A DNA stretch of 64,000 nucleotides, from assembly GCA_014871385.1 (NCBI GenBank), contig CM026426.1, positions 110,332,457 to 110,396,456 on the forward strand, written 5' to 3'. This DNA is from Ceratodon purpureus. Lineage: Eukaryota > Streptophyta > Bryopsida > Pseudoditrichales > Ditrichaceae. A program made the position numbers and the translations under genes. The notes under the pieces were generated by a model. That model was not told the origin of the DNA, did not search any database, and saw only the letters and a list, made by a program, of their open reading frames with translations. Below, one piece after another: positions 1 to 64,000 of the stretch. Position 1 is the stretch's first letter; every line of letters begins with the position of its first letter.

Positions 1-402
1 AGGTGTAGGTTCTGTACGGACGTGTCTAAGTGAGGGAGGAAGATCATTAATGGCATTTACATGTGATTAGTATGTTTGTATTACATAAGCTAGAAGCAGC
101 ATTCAGTGTCCCAGTATTTATTTTCCAGCATTTATGTGTTGTCTACGAAGTAATGAATAAGCCGGCCCACGCGTCTATTAGCCTTCTTGTATATGGGGGG
201 GACTTAGGGGTCACATTCAAGTGATTTCGGACCCTCGGAGTGCAACAAGTCACATCCGAGCTGAAGGGAAAGGCGAAGGTATACAATGCGGGTATGTGAC
301 CTATACCACATAACCATATCTGAGCCCTCATCGTCCTGATCATTTTCCAATTGTAGTGTTCCATTCCTCTGTTTCAAGAGTGCTCCTGCTAATATATCAA
401 CC
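1..402. other. left-edge stretch, no gene recognised
   Basis: No convincing coding region is visible. Short frames here lack any recognisable motif and overlap each other on both strands. Confidence 0.4.
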
Positions 403-945
403 ATGATTCTCGAGCGCAGAAAGGGATGGTATCGTGATTTCCTTTTACTCCCTAGTGCGGGCTTTGTTCCAGGGAAAGGACCGAGACATTTGTATCCGAA
501 AACGGTATGCAAAGAGCGCTTAGGTCCAAGCACTGATTTCGGCGGATACGCATGGCGACATTGTTTCCAGCCCGGATACCAACTGTACATCGAGGAATTA
601 TGGGAGAGAGTGTACCAGCGGAAGCTTGGAGGAAACGAACTACTGCCATGGCATTTTGCACGTGGAGTACTCGCGGAATATGATGGGGCACCGGTTGACT
701 GGTCACAATATGCGGTTTCTTTCCGTCATGGAGGAATACGGGATGCAGCATACAAGATATTGCCCAAGTACAAGAACCTCCGTCGTCCAGTGCCGTGGGC
801 GCACCCTCGACCGCTTCCCCAGGCCCCGGTGGCAGATACATCCTCCGACAGTGTAAATTCTGCGCACTCCATTATGTTCGCTATAGTTCAGAATGTCAAC
901 GTAGTATGGCTTGTTCTATGCAGTCAGTCATGTCCTCTGTCGTAG
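403..945 (+). CDS. unrecognised open frame, possibly an exon of a transposon-like gene
   Basis: This 180-codon frame starts at an ATG and stays open through a stretch rich in Trp, Tyr and Arg. I recognise no domain. It lies about 240 bases upstream of the coiled-coil frame at 1182-1910 on the same strand, so the two may be exons of one gene; no splice sites were fixed between them. After about position 840 another frame carries a run of closely spaced cysteines, so the true exon may end or shift frame there. The reading is supported only by length and by neighbouring decayed genes with similar composition. It could equally be a chance frame. Confidence 0.3.
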   Translation: MILERRKGWYRDFLLLPSAGFVPGKGPRHLYPKTVCKERLGPSTDFGGYAWRHCFQPGYQLYIEELWERVYQRKLGGNELLPWHFARGVLAEYDGAPVDWSQYAVSFRHGGIRDAAYKILPKYKNLRRPVPWAHPRPLPQAPVADTSSDSVNSAHSIMFAIVQNVNVVWLVLCSQSCPLS

Positions 946-1181
946 AGAAGTTCTTCGGTGACACTTCTGTCAGGGCAATCGTACTTGTGTGTTAGCGTAA
1001 CATGTAAGGTGCAAAGCATTCCCCCCATATAAATTCATTCTGCACCCATGTTGGAGTCGTAAATTTATTCCACTGGTTTTGTATTTCAGAGAGTCCGGAA
1101 GGTCTGGCCTGATTATGCACCTGTCTTTTAGTTAACAATCTGCCTTTATGTGTGCGCATATAGGAATGGAGACGTATATTT

Positions 1182-1910
1182 GTGCCACTCTCACAGATGC
1201 CTGTCCTGACAAAAGATCAACCCCGACCAGCAGGAGCCCAATCAGGAGGGCGTTCTGATTTTCACCGGAATTCCCCGAATAGATATAGAGGAGGTGAGCC
1301 ATCGGATAGACAGATTCCAGCGTCGGCAGATGGAACGGACCACGGGCTTCCACCAGTTATGGCCTTAGAAGGTCTAGCGAGATTAACTGACCCCGTCCGG
1401 CAGATTGCCCATCAACGTTGACAGGAAATCGCTTTCGAAAGTGCAGAAGTGAAGGAGAAATTGCGAGTGGCAATGGACAATCTTGACAAAGCACGAGGGA
1501 AGCTTCATAGCCTAACCAAAACGTACAAATCATGGTGCGAGAAGGTTGCCAACGCAGAGAGTGCCCATCGTCGCGCTTATGATATGAAGAAAATAGCAAA
1601 ACAGCCCGGATGGAATAAACAATTCCCTGGAAACCATTGCGGCGAAACATCGGCTACCTGCGGGGTACAAATTGTACTGGATGACACAGTTCTCATTGCA
1701 GGAGACAATCTTGAATTCGCTAAAGATCAGGTTAAAAAATTGAAGCACTCCATTGCAGCAGAGGAGAGCACGATGGCAGTGATTGAAGAAACGTACTTTG
1801 GAATACGAGAAGAGACGAATAAAAAATACGAAGACCTCAAGGCCGAGCAAGCCAAGATGGATGCGTTGATTGATTTTCTCAGTCACCCAGATCACTTCGG
1901 ATCCACGTGA
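1182..1910 (+). pseudogene. coiled-coil protein exon with one in-frame stop
   Basis: One reading frame runs from 1182 to 1910 and is broken only by TGA at 1419-1421; a single C-to-T change of CGA would give it. A possible splice acceptor ends in CTCACAG at about 1198. The N-terminal part is polar and proline-rich. The part after the stop is strongly helical, with repeated Lys/Glu/Leu patterns typical of a coiled coil. No catalytic motif is seen. The composition resembles the helical middle of the RING-like pseudogene at 54.1-55.6 kb, so membership of the same family is possible but unproven. The alternative is a captured gene fragment inside a transposon. Confidence 0.5.
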
Positions 1911-2721
1911 AGACAACATGATGTGAACACCGTCGACTTCCCAAGAGAATACTGTACATAGGTTATTGCGGCAATTGATACATAGTTACATTCTATTTTC
2001 AAAGCTACTGCTGATTCAGTAGTTTACGTCAGAATTAGTATCGATCTTATCGTGCTGAGGATCAACGAGTAGGTACTTCGAGGATGCGGTATGAAGACTT
2101 CTGACTTCACGGAACTAGCCCCGGTGAAAAGGAAATTTCTTCAACATTACACTTGTGATTACAGTTTTCCGAAAGTGGATTACGACCTAATCAAAATGTG
2201 CAATTTTGTTTAACAATAAAAATGACCTCTTTGTAGATAACACACTGTCTGCTGATATGTTTACGGTTGTTTCACTCGCCAAGCCGGGGGAGCTGCCTTC
2301 TACGTGCACGTCGTCACGAAAATGAACTGGAAGGTAGCATCGCCTCGAACACGTTCACAAAGAAACACGTGTCCGAACCGGCCTATATACTCGACGGTCT
2401 AATCCCGTACCTGAGCAACCGCCACATGAGCCCGGATATGAAGGGGTTCTTTGGAAAATCAGACTCTACCACGGATGAGCAATTACCTTCTCCGGTAACG
2501 CGTTATGCGGAACGACAGTTTAGTCAGCCATGCGGTACCCACCCTCTGCCATGGCTCACGCGACACCCGCGTTTTAGAGCAGGGACTCTCTGGCCCCCCC
2601 ATTTTCGTCATCAGCCAATCCTGGCGAGGCTTACGCTGGCCCAGATGACCACAAAATTTTTTGGTCACCTCCCCTGGTCAGATCGCCCCCGTTTTCCACT
2701 AGTGGACGCTTCCTGGTACGA
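1911..2721. other. non-coding or decayed sequence
   Basis: No supported gene. A plus-strand frame from 2267 is open for 199 codons but overlaps the better supported minus-strand transposase remnant and shows no domain. Confidence 0.4.
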
Positions 2722-3420
2722 TCATGGAAGTGAATTCGGTTGTGGCAAGACTGTCATGCTCAAAGTTCTAAAGAGTTCGTCCAGGTACGTATTTGAACAA
2801 TTGTGCAGCTTTCCCGAACTGAGGAGCAGGTATGTAGCTCCCATGCTCGAGTGCTCTGATCTGTGATACAAAGGTGTAGCGGCGGCCTCCTCAAGTGTTG
2901 CGACCGCTGCATCGTCGTCATTATCATTCGCTCCCCACAATAAATCTTCATCTAACACAAAGTCTGCAAACTCCCCCCCCTTCAGAGCCTGGGATGTCTC
3001 CGGGACCGACTGGATTATCTTCCACCTCCATGGGCTTGACTTCTGCAATTACCGGTTCATCTTCGTCCTTCATTGTACCCGCGTGGACAGGTGTTCCACC
3101 GTCATTGCAAGGTATCGGCGTCACATCAGGTACAAAGGATTCTGGTGGATTCTCAACGTGGACACCACCGTCGGGTAACCCTTCTTCGGGTGCTTGAATG
3201 TTGTTGGTATCTCCGTTCCCTATCTCCCGTGCCGCAATAGCTTCTCTATGAATGCGGTCCGCCATATCTAGCGACTCCATGAGCATCCGCTGAACGTCCA
3301 TGCCGAGATCGAGTTGTCCTGGAGGGTCGCGTACACTTCTGAGAGCTGCTTGCGCACCGTAGTACCACTTAACGTGATCATCCCACTCGTCATCTGACGT
3401 ATCACCTTCGTATCCCTGAG
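2722..3420 (-). pseudogene. CACTA/tnp2-like transposase N-terminal remnant, second part
   Basis: On the minus strand a possible acceptor at about 3420 opens an acidic exon with a DDEWDD stretch. It reads down to a run of eight C at about 2972-2980, where the frame changes. It then continues into a block with TPLY, repeated Leu, and PNSLP at its end. In established plant tnp2/CACTA transposases a similar block (TPLY, many Leu, PNSLP, then Y-EA) precedes the catalytic region. A TGA at 2722-2724 follows PNSLP directly, where the family continues with a short linker. Beyond it the frame breaks repeatedly and no catalytic domain follows. The family call rests on motif order, so it is moderately sure. 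The homopolymer frame change could be real or a sequencing error. Confidence 0.5.
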
Positions 3421-3927
3421 GGCATAATCAATTCAATCCAAGTGACCAGGTATATTTATTAGCATACGAACTTACCCCTTAGGCCAAAGTTGTTACAGAT
3501 GACGCGACATAAGGTAGAACCACCTATTGGCGAACAACATCCCATAACCGAACCCTATAAATGGCAGCATTCACAAGCAATGCATCACCTATTTTTGTAC
3601 AAGTAAGATCCCATTTCTAAAACAAATCCAACACAAGGCACTCATTGATTGGCACAAGTCACCAAAAGGTGAGTTGTCTTTGTGCACGCTTTTAGAAGGG
3701 GTCTATGTACACATATAGGTGTCTAGCCATACAAAACTCTGAAAATTCATAACTTATTCATATAGAATGAGAAAAATATAATTTCACTTCCATTCTCATA
3801 TCCTAGTATTTGCTAATCTGTGCAAAAAAATTCAGCTCATGCAGAGCTTTGCATCAAGGATATTTCCTTAAGTGTTCGGAAATAGGTGGTTCCACCTTAG
3901 AACATTTGGTTCGATGTTCATGACAGG
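3421..3927. other. AT-rich spacer between transposase parts
   Basis: Probably an intron or decayed linker of the minus-strand CACTA-like remnant. No open frame of note. Confidence 0.35.
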
Positions 3928-4785
3928 CTAAGTACATTCGAATAACTTATCATGATTTCTTTTGCATACCTCCGTGGATCCGAAGAACCATAGATGCCGT
4001 CTGTTCGCTCTCAGGCATCTATGATAACTTGTGAGCATTTTGAGGGAGTGCTGCTCCTTCATGCATAAGTTGCAAGGGCAGCGTAATCTACTCAAACCTT
4101 TCGATGCAGCGATAGCAAGTTCCCTCTCCAAGAGCTTCTCCTCCCTCGCTCTGATTCTGCGCTCATCTGGAACGGCTTGCCTAATATTCTCTGCCATTGA
4201 ACCTAATAAGGACACAGTCAAGTTACCCGCATGCTTAGAACAGATATGAAAAATCCTACATAGAGAGTTGAAAACTCGTTGAAATACATGTGACGGCAAC
4301 CATGCAAACAGAAAATCATTACGCCATAGAATAACAGTTGCAATGCGTGAAGCACTGGGCAGCTGAATAGGGGACAGCAAGGGTATGGCGTCGGCCACAG
4401 ATTTGAGAAGAGAAAAAACCAATTCAATACTACCGAAGACATGCAAATTCCGGGACAGTCGTACTTGCGAACAGAAGTCACATGGGTCTCCTGAATTAAT
4501 GAAATCTTTATTCATATCAGTGCTGAACAGTGCACCGTTGTTTACAGAGACGATGACCCTGTCACGAATCTTCTGCAGTCCTGCTGTTCCAAAGAGACGT
4601 ACATAACATGGATATGACGAATTTTTCGGTCCAAGTAGCCTACATATACAGCATTCCGTTTTAAACCTAACGCCCTTTTCGCACCGAAGTACCAATAGGA
4701 TGACATTGTCAATGGTCCTGATCGGTCTGGGGGGTTCCTTAAGTACCTTCCTTCTTCCCCTGAGACGAGCATGCACTGTCCGCAA
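3928..4785 (-). pseudogene. CACTA/tnp2-like N-terminal zinc-binding region and unrecognised upstream frame
   Basis: The last 90 or so codons (about 4200 to 3928) begin with a Met, run through a charged helix (RRIRAREEKLLERELAIAA) and reach CPCNLC followed by spaced His. This Cys-x-Cys-x2-Cys then His layout resembles the N-terminal domain of plant tnp2-type transposases, consistent with the following minus-strand block at 2722-3420. The upstream codons (4785 to about 4200) are open but unrecognised. They include CCIC and CDFC cysteine pairs and hydrophobic stretches and may be a separate captured gene. There is no stop inside the frame. I infer a 5' transposase fragment; the boundary between the two parts is uncertain. 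Confidence 0.4.
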
Positions 4786-5464
4786 AATCAGCCTCGTCGT
4801 ATAGTCTTGACCATTTCAGAGATTTCAGACCGGAGCATCGACTGGGGCTCTCTATGCTTCGAGCATCCTCGCTCTGTTCGACAAGACCAGAGTTTCCTGT
4901 AGGGCCCATCATTTCGGACGCTACAATGTCCTCTATTCCGGGTTTGAATTCCAGTGATCCTCGACTTCCCAATTGGATACTATCGCTCTCGCCTTCGCTA
5001 TTCATGTAAGGTATATGGAAGTCATACTCGGAGGTAGGACTGGAATTGCGATCACTGTCCCTTATTACATAATTCTGAGTGAGCACAAACATTATGCAGG
5101 AGCACTCAATTTCCATGAGAAACCTATCCTCTGCGGGCCTACATTGGCATCGTTCCCATTTCGACCATATCCTCGCATCTAGGGTTATAAACCTCCCCCA
5201 CAGCAGCCCAATCTTGCATATGCACTGTGGACTACTTAGCCACTCTAGCTTCGCACACGCAATGCACCCACATGCTCCTCCACAATCGTGCTTTGGACCT
5301 AGACAACCTAGTTCGGACTCTCGAATGGCAGTGTCTAACCACCGTGGCTGACCCTCCGATGAGTCGAACCCTACAGAAGGAATTCGGTAATGCTTTTGAT
5401 ACTTAATTTCCACGGAACCCATTCGGGCAATAATAGGACGGGAAGAAGAAAAAGGAAGAAACAA
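4739..5464 (-). CDS. unrecognised cysteine-rich open frame
   Basis: A 241-codon minus-strand frame. Its first half is Cys-rich (CGGACGCIAC, CIC, CQC) and could bind metal. Its second half is acidic and serine-rich. It overlaps the next frame (3928-4785) by 47 bases in a different phase, so an intron or frameshift probably lies between about 4740 and 5090. I do not recognise the family. The position suggests it belongs to the transposon remnant on the same strand. Confidence 0.3.
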   Translation of the reverse strand: MFLPFSSSRPIIARMGSVEIKYQKHYRIPSVGFDSSEGQPRWLDTAIRESELGCLGPKHDCGGACGCIACAKLEWLSSPQCICKIGLLWGRFITLDARIWSKWERCQCRPAEDRFLMEIECSCIMFVLTQNYVIRDSDRNSSPTSEYDFHIPYMNSEGESDSIQLGSRGSLEFKPGIEDIVASEMMGPTGNSGLVEQSEDARSIESPSRCSGLKSLKWSRLYDEADFADSACSSQGKKEGT

Positions 5465-5564
5465 GAGTCGAAAGCACTGACATGAGGCCGTGCTGAGTAG
5501 AGGGCAATTGACTTGTGGGCGTTCTGCAAGTATGGTAGCGAAAGCACTTAGGCAGCGTTTGAGG

Positions 5565-6445
5565 GGATGGGGGTTTGGAGCGGCGTCGCGACTAAGGGCG
5601 GGGCAAAAGAGAGGGAGCGCGGAGCTGCCCCGCCCCTGGCCCTGCCCGCACCCTCTGCCGCACCATCGGGCTCCACTCCCGTCCCGCTCCCCGCTGCTGT
5701 CCCGCTCCCCGCTCCCCGTGATCGCCTTAGCTGGGGCTCGTGGCTCTCGCCCCCGTCCCCCTTTGTTCGCCCTCTCCGTTCCCGACGGTTCCCCACGTTC
5801 CTAAGCACCTAAAAAAATAAAAAAATAAGCTAAATTCAATTGTACTATCCTGTCCCTGCGGCGTAGCCGCAGTAGTTCCCTACGCCGGAACGGCGTCTAA
5901 TGGTTGATGACTCCTTTGTCGAATATTCTTCATCCTCTTTGGGTTTATAACATGTTTTGGTTAGTATTTTGGGAACTAAACCCTAAAACCCTAAAGCCCT
6001 AAACCCTAAACCCTAAACCTAAAACCCAAAACATGTCATAAACCCAAAGAGGATGGAGAATATTCGACAAAGGAGTCATCAACCCTAAGACGCCGTTCCG
6101 GCGTAGGGAACTACTGCGGCTACGCCGTAGGGACAGGATAGTACAATTGAATTTAGCTTATTTTTTATTTTTTTAGGTGCTTAGGAACGTGGGGAACCGT
6201 CGGGAACGGAGAGGGTGAACAAAGGGGGACGGAGGCGAGAGCCACAAGCCCCAGCTAAGGCGATCACGGGGAGCGGGGAGCGGGACAGGAGCGGGGAGCG
6301 GGACAGCAGCGGGGAGCGGGACGGGAGCGGAGCCCGATCGAGGGATAGGGCGGGTGCGGGCAGGGCCAGGGGCGGGGCAGCTCCGCGCTCCCTCTCTTTT
6401 GCCCCGCCCTTAGTGGCGAGGGCGGCCGAGCTCCTCCACCCTGAG
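5565..6445. mobile_element. fold-back element: large inverted repeat with telomere-like hinge
   Basis: Two arms of roughly 400 bp are reverse complements. The left arm runs from about 5585 to 5985 and the right from about 6003 to 6420. Each arm has a GC-rich outer half (CCCGCTCC-type repeats, near ACTAAGGGCGGGG) and an AT-rich inner half with CGGCGTAG palindromes. Similarity fades outside about 5565 and 6445, and I found no clear target-site duplication. There is no transposase inside. This matches a fold-back or large-hairpin MITE rather than a gene; the apparent open frames in it are mirror images of GC-rich DNA. Confidence 0.75.
5972..6028. repeat. telomere-type CCCTAAA repeats at the hairpin hinge
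   Basis: About six degenerate copies of CCCTAAA or CCCTAAAA lie exactly between the arms of the fold-back element. CCCTAAA is the usual plant telomere repeat. An interstitial origin is plausible, either by element capture or by break repair. Confidence 0.8.
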
Positions 6446-7564
6446 GTGGTCTCCAGAACGTAGTCTGCCTCGTGGCGGATACAGAGTTTTCTGATGCTTT
6501 CGTTACTGTAATTCTCACTACTGATCAGCGGCCCCAGGACAGTTTTAAGGTATTTAGGGGATATGCTAGGCTTAGGTTTAAAAAAACGCTTCCAGAGCTC
6601 CTTTCACGGGCAGTAGTAGAAAAAATAAAATAAAATATGTTTTCCATTGTAGGAATTTGACTAAAAATAATAAATAAATGGGCAAAGAGTTTGCGACAAT
6701 ACGTTTAATTTTGTAAAGCAAAAATGACTAAAGGGTGGAATTTTTGGTGCATGTAAATGCTAAGTAATCAGAAGAAATGTGGAAATAAATGCGAAATGGA
6801 CGAATGAAGTGTGAACAGAAATGCTAGGTAGGAAGATCAGATGTGAAAAGGACCTTGAAAATTAAAAATTAAAAAGTTAAAAAAAAATTCAATAAATTAA
6901 TTTGAAAAAGAAAAAATCTCAAGGGAAAACCGCAAGCTCAGCCTGGGGCCTGCATTGAGAAGTGATGCACAAATGGGATATAAACAGCATTGCAGCAACA
7001 AGCGTGATGCACAAAGGATATATCATACAAGTAAACTCAGACAGGCACAAATAAAACCGCATGCACAATTGATAAACAAAAAACCTCATGCACAAAGACA
7101 GGCAGAAATGAAACACATGACAGATTTTAAAATGCACTGTATGGGGATGCACAAGTGAAATGTATTGAAAACTAAGTTCTAAGTCACTGAGTTCTAAGTT
7201 CTAAGTGACTGAAAAATCAAATTCTAAGTTCTAAGTCAAACTCGAATTCTAAATTCTAAGTCACTAGTGAGGGAATTGAACCCTTGTTGCAAAGCAACAC
7301 TGCCCATTGTAGCACTAGTGTTCTGCACACAAACAAACAGCCCACATTAGTTTTAAAAAAACAAAACAAGTTAGAAAAAGTGCCGAGAGTTCCACTGTTC
7401 AGAAGCCGCCTCACTGCCTGCGTCCCAGATCCAGGCCACCTCCAACGTCGATGCTGCATCCTGAATTCGGCTGTCAAGGGTGACAAATAAATCTTCACCT
7501 TGAGCTTCAAAGCTAGCATAGCATCATGGAAACTAAAGCAAAGGAAACGTTGAGGATACTAGAA
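6446..7564. other. AT-rich non-coding DNA with short TTCTAAGT repeats and a tRNA-like patch
   Basis: No gene is seen. From 7168 to 7262 TTCTAAGT recurs about eight times. It is followed by a possible tRNA-derived patch (separate entry). Confidence 0.5.
7262..7325 (-). other. possible tRNA-derived (SINE-like) patch
   Basis: Read on the minus strand, GTTGCTTTGCAAC (a small stem) is followed by GGGTTCAATTCCC, which fits a tRNA T-arm or Pol III B box, and then CACTAGTG. A complete cloverleaf is not evident. The block could be a SINE end or chance. Confidence 0.25.
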
Positions 7565-10227
7565 TCAAGCGTCCCCTTGCCGGCCCACCTTAACAGCCTC
7601 TTTCCAAGACTGAATAGCCTCATTGTAAGGAAAGGACCTAAGGTTAAAATATTTTTGGCCATACATGCGGACAACAAGGGGTAAGTGCTTGTCTAATCTA
7701 TTCCTTTGGCAGGATTTCAAAAATTTAAGAGAGGAAAAACACCTCTCATCCTCCACTGAGCCCAAGACAAGCACAGCCCCAATTTTGGCGAGCATCAAGT
7801 ACTCTGGAATCAACTTAGACAAATGCCGAGAAGCTGAAAGATTCCTCCACAGTCTGATCAGAGGATTCACCCCCAAGGGCGGAGCACAAGCAGCCTCGCA
7901 ATTGGCTTTCATGCTGATTTTAAAGAGCCCTTGTTGTGTATCCAGCTTTGAGGCATTGAGCAGCTCCGGAGCAGCATAAGGTTTCCCATCCTCAACGAGA
8001 GCTTTACCCTCAATCACAGGTGAAGAGCCACAATATATTTTTTTTTCAGAATCTCAAGGTGTTTCTGGAAATGTCGTCGGCCCCCTCTTGCAGCCAGTAT
8101 TGCGGATAGATAATGCCAAAGGCATCCAGAACCCCATGGTGAGGGAATCGGCGATCTAGCTCGTCTGAGAGAGCTTGTGCAACCTCTGCATAAAGACAAC
8201 ACCAGTGGTTAGATATAAGGCACAGCAACATAGATACAAATAAAACACCGCCCCATACAAAGCAAGCAACCTGAAGCAATGCAAAGAAAAGACCCCGGAC
8301 CCAAACCCCGCAAGGAACCTGAACCGAAGCCAACAGCAAAGCCCTGACCCAAACCCCGCAAGCAACCTGAAGCACAGCAAATAAAAAAATTAAGTAAAAA
8401 CAAAGCAAGCAAACTGAACCTGAACCAAGATCAAGAAAGCTGAGCCAAGAAAAATAGAGAACAGCGAACCTAGAATGAAAAAACCGCAAGCACAAATGAC
8501 AGCAAGCTCAAAGGGAAAAACCGCAAGCACAAATGACAGCAAGCTCAAAGGGAAAAACCGCATGCACAAAAGTTCAAGCAAGCTGAAATGAAAGCAAGGA
8601 AACCGAAAAACAGACCTGAAATTTGACGCTCAACATTAGACTGGCAGCGATAGAGTTCCTCTTCGGTCACGAATTGAAGTGTCCCAGTTTGCTTGTCGTG
8701 GCACCGAGCAAAAACATTGGTGGTACCAAAGTCGAAGTACAAATACTTCAGCCCAGAATCCCCGGGGAGTTCCTTCCAAGCCATGGGAATAGCCTTATGC
8801 TTCAACTCAAGAAGCTCGTGATATTCCTTAAAATCCGTGTCAGAGAAGGCGGTGCGAGGCTCTATGTATTTTGCCGCAAGCTCACCCTGTGCCACCTTAA
8901 CTGCCTCCAAAAAATCACATATAAAAACATCACGTGATTGTGAGAATTTACAGAGGAGATGAATGCAAGAAAACAGGGGCTGCACTATCGACAAGGAAAG
9001 CAAAACTTCGATGTCAACAAGAGTCTCGAAATTGTCAGTGGCCGTGGCACTCTGTTTTTTTCCCGAGGTTCCTTCCATGTCCAACTCCATCTTCATCACC
9101 AAAGTCTTGTACTCATCAAAAACACGTAGGGCCGGACTTCTCATGGAAATCTAGCGAGTGGTAACATTCCTCAACATCTTATTTCCCTTAGTTTCCATGA
9201 GGCTAGCGAGCTTCTCGAGCTCAACATGCTTCTTATTACTCCTGCAAAAGTACGAGTAGATAACGGCCAACATCCCTTCCAAACGTGAGATCATCGGGAA
9301 ATTAGAAAGGGTCTGAACAGCCAAATTAATCCTGTGACTTGTGCAGTGGATTCCGAGCATGAAGGGGGCCATTTTCTTAAACTGCGTGGTCACGCCAGTG
9401 TGAGTACCCTGGAACGTACTCACTCCGTCTGCTCCAAAGGAAACCAGTTTGCAAGCCACCTCCTCTCGGGTGAGGCCACCCTCATTGAGGAGGCCTTTCA
9501 AAATGACCTGGGTCAAGTGATCACTGCTGCCATCCTCCGAAACAGAGGAGAGGTGCAACAAGTGCGGCACTCTCTCCCAGTCCTTAAGCACGTAAACATG
9601 CACCCCACACCATGCAGTATTGTCTACTGCAGTCACCTCATCTGCCGAGATCGCGATCACATCGGCCCCCTGCACAACTGATTTAAGCGCTTTCAGTACC
9701 ACCAAATGCATGTGTTCACTTATGTTCCAGCCCATGGTCTCAGACCAATGTTTCCTTGGCACGTTTTTCACCTTAAGGTGATCCAAAAGCACATGACATC
9801 TCTCATAGTCTACCATAGGTCGACCATGTGACAGAATTTCAAATAACGCAGCAAGCTGAACTCCCTTTCTCTTGTTTTCGGCAATCAAACCTCCCGAAAC
9901 TTGCTCAGCCACCGAGCCAGCTTCCTTTCGCCCCGCCCAGAGCTTGCAGTTCTTCAGGTGCTTGCAGTCAAGCTTCGTGTAGGTGTTCCCCACCTTCATC
10001 TCCGCTAAGGGCACCCCATCAAATCTGCAGGATCTCTTCCCCTCGTGCTTCTGCAGATTGTCGTCTTTGGGCACCATCACCTTCCTCCTCCCATCGACTG
10101 TTGTGCACATGGTGCACAAAACACCCACGATATCGCCCCTTGCATCAAACACCCCCTCAGCCCAAATGTATTTGGCCGCCCACACCTCCTGCCACCGCCG
10201 AGTGGCGGCACTCACCCCCGTCCCCAT
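7565..10227 (-). pseudogene. hAT-family transposase, copy 1
   Basis: Exon 1 (8616-10227, first ATG at 10227) encodes a BED-like zinc finger (CTMC followed by spaced His). It goes on to ISADEVTAVDN, KDWERVP and SFGADGVSTF, which are hAT core signatures shared with the copy at 49-52 kb. TAG at 9151-9153 falls where hAT proteins usually have the Trp of a TRW motif. The frame then continues to 8616, followed by a GT-AG intron (8186-8615). Exon 2 carries FPHHGVLDAFG and the C-terminal dimerisation region (LVLGSVEDERCFSSLK, about 7720-7780). Frame changes occur near 8080 and in an A-run at about 8040. So this is a hAT DDE transposase that would act in the nucleus on its own termini, disabled by one nonsense codon and two small frameshifts. 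Terminal repeats were not located. Confidence 0.8.
8280..8585. repeat. short tandem repeats in the hAT intron
   Basis: A 38-bp unit beginning CCGCAAGCACAAATGACAGC occurs at 8483 and 8521. Looser repeats of CCCCGCAAG(C/G)AACCTGAA lie at about 8306-8375. They are all inside the intron of hAT copy 1. Confidence 0.7.
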
Positions 10228-10289
10228 ACTCTTCCTCTTCTTCACAGCCACCCCCCCACCGAGAGCTCCCCCACCCTTTCATTTTTTGA

Positions 10290-11700
10290 CAGATCTGAGA
10301 ACCGCCGAGGCAATGGGCGAAGTCACAGTGGCGCAAGAAGGCTCCCCCTCCGCCGGAGACACAATTGTCTGCTCCGATTGGCAATGCAGTGGCTTCTACA
10401 CAGGGCGCGAGAGGGACTCTTCCAGCCTTGTCTCCGATACATGCGTTAGATCATCATCTCCCCCTGCCAAATACCCATCCAATCCAAAACGTGGACTCGG
10501 AACAAGATACTTCCCAAGCCCACATGAGTTTCTCCCATATCCAAAGAACTTAACTTTCATGCCCAATGGCAGGGTTAGAGGCCGCGGAGCCATGGCTATG
10601 GCCACAAACAGATACGAGGCACAGCAAAAGTACACCAACGATACAAGGCACAGCACCACAAGTGAAACAAAACACCACCAACTAAACCTACGCACAGCAA
10701 GTGAAACAACAAAGACTGATCACCCGGAAGGGCACAAGAGGATCAGCAAAGCACCACAACAGGATCAGCAAAGCACTACAACTGAAACAGCAAAGGATCG
10801 ATTCCCCCGGGAGCACAATGGGCCAGCAAGAGGATCAGCAAAGCATCGAAAGTGAAACAGCAAAGGGCGATCACCCCCAACTTCCCAAGGGCACAAGAGG
10901 ATCAGCAAGAGTTGCAGCAACCGCATGCACAAGGCAATGAGCGTGAGCAATTGAATGATCGGATGAGCAATTGAATAGATATCGCAAGTGAGAAATCCGA
11001 GCGCAGGAGAAGCGTTTAAGTACTGTGCATCGCAGCCACCTGTGAATGCAAGCAGTGTGCAAATGCGCATTCCCCAAATGCACAGCTCAAACACTCCACG
11101 GATTCACAACGGTAGGGAACCTCAGAACAAGCAAAAACCCCCAATCCCCAATTCCCCAATTCCTCCACAAAAACGGCGGCACAACTTAAACCCAGAAACC
11201 CCAAATCGGCGGCATACTGCAACAATTCCCGATCACCCAAGGGCCAGCAACGATCAGACAATCGAAGAGAAGGCGGGGATATCTGAGACTCAGGGCGCAT
11301 TGAGCAGAAGGGCCAGGGGCCAGGGCGGCACATTTGAACAAGCAATAATGCCAAGTGCAATGGAGGAGAGCTCGCTATGAATGCAAGATTCGGAGGGGAG
11401 GAGGGAGTGCACAAGGCGATCAATGCAGTATCCAAAGAGAGAAGCTTGCGATTAATGCAAAGTACGAGGAGTTATGAAGGAACTAAGGATCGATTCCCCC
11501 GGGCTTAGGGTTCACTAATCCTACGGCTCAGATGTCGCCGCCTTGCTCCCCTTGATCAACGGCTGTGAGCCGATTTGCGAGTGAGTGGGCTGTCACGAAT
11601 CGGAATGATGCTCACGGATGTGAACCCCACGTAGCCGATGTGCAACCGAGGGCTCAGGCTCATGAGTACATCCGCGAAATATCCAAAACTCGCCCCCCCT
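10290..11700. repeat. degenerate tandem repeats, non-coding
   Basis: Between about 10620 and 10910 AGGATCAGCAAAGCA-type units recur with variable spacing. GGATCGATTCCCCCGGG is present at about 10796 and again at about 11488. Long plus-strand frames here are open because of repeats rich in Gln/Thr/Lys codons and show no domain. This may be the 5' flank or terminal region of the hAT element. Confidence 0.5.
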
Positions 11701-14700
11701 TTTTACACGGGGGTGTAGTTCAAGATATTATTTGGTAGAAATCCAGCGAAAATTAGCCACTTTGGGGATCTCTGCTACTGATTCTATGCATCGTGGCAGG
11801 AGGGTATGTCGGGCCGGATAATAGTCGTACTTTACTATATCGCCGAGAATGTATAAGGTAGAAGTCGTTGTGGGATGAGAACTGGATCACTTCAACTGAA
11901 TTACGAGAACGTTATTTAGAAATCCCACTTTTATCCAACAAATGTATCTATATATTGTTTTTTATAATTTTTAAATTATTTTTAATTACTTTACCATTTT
12001 TCAAATGTGTAATATAATATTTGGAGGTATTGCTCTGGGATATGTTTCTCAATTTACAATTGATTTTTATAAGTGTAAAAAATAATGATGACAAAGGTTT
12101 GCTAGTGAAGATCATAAAAATGGTATCAATCAGATTTAATGATATAAATTAATAGCCCGTTATTTTAAAATATAATAATTAATAGATATTAAAATTTATG
12201 TGACCTTAAAAGCCACTGATATAATAATAATAAAAAGTACTCTTTTTGGCTTTTCTACTAGTGCATCATTCAATAAAATATATAATTTAAAGAACATTAA
12301 AACATAGTAATTCAAAGGAGATTTAGAAAATTAAAAACAAAAGAAAATAAAAGAAGTCACATGAATACAAATAGTACTTAATATTTAAATGTGCGACACA
12401 AATCGTATATCATTAAAAGAGCCTGTTTATAAACATTATAAATTAGAATTTTAACTACAACTAATATACAATAATGTTTTTTGAAGTCAATGACTAAATT
12501 GAAATCAACCTCGTGATGTTTTTTGAAGTCAATGAGTAAATTGAAATCAACCCTGAGAGTAGTACCTTTCAATGGCTCAATTAATGATACAGCATTCAAT
12601 GAAATAGAACAATTCAAAAACAATAAAATGTAGTATTAAATAGCGGAATGCAAGACAAAAACGATTAAAAGAATGCCCTAGGAAACACTTCATCCTTGGA
12701 ATTAAATGTGCAACGATAAACCCCTCAACCTATAAGAATGAATTTAAGAACGATAGAAATAAGTATTTAAAACTACATATACTATACAATTAAGTTTAAT
12801 TAAAGCATAGTCAAATGCGGTCGCATGTTGTTCTCAAATAGGACAAATGAATCCAAATATTAACGGACATATGTTTTCAATTATGCACAACCACTAACTA
12901 AAATGGTTAATTAAAAAAAATTAAATACAATTTACAAATTAATGTGTAATTTTAGGCATAGAAGTATACACACTAGCTATAATTTAGTAAGTTAAGGAAA
13001 ATTCAATGAACAAAACACCACAATGATGAAAAACGTATAATGTATCTCGTTAAAAACATAAAACCGCAATATGTATATATTAATACCATTGTTAGTGTTT
13101 TCTACCTTACCGCATTAATCATTCAAATTAATTATTCATCACTCAATACGTATTGTGTTTTTTTTATTTATGGGTAAAAAGTATAATTTGGTAAAATTCT
13201 TCAATATCGATACGAATTGTATTAAAATGAAATGGTTGTAAAGGTGTCAGCTGGAAATAGGATAGGGTATTATGAGCATTTTAGGAAACGGGATAATTTA
13301 GTCAATGTGCAACAAACAAGACTTTAACTTCATGCATCTCGAACATATATTAGTGCCTATGATGGAGTACGCAAATCATATATGTAAGTGCTTGGTCTCT
13401 TCAAGTCCGAACTTCATGTCCTACGCTCCCCCGATGATTTATATGGGGCTAACTATTGTTGAAGTAACTATTGTTGCATCATGAAAAATATGTCATTTAT
13501 CCGTCTTTTTCTTCTGTTCGTGAGTTCTCATTGCTCATAAAAGATGTGAATAACTTCATAGCTATTGAAACAATCAATTTTCAAGATTAAAACATTATTT
13601 GACGAATGCATTTTAATTGAAAAGATTTCACTATGTTAATTTCAGAAAGTTGTTTTTAAAAAAGAATATCAAAGAACTTGACATACTTATAGTGAATGGC
13701 ATAAACCTTTTAATATTTGGCATTTGAAGATTAAAATAATACCTTTACAAACATGTGTATGTCGTTATTAGTGCATATGTCCTTTTCAAATTTGTATAGC
13801 ACAAGTTATGCATTGACAAAAACGACCACATCATGTAGTGTGAATTTGTTTATCAATTTCATGTTTGTACCAATAAATTTTGAATTAAAATTTAAAAGAA
13901 TGCCAATCCAGAACTTTGTGGAGAAGGGATAATTGACGCTGAATTGTTCGTCAATCATGGCGAACCTACAGAAACTCTAGAGGAAGTCTGGTGTCAAATG
14001 TCATCCTCCACTTGAAGCTCCAAAAGACAAAGACCTACTGATCTTCCTTATTTAGAGACATCATACTAGTGCACCTCATACCCGAATTGGATAAATGATG
14101 TGATTGTCAATGTGAATGTTCCTGACGGAGGCACTTTGATAGTGTAAGAACAATGTCCTTCACGATTGTCGAGAATGCTCTTATTGTAAATGAAATATAA
14201 CATACGAATTAGAATAATATGGAAGTTTGCATTAATTTATACGCAATACGTATACTCAAATATATATTAGTTTTATTCACTATAGAATAAGATGTAATCC
14301 TTGAAAGTGGACCGACTCATAATTTACAGATATCATTCATTTGTATTTTAATGTCAATATTTTTTATTATAATTAAATATCTTTTCTAGAATGAAGATAA
14401 ATTCATTTAAATTAATTCTACTCTTACAGTATAGATTTAGTTAATGTAATTAATAATTTAAGTATTTGATATAAGATATTTTTATCCTTTGCTTGTGGTT
14501 AGATTTGGATTAGTATTTTGTATAAGTCATTTGAAATACTTGAATTTCATTCAATTTAAGAGAGAGGGTATTACTTACACGTTGAGAACTTCCAATTTAA
14601 TAATGTCCAATTTTATTTATTAAATAATTTAAATAGGCAGTTCAAGTCCTAAATATGTTTTTTCTATATTTGTCGTTTAGGATTTGAAATATCTTTTTAA

Positions 14701-15170
14701 TATTTGTCAATTCGGATTTTAAGTCTGTTCTTCAATTACTATATGCCTCTATTGTATCATGCTCCATTACATTGAAATACCGAAATTTAAATATGAACTT
14801 CGTATTTTGAAATTGATATATTATATTAAATGTAAATGTAAAAATTTAATATTTTCATAAACTTAATTTAAAATATATAAAATTCTTGTAAAATTAAAAT
14901 TTTCTTCCAACTCATATATAATTAATTAAAAAATAAAATATTATGTAATTTTAATAGGTATTAATCTCACTGATTAGGTGCCTTTTTATCCTGTCATAGT
15001 TACATAATTTTATTTAAGTAGGAAAGGTATTTTCAATATTGATAAAATCAGATATGTGTCATTGGGAAGTTTATTATAAATTAGTCTTCTTAGTATTCAC
15101 CATATTCTGTACTGGGATGAATTGAATACAGATTTATTTTTGAAATTCCTAATGCTTTCAATTAGAATTG
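11700..15170. other. AT-rich non-coding DNA
   Basis: About 3.5 kb of AT-rich sequence without a usable frame. It contains a tandem duplication of about 42 bp (TTTTTTGAAGTCAATGA units at about 12475 and 12517). No gene or RNA was recognised. Confidence 0.7.
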
Positions 15171-16258
15171 CTTCATGGCTCCATGTCAGACTTGTATCTT
15201 CTGGAACGGGCTTTTAATATGTCACAAATATATTTAAACCATTTTGGAGAAAAGAAATGAAACTTGAAGGGATTAGTTGTGTTACGTAAGCTTATGGTTG
15301 TATGTCTAGCCACTTCCAAGACGAGAATGGAAATTCCCCTACTGACACTACGTCTGACCGGGAGATACTCCGAGACATACCCCTGAAACGAAGCCATCTC
15401 ATTCTCCATCCTGTACCTGAAGAACTCCCAACTCCACAAAGCAGTTCCTCGAAGGCTTGATCTGAACTTCGTGCGACTTCGGGCCCGATATTAGGATATG
15501 CGAATTTCTGTGGGTCAGTCCAAAATGCTTACCCTGGATATGGCCAAAACGCAGGGAGGGGATATATCCAAATGTCGACCACAGATATTAAAGACTCTCT
15601 CAATATGCTCTGTAGCACTCTGTAAACGATATAAACGATAGTTTCTATAAATGCAGTTTGTCAACCCGATCAGTAGTGGGCGCCGTAGAGTTGCCACGGA
15701 CTAGCACAGTATAGGGTACCTGGCGCAGTGCGAATCCATGTGAGGTAAACACCCATCCAGGACAATCGAGTAAGGGAATTCGCTATTCCTGAAAGGCCTC
15801 GTCAGCGGAGGAGTATGCTTCGTGGCTTTGAGGTAATGTAGAATTGTTCTTCTCTTCCTAATCTTAGTAGTCCGCTTTTGGATTTTGGTGTGTCATAGGG
15901 CAGCGCACTTGGTTTAAAGAGATATATTGTGGCCGCCGGAAGTGAATGCAACCGTGGAGAAGAGTGATTGTCAGAAGGTGGATCTCAGTGGCGGCGGCGT
16001 ATAAATTTCTTACTGTCGTGTACCACGGATTCTGTGGAGCAGAGGACATGGCGATTCTTTGGCCGCCTTGCCATGAAAGGGGACTTCACTCATGCCGAGC
16101 TTGCAAAGATTGCATGTTAGGTTTAAGGGAGAAGGGCGCATTCCAACCTCTCTACACTCAATACATCTCTACGAAGGTAAGTCGCAATTTCAGTGGAGTA
16201 TCCTACCTTTGGTATTGTCAAGGATTGGCTAAGGAAATTGTGATTGTTGTAGTATGAA
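15171..16258. other. unresolved stretch, possible decayed gene upstream of the F-box-like frame
   Basis: Short frames occur on both strands. The plus-strand frame at 15946-16257 has spaced Cys residues (CHERGLHSCRACKDC) and ends just before the F-box-like ATG, so it might be part of the same decayed gene. No firm call. Confidence 0.3.
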
Positions 16259-16785
16259 ATGGATGGTAGAAGCTCTTCCGCTGAAGTTGTATGGGGAGTC
16301 GCCGTTGAGGACTTCGACTAGGAAGGAAACCCTATCGATCTCCTCAATGGTCACTTGTTCATGAATGTCGGGAATCAGACCCCAGAGTTACAAAGTAAGT
16401 TCTTTGGGGATTTGGAAGACGACATTGTAGAGAATTGCATCTGGCCACGCCTAATGTACGGCGAAAACGCGATTGAGAACTTCTTAATCTGCACTTCACT
16501 CCGCGGAGTCTGCAAGGCTTGGATGCGGTACGTGGACAACTCCAAAGCTTACAACGACGGCTTTGATGCCTGGCTTGTGGGTGTTCCTTCGGACGCGAGT
16601 GAGGTAGGAGAGTCCACATGGTGGTCGAACTAGTCAGCCGACATTTAGAGTCGTATGAAGAGCAGTACCTGTCGTTGTCCCTTCATACTTCAGATTGCCG
16701 GAAATTAGGGGAAGCTAAGGCGAAGTTCAATCGTTTCGTTGTACACTGTGCGAGTTCTCTTCAAAGGGGACTACATGAGTTAATA
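16259..16785 (+). pseudogene. F-box-like protein, broken
   Basis: The ATG at 16259 opens a frame with TAG at 16319-16321 (one transition from CAG) and then continues to 16631. Residues read FFGDLEDDIVENCIWPRL, then LRGVCKAWMRYVD. This resembles an F-box helix pair (a L-DD-V--IW-RL start and a R-VCK-W end), the part that would bind SKP1 in an SCF ubiquitin ligase. After about 16615 coding potential moves to another frame (SRHLESYEEQYLSLSLHT), so a frameshift or small intron lies there. It ends at a TAG at about 16785. It stands upstream of, and in line with, the transposon-like frame at 17.3-18.5 kb and may be part of that element. Confidence 0.5.
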
Positions 16786-17349
16786 TAGACAGGATAAATA
16801 TCGTATACATATATGTTGGTAGGTTTGAGAACCTCGACTGAGCAGGTCATACCGAACTGTTTGTAACTTATGGCCCTCTGCGGTAACTGTACAAGCTACG
16901 TGAGTCTTTCACGTGAGTTCGTTTTTGTGTTTCCATCTGAGTACATTGAATGAATGCCTACGGCCTAATACTATTTCCTCATGTAATTCGGCTTGGTTAT
17001 ATTTTCATTGCCCCTGTAATGTCGTGTCTCATTATCTTGTATGGTAATGCATTCTGGAATTATGGTCGGGCTCTTTGTAATCCAAATATATCATACACAG
17101 GACTGTTTCAAGGAGGTCTGCAATTGTACCTTCTCGGTGGAGTGCACGGGGTGCAATTACGGAAGGACGATGGCGTCGAATGGCTTCATTCCTGTGCGAC
17201 CTCAACGCTAAGTCATTCTCCTCATTAAAAGCGATGCACACAAGTTCATGATGCCAAACCTCTAGACGGCAATGAAAAAATTCAAATCCTCTATGAATTA
17301 CGGCTGAATGACGTCCTCTGCATTGAAACTAAAATGTTCGTAGGTACAG

Positions 17350-18530
17350 GTGCCTCTACTGACAGTGCCCGGACCTTCACAAAGCGGAGAGAACTCCGGC
17401 ATTCCGGTGAATCTTGGCTACCAACAGCGTCCTATATATGTTCAACCAGGGGGGGGGGCCGAATCCTGTATGACGGGAATGGGACACAGTCCGCAAGGGG
17501 GAGTCATCAAGCACACGCGCAAATGCAATTCGTGTATTCCGAGTTCCCACCCGATGGTTTGCAGCCGGGTCCAAACCAGCACATCCATAGCCATGGAGGA
17601 AGTTTGGGATCGCCGTAAATGGCGCGGTCCCCCATTGCTCACGCGAATGGGGGTATGACCTTTGTTGGCTCTGCTGGATACATACATGCGAGAGAGCAAT
17701 TCGTACATGGTCCTCAGTCAACTTTTATTAATGTCGGAAGTTCGAATTCACACAGCGTCGGTCAGAATGTAGTAGCCGCCACTAACGTACAAAGGCAGAA
17801 TGACATTACGCCACAGAGTCGACCACAGGGCGGATTAATTCGACGTCCACAAATCCCGAATATGCTGTTTGGGTCTCCTACGTCAAGCGCAACACCTACA
17901 CCACAGATAGAGAAATTCCAAGGGAATCATGCATCTGCAATGGTGCAAAGCGAATCTGGATCTCTGGTAGGGGACCGCGACAAGTGTATTGAGTTGTGGG
18001 AGGAATCGAAGAGGTCAAGGCAACGGAAGCTGCAAAGACTGGCCAAAACCACATTCAAAGAAAACTCTCGTGACTGGCCGATAACGGTTCCTACAACGCC
18101 AGGCGGGGAGATACACGAAGGTTACAGACTCTTCGTTCATCGTTTGTTTAGAGCTCAGGCGCGCAAATTTCTAAAGGTGGAGGTCATCAAATTCAAAAAC
18201 CACCCTAAGGATGATGTCGATCAGACGCTTAAGCTCATTCGAAAGCAGTTTGTCTTTGAACCTGCACTCCCGGATGCGTACATTCTCAACAACCTCGAAA
18301 AGGCAGTGAGCCACTGCCGCTACCAGTGGAGAAACTTCTGGAAGGCAACTGGAAGAGGAGATAATTCCCCGCACTTGTTAGGTACTGGCATACTTTAGAG
18401 TCTGAAGAGGAGGCGAGGGCATTGGAATTAGATTGGCAAGAGAACAAAGACCAAAGGAGGGCTCAGTGTCTTGGTGCAAACGGAGCTATGGCTTCACCTG
18501 TTACTCCATGGGATGTAAGGACGATGTGAC
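17350..18530 (+). pseudogene. transposon-like gene of unclear class
   Basis: A Gln/Ser/Pro-rich start (17350-17655, one frame) leads into a second frame (17619-18398) and a third (about 18380-18530), so at least two frame changes are needed. The C-terminal half is charged and helical, with WPITVPTTPGGEIHEGY, then YQWRNFWKATGRG, then SEEEARALELDWQENKDQRR. A short K-W region ahead of a charged tail resembles the accessory proteins (Transposase_24 type) of plant CACTA elements, but this is a weak likeness. It could also be the gag-like part of the neighbouring retroelement. Confidence 0.35.
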
Positions 18531-18730
18531 CCACTACATGCGTTACATGTACATGGCGATCTGTATTGTGGTATACTGTTGTATGCATTTGTTGTCTGAG
18601 GTTTAATTTGCAATTATAGTGGAAGCACTATCCGAATAGATATCTGTAGCGGAATTCCTTTAAGAAAAGGAGGTTTGTCCTGAAGGGGGCGATTGGCGAC
18701 GGAGGCGAAGACTCTATCTTATGGGGGAGT

Positions 18731-19588
18731 ATGGATGCTCCAACAAAGTCAGAAACAATGACTACTCCATCGCAGTCGGACATTATTCTAGATCACGTGG
18801 CGGGGCAGGAGTGCTACAACTTTCTTGACATATTTTCCGGTTACAATCAGGTGTCGATCCGGGAGGAAGATCAGCTCAAAACGACCTTCACAACGGAGTG
18901 GGGGACATTCGCCTTCAACAGAATGTCTTTCGGGTTATGTAACGCCCCCGGAACATTCCGAAGGCTGATGGTGGATATCTTCCGAGATTTCTTAAGACAT
19001 TTCTTAGAAGTCTTTATTGATGACTTCGCGGTCGTCAGTAAGTGGAAGGAACATCTACAGTACCTCCGGAAAACCTTTCAGCGGTGCAGGGAAACCAGGC
19101 TGAAGCTACACCGCGGAAAATGTTTCATGGGGATGATTTCTGGGATTCTTCTCGGACACATAGTAAGCCGGAACGGGTTGGAAGTTGATTCGAATAAGGT
19201 TCAAGCTATCCTTATTCTAGTATCTCCTACCAACGTACGAGAGGTTCGAGGATTCCTAGGATGTGTCGGTTACTACAGGAGGTTCATTATTGAATATGCA
19301 AAATTAGCCGCCCCATTAACGGAACTATTGAAGAAGGAAGAAGAGTTTCTGTGGACGGACCGGAGACAACAAGTATTCGAGGAACTGAAGAAAGCTTTGA
19401 CCACCGCTCTGATCTTATCGGCACCGGATTGGTCTAAGGAATTTCATGTGACTATCGACGCTTCCGGATGGTGCCTAGGAGCAATTTTGTGGCAGCAGGG
19501 AGAAGATCGGAAGGAGCATCCGATCTACTATGCCAGCAGACAGATGAGCCTGGCAAGTCATGAGGGCCTTGCATGCCGGACCATCTAG
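18731..19588 (+). pseudogene. Ty3/gypsy reverse transcriptase and partial RNase H
   Basis: The frame carries the reverse-transcriptase signatures FLDIFSGYNQV, FNRMSFGLCNAPGTF and VFIDDFAVVS, where the Y/F-x-DD catalytic pair is present as FIDD. GFLGCVGYYRRFI and the start of RNase H (VTIDASGWCLGAILWQ) follow. The rest of RNase H is missing: after MSLASHEG the frame leaves the family and stops. The order RT then RNase H then integrase is that of Ty3/gypsy elements. No protease or gag lies directly upstream in frame, so the 5' half is lost or replaced by unrelated sequence. Confidence 0.9.
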
Positions 19589-19649
19589 AGGACATTTCGC
19601 CGCTCTAACGACCATCAATCGGATCCGCTCAGTTCGGTACTCGTGGCCT

Positions 19650-20684
19650 TAGATCATCCGAGATGTCAAGGAGTTTGTAGGGCAGTGTGACCAGTGCCAA
19701 AGAACAGGAGTACCTTCGTTCCGTGATCATTGGCCCCTCACACCCATCATTCCATTGGCCCCGTTTGAAAAATGGGGGATAGATTTTATTGGGCCAATCA
19801 ATCTGGTCATTGCTCGGAAGAGGAGATACATTATCCTGGCTACGGATTATGCCACGAGGTGGGTGGAGGCCCGAGCAACGGTTAAAAATGATGCTGCATC
19901 CGCAGCCACATTTCTCTTTGAGGAAATAATGATGAGGTTTGGACATCCGTTAGAACTGGTGAGTGACTGGGGTAAACATTTCCTAAATGATGTCATCATC
20001 AATATCACAGAGCGGTATCTCATCAAACATCGGAAGACGACCTCTTACAATCCAAAAGCGAATGGACTGACGGAACGAGCCAATGGTATCCTCGGAAAGA
20101 TTCTGAACAAAATGGTCTCAGCTCACAAGACAGATTGGCATCAAAAGCTACCTTCGGCAGTTCACGCCTACAACACCAGTGAGAAAAAGACCATGGGTAA
20201 GAGTCCATTCTTCCTAGTCTTTGGGCAATCCGCAGTACACGAAGTGGAGCTAGAGGTGGAAACGTTACGAGTTATGGCCGCCCGGAACGGAACTCGAATC
20301 GAAGATCCGGGATACCGGATGGTCGCCCTACAGGATCTTGAGGAAATCAGAAAAGGCGCTCTTCAGCAAGCTGTAGATGTCCAAGCAAAACGGAAGGAGG
20401 TCTATGATAAGAGGATCCCCAAGGACAACAAGGTGGATGAAGGAGGCATGGTACTCCTATACGATAATCGATACCAAAAGTTTCCGGGGAAGTTACATAC
20501 GAGATGGATGGGACCTTATTGAGTCACGCAGATCTTCTAGAACGGATCACTACAGCTGGAAGATCTTCAGAGGAATTGGTTAGAAACCCGGGTAAATGGA
20601 TCCCGGGTGAAAAACTACAACCCTGAAGCTTTCACAGACCCGGAAGAGAGCAATAGCCTGGAAGGGGAGGATGAAGAAGAATAG
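19650..20684 (+). pseudogene. Ty3/gypsy integrase
   Basis: The frame starts after the deleted RNase H with the CDQCQRTG half of the HHCC zinc motif. It then shows the integrase core: Asp in GIDFIGP and LATDYATRWVEA, Asp in LVSDWGKHFLND, and Glu in NGLTERANG. The C-terminal part is GPY then the usual beta-strand tail. TGA at 20520-20522 falls right after WMGPY, where the family has Arg, and a TAG follows about 15 bases on. The same frame then runs to a natural stop at about 20684. Both stops are one transition from sense codons. The protein would insert element cDNA; this copy cannot be translated in full. Confidence 0.88.
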
Positions 20685-20706
20685 TGTTTGCAGGGACTCT
20701 CACATT

Positions 20707-20720
20707 TAAAAATGGGGTAG
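20707..20720 (+). other. polypurine-tract-like site
   Basis: TAAAAATGGGGTAG directly precedes TGTGGGATCC. A purine-rich tract ending right before a TG is what plus-strand priming of an LTR element needs. Confidence 0.55.
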
Positions 20721-21240
20721 TGTGGGATCCGAGAAACTCAAAATAAACCGGATAAGCCCCAACCAAAGGTAGGATTCAATTAATTTTTCATTTTTTTGGT
20801 TAATTAGGTAAAAATAGCTAAACACTAGCCGCATTAAGAGTTAGTACAAACCGGATGCTCCAGAATCCTTAAAACAGTTAACACAGGAGAAGTTCTTGGA
20901 TCTTGATCCCGGAACTCGGAAGAGAAACCTCGGATCGGGGTGACGTTCCGAGAGCCGACCGTTACCGTAACCGCGTTCGGGATCTGAAACGACGCGGAAG
21001 TCATTATGAATCGGATAACGCTGGGCCCGGTACGGTGGCGGCTGCAATTACACGCCGCCGCGGCGTTTATGATTCCTTGAGTATATAGGCGGGAGTGTTA
21101 AGGTTTGGAGTTCCTTTTTGCAGACTGGGAGTAGAGAGAGTGAAAGAGCGGTGAGGTGTTTTTGTCTTTTCCAATTCATTGGCAGTTGGATTGCCGGGTT
21201 TCTTGCTGTCCGCTCGTAAAGGGAGAGAAGTGAGGCTTAG
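20721..21240 (+). mobile_element. putative LTR of the Ty3/gypsy element
   Basis: It begins with TG after the polypurine-like tract and downstream of integrase, and has a TATA box (GAGTATATAGG) at about 21080 as expected at the U3/R boundary. The 3' end is not fixed. TGGCGCCCG at 21244 could start a primer-binding site, but the preceding bases are not the usual CA. A second LTR copy was not found in the window, so this rests on position and signals only. Confidence 0.5.
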
Positions 21241-21242
21241 CT

Positions 21243-22457
21243 ATGGCGCCCGTTCAGTGTAGGGTTCTCAGCCCCGCAGTTTTGAGGAATGATCGGGACA
21301 TGAAGGAGTTGGTTGATGACCTCACCCGGATGAGGAGCAACGGGTTGCTAACGCGACCCTGGTTGCTGAGGGTTGAAGAGATGGTGACGGAAATCCTAGA
21401 AGGGCCGGGTAATCAGAGCCTACACGGGTCAGCGTTAGGTAAACTGGGCCGCACTCATAGTGGAAATTGTGCAGAAGTTGGTGCCCACGATCGGAAAGAA
21501 GCCAACTCCGATCACCCCTTTCCTCTATCACCTCTACCATGTAGGTGGCCTGCTGATGGACCACGGGGAGGAGAAGTACATGATTGCAAAGAATCTCCTT
21601 ACCTTCCAGGAGGTTCCGGCAGGATTCAAAGCGAAGCACCACGAGGATGACTCGGATACGGCGTCCACGGAAAGGAGAGACGATACGGAAATAATTCCCG
21701 AGCTCATCCTGACAAAGGCCCAGTCCAAGTCGCGATCGGAACGAGCCACATCGCAGCACGCGAAACCCTCCACGGCCCGAGATGACACAACACGGAAGGA
21801 GGTCAGTTTCGAGCGAGGGTTTCCGGTTGACCCGTTCCGATCACTTAGGGAAGGAACTTTCCAGGCCCAGGCCACTTACGATTGGATTGAGTCACTGTTC
21901 CGGAGGGTCAACACATCGCTAGAGGGTTGTTTACTGGAGGAGGTTATCCGGGAGGTGGAGCTTCTAAAGGATGCACCGAAGTTACGGAGCGAGAAGCAGC
22001 GACTGGAGCTTCAGATCAAGGAATTTCCCTCGGAACTGGCGACGAAGAGCGAGGAGATCCGTAAGTTCCATGCCGAGCAGGAGCAGACCTTGGATGAGAT
22101 CCGGAAGTTGGTGGGAGTTCCGGGCGATGTAGTCAACATGGCCCGGTTGTTCGATGAGAACGTGATGGAGCCGGCTCAATTGCAGGATAGAGAGAAGATC
22201 ATCACGATCATGTCCAGGTTTGAGTTCTCGATGAGCAAAACTCTAAGTTGATGAAGAAATTGCTCAATCCGGGAATCAGAAGTCCCAGCGTCCGAACGAG
22301 ATTTCCCGGATCCCCCTCTCGAACAGGGGTAAGGGAATCTCCTAAGGCGGAGTTTAGGACCCCACAGGAGCGACATCTCCGGTTTGGGGAGGAGAGGGCC
22401 ATGGATTCTGACATTTTCGGTCCGAATCGGACAATTACAGAGCTGATAAAAGATGAA
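21243..22457 (+). pseudogene. gag-like coiled-coil frame downstream of the LTR
   Basis: Three consecutive frames follow the LTR. The first is 21243 to about 21440. The second is about 21430-22251 and is in phase with VPTIGKKPTPITPF. The third is 22248-22457. Together they give roughly 400 residues with a helical, charged C-terminal half (LRSEKQRLELQIKEF) and no zinc knuckle. A gag-like role is inferred from its place directly after an LTR. Two frameshifts disable it. It runs into GC-rich and tandem repeats instead of protease or RT. Confidence 0.45.
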
Positions 22458-22474
22458 TGATGTGATTCAGTGGG

Positions 22475-22552
22475 TCGACCGCGGACGCGATCGAGCGTGC
22501 GCCTGCAGTCGCGGACAAACGGGCGCGATCGAACGGGCGCGAGCATTGAAGT
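22475..22552. repeat. GC-rich ACGGGCGCGA(G/T)C array, copy 1
   Basis: Three to four copies of CGGGCGCGA(G/T)C or a close variant lie between gag and the AT-rich tandem repeats. The same short motif recurs in larger arrays at 23.1, 26.7 and 27.6 kb. Confidence 0.6.
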
Positions 22553-22659
22553 TGAAAAGCGGAAGTTCAAAAAAATTAAAAATAAAAAAAGTCAAGGGAG
22601 AGAATGGACTACACTGAAATATAATACATTAGTATGGGAGATTGGAGGAACTAAAAGTA

Positions 22660-23095
22660 AAAAATAAAAATAAAAATTAAAAAAATTAGGCATTCGAATT
22701 ATAAAATAATGTTAACCACGGAAAAATAAGAAATAAATTTAATAGCGTAGGAGTATTAAAAAAAAACAAGGGGATAGGATTGGGGAGTGGTGGAATTAGA
22801 AAAATGAACGGACGAAATGAGAGAAGGAATTAAATGAAACCATAGTGTTCGAAGAAGGGAAAAATAAAAATAAAAAAGCAAATTAAATAGCATAGGAGTA
22901 TTAAATAAAAGCAAGGGGATAGGATGGGGGAGTGGTGGAATTAGAAAAATGAACGGACGAAATGAGAGAAGGAATTAAATGAAACCATAGTGTTCCAAGA
23001 AGGGAAAAATAAAAATAAAAAACAAATTAAATAGCGTAAGAATATTAAAAAAAAACAAGGGAATAGGATGGAGGAGTGGTGGAATTAGAAAAATT
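22660..23095. repeat. 145-bp tandem repeat, about 2.5 copies
   Basis: TAGGAGTATTAAA occurs at 22748 and 22893, and its variant TAAGAATATTAAA at 23037, with the full unit between them nearly identical. The spacing of 145 and 144 bases gives the unit length. Each unit contains AGTGGTGGAATTAGAAAAAT. No coding potential. Confidence 0.85.
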
Positions 23096-23104
23096 ATTTG
23101 AGTG

Positions 23105-23490
23105 ATCTTGTTGGAGTGCTCGGACGCGTGCAAAACGCGCGCGAGCACTGATGGGCGCGAGCGCGTGCGGGCGCGTGCAAATGGAAACAGGGAGTTTGGG
23201 GGGAGAAATTAGTTCCATGATACGGTTGCAGTGCTCGCGCGCGTGCAATGACGGGCGCGAGCAGTCGGGCGCGTGCAACATCGGGCGCGAGCGGAACGCG
23301 GGAGACACTGTCGGGTGTTCCACAATTCGGTATCCGTGCGCGCGTTGTTGGTTCGACGGGTGTGAGCAGTTTGCGCGCGTGCGTACGGGCGCGTTCCTGT
23401 GTTCACTCTCACCGGGGGCAGGTGTGCGCGCGCGCGGGCACGCACACTACGGGCGCGCGCAAACACGCACGTGCATGCGGGCGGGTTCAG
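23105..23490. repeat. GC-rich CGGGCGCG(A/T)GC array, copy 2
   Basis: More than ten degenerate copies of GGGCGCGAGC or GGGCGCGTGC stand 10 to 30 bases apart, with extended CG/GC alternation. It is followed (23508-23590) by three to four copies of CTTACC(A/G)T(A/G)ACTTAAA. No coding region. Confidence 0.7.
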
Positions 23491-23895
23491 AGTTCAAATC
23501 CAGGTAACATAAAATTCAGTCCATACCTTAAGTACACTTACCATAACTTAAATTTTCTTACCGTGACTTAAATCCACTTACCATGCTAAACATTTTGTTG
23601 TGCACCAGAGTTATTTATACACTTATCATATGATGGAAGGAGAAGAGACAACGGACGGAATGAACAACATGATTGGCAATCAAAAAACGGGAGACCAATG
23701 TAGGGAGAATAAAAGCGTCTTGGGAACCACGACAATGATTCCGGAAAGAAAATTAACATCCATTGTTTGAGTTTAACAAAGATTAAACATGTGAATGTAA
23801 TCCTAAACCTATCCAATTCCCTATGCCTTCTACATGTATTTATATTCAGATATCTTTTTACAAAAGGTGGTCTTCACTCATGGATCTCCACGACG

Positions 23896-25930
23896 TCACG
23901 TGCCCGGTGCAGAGGAACTCGATCCACCCTCATCGTGTCGTGCACGAGAGCTCCCCGCTACACTACTTTCTGCCCTATTGCTAGCGATGAGTTTCCGCTT
24001 CGCAGAACGGGTTCTCTTCGCTATGCCATCTCCTCCAAGCATTGCTTCCATGAAGTTGTTGTCGCGCATTCGACGGAGCACTGTTAGGGTCTCCGGAGTA
24101 TGTTGCGCATATAGGAAATCCAGGGCTTGAGTCTTGAACAGTATATCCCATTCAGATTCCGCGGTTTGTAAGTCATTAGCGATCTGGAGTTCCTCTTCAG
24201 TCATTTCGGGCAACTCCTTGTGCTGATCCACAACCATCTTCCCTTTGGAATTCCACCTAAATCCAAGAGGATGGGCGCCATACTGGAATGTATTGGTTTG
24301 AACATCCCAGTGCCCTCGTAGCACTTGGTAGAAGAAATTCATCCTTCCCTTGAGTTCGTCGTCTGTCCCGCCCCTGATGAGTTCGTGGCAGATCCTTACA
24401 ATCTCCGCAGGATCGTGGTCCCACCCCCACTGCGCGCTCATTTCTTTAGCATAGGTCTGGTGCATTCCCATAAGCCAATTCCAAATCAAGTCCTCACCCC
24501 ACTTGTCCGGATAGTCAAGAGTATTTTCTTTATTTGCTCCCAATGCGGTGGCATCCAGGTCGCTAAGTCGAATATTGTGGGCCTTACATATTGCACACCA
24601 CCGACGTATCATGGCATGGGAAATCAAGCATTGTGGATGATACATGCACTGACAGGATCCCAATGACCAGCCCTCCTCTGGCCCAAATGGATTGGTACAA
24701 ACGGGACACTTGGTTCCATCCAACACATACTTCGGTGGATTGGGCCAGAGCAATCTTGGCTGTATATTACTATTCTCAGGGGTCTTCTCATTAGATTTGG
24801 CGGTCTTGTACTCCCACTCCAACTGCGTCCTATCTATTTCCTTACCAATCATCGGTATGTCGTCAGGGAACATTCATCCTCGATTCCTCATGTGCCCACG
24901 AGGTAAGTCCGAAATCCCTCTTGGAGTTAAGCTTGAGGTGGTCGTGGTCAATCTTCTTGAACTCACTGTACATCTGTCTGTGACGGTCAACGTTCAGAAT
25001 GCATTCAATCTTCCATTGGTAGTACTGTCTGCTCATCTGGATAAAATACGTTCTGAGCATCCCGTTGGTAGCTTGCAATTCGGAGACAGTGGGTACCGCT
25101 GACTGTTGAAATTCCAAAGAGTCCTCCGTCTCTTGAGAATCCTCGAATATGATTTGCCGCTGGGGGGGGTGCATCACTTGACTTGATGACGCGAATGGGA
25201 TGATTGGCTTACGGGGAACTCGGACCGGGGTATCTTCCACGAAACCGTGCGTGGCCGATTCAATGATGGCATTCATGTCTTCCTCGTTTATTCGAGGGCT
25301 ACTAGGGATTGGAGCTTGGCTCACCTCGGGTATGTTAATTGGACTCCTCGTAGATTTAAGTTGCGAAATCTCTTCATTCTGCTTCCGGATAATCTCATTC
25401 ATCCTATCAGCTTCTTTGTACAAGTTCTGGGTAGTCTTCTCCATCTCAGAAATCAACGCATTTTTTACTTCCAGCTCATTACGCAATGCGTCGCCTTGCT
25501 GGCTTGGGGCATCAACGGCGGCTATTGTTGCCTCCAACTCATTTGCAAACCCATCGTCATCATCTTCCATTACATCGCTCGGGCCCGCAATGTGTGGATT
25601 CAATACAGCAAGAGCTACATCAACATTGCTTGGGCCCCCAACGATTGCTAGAGGAGCCTGATGAGGAATACCCGGTCCAATAGGATTTGCAGGCGGTGCA
25701 CGATTCCTCGTCGACAAACACGCAGCTAACTCAGGATCCTTCTTTTTTAACCGTGTGATTCTGGCACTAGTCGTTGCTCTTGTTTGTGACTGGGGTGCAC
25801 GGTCTACCGTACCATAAGAATCATTATCCTCTTCTGAGTCACTCCAATCAACAGGCGCATGATCCTCGGGATCATCAAAGTATGCCCAGTCATGATCTGG
25901 AAATCTTAGGACCCCTGTAGGTATCGCCAT
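23896..25930 (-). CDS. RING-like zinc-binding coiled-coil protein (two overlapping frames)
   Basis: The first frame (25930 to 24863, 355 codons) starts at ATG 25930. It has an acidic DWSDSEED stretch and a coiled coil around LEVKNALISEMEKTT. The second frame (24873 to 23896, 325 codons) carries C-x2-C-x14-C-x-C-x2-H-x2-C-x10-C-x2-C (from CPVC to CAIC), a RING-like metal site, and a Ser-rich basic tail. The frames overlap by 11 bases, so they are either one protein interrupted by a one-base change in a CCC run at about 24865, or two proteins. The same C/H spacing occurs in the pseudogene at 54.1-55.6 kb. Ubiquitin-ligase activity is possible for RING-like sites but not shown. No stop codon interrupts either frame. 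Confidence 0.6.
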
Positions 25931-25984
25931 CTCTCGTGGACGCGGCTGGATGCTAGGAGTCGTTCATATGGTCCTCCAATCCAC

Positions 25985-26471
25985 CTGCCTATGAAGCATT
26001 ACCTCGGCATATACCATTCTACAAATAAAGAGCGGAACCTCGTTTTCTATCGTTCATCGCCTCGTTGTATAGAACCTGGTACACCTCCAAACACCGCCTC
26101 CCGAACTGACGGTTCTTGCACCATTTCATGTTCGCCTTGTTTGAAGTACGATTTTTATTATGGCGATGCAATGGGAATAACTTCCCAATGTGGCACCATT
26201 CAATGAATTCTTCACACGCTGCTAGACTCCACGGTTGCGGTGCGGCTTCCCACCCTCTGAATGCCAGCTTTGCAGGATTCATTAAGACGTGAACCCTCTT
26301 ATGTTGGAGGCTTCCATGCTTGGGCCGTCCTGCATCCTTTTGCTTTTTCCTCTGTTCTGCCTCCGTGGGCGGAGTCGGTCGTTGCTGTTCCATATCTGCT
26401 GGAGGTAGATCGTTCTTCGAAGTCTTCCAAAAGTGCAAAATTAAAAGCCTACAACTACCCCAAAACCTCAA
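25985..26471 (-). CDS. unrecognised basic ORF upstream of the RING-like frame
   Basis: The likely start is the ATG at 26393 (MEQQRPTPPTEAEQ). The protein is basic, with KKQKDAGRPKHG, and then carries WCHIGKLFPLHRHNKN and MKWCKNRQFGRRCLEVYQVL. No family recognised. It ends about 55-90 bases before the start of the RING-like frame and has the same orientation, so it may be an upstream exon or a neighbour under one promoter. The promoter-like module at 26592-26680 and the GC array at 26690-26900 lie directly upstream. Confidence 0.45.
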
Positions 26472-26591
26472 TCACATTTACAAATTATAAACATTTACAA
26501 TATTCTCAAATGTACCACCCAACCACCATAGAGTTCTGAAGAATAAAAGCGATAACAAGTGTGAAAATGCTGGGACCCACCTGAGTACCAA

Positions 26592-26680
26592 GCAATCAGC
26601 TACCCGGAGGCTGTTGAAGGCGAGGTGCTCAAAGGGGGGGAGTGCAAAATGAGGGGGCGGATCGCCCTTTTATACTCACG
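26592..26680 (-). promoter_or_regulatory. promoter module A (TATA box plus conserved leader block)
   Basis: Read on the minus strand: CCGTGAGTATAAAAGGG (TATA at 26667-26674), then 45 to 75 bases on, CTTCAACAGCC(T/C)C--GGGTAGCTGATTG. The same TATA context and leader block recur at 27468-27556 with nearly the same spacing. A CpG-rich array lies just upstream of both. Conservation of signal and spacing supports a real promoter. Confidence 0.6.
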
Positions 26681-26684
26681 GACG

Positions 26685-26905
26685 CCAAAGAACGGGCGCG
26701 AGCGGTTCCCATGGCGGATATATGACGGGCGTGAGCGGGTTTTACCGCGCGCGCGCATGTAGCGACCTGGTCTTCATCGGGCGCGCGCGGGCGTCGTTTG
26801 GGTACCGAAAGGGCGGACGCGCGGATATTGAACGGCGCGGTCTGAATTGCACGGGCGCGATCGCTGGATGGACGGGCGCGAGCACTGGTCCAGGACGGCC
26901 GCCAC
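26685..26905. repeat. GC-rich ACGGGCGCGAGC array, copy 3, upstream of promoter A
   Basis: About eight copies of (A)CGGGCG(C/T)GAGC or close variants, spaced 15 to 40 bases apart. The array starts about 15 bases upstream of the TATA context of module A. Confidence 0.65.
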
Positions 26906-27019
26906 CACGAACTAGAACACTGTTAAAATTCAGAGTAAACCAAAGAGAACTTGCAAATTTAGGGTTAAAAAAAAATACTTTATTTATTTAGAAAATTTAT
27001 CACTTCATTGTAATGTCAA

Positions 27020-27423
27020 TTACACTGCCATGCACTCTAGGTACCGGTCCTCTAGGTCTTTCAAGTGCGTCCCGAAATGGTTCATTTGAGCAGTAGAGAC
27101 AATATTGGAGACACAAAGTATTGCCATCTCCTTCTTCAGTTCTTTGATGAGATCGCTAATCTCACAGTCAAGTTCTTCGATAGTCGCTTGGGTTGCCAAC
27201 TGCTCTTCAGTGGTTGGAGGCAGAGGGCGTCCATTCTCTGCGTAGGCCACCAATTTGTCACGGCGAGAGATCCAATCCTCGAAGAACTCAATCAGTTGCC
27301 GGAGTCGCTCCAACATTGACCAAATAACTGTGTCCGTTCGCTGTGCAGTGCTCGGTGGGGTGGCACCATTTGTTAAACTCATGTACGACTTGATTTGTTG
27401 GCAATTGCATGCGTTGGAATTCA
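27020..27423 (-). CDS. unrecognised small helical ORF
   Basis: From ATG 27423 (MNSNACNCQQIKSY) about 133 codons run to a stop at 27020-27022. The protein has a W-x12-FFEDWISRRDKLVAY helix and a Leu/Glu-rich helical tail (IEELDCEISDLIKELKKEM). No catalytic motif or family recognised. It is preceded by its own TATA-type promoter module and GC-rich array, duplicated from or into the set 0.9 kb away. The frame is intact. Confidence 0.45.
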
Positions 27424-27467
27424 TGTTGGACGGTACAGCGATTGTTGTGAAATCCACCGTAACACTA

Positions 27468-27556
27468 AGCAATCAGCTACCCTCGGGCTGTTGAAGGCAA
27501 AATGCACAAAGTGGGGGGGGGGGGGTGCGAATCAGTGGAGGAGGTGGCAATTTATA
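27468..27556 (-). promoter_or_regulatory. promoter module B (TATA box plus conserved leader block)
   Basis: On the minus strand CCGTGAGTATAAATTGCC (TATA at about 27549-27555) is followed after about 50 bases by CTTCAACAGCCCGAGGGTAG and then CTGATTG. This matches module A in both elements and their spacing. A run of 13 G lies between them on the plus strand (about 27513-27525). Confidence 0.6.
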
Positions 27557-27775
27557 CTCACGGGGGCGACTGTGTGGGCGGGAGCAGGTTGGGCGAGCGC
27601 AGGCTGGTACAGGCGCGAGCAGATTCATCCTAAGCTACGGGCGCGGGCGACCCTGATCGGGCGAGGGTAATCGGGCGCGATCACTGCGCGCGCGCGAGAC
27701 AGACGACGGGCGCGATCAACCACAGCTGACATGCGCGAGATACGCGCGCGGACGCGAGGACGGGCGCCACCCATG
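27557..27775. repeat. GC-rich CGGGCGCGA(G/T)C array, copy 4, upstream of promoter B
   Basis: Around ten copies of GGGCG(C/A)GAGC, GGGCGCGATC or near variants. From 27825 to 27905 short CGTCCGT repeats follow (CCGTCCGATAA, CGTCCGTCACGT). Confidence 0.65.
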
Positions 27776-27973
27776 GTAAACAGTGGTAAACTGTGAGGAC
27801 AGTAATTTTGCTCGCGCGGGGGAGCCCGTCCGATAAGCGTCCGTCCGATAACCGTCCGTCACGTCCGTCACGTGACTACACGACAATTTTATGGCCCGTC
27901 CGTCTATTATGACAACCCTGAAGTAATAGTTGCTGGAACGTGTCGAACAGAGCCAACGTCTGATCAACATTAA

Positions 27974-28381
27974 GGGGAAAATGGGGTCTCCAACGGGCCT
28001 TTGGTCGGAATCCGTGCCTCAAAAATTGGCCATGCCCGTGCACTTTACCTGCTGGCACCAATGGTGCCAGCAGGTTGCCAAATTGGCGTTTAGAGGGTCC
28101 AGCCAATCGCTTGCTGCGAAGGCGTTGCCCACTGCTGTCACCCCATTGGACAATACGAGCAGTAATGACACTGTCAACGAGCGTGTGCCCACTGCTGTCA
28201 CCCCATTGGACAGTAGCGGATTTTGTTGTCAGGGGGGCAAATTTTGTTGCCAGCGGGGCGAATTTTGTTGTCAGCGGGCAGGATATCCACCAATGAGATT
28301 TCGCATAGAGGTGTCAGCGGGCAGCAATTCACCTACCTTCGGGTTGTCTTACAAGGCCCGTTGGAGACCCTATTTTTCCCC
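27974..28381. mobile_element. Tourist-like MITE with TAA target duplication
   Basis: Terminal inverted repeats of about 30 bp begin GGGGAAAA at 27974 and end TTTTCCCC at 28381; both include GGGTCTCCAACGGGCC with one or two mismatches. TAA flanks each side (27971-27973 and 28382-28384), the target typical of PIF/Harbinger-mobilised MITEs. Inside is a 60-bp tandem duplication (CCCACTGCTGTCACCCCATT at 28128 and 28188) and three copies of a TTTTGTTG(T/C)CAG unit. No coding capacity. Confidence 0.85.
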
Positions 28382-28384
28382 TAA

Positions 28385-29403
28385 TGGTACAAAAGGAAGA
28401 GCAGCGCTACTCCAAAGTCGTTTCGAAAGCTAGTTCCAGCTTCGCAGCAGAGCCTGGTTGTTCTTTAGAGCATAGAGTGCAGTTAATCACTAATCAGAAA
28501 GCTATTTGCTGTGACGGAGCATAGAGTGTAGTCATCTCATCTTGCGTCGATCGAGCTGCTAATAAGCAGACCATGCATGTCGTACTCTTGCGAGAAATCA
28601 CTTCTAATTTGCAATTCCCTCTTGACTTCGAGCATGTAAGGTGACGCTCATGCTCGAGATCTGCCAAGTGCCGAGTCCAATCGACTTAGCGAGTATTAAT
28701 GATGAGAGGCTGCTTCCGCTCCGCTGTGTACAATCGGATCCTCTTAGGTGGGGATGGAGACATATAGTACTACGGCAATAAACAATTAGTGGTTGGTAAG
28801 CACTGCATCTGAACTTACAATTCTGAGATATCCATTTTAATCCTGGTCGAAGCTTCCTGATACTGAGACAATGCGGGATTACAATTCTTATGTCCAGTCT
28901 AGTCCAGCTCTTAGTGATCAAGACAGTCTGTTTTTCTCGAGATTGGGAATTTGGAAAATCAAACATAACATAAAGTCCATTATCAGGACTACTTATTAAT
29001 CTTGTAACTCAAATAGCAATTTGCATTATCTCAATCAAAGAAGTTTTCAGTAACCTTTAATCCATTTCTGAAACAAGTTTTTAATATTATGTTCAGTAAC
29101 TAAAACACCATGGTCCAATATTATGAGATAAATTCTCCTTAGTTAAAATTGCATTTCTTGGCAAAATAATTAGGACAACAGAACAGGTGGTTCCTTTGAA
29201 GAACGTTCTGAGATTACTTGGATTGCAGATCCAGTCGAGAGGTGACTTGTAGCGATGTCATATTCTTTGCTGCAATGATTCTTGTCTTCCGACTTGTGCA
29301 GACTGTTTGATTTCATGATCACTATGTGGTTGAGATTTTGACGGTGCACGATTTGATCAACTTGGCTACAATTCAATCGCAAGAACTAGAAGTAGGTTCC
29401 GCA
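28385..29403. other. intergenic region upstream of the bHLH gene
   Basis: AT-rich, without a gene. It presumably holds the promoter and 5' leader of the RSL-like gene. CATAGAGTG(C/T)AGT is repeated at about 28469 and 28519. Confidence 0.5.
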
Positions 29404-31313
29404 ATGGCGGATCAGCACCAGAACTCAAGCGTCGACTACTCCGGCTCCTCCGCCGACGAGAGGAACTCGTGCGTAGTGGAGAATTTAATGTGGGACGAAT
29501 GGACACACCCCTCCAACGTCGACGACGAAGTGTCTATAAGCAACTTCCTGCCCGACCTCACGACGTCATCCTTGTCGTCTCGCCTCTCCTTTCACGGCCA
29601 GGCCGACATGCTCTCGTCGTGGATGTCCAACTTCCAACACCAGCCTCGCTCACTCCTGCCTCGCCGCCCCAGAGCCTTGTGTGGACATCGATCCCCATCC
29701 CGCATTATTCATGCACGAGGCCAACTTAGGAGCACCACTGGAACAGCCTCAATCTAGCTGCTCCCTTGTCACTTACACATCATACCCCAGAATCACCTCC
29801 ATCTGCAGTTCGCACCTCGGCTTAGAGCCCTCGATACCAACAGACCCGGTGGAGAATGAGTCGCCGTTACCACTTGTGTCTGGAATTATCAGTCATAAGG
29901 CAAGTTCTGTATCTCGCCCTGCGTTGCAAGCCTTAGGCCCGCTGTCGCCTTCGTCTCCGGTAGCAATCCAGAACGGGATGCTTAACCCACTGGGAGACCC
30001 CTGGGATGGCTCTTCAGTTCCTTCTACAGCCAGTACTTTACCCAGTTGGCCCATTGCGAGCACCCAGAAGTACAATCTTTCCGGAACAAGTCACAGCATG
30101 ATATATATTCCGGATCACGTGGGGAGCACAATCGATCATCTGGAGGAGAATGGAAGGTCCACGAGAGTGGTTTCTAGACCCCGCCATACGGATATATTTA
30201 TCGGGCCCAACGGCTCTTTCAAATCGACTCCCAGAGGCTGGACGCCGCAGTTCTATGATAGCACATTTGAGACGACGGCGTCGGCGATGAAGCCCATGAA
30301 GATGATGGCGTGTCTACGGGAAGTAGGGGAGAGCTCCAGTAACCTCCACAACCATCATGCAGTGCAATCGGAAAATCGGACCATGAGCAGTTTCCTCGCT
30401 GATTGCAGGCCGGGGGGTCAGAATGTCTGGTTCGACAAGCACCGCCTGGAGCTTACGGTGGACGGTGACGATCAGCATAGTGTGAAGCGCTCAAAATTCT
30501 CTGTAAGTGAATGATCGAGGCGAATTGCTTTTACAGTTGGAGAATACTAACTATGCAGAAGATTTTAATGACAACGGTTAATTTGTTGGTCGATTTGTAA
30601 TTCTTGAATCATCTCCAATCTTGATGAACAACTGCGCAGGTGTCGTAATTCGGGCCATAATTTTAGGATCGCTATTTACAACAATATCGTAGGACTTAAT
30701 TACCCTACCTTGCAGCTCCGTTGAGTTCCTCAACGAGTAAATGGTGAGTGGATCATTCATGCAGGTGGGTCATGGGAGTAGTTGTGCACTCAAGTGGGGC
30801 GATCAGGAAATGAGAGGAGGTGAGATTCTAAGGACGTATAACTGCCCTTCAGGGAGTCTGGCGTCGCAGGTGATGGACATAATTGCCATTGGCCCTGCGC
30901 TCAACACGAATGGCAAGCCCAGAGCACGGCCGGGGTCGGCCACCGATCCCCAGAGTGTTTATGCCAGAGTAAGTAGTTACTGGCATTGGTGATCACCAGT
31001 ATCTGTATGTCTCTATATATCACTACTTAGATGAATCAACTCAGAGTCTAATTATTTTCATGTGTCAAGAGTGTGAACTGCGACCTCGTATTTTCTGTTA
31101 ATTTCATGACCTTCGCCCTGTGATCCCCTGATGGTATTGTGGATGATTGGCTGGATTTGGCAGCAAAGGCCAGAGAGGATCAACGACCGCTTGAAGACGT
31201 TACAGCACTTGGTACCCAACGGAGCCAAGGTGGACATTGTAACCATGCTCGAGGAAGCATACGACTACCTCAAATTCTTGCAATATCAATTAATGGTACG
31301 GACTAATTCATAA
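29404..31313 (+). pseudogene. RSL-type bHLH transcription factor, probably damaged
   Basis: Three coding blocks: 29404-30502, 30765-30968 and 31164-31313, with GTAAGT donors at 30503 and 30969 and phase-0 GT-AG junctions. The last blocks encode ATDPQSVYAR then [20 protein letters not shown] and [12 protein letters not shown], the bHLH of the RHD6/RSL family that controls root hairs and rhizoids. Oddities: the frame changes near 29650-29680 between DMLSSWMSNFQ and VDIDPHPALF with no plausible intron. Two basic-region positions that are Arg in relatives are Pro (codons 30930-30932 and 31170-31172). The usual C-terminal LLSSD block is not found before 32104; the frame stops soon after the second helix unless a GTACGG donor is used. 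I read it as a degenerating or diverged copy. Nuclear DNA-binding role is known for the family only. Confidence 0.75.
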
Positions 31314-32104
31314 CTAATTATTCTTGACTAGTAATTTTCTTTATGTGAAGCAACAAGGAGCTCCAAACAAACATCTCCCACAAACATGTAGCATACTCAA
31401 ACAAGCAAACATGAAGGAGCACAAAATTTCCAATGCATCTTATCACCGTCAAGAGTGACGAGGGTCGATTACGTCCAAAGTCTGTCAAAACTGGAGAGAA
31501 GGCTCAACGGCCACGGTCCATAGGTGATTACCAGTGTATCATATGAAGTGAACTTCGAAACGAAAAATCCGGAACAAGCCGTGGTGGAAGCAGTAACTAA
31601 ATAATGGATAATACGTCACCTCAATGATCGCTAAAACTCAAATTGCACACATCCAACAATGAATTGCGAACATTAACATTCTAGGTACACACTAAAGTAA
31701 GCTACAGTTGCTCTGTGGAGGCACTAATGTTGCAGGCTCTGAGAATCTCATCTCATTCAAAATAAAGACGCCTCTGGTTCTCCTGTACAAGAAGTTCGAA
31801 ACATATCCAAAATAGAGTTTCATTAATCTTCTGACCAATCTCCAATGAAAACTCCAACCGTAATAATTAGAGACACGAGTTCACACAACACAGAACTTGA
31901 TATGTTTCAACACGCCGATCTAATGAAGTTCTGTAGCACCTATACAAGGTTCAATCAAAACCTCAACTACATATTTCTCTGCTCGCCTCTTGTAGTGTAC
32001 AAGTTTTATTGGCTCATAAGTTCTCAATAAGCATGACCTATAATCCAGTAACTACAAAAAGAATAATGAAAGTCTACTCAGACACCCTTGATGGTACACT
32101 CCAA
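31314..32104. other. spacer between two tail-to-tail genes
   Basis: The bHLH gene (+) and exportin-4 (-) converge here. No third bHLH exon and no other gene was seen. Confidence 0.6.
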
Positions 32105-43576
<11,472 letters not shown>

Positions 43577-44712
43577 GCTTTCACGCTCCTCAGTCCCAGA
43601 CTTCAATTCAAAATCTCACCGCTGTCACCAGCGTCAACTCGTTGCCATCCACCATAGCAATTCCGTCCCAAACCCTACTCCAATCACTGCCAGATAAAGA
43701 ACGCGATTACCCATTATTGTCTCTCCCATTCTCAGGATCCGATCAATCCACTCACCATTTCTGAGCTCTAGATATACAATGGCCCTCAATATGTGCACAA
43801 ATTCATGCCATCACGCCACCAGCCCAGCCAGTCCGTACTCTAGCTTCCAGCACATCAAAACGCTCCCCGTTCAGCTCCCAGAGCTGAATACATTCCGTAG
43901 CGGCAGAGACTCCGACCGACAAAAGCAGCAGAACCCTTTCGAGTTGACTAAGGAAAACTTCAACTAGCCCAACAAAGGTCCATCTCGGAATTTTTCACAG
44001 CTAAGCTAAACTGTTGAGGCAAACAGCACGCGAGCGAGTATGACCTCGGACGTGAGCTGATGGCTTTGACCCATTCCTGGACGTGACGATTGGGAGACAC
44101 TCAACCAGGATACTGACATGTAGTACAACAACAAACTCGAAGAGTGATCGCGATCCAAAAGAAGGAGGAAGGAGGGAACAGCAGGTGTACTACGTCGTCT
44201 CTTGGAATTCAATCCGACAACGGTATCATGGCCCCGGTGGATGGTGCCCTAATCCTTAGTTGCGACGCAAAGAGGAGAATAACAGCCCACGATGACGACG
44301 CTAGCGGTGGATGAAAAACCTGAGAAAGAAGGCAGGCAGGCAGGCAGGACGGACGTGTAAGGAATGCGGCCCGGGGTATGTATGTATGGTCCGTCCGGAA
44401 GGGCAGACCAAAACCCTTGTTGATGCGATGGCAAATTAAGCGATCAAGGCATATGGATCTCAATCTGCAAACAAACAAACAAACAAACAACGAGATCAAT
44501 GGGCAGTTGTCCAAGCTGGGTCAGCTAGGAAGAGGAGAAGAGTCTTTGGAGAGGGTCGGGGACTGGAAGTAGAAAACCTAGAAGAAGAGTGCACTCTAGA
44601 AGAGTGCCGAGTGCAGTGCAGTGCAGTGCAGTGCAGCGCGCAGTGGAGTGGAGTGGAGTGGCAGTGCGAGGGAGCGAGGGAGGGAATGGAGTGAGGTGAT
44701 GATGGTGACTCT
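43577..44712. other. exportin-4 5' flank with simple repeats
   Basis: No further exon is supported. It contains (GGCA)n at about 44330-44348, (AAAC)n at 44470-44490, (GTGCA)n at about 44610-44635 and (GTGGA)n at about 44643-44660. The plus-strand frames here have no domain. Confidence 0.5.
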
Positions 44713-45030
44713 AGGCCTTCGCACATGTAAGCGGACCCCGGGGTGAGACCGGGCTGCGATGGATGAGAAAGCTTCCTGGGCTCCAGAACGCAGGGGTCCA
44801 GGGCTCCAACACAAAAGGGTCCAGCACGTAGAAACCTATCACCTCAGAACTGCACCCCAGGACACACCCCTGTTCACTTACCCAAATAAAACCCAACTTC
44901 CCCTGTTATCAACCTAACCCTTCATTTTGAAGCCACCATGTTGGGGGCTAGTTAGGGCACTAAAACACTAATACAAAGGCAAAACACATACCATTTTCTC
45001 CATCTTCTCCATCTTCTCCATTCACGTGCA

Positions 45031-45924
45031 ATGGCTTTGCATGGACTTCCAGGGATACTTGGGTTATTTAGAGATGGGGAAGGGGGAGCTTCTTCCACAT
45101 CGATAGTTGTGCACACATCAACTCCACCACCACCATCACAAGTTTTGGCACCAAAATGCGTACCAACAAAGAAGAGGAGGGGGGCCAATGAACCTGTGGA
45201 GGGCCAAGCTTGGAGTTCTGGCGCAATACAACTCCTTCTAGATCTGTACAAGGAGAAGTATTTGGCCATTGGGATGGGGAATATGAAGAAGGGCTATTGG
45301 GTGGCAATGTGTGAGGGGATTCGAGTGAAGTTTCCACGTGAGAGTCTTCGTACGTGGGAGCAAACGAAATCGAAGTGGCAGAAGATGCGTTCACAGTACT
45401 ACAAAGAGAAAGCTGAACTTGGTACATGTACGCAAGCTTCTGCATGGCATTGGTATGTTCGAATGGATGACATTCTTGCAGGAACCGCTAAGGCTGACGG
45501 TGTACCTCAAGGCATGGACATGGGGGAGGATATTGGCACACGAGCCAATCCTCAAGAGCTGGATGATGACAATGCTCCTGGTGCTGAACCTACTTCACCC
45601 GCTACTCAAGTTCCAGCATTTGGAGAGCATCCGCGACCTCCAACAACATCGTGCGCCTCCAAGGAGGTGGGAGGTGCACCAAACAAGCGTCTGAAGACTG
45701 CTACTCAAGCTGCAACCGAGGGGGCAACCATCATTGCAGCTGCTCTTGGAAAGTTTGCTGAGGCATCTTCAAAGATCGAAGTCATGAAGATGGAGGCAAG
45801 CAAAGAGATAGCTTTGAAGATGATTGAGCTTGACGACCGCAATGCTGAGCGTCAGCTGCAGATTGCTCAGCTTTTTGCTGGTGCCATGCGACAGGGCAAT
45901 GGATCTGGCCCTTCAACAAGCTAG
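45031..45924 (+). CDS. MYB/SANT-like (trihelix) protein of a PIF/Harbinger element
   Basis: The 297-residue protein begins at ATG 45031. It has a KKRRG basic stretch (about 47-51) and then a MYB/SANT-like domain from about 60 to 150 with spaced tryptophans (W61, W90, W109, W116, W139, W141). KSKWQKMRSQYYKEK is typical of trihelix/MADF proteins. A Pro/Thr linker and an Ala/Glu-rich helical C-terminus follow, ending in a GNGSGPSTS tail. In known PIF/Harbinger elements the second protein binds the transposase, brings it into the nucleus and helps it bind element ends. It converges on the transposase ORF, 865 bases apart. The frame is uninterrupted, unlike most transposon genes in the window. A host trihelix gene is the alternative, but the pairing makes that less likely. 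Confidence 0.85.
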   Translation: MALHGLPGILGLFRDGEGGASSTSIVVHTSTPPPPSQVLAPKCVPTKKRRGANEPVEGQAWSSGAIQLLLDLYKEKYLAIGMGNMKKGYWVAMCEGIRVKFPRESLRTWEQTKSKWQKMRSQYYKEKAELGTCTQASAWHWYVRMDDILAGTAKADGVPQGMDMGEDIGTRANPQELDDDNAPGAEPTSPATQVPAFGEHPRPPTTSCASKEVGGAPNKRLKTATQAATEGATIIAAALGKFAEASSKIEVMKMEASKEIALKMIELDDRNAERQLQIAQLFAGAMRQGNGSGPSTS

Positions 45925-46789
45925 ATGTATAGCCTGTAGAGTTTTAGTCTTTAGGGATTGTAATACATATACATCTCGATATATAATAAAGACTTTTAAA
46001 GACTCCTTCTGTTTGTAGACACTAGTATGCTTGGCCCAAATACCAAAACACAAAATCACAATTTAAATCTACATCACTCATTTTGACCCCGTTCTGCTTC
46101 ATGGTCTCTTATTTCTCCACACCTTACTAAAATGCATTGAAATTTGTAAGTACATGTGCTTAATCTTGCCTTCAAACTACACCAATTCGTAAAAGTCAAA
46201 TACATACAAGTTTGAGAGAATGGGAATTTTTTTTCTAGAAACTACATATTATTGAAACAAGAAAATTTCAGAATTCAGACCCCCCTTGGCTTTAAAGGAC
46301 GTCAGTAATTCATGTTACATTCAAATGATACGAAATTTTTACCATACATGCCTATGCTCATCCTTCACATGGTCCACTTTACAAAAGTAAAAAATAATCA
46401 AATTTGAGCAAATGGGAAGCACTGTACCGGAACTACTGTTAAAAACTGCCCCCCAAACTGTAAGTTTGCAAATTTGGGCACATTAAACCCCCCATCACAT
46501 TTTCCTTTGCCACTTTTACACCTTGCATCCAAATAACGTGAAATTTTGTGGGTGGATTCTCAACTTGATTTTCTAAATTCTCCAATTTATTTCATGATAA
46601 ATTACTAATTTATGTTTTCTTGAGAATTTTTAAAATAAGAACAATCGTATTGCTTACATGTGCAACACACTCCATCAACATAATTTGACACATAAATGTA
46701 ATAAAATCATAATAAAATAGGTATAATCATAAAAACAAGATCTAATAATATGTAGATTTATATGAGTATATGCATTGCTACATAAATAA
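45925..46789. other. spacer between the two PIF/Harbinger ORFs
   Basis: AT-rich sequence that probably holds both 3' ends and polyadenylation signals (AATAAA-like motifs). No gene. Confidence 0.6.
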
Positions 46790-48193
46790 CTAAACGGCCG
46801 GAGGAGGTGCTGCTGCTGCAGGGGCTGCAGGGGCTGCAGGGGCTGCTGCTGCTGCGGGAGCCGCTCGTGCTGGTGCTGCAGGAGCTGGTGCTGGTGGTGC
46901 TGGATGACGCTCTAACCAGCTCTGAAATATCGCCTCCCGTATGCCCTCACCAGCAAGCTTTGCAGCATCGCCCTCTCGATAATATGGAATGCGATTCACT
47001 CGCACTCGGTTCCTCCTATCTTCTAATCTCTCCAAGCGACCATAATATGGAATCTCCGTACCCATCAACTGACAATAGTTGTGTAAGACACAACATGCCA
47101 TGACAATGGGTGGCCCATTGTCTATCTTCGCAGTCAAACTCCTCAAAATCCGCCAACGATTCTTCAAGATACCAAAGCTGTTCTCAATCAGAACACGCCC
47201 CTTGTTCATCGACCGATCGAATCGAATCTTGTCCCTCTCCAAAGCTGCATTCCGTGGCTTGAAGTTCTTCAACAGATATGAGCGGATAGGATAAGCAGAA
47301 TCTGCAATAATGTATGGAAAAACTTCCACACCCCGAACATCAATAACGGGCTCCTGCAAAATCAACCTATGCCGGAGAGAACGGTATAAACTAGAGAGTT
47401 TGAATGCGCCACCATCAGCACAACCCCCGGGCTGTCCACAATACACATCCCAGAATATACGATCAGAATCACAAACAGCCTGCAATAATAATGAATGAAA
47501 ACTCTTCCGATTCCAAAAATCGGCTGCTGATGGGGTCTTCTGTTTATCAGGTTTCTCGAACAAAGGAATGTGGCATCCATCAATACATCCTACCATATTT
47601 TGCATCCCCGTTATATCCCTAAATTTCTCCGTAATACTACGAAGACGTTGTCCTGTAGGTGTACGAATATATTTGGGAAACAAATCACGGGAAAGAGCAC
47701 TAAAAATGATCTTGGTATACTTTCTAATGATAGAGGCCCCTACATTAAATCGGTCGCACATGTTCTCAGGTGAATGACCATGTGCTAATCTAAACAAAAC
47801 AATTTTCAACGCAGTAGAAGGATCAAGAGGTGGCCTAACCCATCGATTTACCGCATCTGAAACAATATAAGGTGTCAACTCCAGTAATAAACCCTGAAAT
47901 GCTAAATAATTCATCCGATAGTTCTCACGGTATTTTCTCTCCAACATCTCTGGGTTTGTAAACCAAACTAAACTCTCCACAATCCCTAAGTAAGTTGTCT
48001 GACGAGGTTCTACATGCCACAATCTCTCCTCCAGTATAGGATATTGATAAGTAATAGTACAAAGAATTGGCAAAATTCTTTGCATAAGCGATGGCTCATC
48101 CAAGGAGGCAATTGCTTGCCACCTACGAGAATAAGAGGGAGGGGTGCACACAAAATAAACCACCCAGAATGCTAAACATAGCACCGCATCCAT
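46790..48193 (-). CDS. PIF/Harbinger transposase (HARBI1-like DDE nuclease)
   Basis: Taking the ATG at 48193 as start gives 467 residues. It begins with a hydrophobic stretch (DAVLCLAFWVVYFVC). A helical region follows with PLDPSTALKIVLFRLAHG and a helix-turn-helix-like GASIIRKYTKII. The DDE core then shows Asp205 in GCIDGCHIP, Asp260 in GGCADGGAF, Asp298 in ADSAYP and Glu337 in VLIENSFGILKNRWR. The C-terminus is Ala/Pro-rich. Length and motif order match plant HARBI1-like nucleases, which cut and paste elements with TWA targets. There is no stop or frameshift, so this copy may still make protein. A longer frame upstream to 48283 lacks an ATG. Confidence 0.93.
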   Translation of the reverse strand: MDAVLCLAFWVVYFVCTPPSYSRRWQAIASLDEPSLMQRILPILCTITYQYPILEERLWHVEPRQTTYLGIVESLVWFTNPEMLERKYRENYRMNYLAFQGLLLELTPYIVSDAVNRWVRPPLDPSTALKIVLFRLAHGHSPENMCDRFNVGASIIRKYTKIIFSALSRDLFPKYIRTPTGQRLRSITEKFRDITGMQNMVGCIDGCHIPLFEKPDKQKTPSAADFWNRKSFHSLLLQAVCDSDRIFWDVYCGQPGGCADGGAFKLSSLYRSLRHRLILQEPVIDVRGVEVFPYIIADSAYPIRSYLLKNFKPRNAALERDKIRFDRSMNKGRVLIENSFGILKNRWRILRSLTAKIDNGPPIVMACCVLHNYCQLMGTEIPYYGRLERLEDRRNRVRVNRIPYYREGDAAKLAGEGIREAIFQSWLERHPAPPAPAPAAPARAAPAAAAAPAAPAAPAAAAPPPAV

Positions 48194-48575
48194 TTTGGGA
48201 AAATTTGGAAACAAAAAAAAAAACACCAAAAAACCTTGGGAACTACTCACAACCTTAAGAACATCTAACACCCTTGAAAACAACTAAATACACAGAACAG
48301 CTCTCCAAATGGCCTGGGCAAAATGGGAGAGACGAACTAAAAATCAGGAGGGGGGGTCTGCTTGGGCACTAAGTCTGAAGGGCCTGAGAATAATGAGTCA
48401 ATTTGCCAAAGGGTGAGCAGACCCCTTGCTCACCCCATGTGCGCCCATACCCAAGGTGCACCCCAAAATATTAATTCACCAATCAGTGCCTGACACATGG
48501 CACTGCGCCCTTGGCTGCGCAGCGCACCCCTGCGCAGTCAGGGTGAGCAGAAAGCCGCATGTGCCAGGCCCTTCT

Positions 48576-49070
48576 GGCAGTGTGGATTAGAGCAGTGGTA
48601 ATAAAAGTTTTTTAACTTATTTGCGAACATGGCGACAGTAAGATGAATTTTTTGAGTTCAAGTGGCTAGGAAGCGTTTTTTTTTGGCAGCTTCTTACCAA
48701 CTACGGGTTCCAGTTCAATGTTTCAAACTCGCTACAATAAAAACACAGTTTGTGCAGTAATTGGCGACAAGTAATTTCTTCTTATTGAAATTAGGTAGCA
48801 CCAAGTCTAGTATTATAGTTTACAATTGGCTAAAGTCCTACATTTTAAAATGCTAAAATGGCAATGTAGGCAGAAAAAAAAAAAAACGTCATCTGGCTCC
48901 AAGCCTCCAACTAACGTGCACAGCCAACAAACCAACTAAGCTGCACAACCCACAAACACACTCCAAAGCCTAACGTAAGAAAATCAACTTCAACATACAT
49001 TCACAAGCAAAAACTGAGAGTAGAACAAGTTTATAAAATCAGCATAAAGTAATGGAAACAAGAGGCTACT
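48576..49070. other. spacer between two transposons
   Basis: No gene recognised; poly-A-rich, non-coding. Confidence 0.5.
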
Positions 49071-49079
49071 ACTCTCAAG

Positions 49080-51957
49080 ATTCAGCCTTGCAACTACACT
49101 GCAGGAGCTATGCTGTCAAACAGTAGCGACCATTGCGCTTTGCCCCGGCCAGCCATGCCTCAAAGGCAGCCTCATATGGGAAAGAATGAAGAGTGAACAT
49201 TTTTTGAGCAAACATGCCCACTACAAGAGGGAGATGCTCGTTCAAGGCATTTCTCAGCTTGTTCTTGAGAAATCCGAGAGTTGAGAAGCATCTTCATCCT
49301 CCACACTACCAATTACATGGACTACTGCAATTTCAGCAAGCTTGATGTACTCTGATATTATGTGGGAGGTGAGGGAGTTTGCACTAAGGACCCTCCAGAG
49401 TCGAGAGAGTGGATTGCAGTCAAAAGAGGGCTTACAAGCCCGCTCTGAATTGCTCATCATGGCCGTCTTAAACATGGACTGCTAGTTTTGCAATTTCCAG
49501 CGATCCAAAACAGGGGGCACAAGCCGTGTCTTATCCCCATCCTAAACTTCCTTCGGCTCACAGTAAAAATCTGTGAGCACATCAAGGTGAGCTCGAAAGC
49601 TCTTAGGAACGTGCCGCCTCTTGCCCCAATACTGAGGGTATACCATACCGAGAGCATCAAGAACTGAGTGATTGGGGAAGCGAGTCCTCACCTGGTACAC
49701 AAGTTTGGCAGCCGCTACTGCACATCAAGTCACACAAAGCAAACAAGTTAAATTCTTCGAGGTAAACCCTGCTCAAAGGTAGAGAAAAGGAGAAGAATCT
49801 CAAAAAAACACTAAGGTTTAGAAATTCACCTTGACACTCGGCCTTCACCCAGATGATCAAAGTGTTGTATGTCTCATGATCCACCGGTTTTACAACCTGT
49901 GAACCAGGAAGCTTGGTCTTAGAAAAAAACTTATCACCATTCACCATAAATGCCAACTACCCCGAGGAATCATTCAGATACTCTACCCACTTCAAGTGAA
50001 TCACCTCGTGAGTGCAATTCTAAAGGCCTGTGAAAGCCCAGAAATCATTAGCAGTAAAGGCCGTTTGAGAATCAAGATAAAGCTGGTTCAACCTATCTTT
50101 ACAAACCTCAAGAGCCCCAACAAAGTCCGAAACAAACACATTCTGCCCTTGTGCAAACTCAACAAGTGTGTTTACAGTCTCCAGCAAGGGTTGAAGTGCT
50201 ATCATGCCCAACAATGTGTAAGGGTCCAAGAGTACGTCCAAGTTCTCCTGCACACAAGACCCCAACACATCTAGATTTCAGAATGAAAGAGCATCTGTAA
50301 AGAGAAAAAAAAAACAAAGAAAAAAAATTAAAAATTAAAGAAACTTACTTGAGCATCGCTGTTGTCATCAAAAGTGCTTACACCATCTGTACCAAAAGAC
50401 AACAATTTGCTGCAGATGGCAGAATCATCCAGCCCTCCACCCAACTTCAAAGCTTTGATCAGAACAGCAGTCAAGTTGTTAACAGCAGCGCCATCTACCA
50501 CCTGCTCAAGCGAAATCAAGTATGGAACTCTCACCTAGTCCTTTACAACGTAAGCATGAATAGATATCCAGATCCCGTTGTCAAAAGTGCTAGTCTCGTC
50601 TGCCGAAAGGGCAATGTAGGAAGCACTACTAACTTCTCTCGAAATGCCCGCCTTAACTTGCAAGAACATATACTCGGCCATAACCCAACCAGTACTATCA
50701 CTCCAATGCTTCCTAGGATTGTTGGGCACACCAAGAAACTCATACAACACTCCAAAACTCTCATTCTCATGCACAGGCCTACCAGAACTTAAAAGGTTGA
50801 ACAATGTACCAAACTGCACTCTTTTCTTTACCACCTCAAGCTTGTTGCAGTTGTTAATCTGCTCAAGGACAGTGGCGGGCTTTCGAACAAGATGAAGGCG
50901 AAGGTTCTTGCAATGGCGGCAGTCTTTTGCCATGTAATGCTCACCCTTCTTTACTCCATGCAATGGCATGTCTTTTTCTGCACTCCTCCTTCCCTTGTGT
51001 TTCACCAATTTGTCCCACTTGCAAGCAAGAATACACGGCTTTTTGTTAAACAAAGTGCATGGAGTGCACTTCACCATATGAATGATGCCGTCTGAGCCTA
51101 TGATCCCTTTGGCCCAGGGCAGCCTCACATCCGACACTGTTTGAAATTTCCGAGTGGGAGTCATAGTTCTTCCTCCTCCTTTTGTGCAATGGCCTAGCGT
51201 ATTCCTCATCATCAGAGAAGGTATCATCGTCTTCGAGGCATATCTCTTGTAAATCAGCAAGATCTTGCTCCTCTGATAGCTCATCCTCTTCAAGAGCATC
51301 CGAATCCTCACTGCTCAAGAGCTGGATCGCCTCAAATGCCCCCCTCTTCCAAGAACCAGCAGGTGGGTCGCTACTCTCTTCCGAAACCTAGGGCACCTGA
51401 GTGTCATCAGCAGCAATAAGAGTCTCGGGAGGTGGAACAGAGGACGATGCCATGAGCAATAGATCGTCAGCATCAGTAGAGTCAGTGGAGATCGGATCGG
51501 AGGGGGCCGGTGGGTCACGAACCCAACTTAGGGGTTCTGCATTCGTGGTGTTCCGGCTAGTCATAAAGAACGTCTCCATTGTCGCCCTGGAATTTGCCAA
51601 CCGCCGGGCCTTTGTAATCTCCTTCAGCACCGGCGTTATAGGTAGCTTCTTCTTCTTCCTTGGTTGGGCGGCCATCTTCTCCGCCAACGCTACCTCCAGC
51701 TTCTTCTTCTCCTCCATCCTCACCGTCAAACGCTCATTCTTCTCCTTGCATTCACGGGCCTTCTTCTGCTTTTTGACCAATGTCTTCTTCTCAAGCGCCT
51801 TCTTCCTTTTAACCGCGACCTTCTTCTTCTTCTTCTTCTCGGCAGCCTCCTTCCTCAGTTGCACCATCGTCTCCGCCTCCATCTCCTCAATCGGCAGATC
51901 CGAGCGATCCCAATCGCTGTTGTCCTCACCAGCACCAATGCCTCTCATGCCCGACAT
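49080..51957 (-). pseudogene. hAT-family transposase, copy 2, decayed
   Basis: From ATG 51957 (MSGMRGIGAGEDNSD) the frame has a long Lys-rich stretch. TAG at 51388-51390 interrupts it. After an acidic region a frame change near 51150-51180 leads to a BED-like finger (CTPC then His). The core then reads ALSADETSTFDN and HAYVVKD, with TAG at 50535-50537 where copy 1 has Trp (KDWERVP). The same frame resumes (RVPYLISL) and reaches SFGTDGVSTF. Further stops occur at 50020-50022 and in the following exon. FPNHSVLDALGMVYPQYW and the dimerisation region (HVIGSVEDED, 49254-49475) match copy 1. It is about as long as copy 1 but more damaged. Non-autonomous today. Confidence 0.82.
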
Positions 51958-54068
51958 GTTCCACACAAAACCCAACAAGATTAGACGACTGCAACAAGAC
52001 CCGTCACCCAAAACTCCAAAGGAAGACACCAAACCAAGCAAACTTTCGAGCAAAACCCAACAATCAACAAAAACGGAAAGAACTAAGAGCAGTGGTGAGT
52101 GATGCATCGATAGGCCCTGTTTTATGATTGCCGAGACGGAGAGCGCATAACCCAAATTTCGGAGAGCGCCACCTGCAGTTGAAACCCAGACCCAAGAATA
52201 CCCCCAATGCAGAATGCCCCACTAGCAAAACACCAATACCGGATGCAGCAAGGCGGCCATGGCTCAAGTAAGATAATTGCAGCTTTAGGCGAAGCTCACA
52301 ATAGAACAAACGCAGAGACAACATTGCACAAAATAAAAATGACGAATTCCTGGCAGGGACTTATGCACACAGGCGAAGTGCTCAAGGGATGAAGGCAAGC
52401 GATGGCGACAAATTTGGATCATCTAGGTGTATTTTCACCAATGTGGCTGAATGATGTCGAGAAAGACAGCCACTCCACACATAATGTGGGCAAAGAGACC
52501 CCAGGCTCCTCCACTTTCTGTCGTTGTCTGGCCACGACGGAGGATGGACGGAAAGCAAATGGGCGAAGTTTTTAATTTTTCATCCCTCAAAATGATACTG
52601 TATTTTGCACCAAGTGAATTATGGATGCAATTTGGCTTCTTTTCGCCCAATTTAAAAACACTGGTCTAGCGTATGGAGTGCACTAGAGTAGAGTAGAGTG
52701 GGGCCCGTGACGATGGCACTCCACCCTTGCCCTTGTAGTAACTTACCCACACCCCCTAAACGACACTTTCTATACGGGGAAAGTTCGTATATGAGCGGAG
52801 ATAGGTGAGCGGAGATAGGTGAGCGGAGAGCGGAGAGCACAGAATGGAGAGCACAGAATTGACAATTAGCCAAATTTCCAAAAGTAAAGTAGACCCAGTA
52901 ACCGTGGAAAAATACTAAAATAAGGCATGATTTTGTTCCTTTTTTTAGTAAAGGAGTATAATACCGTGGAATTCAGGGTTATCTCTGGTAAGAATTTCTT
53001 ACGTTTGTTTACAGAGGTACAAATCAGGGCTGATGTCATGATGACGTCATGCATACAATCCTTTAGATTTGGTCCCTTATTGGATCTAGATACGAGTATT
53101 TCAGCATCATGTTCTTAGATCACAATAGTAAATTTTGAATAGATAATATAGAATCTTCTTGAATTTATTTTTTTCACAAAAGCTAAAGTTAATGGTCTGA
53201 AAACTGCGTGGAATATTTCAAAGTTCGTGTACAATAAAGGAGCTTCGGAAACTAAGATGTATACCATGTCAAGGTGCTTGTCCTCATATTAGATTTTTCG
53301 GTTTGTCATATGAGCATTTTATATTTGTTTTTCTAATGAAAGTGGTTGTGTACTCTACTATATATTTTTTTAATTCTCTATCATTCTATATTAGCGTAAG
53401 CATAAATTTGGTATTGGTCCTTTCATATGTTGTTTACAAAATAACGTAGTAAAACTACTTATCGCTCCCAACTATTGCATTGTACATATTTTTCTTACAG
53501 AAGTCTAGTTCTATTACAACTGACTTCATCCTTAACCATGAAGTAAATTTTCTGCTTCGTATATTATTATCCATCACCATGTCATAAGTGATGGGGAATG
53601 ATTTTAAAGTGCTTTATTTACCGTGTCTTAATTTTGAATGAGTTATTCATCTTAAACAGAAATTTTCTCCTATCCCTACACAATTATGAGTATAGGTAAC
53701 CTCATTGCATGTACTAATGCTAATCGCTCATACCTAGTGTGGCTCAGGCTGCCCAAGGCTTTAACAGTCTATTTCTAATGAAGGCGCCTCCATTCTGTAC
53801 CGCAAAGGTATGATTTATTTGCAACACATTTGATGGGAATAAATACAAGATGTGGTTTAGGAAACTTGGTTCATCCATGACATTATTCTCGGCCACGGTT
53901 ATACTTGTTGTTCACTCTCACTTAGAGTGATATTTGCAAGGTTCTATTTGAATAGTCTCTCTACGTCAGGAGTAGAGGTTTTTACTTGCTAGAGAGTATT
54001 GTTGGTTTTTACTTGCTAGAGAGTCAGTTTGTCCGCAGATACGGTCTGTGTAGCAAGGTAGAGATCAG
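51958..54068. other. AT-rich spacer, no gene
   Basis: Short frames only. Short GAGTA and GAGCGGAGATAGGT repeats occur at 52685-52850, and a 26-bp tandem duplication (TTTTTACTTGCTAGAGAGT) at about 53980-54025, just upstream of the next gene. Confidence 0.6.
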
Positions 54069-55562
54069 ATGACGTCGAAGAGGAAGAAGGCGAACAAGCC
54101 GCATAGACCTAGGCCGGAAAGCTTGGTGCAGCATACTGTAGAAGTCCAAGACAGTAGTGATGATAACACTGTAGCTCTAAGTGATAGAGAAGAAAGTAGT
54201 GATAGAGTGTTTAGTACAGATGAGTTCAGTGATCCCTTTGATCTTGCAAATTTTGAAGAGGGGCTTCGTGAGCGAATGGTTGTTGCGGCACCAATGCTCA
54301 TAGGGTGAGATGCTGAGTACGGGAGTGATTTCTTCACTCGGGTGGTCGGACTGTGCGATAAGGGCTCGCATTTGAAGGATGTGGAAAAGTGTTACCATTT
54401 CATCACGGACGAAGAAATAGCTGCTATGTGGAAGACTGGAGTGTCGAAGGGGCGTTACGAGTTCGCAAGGTGTGAAGATGATGGACAGTTGAAGACTTTC
54501 GGCCAGCAGTACTTCAAGGTATATGGTAACCAGCCTCATAACAACTACTTCTGCCTTCGTTTTCTTAGAGCTTGTTTTGCCACATTTGTTTACAAGAAGC
54601 AAGTTAATTAGTGTGCCGAGGCATTGGATCGTCACCAATCTCGGCAGAAGACAGCATTTCGCAATCCATCCAAACTAGGGCCAGTGGCAACCAGATGCCA
54701 AGTGGAGGGCTTGTGCCGAATCATCAAGGAGCTCTCTGAAGCAGGTGGTGCTGTAGCAGTGCCTAATCATCAAGCAGGAGACCTAAAGCTAGCATTGGAA
54801 CTAGAACAGCAGAAACTCGCTGAATTGAAGAGTGTCGAGGAGCGCCTTCAAGGGACAAGACAAAGGTACAATGCATCCCTCGAAAGGATGAGAGGGGAAT
54901 CCTTTGAGATTGATGAGGAGGATCTGAACGAGAAATATTTTTCAAAACTAAAAGAAGCGAGGCAGATTCTTCGTAGAGAGGGTGCTACCGTACTATACAA
55001 GGACACCATAGCCGAGTCAGAGTCTTTGTACAAAGCTCTCGCTCATATGAGGGAAAGTGATGCGCACATCCGTGAGAATGTAGTTCAGTTAGAGGTCGAG
55101 ATGGGAAATGCAGCTAAAATCTTGGAGGATGTCACTGGAGAGTTATAACTTTGTAGGACTGCAGTCGCAGCTGCGAGGGGGCAGATGCTAAGTCTAAAAA
55201 CACCAAGAGTGTTTGAATATCCAAATATTCAATCCATTCCGCCAATGGGATACCCTGATAAGAATTCATGTGCTTACTGTGGGCTTGGTTTCATTTGGAA
55301 AGCAGCTATTCTATCATCTTGCGGTTGTTTTTTGCACCCTCCCTGTGCAGCCGAGATGATTTCATGCCAGAGTTACCGGTGCATGTCTTGCAAGGACGTT
55401 CTCCTTGCGTCATCTCCACTACATTTGTCGGAGCCTTCGGTCGTCCAGTTCGGAGGTGAGCTAAACAGCCAGCAAGAAGCAGAGTGCACTAGCTTCAGAG
55501 CAGTGCTTCAGGCTGCTAAGGATAGTTTGAAGGAACCCGGAGTAAATGGAATGAAGAGTTAA
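54069..55562 (+). pseudogene. RING-like zinc-binding coiled-coil protein, three in-frame stops
   Basis: One frame of 498 codons runs from ATG 54069 to TAA 55560-55562 with no intron or frameshift. It is interrupted only by TGA 54306-54308, TAG 54609-54611 and TAA 55146-55148; each is one C-to-T change from CGA, CAG or CAA. Order: basic start (TSKRKKANK), acidic Ser-rich stretch, a globular part ending FGQQYFKVYG, a long Glu/Leu coiled coil (LKLALELEQQKLAELKSVEE), then C-x2-C-x13-C-x-C-x2-H-x2-C-x11-C-x2-C from CAYC to CMSC. The layout and metal site match the minus-strand gene at 23.9-25.9 kb, so the two are probably one family. Function unknown. Confidence 0.75.
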
Positions 55563-56447
55563 GAAGACTAGCATGGCTCTGTATATAGCCGAGGAGCCCA
55601 AGTGGTATAGGCAGTTTTAACTACGGGTATGTTATGTTTTTTGATTAAATCGTAGTACGTAACTACGACAACAGTTATGGCCGAGTATCAGACATTGTGT
55701 TTTATTTAGAGACTACTGCTTAAAATGAACGTTGGAAATCAGTACTAGTGATATTTAATATTGTCAGAAATGTCAAAGGAATGATAATCGAACGAAGACA
55801 ACTCTAGACTGATATATAAGAATTACAGTGACAACTACTCTCTAGTCTTAAGTTGAACACATCTGAGTGTGAACAAGTTTGGAATATAATTTGCTGGTTT
55901 TTTATTCAAGACATCTGTTTAACATTTCTGCCTAAGTAGACCTCAAAACTTCTGCCGTCACAGACAGAAGAGATGTGTTCGAAATTCTGAATGAATAGCA
56001 ATGAATCGATGAGCAATCATGTAGTCATCCTTTTTACACAACAGGGTTGAATTAAATTTTGAGTATATGCAACTTATAAATCTTTTTTGTTGATAACATT
56101 CTCATACACACTTGGGTAAGGTATGAAGCAGTTATGAAACAAGGTAAGCCGTTGTGAAAGAAAAAATACGAAGAAGGGAACTGGCGGTTTGTTGTCCCCT
56201 TCGGTGGCTCTTAACAGGAAAGGTAGATTTGGGATTAGACCGGAGAAATTATATACAGTTATTTGAAAGCTGTTGTATAATGTACCATAACAAATCTATA
56301 ATACATTCACAATTATAGCCAATACTTCACTATGTAGACAATTAAAATAAAAGATTCAGGAAAAGGAGAACATTCAAAATCAGTACGAAAACATAAAATC
56401 TAAGGTACAAATTCGAGGTCATCCTCAGAGGCACTATGATCGATAAA
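55563..56447. other. spacer between two tail-to-tail genes
   Basis: The RING-like pseudogene (+) and the methyltransferase-like gene (-) converge here. No gene seen. Confidence 0.6.
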
Positions 56448-56679
56448 TTATAAAACTCTAGGATCGTATCGTCTGAGTGGACTAGAAGATGCACTAGAAC
56501 TACTTGTAGATAGTTCTGCAAGCGCACATGCTTGAAACTCGGCATAATAAGGTAATCGGAAAGTTGGACTTGTAGGAGATGACGCAACGCGCCAAAGATC
56601 TGCCAGCTTCAAAGGACTGAAATAAACAAAATTAGTGAACTGTGATTAAGATAATGGAGATACGTAAAACAAAAATAAG

Positions 56680-57030
56680 ATGCAAAGAGAGAGGGTGGAC
56701 AGAAGGAGGGGTAAAGAAGTGATAGGGAGAGGAGCGGGAACGGTTGAGTAGATTAGAAGGGAAGGAGAGACAGGATGAGGGGCGGGGAGGTAGAGGGACC
56801 AGGAAGGGTGGGGAAAATAGATGGACAACGAGAGGGGCGGGTAGAACGAGGAAGTGGAAGAGGGAAGGCAGGGACTGGGAGAGGGATTGGTAGAGAAAGG
56901 AAGGAGATGAGGGAACGGAGGGACAAGGAGTGGGGCAGGGAGTGAGGGGGAAATGTAGGGGGGATTGGAGTAGAGAGAGAATGAGTGAAGGCAGAGGGAG
57001 AATGGGAGGAACAGGTAGAGGGGCGGAACT
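56680..57030. repeat. polypurine tract in the last intron of the methyltransferase-like gene
   Basis: About 350 bases are overwhelmingly A and G on the plus strand (AGGGAGAGGAGCGGGAACGG type), with few pyrimidines. They form a polypyrimidine stretch in the transcript's last intron (56617-57033). Confidence 0.85.
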
Positions 57031-59169
57031 TACTTACATAAATTAATTTTTCCCTTATCAGGAAGGGGCTCGTCGTCATCAGTGTCTCCAATGACTTCTG
57101 TGTTAATAGCAGCAACTGGAGGTGGTACAGATGGAGTGAACTGAAGAGGCTCGAGAACTTCTTTGAAAATTGAGGTATCTCCCTCAAGTGCAACGATGTG
57201 TCTAGAAGCAGCCCGAGCAGCCCGAACCGAGGCTCCTATATGTCGAAACAGTTAATAAACTATACCTCAAAAATATTATTTCAAGAAATAGCAGTTAATG
57301 TCAAATACTACTCACCAGATCCAGTAGTAAGGTCCACAATAACTCCATCCTCTGGACATAATGCGGTCACAAAGAGTTGTTGTAAGGAATCTGATTTCTC
57401 TTTAGGACCTTGCCAGAGATTGCCATCGTCTTTCTTCTTAATGGCCGTCTCAGATGTGATGACGTGGAAAACAACGTCATCTTTCACCAAGTCAACATTC
57501 TGAAACTCATTAATGGCGCCATAGACAAACTCCTTTGGCTGCCTCTTGACTGAAATAGGAAGAGAGCGGACAAGGACGATGACCCTGGATTTCAATGTCT
57601 GCAAATAATGGATTAATCAGTATGAGAAGGTAGTTATGAAATATTACTATTAAAAATAATAATGAAGATTTAAAGTAAGAACTTACAAACTTTGAAGAGT
57701 CCAAGGGGTGGCATAAATGGAGCGAATTGATGACTGTCCACTCCCCCTTCTCCATCAGATTATTGTTGTTGAAAAATCGAGAGAGTTCTTTCTTGATTAA
57801 ATGGTTGTCTGGGTAAAATTGAAGAAGTGCCCCGTCGTCATGTAGAAATCCACCGCAGAAACCAATGACTAGTTCCAGAAAATCAGCAACCATCTCATTC
57901 TAAGAAGGAATAGAGGTAGGTGTCTGTGACACTCCTGGAACTGGGAGACCATCAGGATAATCTGCTATAACCAGGTCAACTGCAGGCGAATCTGAAATCT
58001 TTCTGTCAAAGAAATACTCCTTTCTAGCTCCGATCTGTACGCATTAAATAATTCATGAGATTCAGAATACAAATATACACCAACAAAAGTCGAAGTGAAA
58101 AGTTTCAAAGAAGCGGTTACCTTTGTTAGAGTAGAAGTGAGTAACTCGTATGACGGAGGAAACCTCTTGTTCTTTGCCTTGTACTTCACCATACCCGAGA
58201 ACGTGTCATTTAGTACAAGAACTGAGGAAGATATACTGGATAAAGGAGCACGCTGCGACAATCCCATTGACTTCATTGACGGCGGAGTAAGTTCATGCTG
58301 TGTTGCTAAACATACAGGAGATACGTGAGGGCGCTTGGCGGGTTGAGTCATAGGCTCGCGAGGAGCGCTGACCGTCTCTGCCTCCGTACGTCCGTCACCT
58401 TGCTCATCATTCTGCCCCTCACCAGGCACGACCCTCTGCTCCTTGGTAGCAGCGGTAGTGGCTGGAATATCTTCGTCTTGATCTACCTCTAACTCACTTG
58501 CCTTCCTCTTTTGAACCCGAGCCTTTCCAGCCCCCTTACCTCTCTTTCTCCTGGGCTTTCGAGTTGGGGGCGATTGGGGCTCATCTTCTTCAGGTGGCGG
58601 CGGTGGAAGGAGAGATAGAGCAGGTTGAAGGGAATCCCGGAGAGGGACATCGAAGGCCGGGGGCTTCTTCGGTGGAAAATCCATATACCAACCGCATCGA
58701 TCATAATGAACAGCATCCCAAGCGTTTAACATGGCTGGAGTATACATACATTCTGTACTAGTGAGATCAAGGTAGTTGGTGAAGAATGCGGGAACCTTGG
58801 ACACTGCCTTGCGGGGGTAGAGAATGTACTTGAAGTATCGAAATAGAACTCTCGTCACAGCTTGAGAGAAATTGGGCATTTGATCTGAAGTCTTGTTTTT
58901 GTGCACTTGGTCGGGGCCTTTGAATTCGCGAAAAAATGCATGGTCCCACAATGAGCACCGCATAGATTCAACGAAGTCAAACACTTGCTCAATGGGATCT
59001 TCTCCGACTAACTCGTAGTTGATACTAACTCCCATGTCCTCAATGACATGGGAGAAGAGGTCCTCGACCTCAACTGCCAACTGTGAGGCAAAGACAATAT
59101 AGATAAGAGCATTGCACTGCGAAATAGTAAAAAAAAACCGTAATGCAAAACTTTTAAACATACTAATGG

Positions 59170-59610
59170 TTCTTATTTATACTGCCGTTGCCGGCAGTAC
59201 AAATAAGGACTCCGTTGGACACGGCAAGGAGTCATAATAAACTTAGCAGTCTATGGGTTCTGCCATTGCTGGCAGTACCCTAGCACTGCTCAATCACGTA
59301 CCCAGGGATAAGAGGAACACCCTCGGGGTACTGCCGGCAACCGCAGTACCCCTCTACTGGCTAAGGAGAATTCTCCTCAGACTGTCGGCAGTACCCCACC
59401 TTGGCTTCGGTTGTGATGGCTAGGGTAATATAAGGAGCACTCTCGGGGTACTGCCGGCAACCGCAGTACCCCTTGACTACCAAAGGGAATTCCTCTGAGG
59501 CTTTCTCTGAGAACCGCCGTTGCCGACAGTCCCCCCACAATGCTCAACAGCGGAAGATATTTGTTACTGCTGGACTGAGCACGGGCAGACCAGGTAACCG
59601 CAGTATCCAT
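59170..59610. repeat. palindromic repeat array, intron 5
   Basis: Six to seven copies of a roughly 28-bp imperfect palindrome (core GGGGTACTGC-CGGCAAC-CGCAGTACCCC) lie 60 to 75 bases apart. They lie only in the intron between exons 59709-60125 and 58121-59116. Good copies are at about 59336 and 59446; others are degenerate. Confidence 0.85.
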
Positions 59611-61194
59611 AGACTCTGCAGCCTTTGCTTACTGTCGTTCTTTGCAAAGCCTTGGCTACAAAAATTGAATGAGAATAAAAGTAAATGCAAAATGAGACTA
59701 GGTCATACCTGTGCCCACCAGGTCGCCTTATGCAGCCATGGTGGAAAATTAACATCAGCAAATCTTGGCTTCGGAAATCTGTGAGATTCTCGAATTGCTG
59801 CTGAGGAGTTCCAGCGCGAAAGCCACTTTACTTTCATTTTGGGAGGCATCGCCGATGTCGCAATCATCCATAGCTTTTCTTGCGTCATCTCCGGAGACTC
59901 GTCATATTTCTCGTAATGTACCTTAATCTGCTCCAAGAAAGCAGGGGTGTTGGCTGGGTCCCCAATAGGAAGAAGCTTCTTTAACTCACTGAGAAATGTG
60001 TCTGCCGTTCTCTTCACAGCCTTGCTGATCCGGTCGTCAACTGATTTTGAGGTCCACTGGTGGGGCTCTGGATACCTCTCATAAAATCGTCGTTTCGCCG
60101 CTCAGGCAGCCTCACCTAATTCTTGCTGCCATAAAACGAGCAAAGCGCTTACAAATCTTAAGTATTCTCTCGGCTAGCTCAAGGGATCAACAAAAGGTAC
60201 ATGCAAATAATATTGCTGAAATTGTGAATGGAAGCTTATGACTCATACCTGATGCAGCACCGTATTGAGGCCATCCAGTGTCAACGTATACCAAGTACGT
60301 TTCGCTCCAGCCTGTTTTGCTTTGGCGCTGTCCAAGGTCGCCTTGCTTACGATGCCTTCGTAGTAGGAAAAAGGTTGAGGAGCAATGCTCTGTATACGGT
60401 ACAGTTTATAAACCATGTTTGTCCCGACGTGAGACTTCTGGTTCCTCCTGTTCATCACACGAAGAATCTTATAAATAAACAGAGATAAGAATCTAAATTA
60501 ATGCATGAGGTTAACGAGGTACAATCTTACCAGTTCACTTCGTGAAGAGCCTCAAGCACCAATGCCACGTCGCTCTTCGGATCAAGAATGATACTCTCGA
60601 CTCTAAAATGCCAATCCATTTCTCCCAAATGGAACTGGTCAATAACAGGAAGCCACGCCTGAAGTCTATGATTCCCGTCCCAAACCATGAACATCTTGTT
60701 CGAAAACACCTTTAGATCTTCATCTCCAAGCAACTCGTGTTCAAATTCCTCATTGCAGTATTGCCATTCGGGACTCCACTTGTCATAAATGGCGTCTGTC
60801 ACATCCCTTGTCTTACCATGATTGTCCTCAAGAGCGACATAGAAATATCAGGTTCCCTCCAAATACCCATAGCTAGTGAAATGCGAAGACAATGTAAGTA
60901 CGTCATTCCTCAATGACGGTCTCACTACTGGAAGTGCCATCATTCTACATAAGGGTATGTGAAGTTTGTCCTTCACAGTCAGTTTCTATTTCAGTTGATC
61001 AAGCCGCGAAGCTGTATTGGTTTGAGACTTCCCAACAAGCTCATTGAGCTTCAAATTCACCTCTAATTCTGTCAGTGGTGCCGCATCAATTTCTGGATCA
61101 ATACACATGTAAAATGAGTTATTGATATTCACACAACGCAAAGTGACTACTTAGTGAACCAAGAGAGCCCCGAGACAGCCCAAGGAGAAATCTC

Positions 61195-61840
61195 CAAAGG
61201 CAATGAAGGGATACTGCCGTTGCCGGCAATACTCCTTGACTGCCTAAGGCGATTTCCCTTTCGCGGTTCTCGGGGTACTGCGGTTGCCGGCAGTACCCTG
61301 AAGGTGCACCTGATTTCACCAAGGGAATCACAACAAAGAACAAGGTGGGGTACTGCCGGCAACAGCAATACCCCACCAGAGACAAAGGAGAATTCTCCTA
61401 AGGCATTGAAGGGGTACTGCCGGCAACCGCAGTACCCCATGACTGCCACTAGAGAATTCTCTTAAGGCTTTCTCGGGGTACTGCGGTTGCCGGCAGTACT
61501 CCGAGAGTTCACCAAGGCCATCACCGCCGAAGCCAAGGTGAGGTACTGCCGGCAACGGCGGTACCCCGAGACAACCAAAGGAGAATTCTCTTTAGGCATT
61601 GAAAGGGTACTGCCGGCAACCGCAGTACCCCATGACTGCCACTAGAGAATTCTCTTAAGGCTTTCTCGAGGTATTGCGGTTGCCGGCAGTACCCCGAGAG
61701 TGCACCCTACTTCACCAAGGCCATGCCGACCACAGCAAAAGAATGGTACTGCCGGCAACGGCAGTACACCCGAGACAGCCTATGGCAAATTTTCCTTTGG
61801 CTGTCAAAGGGTACTGCGGTTGCCGGCAGTACCCCGAAGG
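61195..61840. repeat. palindromic repeat array, intron 2
   Basis: Ten copies of the same palindrome, in both orientations, start near 61201, 61273, 61347, 61413, 61475, 61541, 61607, 61670, 61745 and 61808. Spacing is 62 to 75 bases. Linkers are also similar to each other (GAGAATTCTC, AAGGC, CACC--CTTCACCAAGG). The array lies in the intron between exons 61923-62127 and 60539-61092. Confidence 0.9.
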
Positions 61841-62834
61841 TGCTCCTCATATCCTTATAGCCGGATGTACACCCTAAACCAGATTCATAAAACATCACGA
61901 AGGCAAAAGAATCGCAACGTACCTTCCTCTTCGTCGACAGGGTCTTCGGTGTCGACTTTTCCATCCTGCGGAGTGATTGCATCTTCCTCCTCACGCGAAC
62001 CCGGATCTCCATCATCCTGCGACGCCGTGTCTTCTTGCTCTGCTGAAGCCGCGGCTAAACCTGGGGTTTGCTTCATTTCTACGTCCTCGGATGCGGACTC
62101 CTGGCGAGGCTGCCCGGACTGCGGCAGCTGTGATGGCAATGACAATAGAGAAATGTCAAACCCTAAACGAAAGCACAATAGAAGTGGTCGACTGAATTGC
62201 TGCAACCGAATAGAAGGTAGAGAAAAAAGAAATGCAAAACCTAGAGAGGGATGGTTGTAAAGTGCTGATCACTGACTGAGCTAGAATGGGGGTTGAGGAA
62301 TGCGGGCTCGTTCTGCTTATACCATGGAACGGATTGATCAAACTACTTCAGTACTAGGTACAGAGTTGGCCTGAAGTATTGCTCCAATATAAATCCATGA
62401 CTGTGCCCTAAGAATGATGTTAGTACTAACCCAAGAGTATTGATGACCCTCATTCATTGCCTTTAAATTAGAACTCGTTATTTCTCCAGAAACATTGGAG
62501 TAATATATGCCAGTAAAAACATGTTTGATTTACTACGATCAAAGAATGAACTAACCTCTCCGTCGTTGGTGTCACTGGATTCAGACAGCACCTGTTGGCA
62601 ACTATTCTTCTCTGTCTTCCCTATCTTCTGCCGTCTACCGTAGCGTAAGGTTTGATCGTCACAAACCTCGAGTTCCTCTTCCAACGCTTCAGTAAACAAT
62701 ACCTTTGTAATCCCCTCTTTCTCAAATCGCTCAGTCTGTTTAAGCTTCTTTGCCATCCTACTCCTTGCTAATTGCTTTGCCGAACTATAATGCGTCCCCT
62801 GCTTTCTCCTCCTCTTTCTAGTTGACTCCTGCAT

Positions 62835-63426
62835 GTCACTCACAAGCCATCTAACAAGCACCACAAAACAAAAGACAAACCACAGAAGATTGGTGCTCAA
62901 AGAAACGTATCAGTACTGATACTCAAAAAGACAGAGCACACCTCAGTCCAGCAAACTATAATGAAAACAATGGAACCCTAACACAGAAAAAAATATAGAA
63001 TTTGAATTAATCATATGCATGCATTACTTCTATATATATATAACTAATGCATGAATATGATTAATTCAAATTCTATATATGTATCGTTTTAAATGTAGAA
63101 GGAAAAGACGGCTCATTCTAATCTAATCACACCTCATAAAAAATAGAATCTGCTCCACGATTTAAAGACTTAAAGTAATATTCTAAAAATCTTACCTCAT
63201 ATTTATGGGCCTGCAAAAAGCACCGTCTTAATTAATTAACGCCGTCATTCTTTACTCATTCAATCCTTACCTAACAGAATGAATTACTTTAGAAGTGGCC
63301 AGATAGACATTCAGACCCTCATAAAAAGGTCACAATCGATCCATCATCCCTCTCATTTTGCTCTCGCAATACCGCTTTGCTAGTATACTCACTCTTCTCC
63401 TCTTCCCGATTCAGTTGCCTGCGAAC
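62835..63426. promoter_or_regulatory. putative bidirectional promoter region with a hairpin
   Basis: 592 bases separate the ATG of the minus-strand methyltransferase-like gene from the ATG of the plus-strand open frame. The region is AT-rich and contains a 34-bp inverted repeat (62993-63026 against 63045-63078, one mismatch, 18-base loop). Shared regulation is inferred from layout only. Confidence 0.45.
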
Positions 63427-64000
63427 ATGGGGATGGTTTGTCTGAATGCCCAAGGCATGGGAATCCCTCTTAGGTTTCGCGTAGATGACGATGGTCTAAC
63501 TACAGTTTCCTCTCTTCGCCTGAGTCTCGGATGCCATTTCCGTGAGGATTCCATCACTATAGAGGAGGAGATATTTGATGGCGTTACTGACGAGGTTACC
63601 CACACCCTCGGGCAACCTTCAGTGCGAGATGAGAACAATATGTTGCAGTGGAGACTCTTCCCTGGATCCTATAGAGTCTATGGTCTTACTGATTCTCTAA
63701 TGGCTGCATCCACGGAGATCCTCACCCCCCGTCGCTCTTCTACTTGCACAATTCAGACTCACTTACCTCCAAATGTCAAGGTCAAAGTCGAGCCTGGTAC
63801 CGAGACTGCAAATGTAGAGAAACCTCCTCCAACCGTCATATCTCTCTCTTCTGATGACAAAGTCAGTCCCGTCAAATTGGTGCCCAAGGTCCACGCTGAT
63901 GCTCCTCCTTCCAGTGTCTCTCCTCCATTGTCTCAAATCACAGTTACTATCGTTACGCTTCTTAAAGAGATTGCTAACACGCGTGGGTCAAAAAACATTT
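63427..64000 (+). CDS. unrecognised open frame running off the right edge (partial)
   Basis: From ATG 63427 (MGMVCLNAQGMGIPLRF) 191 codons stay open to the end of the window with no stop. The N-terminal 110 residues are mixed and acidic (EEEIFDGVTDEV), perhaps beta-rich. They are followed by a Lys/Val region with KVKVEPGTE, then TVISLSSDDK and a Pro/Ser-rich tail. No family recognised. A 574-base gap in stops, third-position pyrimidine bias and an ATG after a pyrimidine-rich leader support real coding. It is divergent from the methyltransferase-like gene and may share its promoter. Confidence 0.55.
   Translation, partial: MGMVCLNAQGMGIPLRFRVDDDGLTTVSSLRLSLGCHFREDSITIEEEIFDGVTDEVTHTLGQPSVRDENNMLQWRLFPGSYRVYGLTDSLMAASTEILTPRRSSTCTIQTHLPPNVKVKVEPGTETANVEKPPPTVISLSSDDKVSPVKLVPKVHADAPPSSVSPPLSQITVTIVTLLKEIANTRGSKNI

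Follow-up and report, generated by a model that had tools for sequence, protein, structure and literature searches.

Proteins that join a ParB fold to an N6_N4 methyltransferase (PF01555) have been surveyed in phages and prophages (PNAS 2025; PMC12704722). The words plant, moss and transpos are absent from the main text of that survey. Among eukaryotic mobile elements, the VANDAL (Mutator) elements of Arabidopsis encode the VANC anti-silencing proteins, which act at arrays in VANDAL introns (PMC5735166), dinoflagellate and charophyte retrotransposons carry DNMT genes (PMC5890265), and fungal DNA transposons carry TET/JBP dioxygenase genes (PMC12730594). Bdelloid rotifers and Marchantia have recruited N4-cytosine methyltransferases (PMC8885841).

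Here we describe a ParB-methyltransferase gene in a 64-kb stretch of Ceratodon purpureus DNA, referred to as the window. Literature searches on ParB with DNA methylase in bryophytes, and on Ceratodon purpureus transposable elements, Mutator and sex chromosome jointly, returned no entries, and nothing relevant was found for Ceratodon MULE elements. Judged by titles and abstract openings, the gene was absent from the literature on ParB, methylase, transposon, Physcomitrella and N6-adenine, and its element from that on moss or bryophyte Mutator-like transposons; an earlier description in Repbase is possible.

Gene structure, intronic arrays and state of the window copy

The gene lies on the minus strand and runs from an ATG at 62834 to a TAA at 56450-56448, with ten GT/AG-bordered exons in one phase. 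According to the splice model and the comparison with a related element copy (copy E), exon 1 with the ATG covers 62556-62834 and is followed by an acidic exon 2 (61923-62127), exon 3 (60531-61092), which holds DGNHR within a ParB/Srx-fold domain assigned from a relative's exon, exon 4 (60249-60447), exon 5 (59709-60110) and exon 6 (58121-59080), a linker region that is partly charged or of low complexity. Exon 7 (57687-58034) contains DLVIADYPDG at the motif IV position, exon 8 (57316-57598) GPKEKS and the DLTTGS of motif I, exon 9 (57034-57235) the end of motif I (DLTTGSG), AARAA and VALEGD, and exon 10 spans 56448-56616. The predicted protein has long linkers and a length of about 1,200 residues. 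An earlier note on this DNA had proposed both the ten in-phase GT-AG exons and the DGNHR box followed by permuted methyltransferase-like motifs, and both were recovered here. Copy E preserves 9/9 donor and 9/9 acceptor dinucleotides of the window gene and matches 10/10 exons at 95.6-98.9% identity (12-base flanks included), so the exon structure is not due to chance.

Four in-frame stops (two TAG and two TGA), which the earlier note had missed, interrupt the window gene. Exon 3 contains two of them, and exons 5 and 7 contain a single one each. The window copy is therefore a pseudogene and, as predicted from these stops, yields no full protein. In copy E the reading frame is open at all four of these sites and contains one stop elsewhere; in-frame stops are present in copies W, E and F. 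No tRNA or gathering-level Rfam match was obtained within the 64-kb window.

ParB loads at palindromic parS. A repeat search located palindromic arrays in two introns, with ten copies at up to 3 mismatches in intron 2 (61211-61832) and four copies of GTACTGCnGnnnnCnGCAGTAC at the same threshold in intron 5 (59179-59469). The mean top-base share is 0.81 in the array core vs 0.48 in the flanks, a comparison biased by the selection of units on their core match; at up to 5 mismatches the set grows to 89 units, stray matches among them. Ten stretches from other lineages contained no such arrays. Because the copies have a common ancestry, the confinement of the arrays to this gene is no proof of binding.

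ParB and methyltransferase folds

The structure model of the ParB exon, taken from a relative, matches ParB/Srx structures and displays the ParB/sulfiredoxin superfamily fold with its conserved G-x-(H/R)-R loop; a 'DNA methylase' of phage Vincenzo was among the fold matches. A single-sequence structure model of the L027 frame reached a pLDDT of 35.7. ParB families remained unmatched in a Pfam scan of the ParB exon (best DndB at 0.018) and over 77 ParB-exon members, for which the best families were MC2 (0.0029, one member), DUF5531 (0.011, seven members) and DndB (0.011, one member), and the pieces scanned gave no ParB HTH match. The ParB exon has at least 150 matches scattered through the genome, and the search with an alignment of relatives gave 639 matches for the ParB part, 120 of them among the matches listed. 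As a protein query, the spliced gene read through with X at the stops identified 0 relatives among 7994 candidates. Scanning viral contigs yielded two loci (L036 and L037) matching residues 69-122 at 37% identity, the L036 match sitting inside a frame open over the entire 4.1-kb locus, and a prokaryote genome scan gave 40 pattern matches and 0 relatives.

For the methyltransferase part, a profile built from six members of the family gave matches to DpnA and CcrM, and an alignment spanning motif IV and motif I was obtained to CcrM and to P0051. The motif order is permuted, motif I (DLTTGSG / DLxASTG; DxFxGxG-like) being C-terminal to motif IV. Against PF01555 (cut-off 26.7 bits), the window's methyltransferase exons scored 15.5 bits (E = 0.017) and L027 24.3 bits, both below the cut-off, whereas the motif I exons of two relatives scored 31.6 and 31.0 bits and lay above it. 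Genome-wide, 32/32 PF01555 matches were above the cut-off (150 of 773 candidates scored), and the search with the alignment of relatives gave 51 matches for this part. The ParB plus N6/N4-methyltransferase identity put forward in the earlier note thus holds at the level of fold and profile in relatives; the profile search it had called for succeeds for PF01555 in relatives but not in the window copy, and the ParB Pfam families gave no match in the pieces scanned. From structure models or profiles, this family of proteins is predicted to combine an N-terminal ParB/sulfiredoxin (NTP-binding) fold with a C-terminal permuted amino-methyltransferase fold.

The canonical catalytic motif IV of PF01555 methyltransferases is (D/N/S)PP(Y/F/W). 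At this position the window has DYPD and relatives have DQPF/Y or DVPE. With P0051 excluded, the canonical form occurred in 0/44 hits with the motif found, and position 4 was D/E rather than Y/F/W in 44/44, with position 1 often E. Both motif I and GPxEKS are retained. Given the changed motif IV, methyl transfer appears doubtful in the window's lineage, and the DQPF/Y lineages would be the better candidates for active enzymes.

The host transposon and its relatives

The left copy of an 8-bp target-site duplication, TTCTATAC, is located at 52768-52775, and the right copy directly after joined coordinate 68734, outside the window. The left terminus (52776-52860, plus strand) reads GGGGAAAGTTCGTATATGAGCGGAG..., carries subterminal GAGCGGAG repeats, is common to copy E and has an imperfect inverted copy at the opposite end. 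Element gene 1 (54612-55562, plus strand), seen in the ORFs of the window and in copies E and F, consists of a coiled-coil ORF and then an ORF with a RING-like Cys/His pattern, both features judged by eye, and exceeded the cut-off of no Pfam family. The transposase gene begins at 63427-64000 on the plus strand (ORF 63325-65550 in joined coordinates) and runs past the window to about 67101; it is divergent from the ParB-methyltransferase gene, the start codons being about 590 bp apart. The host element is a DNA transposon with matched termini, target duplication and transposase. The earlier note had missed that the gene is one cargo gene of a transposon with its left end at 52776; the terminal repeats, the target duplication, the transposase and the abundance of ParB-exon matches support its suggestion that the gene could belong to an undescribed eukaryotic mobile element.

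Target-duplication sizes of Mutator elements have been tabulated (PMC6446971). The duplications found here measure 8 bp (window), 9 bp (copy C) and 9 bp (copy D), within the about 8-11 bp that, together with terminal inverted repeats, define Mutator (MULE) elements; the inverted repeats are imperfect. The transposase of the window element has CLFH after the second D, a likely third acidic residue in NLAETVHNKW (by eye) and, at its C-terminal end, a SWIM-like CxCx(n)CxH that occurs in both families. Pfam gave no MULE or SWIM match in the element, 0 of the 93 PF10551 matches listed fall on these elements (150 of 384 candidates scored), and hhalign related the element only weakly to Mutator transposases from this genome (probability <1%). 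The element may thus be called Mutator-like on the basis of its motifs and duplication size, an assignment that the profile comparisons did not confirm.

In seven element copies compared, the ParB-methyltransferase gene occupies a constant place and orientation, which extends across two distant families. Where ends were read, the copy sits within an element flanked by a target duplication. In a first sample, dN/dS between copies was low; related copies hold the gene under purifying selection. The transposase has at least 149 further copies at 98-99% core identity (best 150 of 2060 candidates), so the transposon family has probably been active recently. Among the matches listed, 6/150 near-identical transposase copies (window included) are preceded within 30 kb by a ParB exon on the other strand; the one abundant copy that was partly read contained none in about 5 kb of this flank. 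Many transposase relatives may therefore be without the gene or have it farther off. Six other stretches of 8-20 kb with ParB or methyltransferase exons (L009, L29, L011, L014, L027 and L028) gave no coiled-coil match, and their only transposase match was 47 residues at the L29 edge.

Possible roles and comparison with known systems

The explanation we favor, with slightly more than even confidence, is that the window holds a decayed accessory gene of a Mutator-like DNA transposon. Through its ParB part the protein would be loaded onto DNA of the element itself. In the window's lineage the loading sites would probably be the palindromic arrays that introns 2 and 5 of the protein's gene contain, by analogy with parS and VANC. 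The methyltransferase part would next modify, or merely sense, this DNA, and the outcome would be an element shielded from host silencing or a controlled transposition. The gene may hence be a tool by which the element acts on its own DNA. A further extension, of rather low probability, is a self-recognition system, in which a ParB-fold/amino-methyltransferase protein would load on palindromic parS-like arrays within its own introns and modify or shield element chromatin. If true, a ParB-type spreading system and an N6/N4-type methyltransferase would have been repurposed as an anti-silencing device of a eukaryotic transposon.

A possible, though distinctly less probable, scenario is that the methyltransferase of the window's lineage is a pseudo-enzyme that only binds DNA or a cofactor; the protein would regulate the element as a DNA-binding repressor or anti-silencing factor. 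The altered motif IV is alike among the 44 hits, and the ParB domain and arrays are retained, which fits this scenario; retention of motif I and GPxEKS, and DQPF/Y in other lineages, speak against it. Dam methylation times some bacterial transposons to replication. Nicking by a ParB-methylase of Bacillus cereus has been reported (PMC5512222), and the gene is divergent from the transposase at short distance, so that a ParB domain nicking DNA, or a methyltransferase marking element ends, might time transposition to replication; we regard this as rather unlikely, as the element's ends gave no match to the intronic palindrome. Mutator-like elements are prone to acquiring host gene fragments (PMC6446971), but a captured passenger without benefit to the element is improbable in view of the constant place and orientation in two distant families and the low dN/dS. 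A host gene serving the moss, derived from an old horizontal transfer with gained introns as the earlier note had considered, would suit ten exons with conserved splice sites, yet it is very improbable, and a stand-alone host gene was dropped, given at least 150 dispersed ParB-exon matches, end-read copies inside elements with target duplications, and stops in W, E and F. An endogenous giant-virus remnant has the slimmest chance. Foldseek did match the ParB model with proteins of giant viruses (E 1.6e-3 and 4.6e-3), but no viral genes were recognized by eye in the ORF lists, and the element instead has terminal repeats, target duplications of short length and a transposase.

Returning to the accessory gene of a Mutator-like element, transposons with their own DNA-modification genes reveal routes of escape from host silencing. 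This land-plant element uses a fold pair known from phages, and the genome has at least 150 matches to its ParB exon. The element offers a testable case in which target arrays and, possibly, the coding sequence of their reader share one gene, and it may introduce non-5mC marks into moss DNA.

Like VANC in VANDAL, the moss gene is an accessory gene of a Mutator-type element with short intronic motif repeats whose number varies between copies (PMC5735166). Its domain content differs, with ParB and methyltransferase parts, and the moss protein is a putative array binder. We know of no ParB or methyltransferase fold in VANC. The DNMT retrotransposons are likewise transposable elements with a DNA-methyltransferase gene, but theirs is a C5-cytosine DNMT, whereas the moss has an amino-methyltransferase fold plus ParB in a DNA transposon (PMC5890265). 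The fungal TET/JBP elements are also DNA transposons with a DNA-modification gene; their enzyme oxidizes 5mC, and the abstract lists other superfamilies (PMC12730594). The rotifer and Marchantia enzymes share a bacterial-type amino-methyltransferase in a eukaryotic nucleus, Marchantia also being a bryophyte, but were recruited to a host role, the Marchantia enzyme without additional domains (PMC8885841). The phage and prophage fusions resemble the moss gene in having both folds in one protein and in being tied to mobile DNA (PMC12704722); the moss gene differs in that it belongs to a transposon of plant nuclear DNA, is interrupted by introns and has a predicted product of about 1,200 residues in which linkers are long and motif IV is non-canonical.

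Architecture of the element and its relatives

The transposon copy of the window (W) starts at position 52776 and runs past the window end. In joined coordinates, i.e., the window plus the DNA beyond, the element measures 15,959 bp; its second terminus lies beyond the window and TTCTATAC flanks it at both sides. DNA comparison with two close relatives, copy E on chromosome C8 (17,972,677 bp) and copy F on C3, gave main blocks of 92.5-97.3% identity. These blocks begin at 52818 (F) or 53345 (E) and reach joined coordinates 67573 and 66977, which are the ends of the fetched stretches. For copy E, an extra 86% block covers 52776-53107 and stops at GGGGAAAGTTCG. In a distant family, copies C (C12) and D (C3) are 91.6-97.5% identical across their main aligned blocks, share the element ends GGGGAATGCTAG...TAGCCTCCCTC and are flanked by the 9-bp duplications GTCCTTGCA and TGCATGTTG. 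A single terminus was found for each of two further copies, A and B.

W carries three genes: the minus-strand ParB-MTase gene (62834 to 56448), a divergent transposase gene (63427 to ~67101, joined coordinates) and a third gene encoding a coiled coil and a RING-like pattern (54612-55562). Their order and orientation are alike in all seven copies compared (W, E, F, A, B, C and D). No match between the coiled-coil genes of one family and those of the other was found by tblastn (1e-4), and therefore position alone is common to them. Six further 8-20 kb stretches that contain ParB or MTase exons (L009, L29, L011, L014, L027, L028) matched neither the coiled-coil gene nor the transposase, except for 47 transposase residues at the L29 edge, and the layout claim thus covers the seven copies compared. 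The putative assignment of the transposase to the Mutator class rests on duplication size, CxxH and a SWIM-like motif, without a profile match.

W may be a mosaic: it matches E and F at 96-97% along the bulk of its left part and at 92-94% towards and across the transposase, while its transposase core agrees at 98-99% with 149 other listed copies. Directly past the left terminus of E (~14566-15000 of the joined L031/L032 stretch) sits a fragment of a same-family transposase, at 91% identity, and copy E thus seems to have inserted within or beside another copy.

Copy number and chromosomal location

The window ParB exon has at least 150 genomic matches (1828 candidates), at 56-93% identity excluding the window itself, and most of those listed are stop-free. 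For the transposase core, the best 150 of 2060 candidates are the window plus 149 further copies that are 98-99% identical, a count outside which less similar copies fall. Pairing between the listed ParB exons and the listed transposase copies is poor. A ParB exon lies upstream, on the opposite strand and within 30 kb, for 6 of the 150 listed transposase copies, window included (2 within 8 kb). Among the matches listed, the three remaining arrangements occur 2, 1 and 2 times within 30 kb. One abundant transposase copy, read over 6 kb, has no ParB exon in ~5 kb on the divergent side, and open frames with long tandem repeats occupy the expected start of the ParB-MTase gene. Because of this poor pairing and this copy, much of the most-alike transposase subfamily may be without the gene, or have it further off. 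On the same divergent side (L041, 2998-5861), open frames carry a long tandem repeat with a ~171-bp unit, which encodes repeat blocks in at least two frames.

The assembly amounts to 362.5 Mb, of which C6 makes up 110,524,308 bp; the window occupies C6 positions 110332457-110396456. The size of C6 agrees with the 110.5 Mb that a review (PMC9273592) gives for one member of the Ceratodon sex chromosome pair, so the window very probably lies on a sex chromosome (U or V). Among the matches listed, C6 (30% of the genome) holds 67 of 150 ParB exons versus 17 of 150 transposase cores. The window also contains telomere-like CTAAACC repeats (5976-6032), a 145-bp tandem repeat (22722-23094) and a 60-copy AT run (35778-35898).

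Integrity of the ParB-MTase gene and selection

The ten exons join in phase with GT-AG borders, and the joined exons of the window copy contain four stop codons. The exons of copy E match those of the window in lengths and donor/acceptor dinucleotides; E reads open at the four stop positions and carries one different stop. In copy F the reading frame is broken, and exon 6 could be recovered only in part. Intron 9 (56635-57033) has a strong purine/pyrimidine bias, giving long minus-strand open frames of Pro/Ser/Leu. L027 (3051-4751) and L028 (2910-4616) represent a third, diverged lineage, in which the middle part to motif I is a single open frame of 567-569 residues.

Substitutions between relatives were counted according to Nei-Gojobori, pairs with saturated dS yielding no ratio. 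For L29/L009, dS was 0.101 (ParB), 0.057 (middle) and 0.076 and 0.029 (two MTase pieces), with dN of 0.002, 0.003, 0 and 0, respectively. The dN/dS ratios over four pieces were 0.03, 0.06, 0.15 and 0.24 for A/B, 0.14, 0.28, 0.15 and 0.10 for C/D, and 0.08, 0.06, 0.09 and 0.16 for A/C (dS 0.9-2.0). L027/L028 gave 0.11 in the ParB piece and 0.44 in the middle-to-MTase piece. Judged from these counts, selection has retained the ParB-MTase gene during its movement. W, E and F differ by few substitutions and show scattered ratios (W/F 0.6-3.2, E/W 0.18-1.2, E/F 0.24-0.41), consistent with decay of the copies after insertion.

Palindromic intron arrays and proposed function

Introns 2 and 5 contain tandem units of ~64 or 75 bp, each with the palindrome GTACTGCnGnnnnCnGCAGTAC. 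Allowing up to 3 mismatches, this palindrome is found 14 times in the window element and 22 times each in E and F, and not at all in ten stretches from other lineages (A, B, C, D, L009, L011, L014, L027, L028, L29). Genome-wide, exact GTACTGCCGGCAACNGCAGTAC has 179 occurrences and the reversed control 0. All 100 places listed of these 179 are no further than 1.35 kb from one of 11 ParB exons belonging to the window's lineage, and in 10 of the 11 the motif flanks the exon on both sides. By its placement in the sequence, the array accompanies the ParB-MTase gene; this indicates association rather than binding, because shared descent alone would give the same placement.

Most likely, the element uses the ParB-MTase protein on its own DNA: the ParB fold would provide NTP-gated loading onto DNA, and the MTase fold would modify or read it. 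No description of such a gene in a plant transposon was found in the literature searched, Repbase and most subscription papers being outside the search. A 2025 survey lists ParB folds fused to PF01555 as commoner in phages and reports NTP binding for 11 of 28 purified ParB-fold proteins (PMC12704722). Known transposon-borne DNA-modification genes include the DNMTs of retrotransposons (PMC5890265) and fungal TET/JBP transposons (PMC12730594). As for the arrays, motif arrays of the type bound by VANC21 sit in introns of VANC21 and VANB21 in VANDAL21 (PMC5735166), and on that account a similar role is proposed for the moss arrays. Like VANDAL21, the window's lineage has repeated motifs inside introns of the element's own gene.
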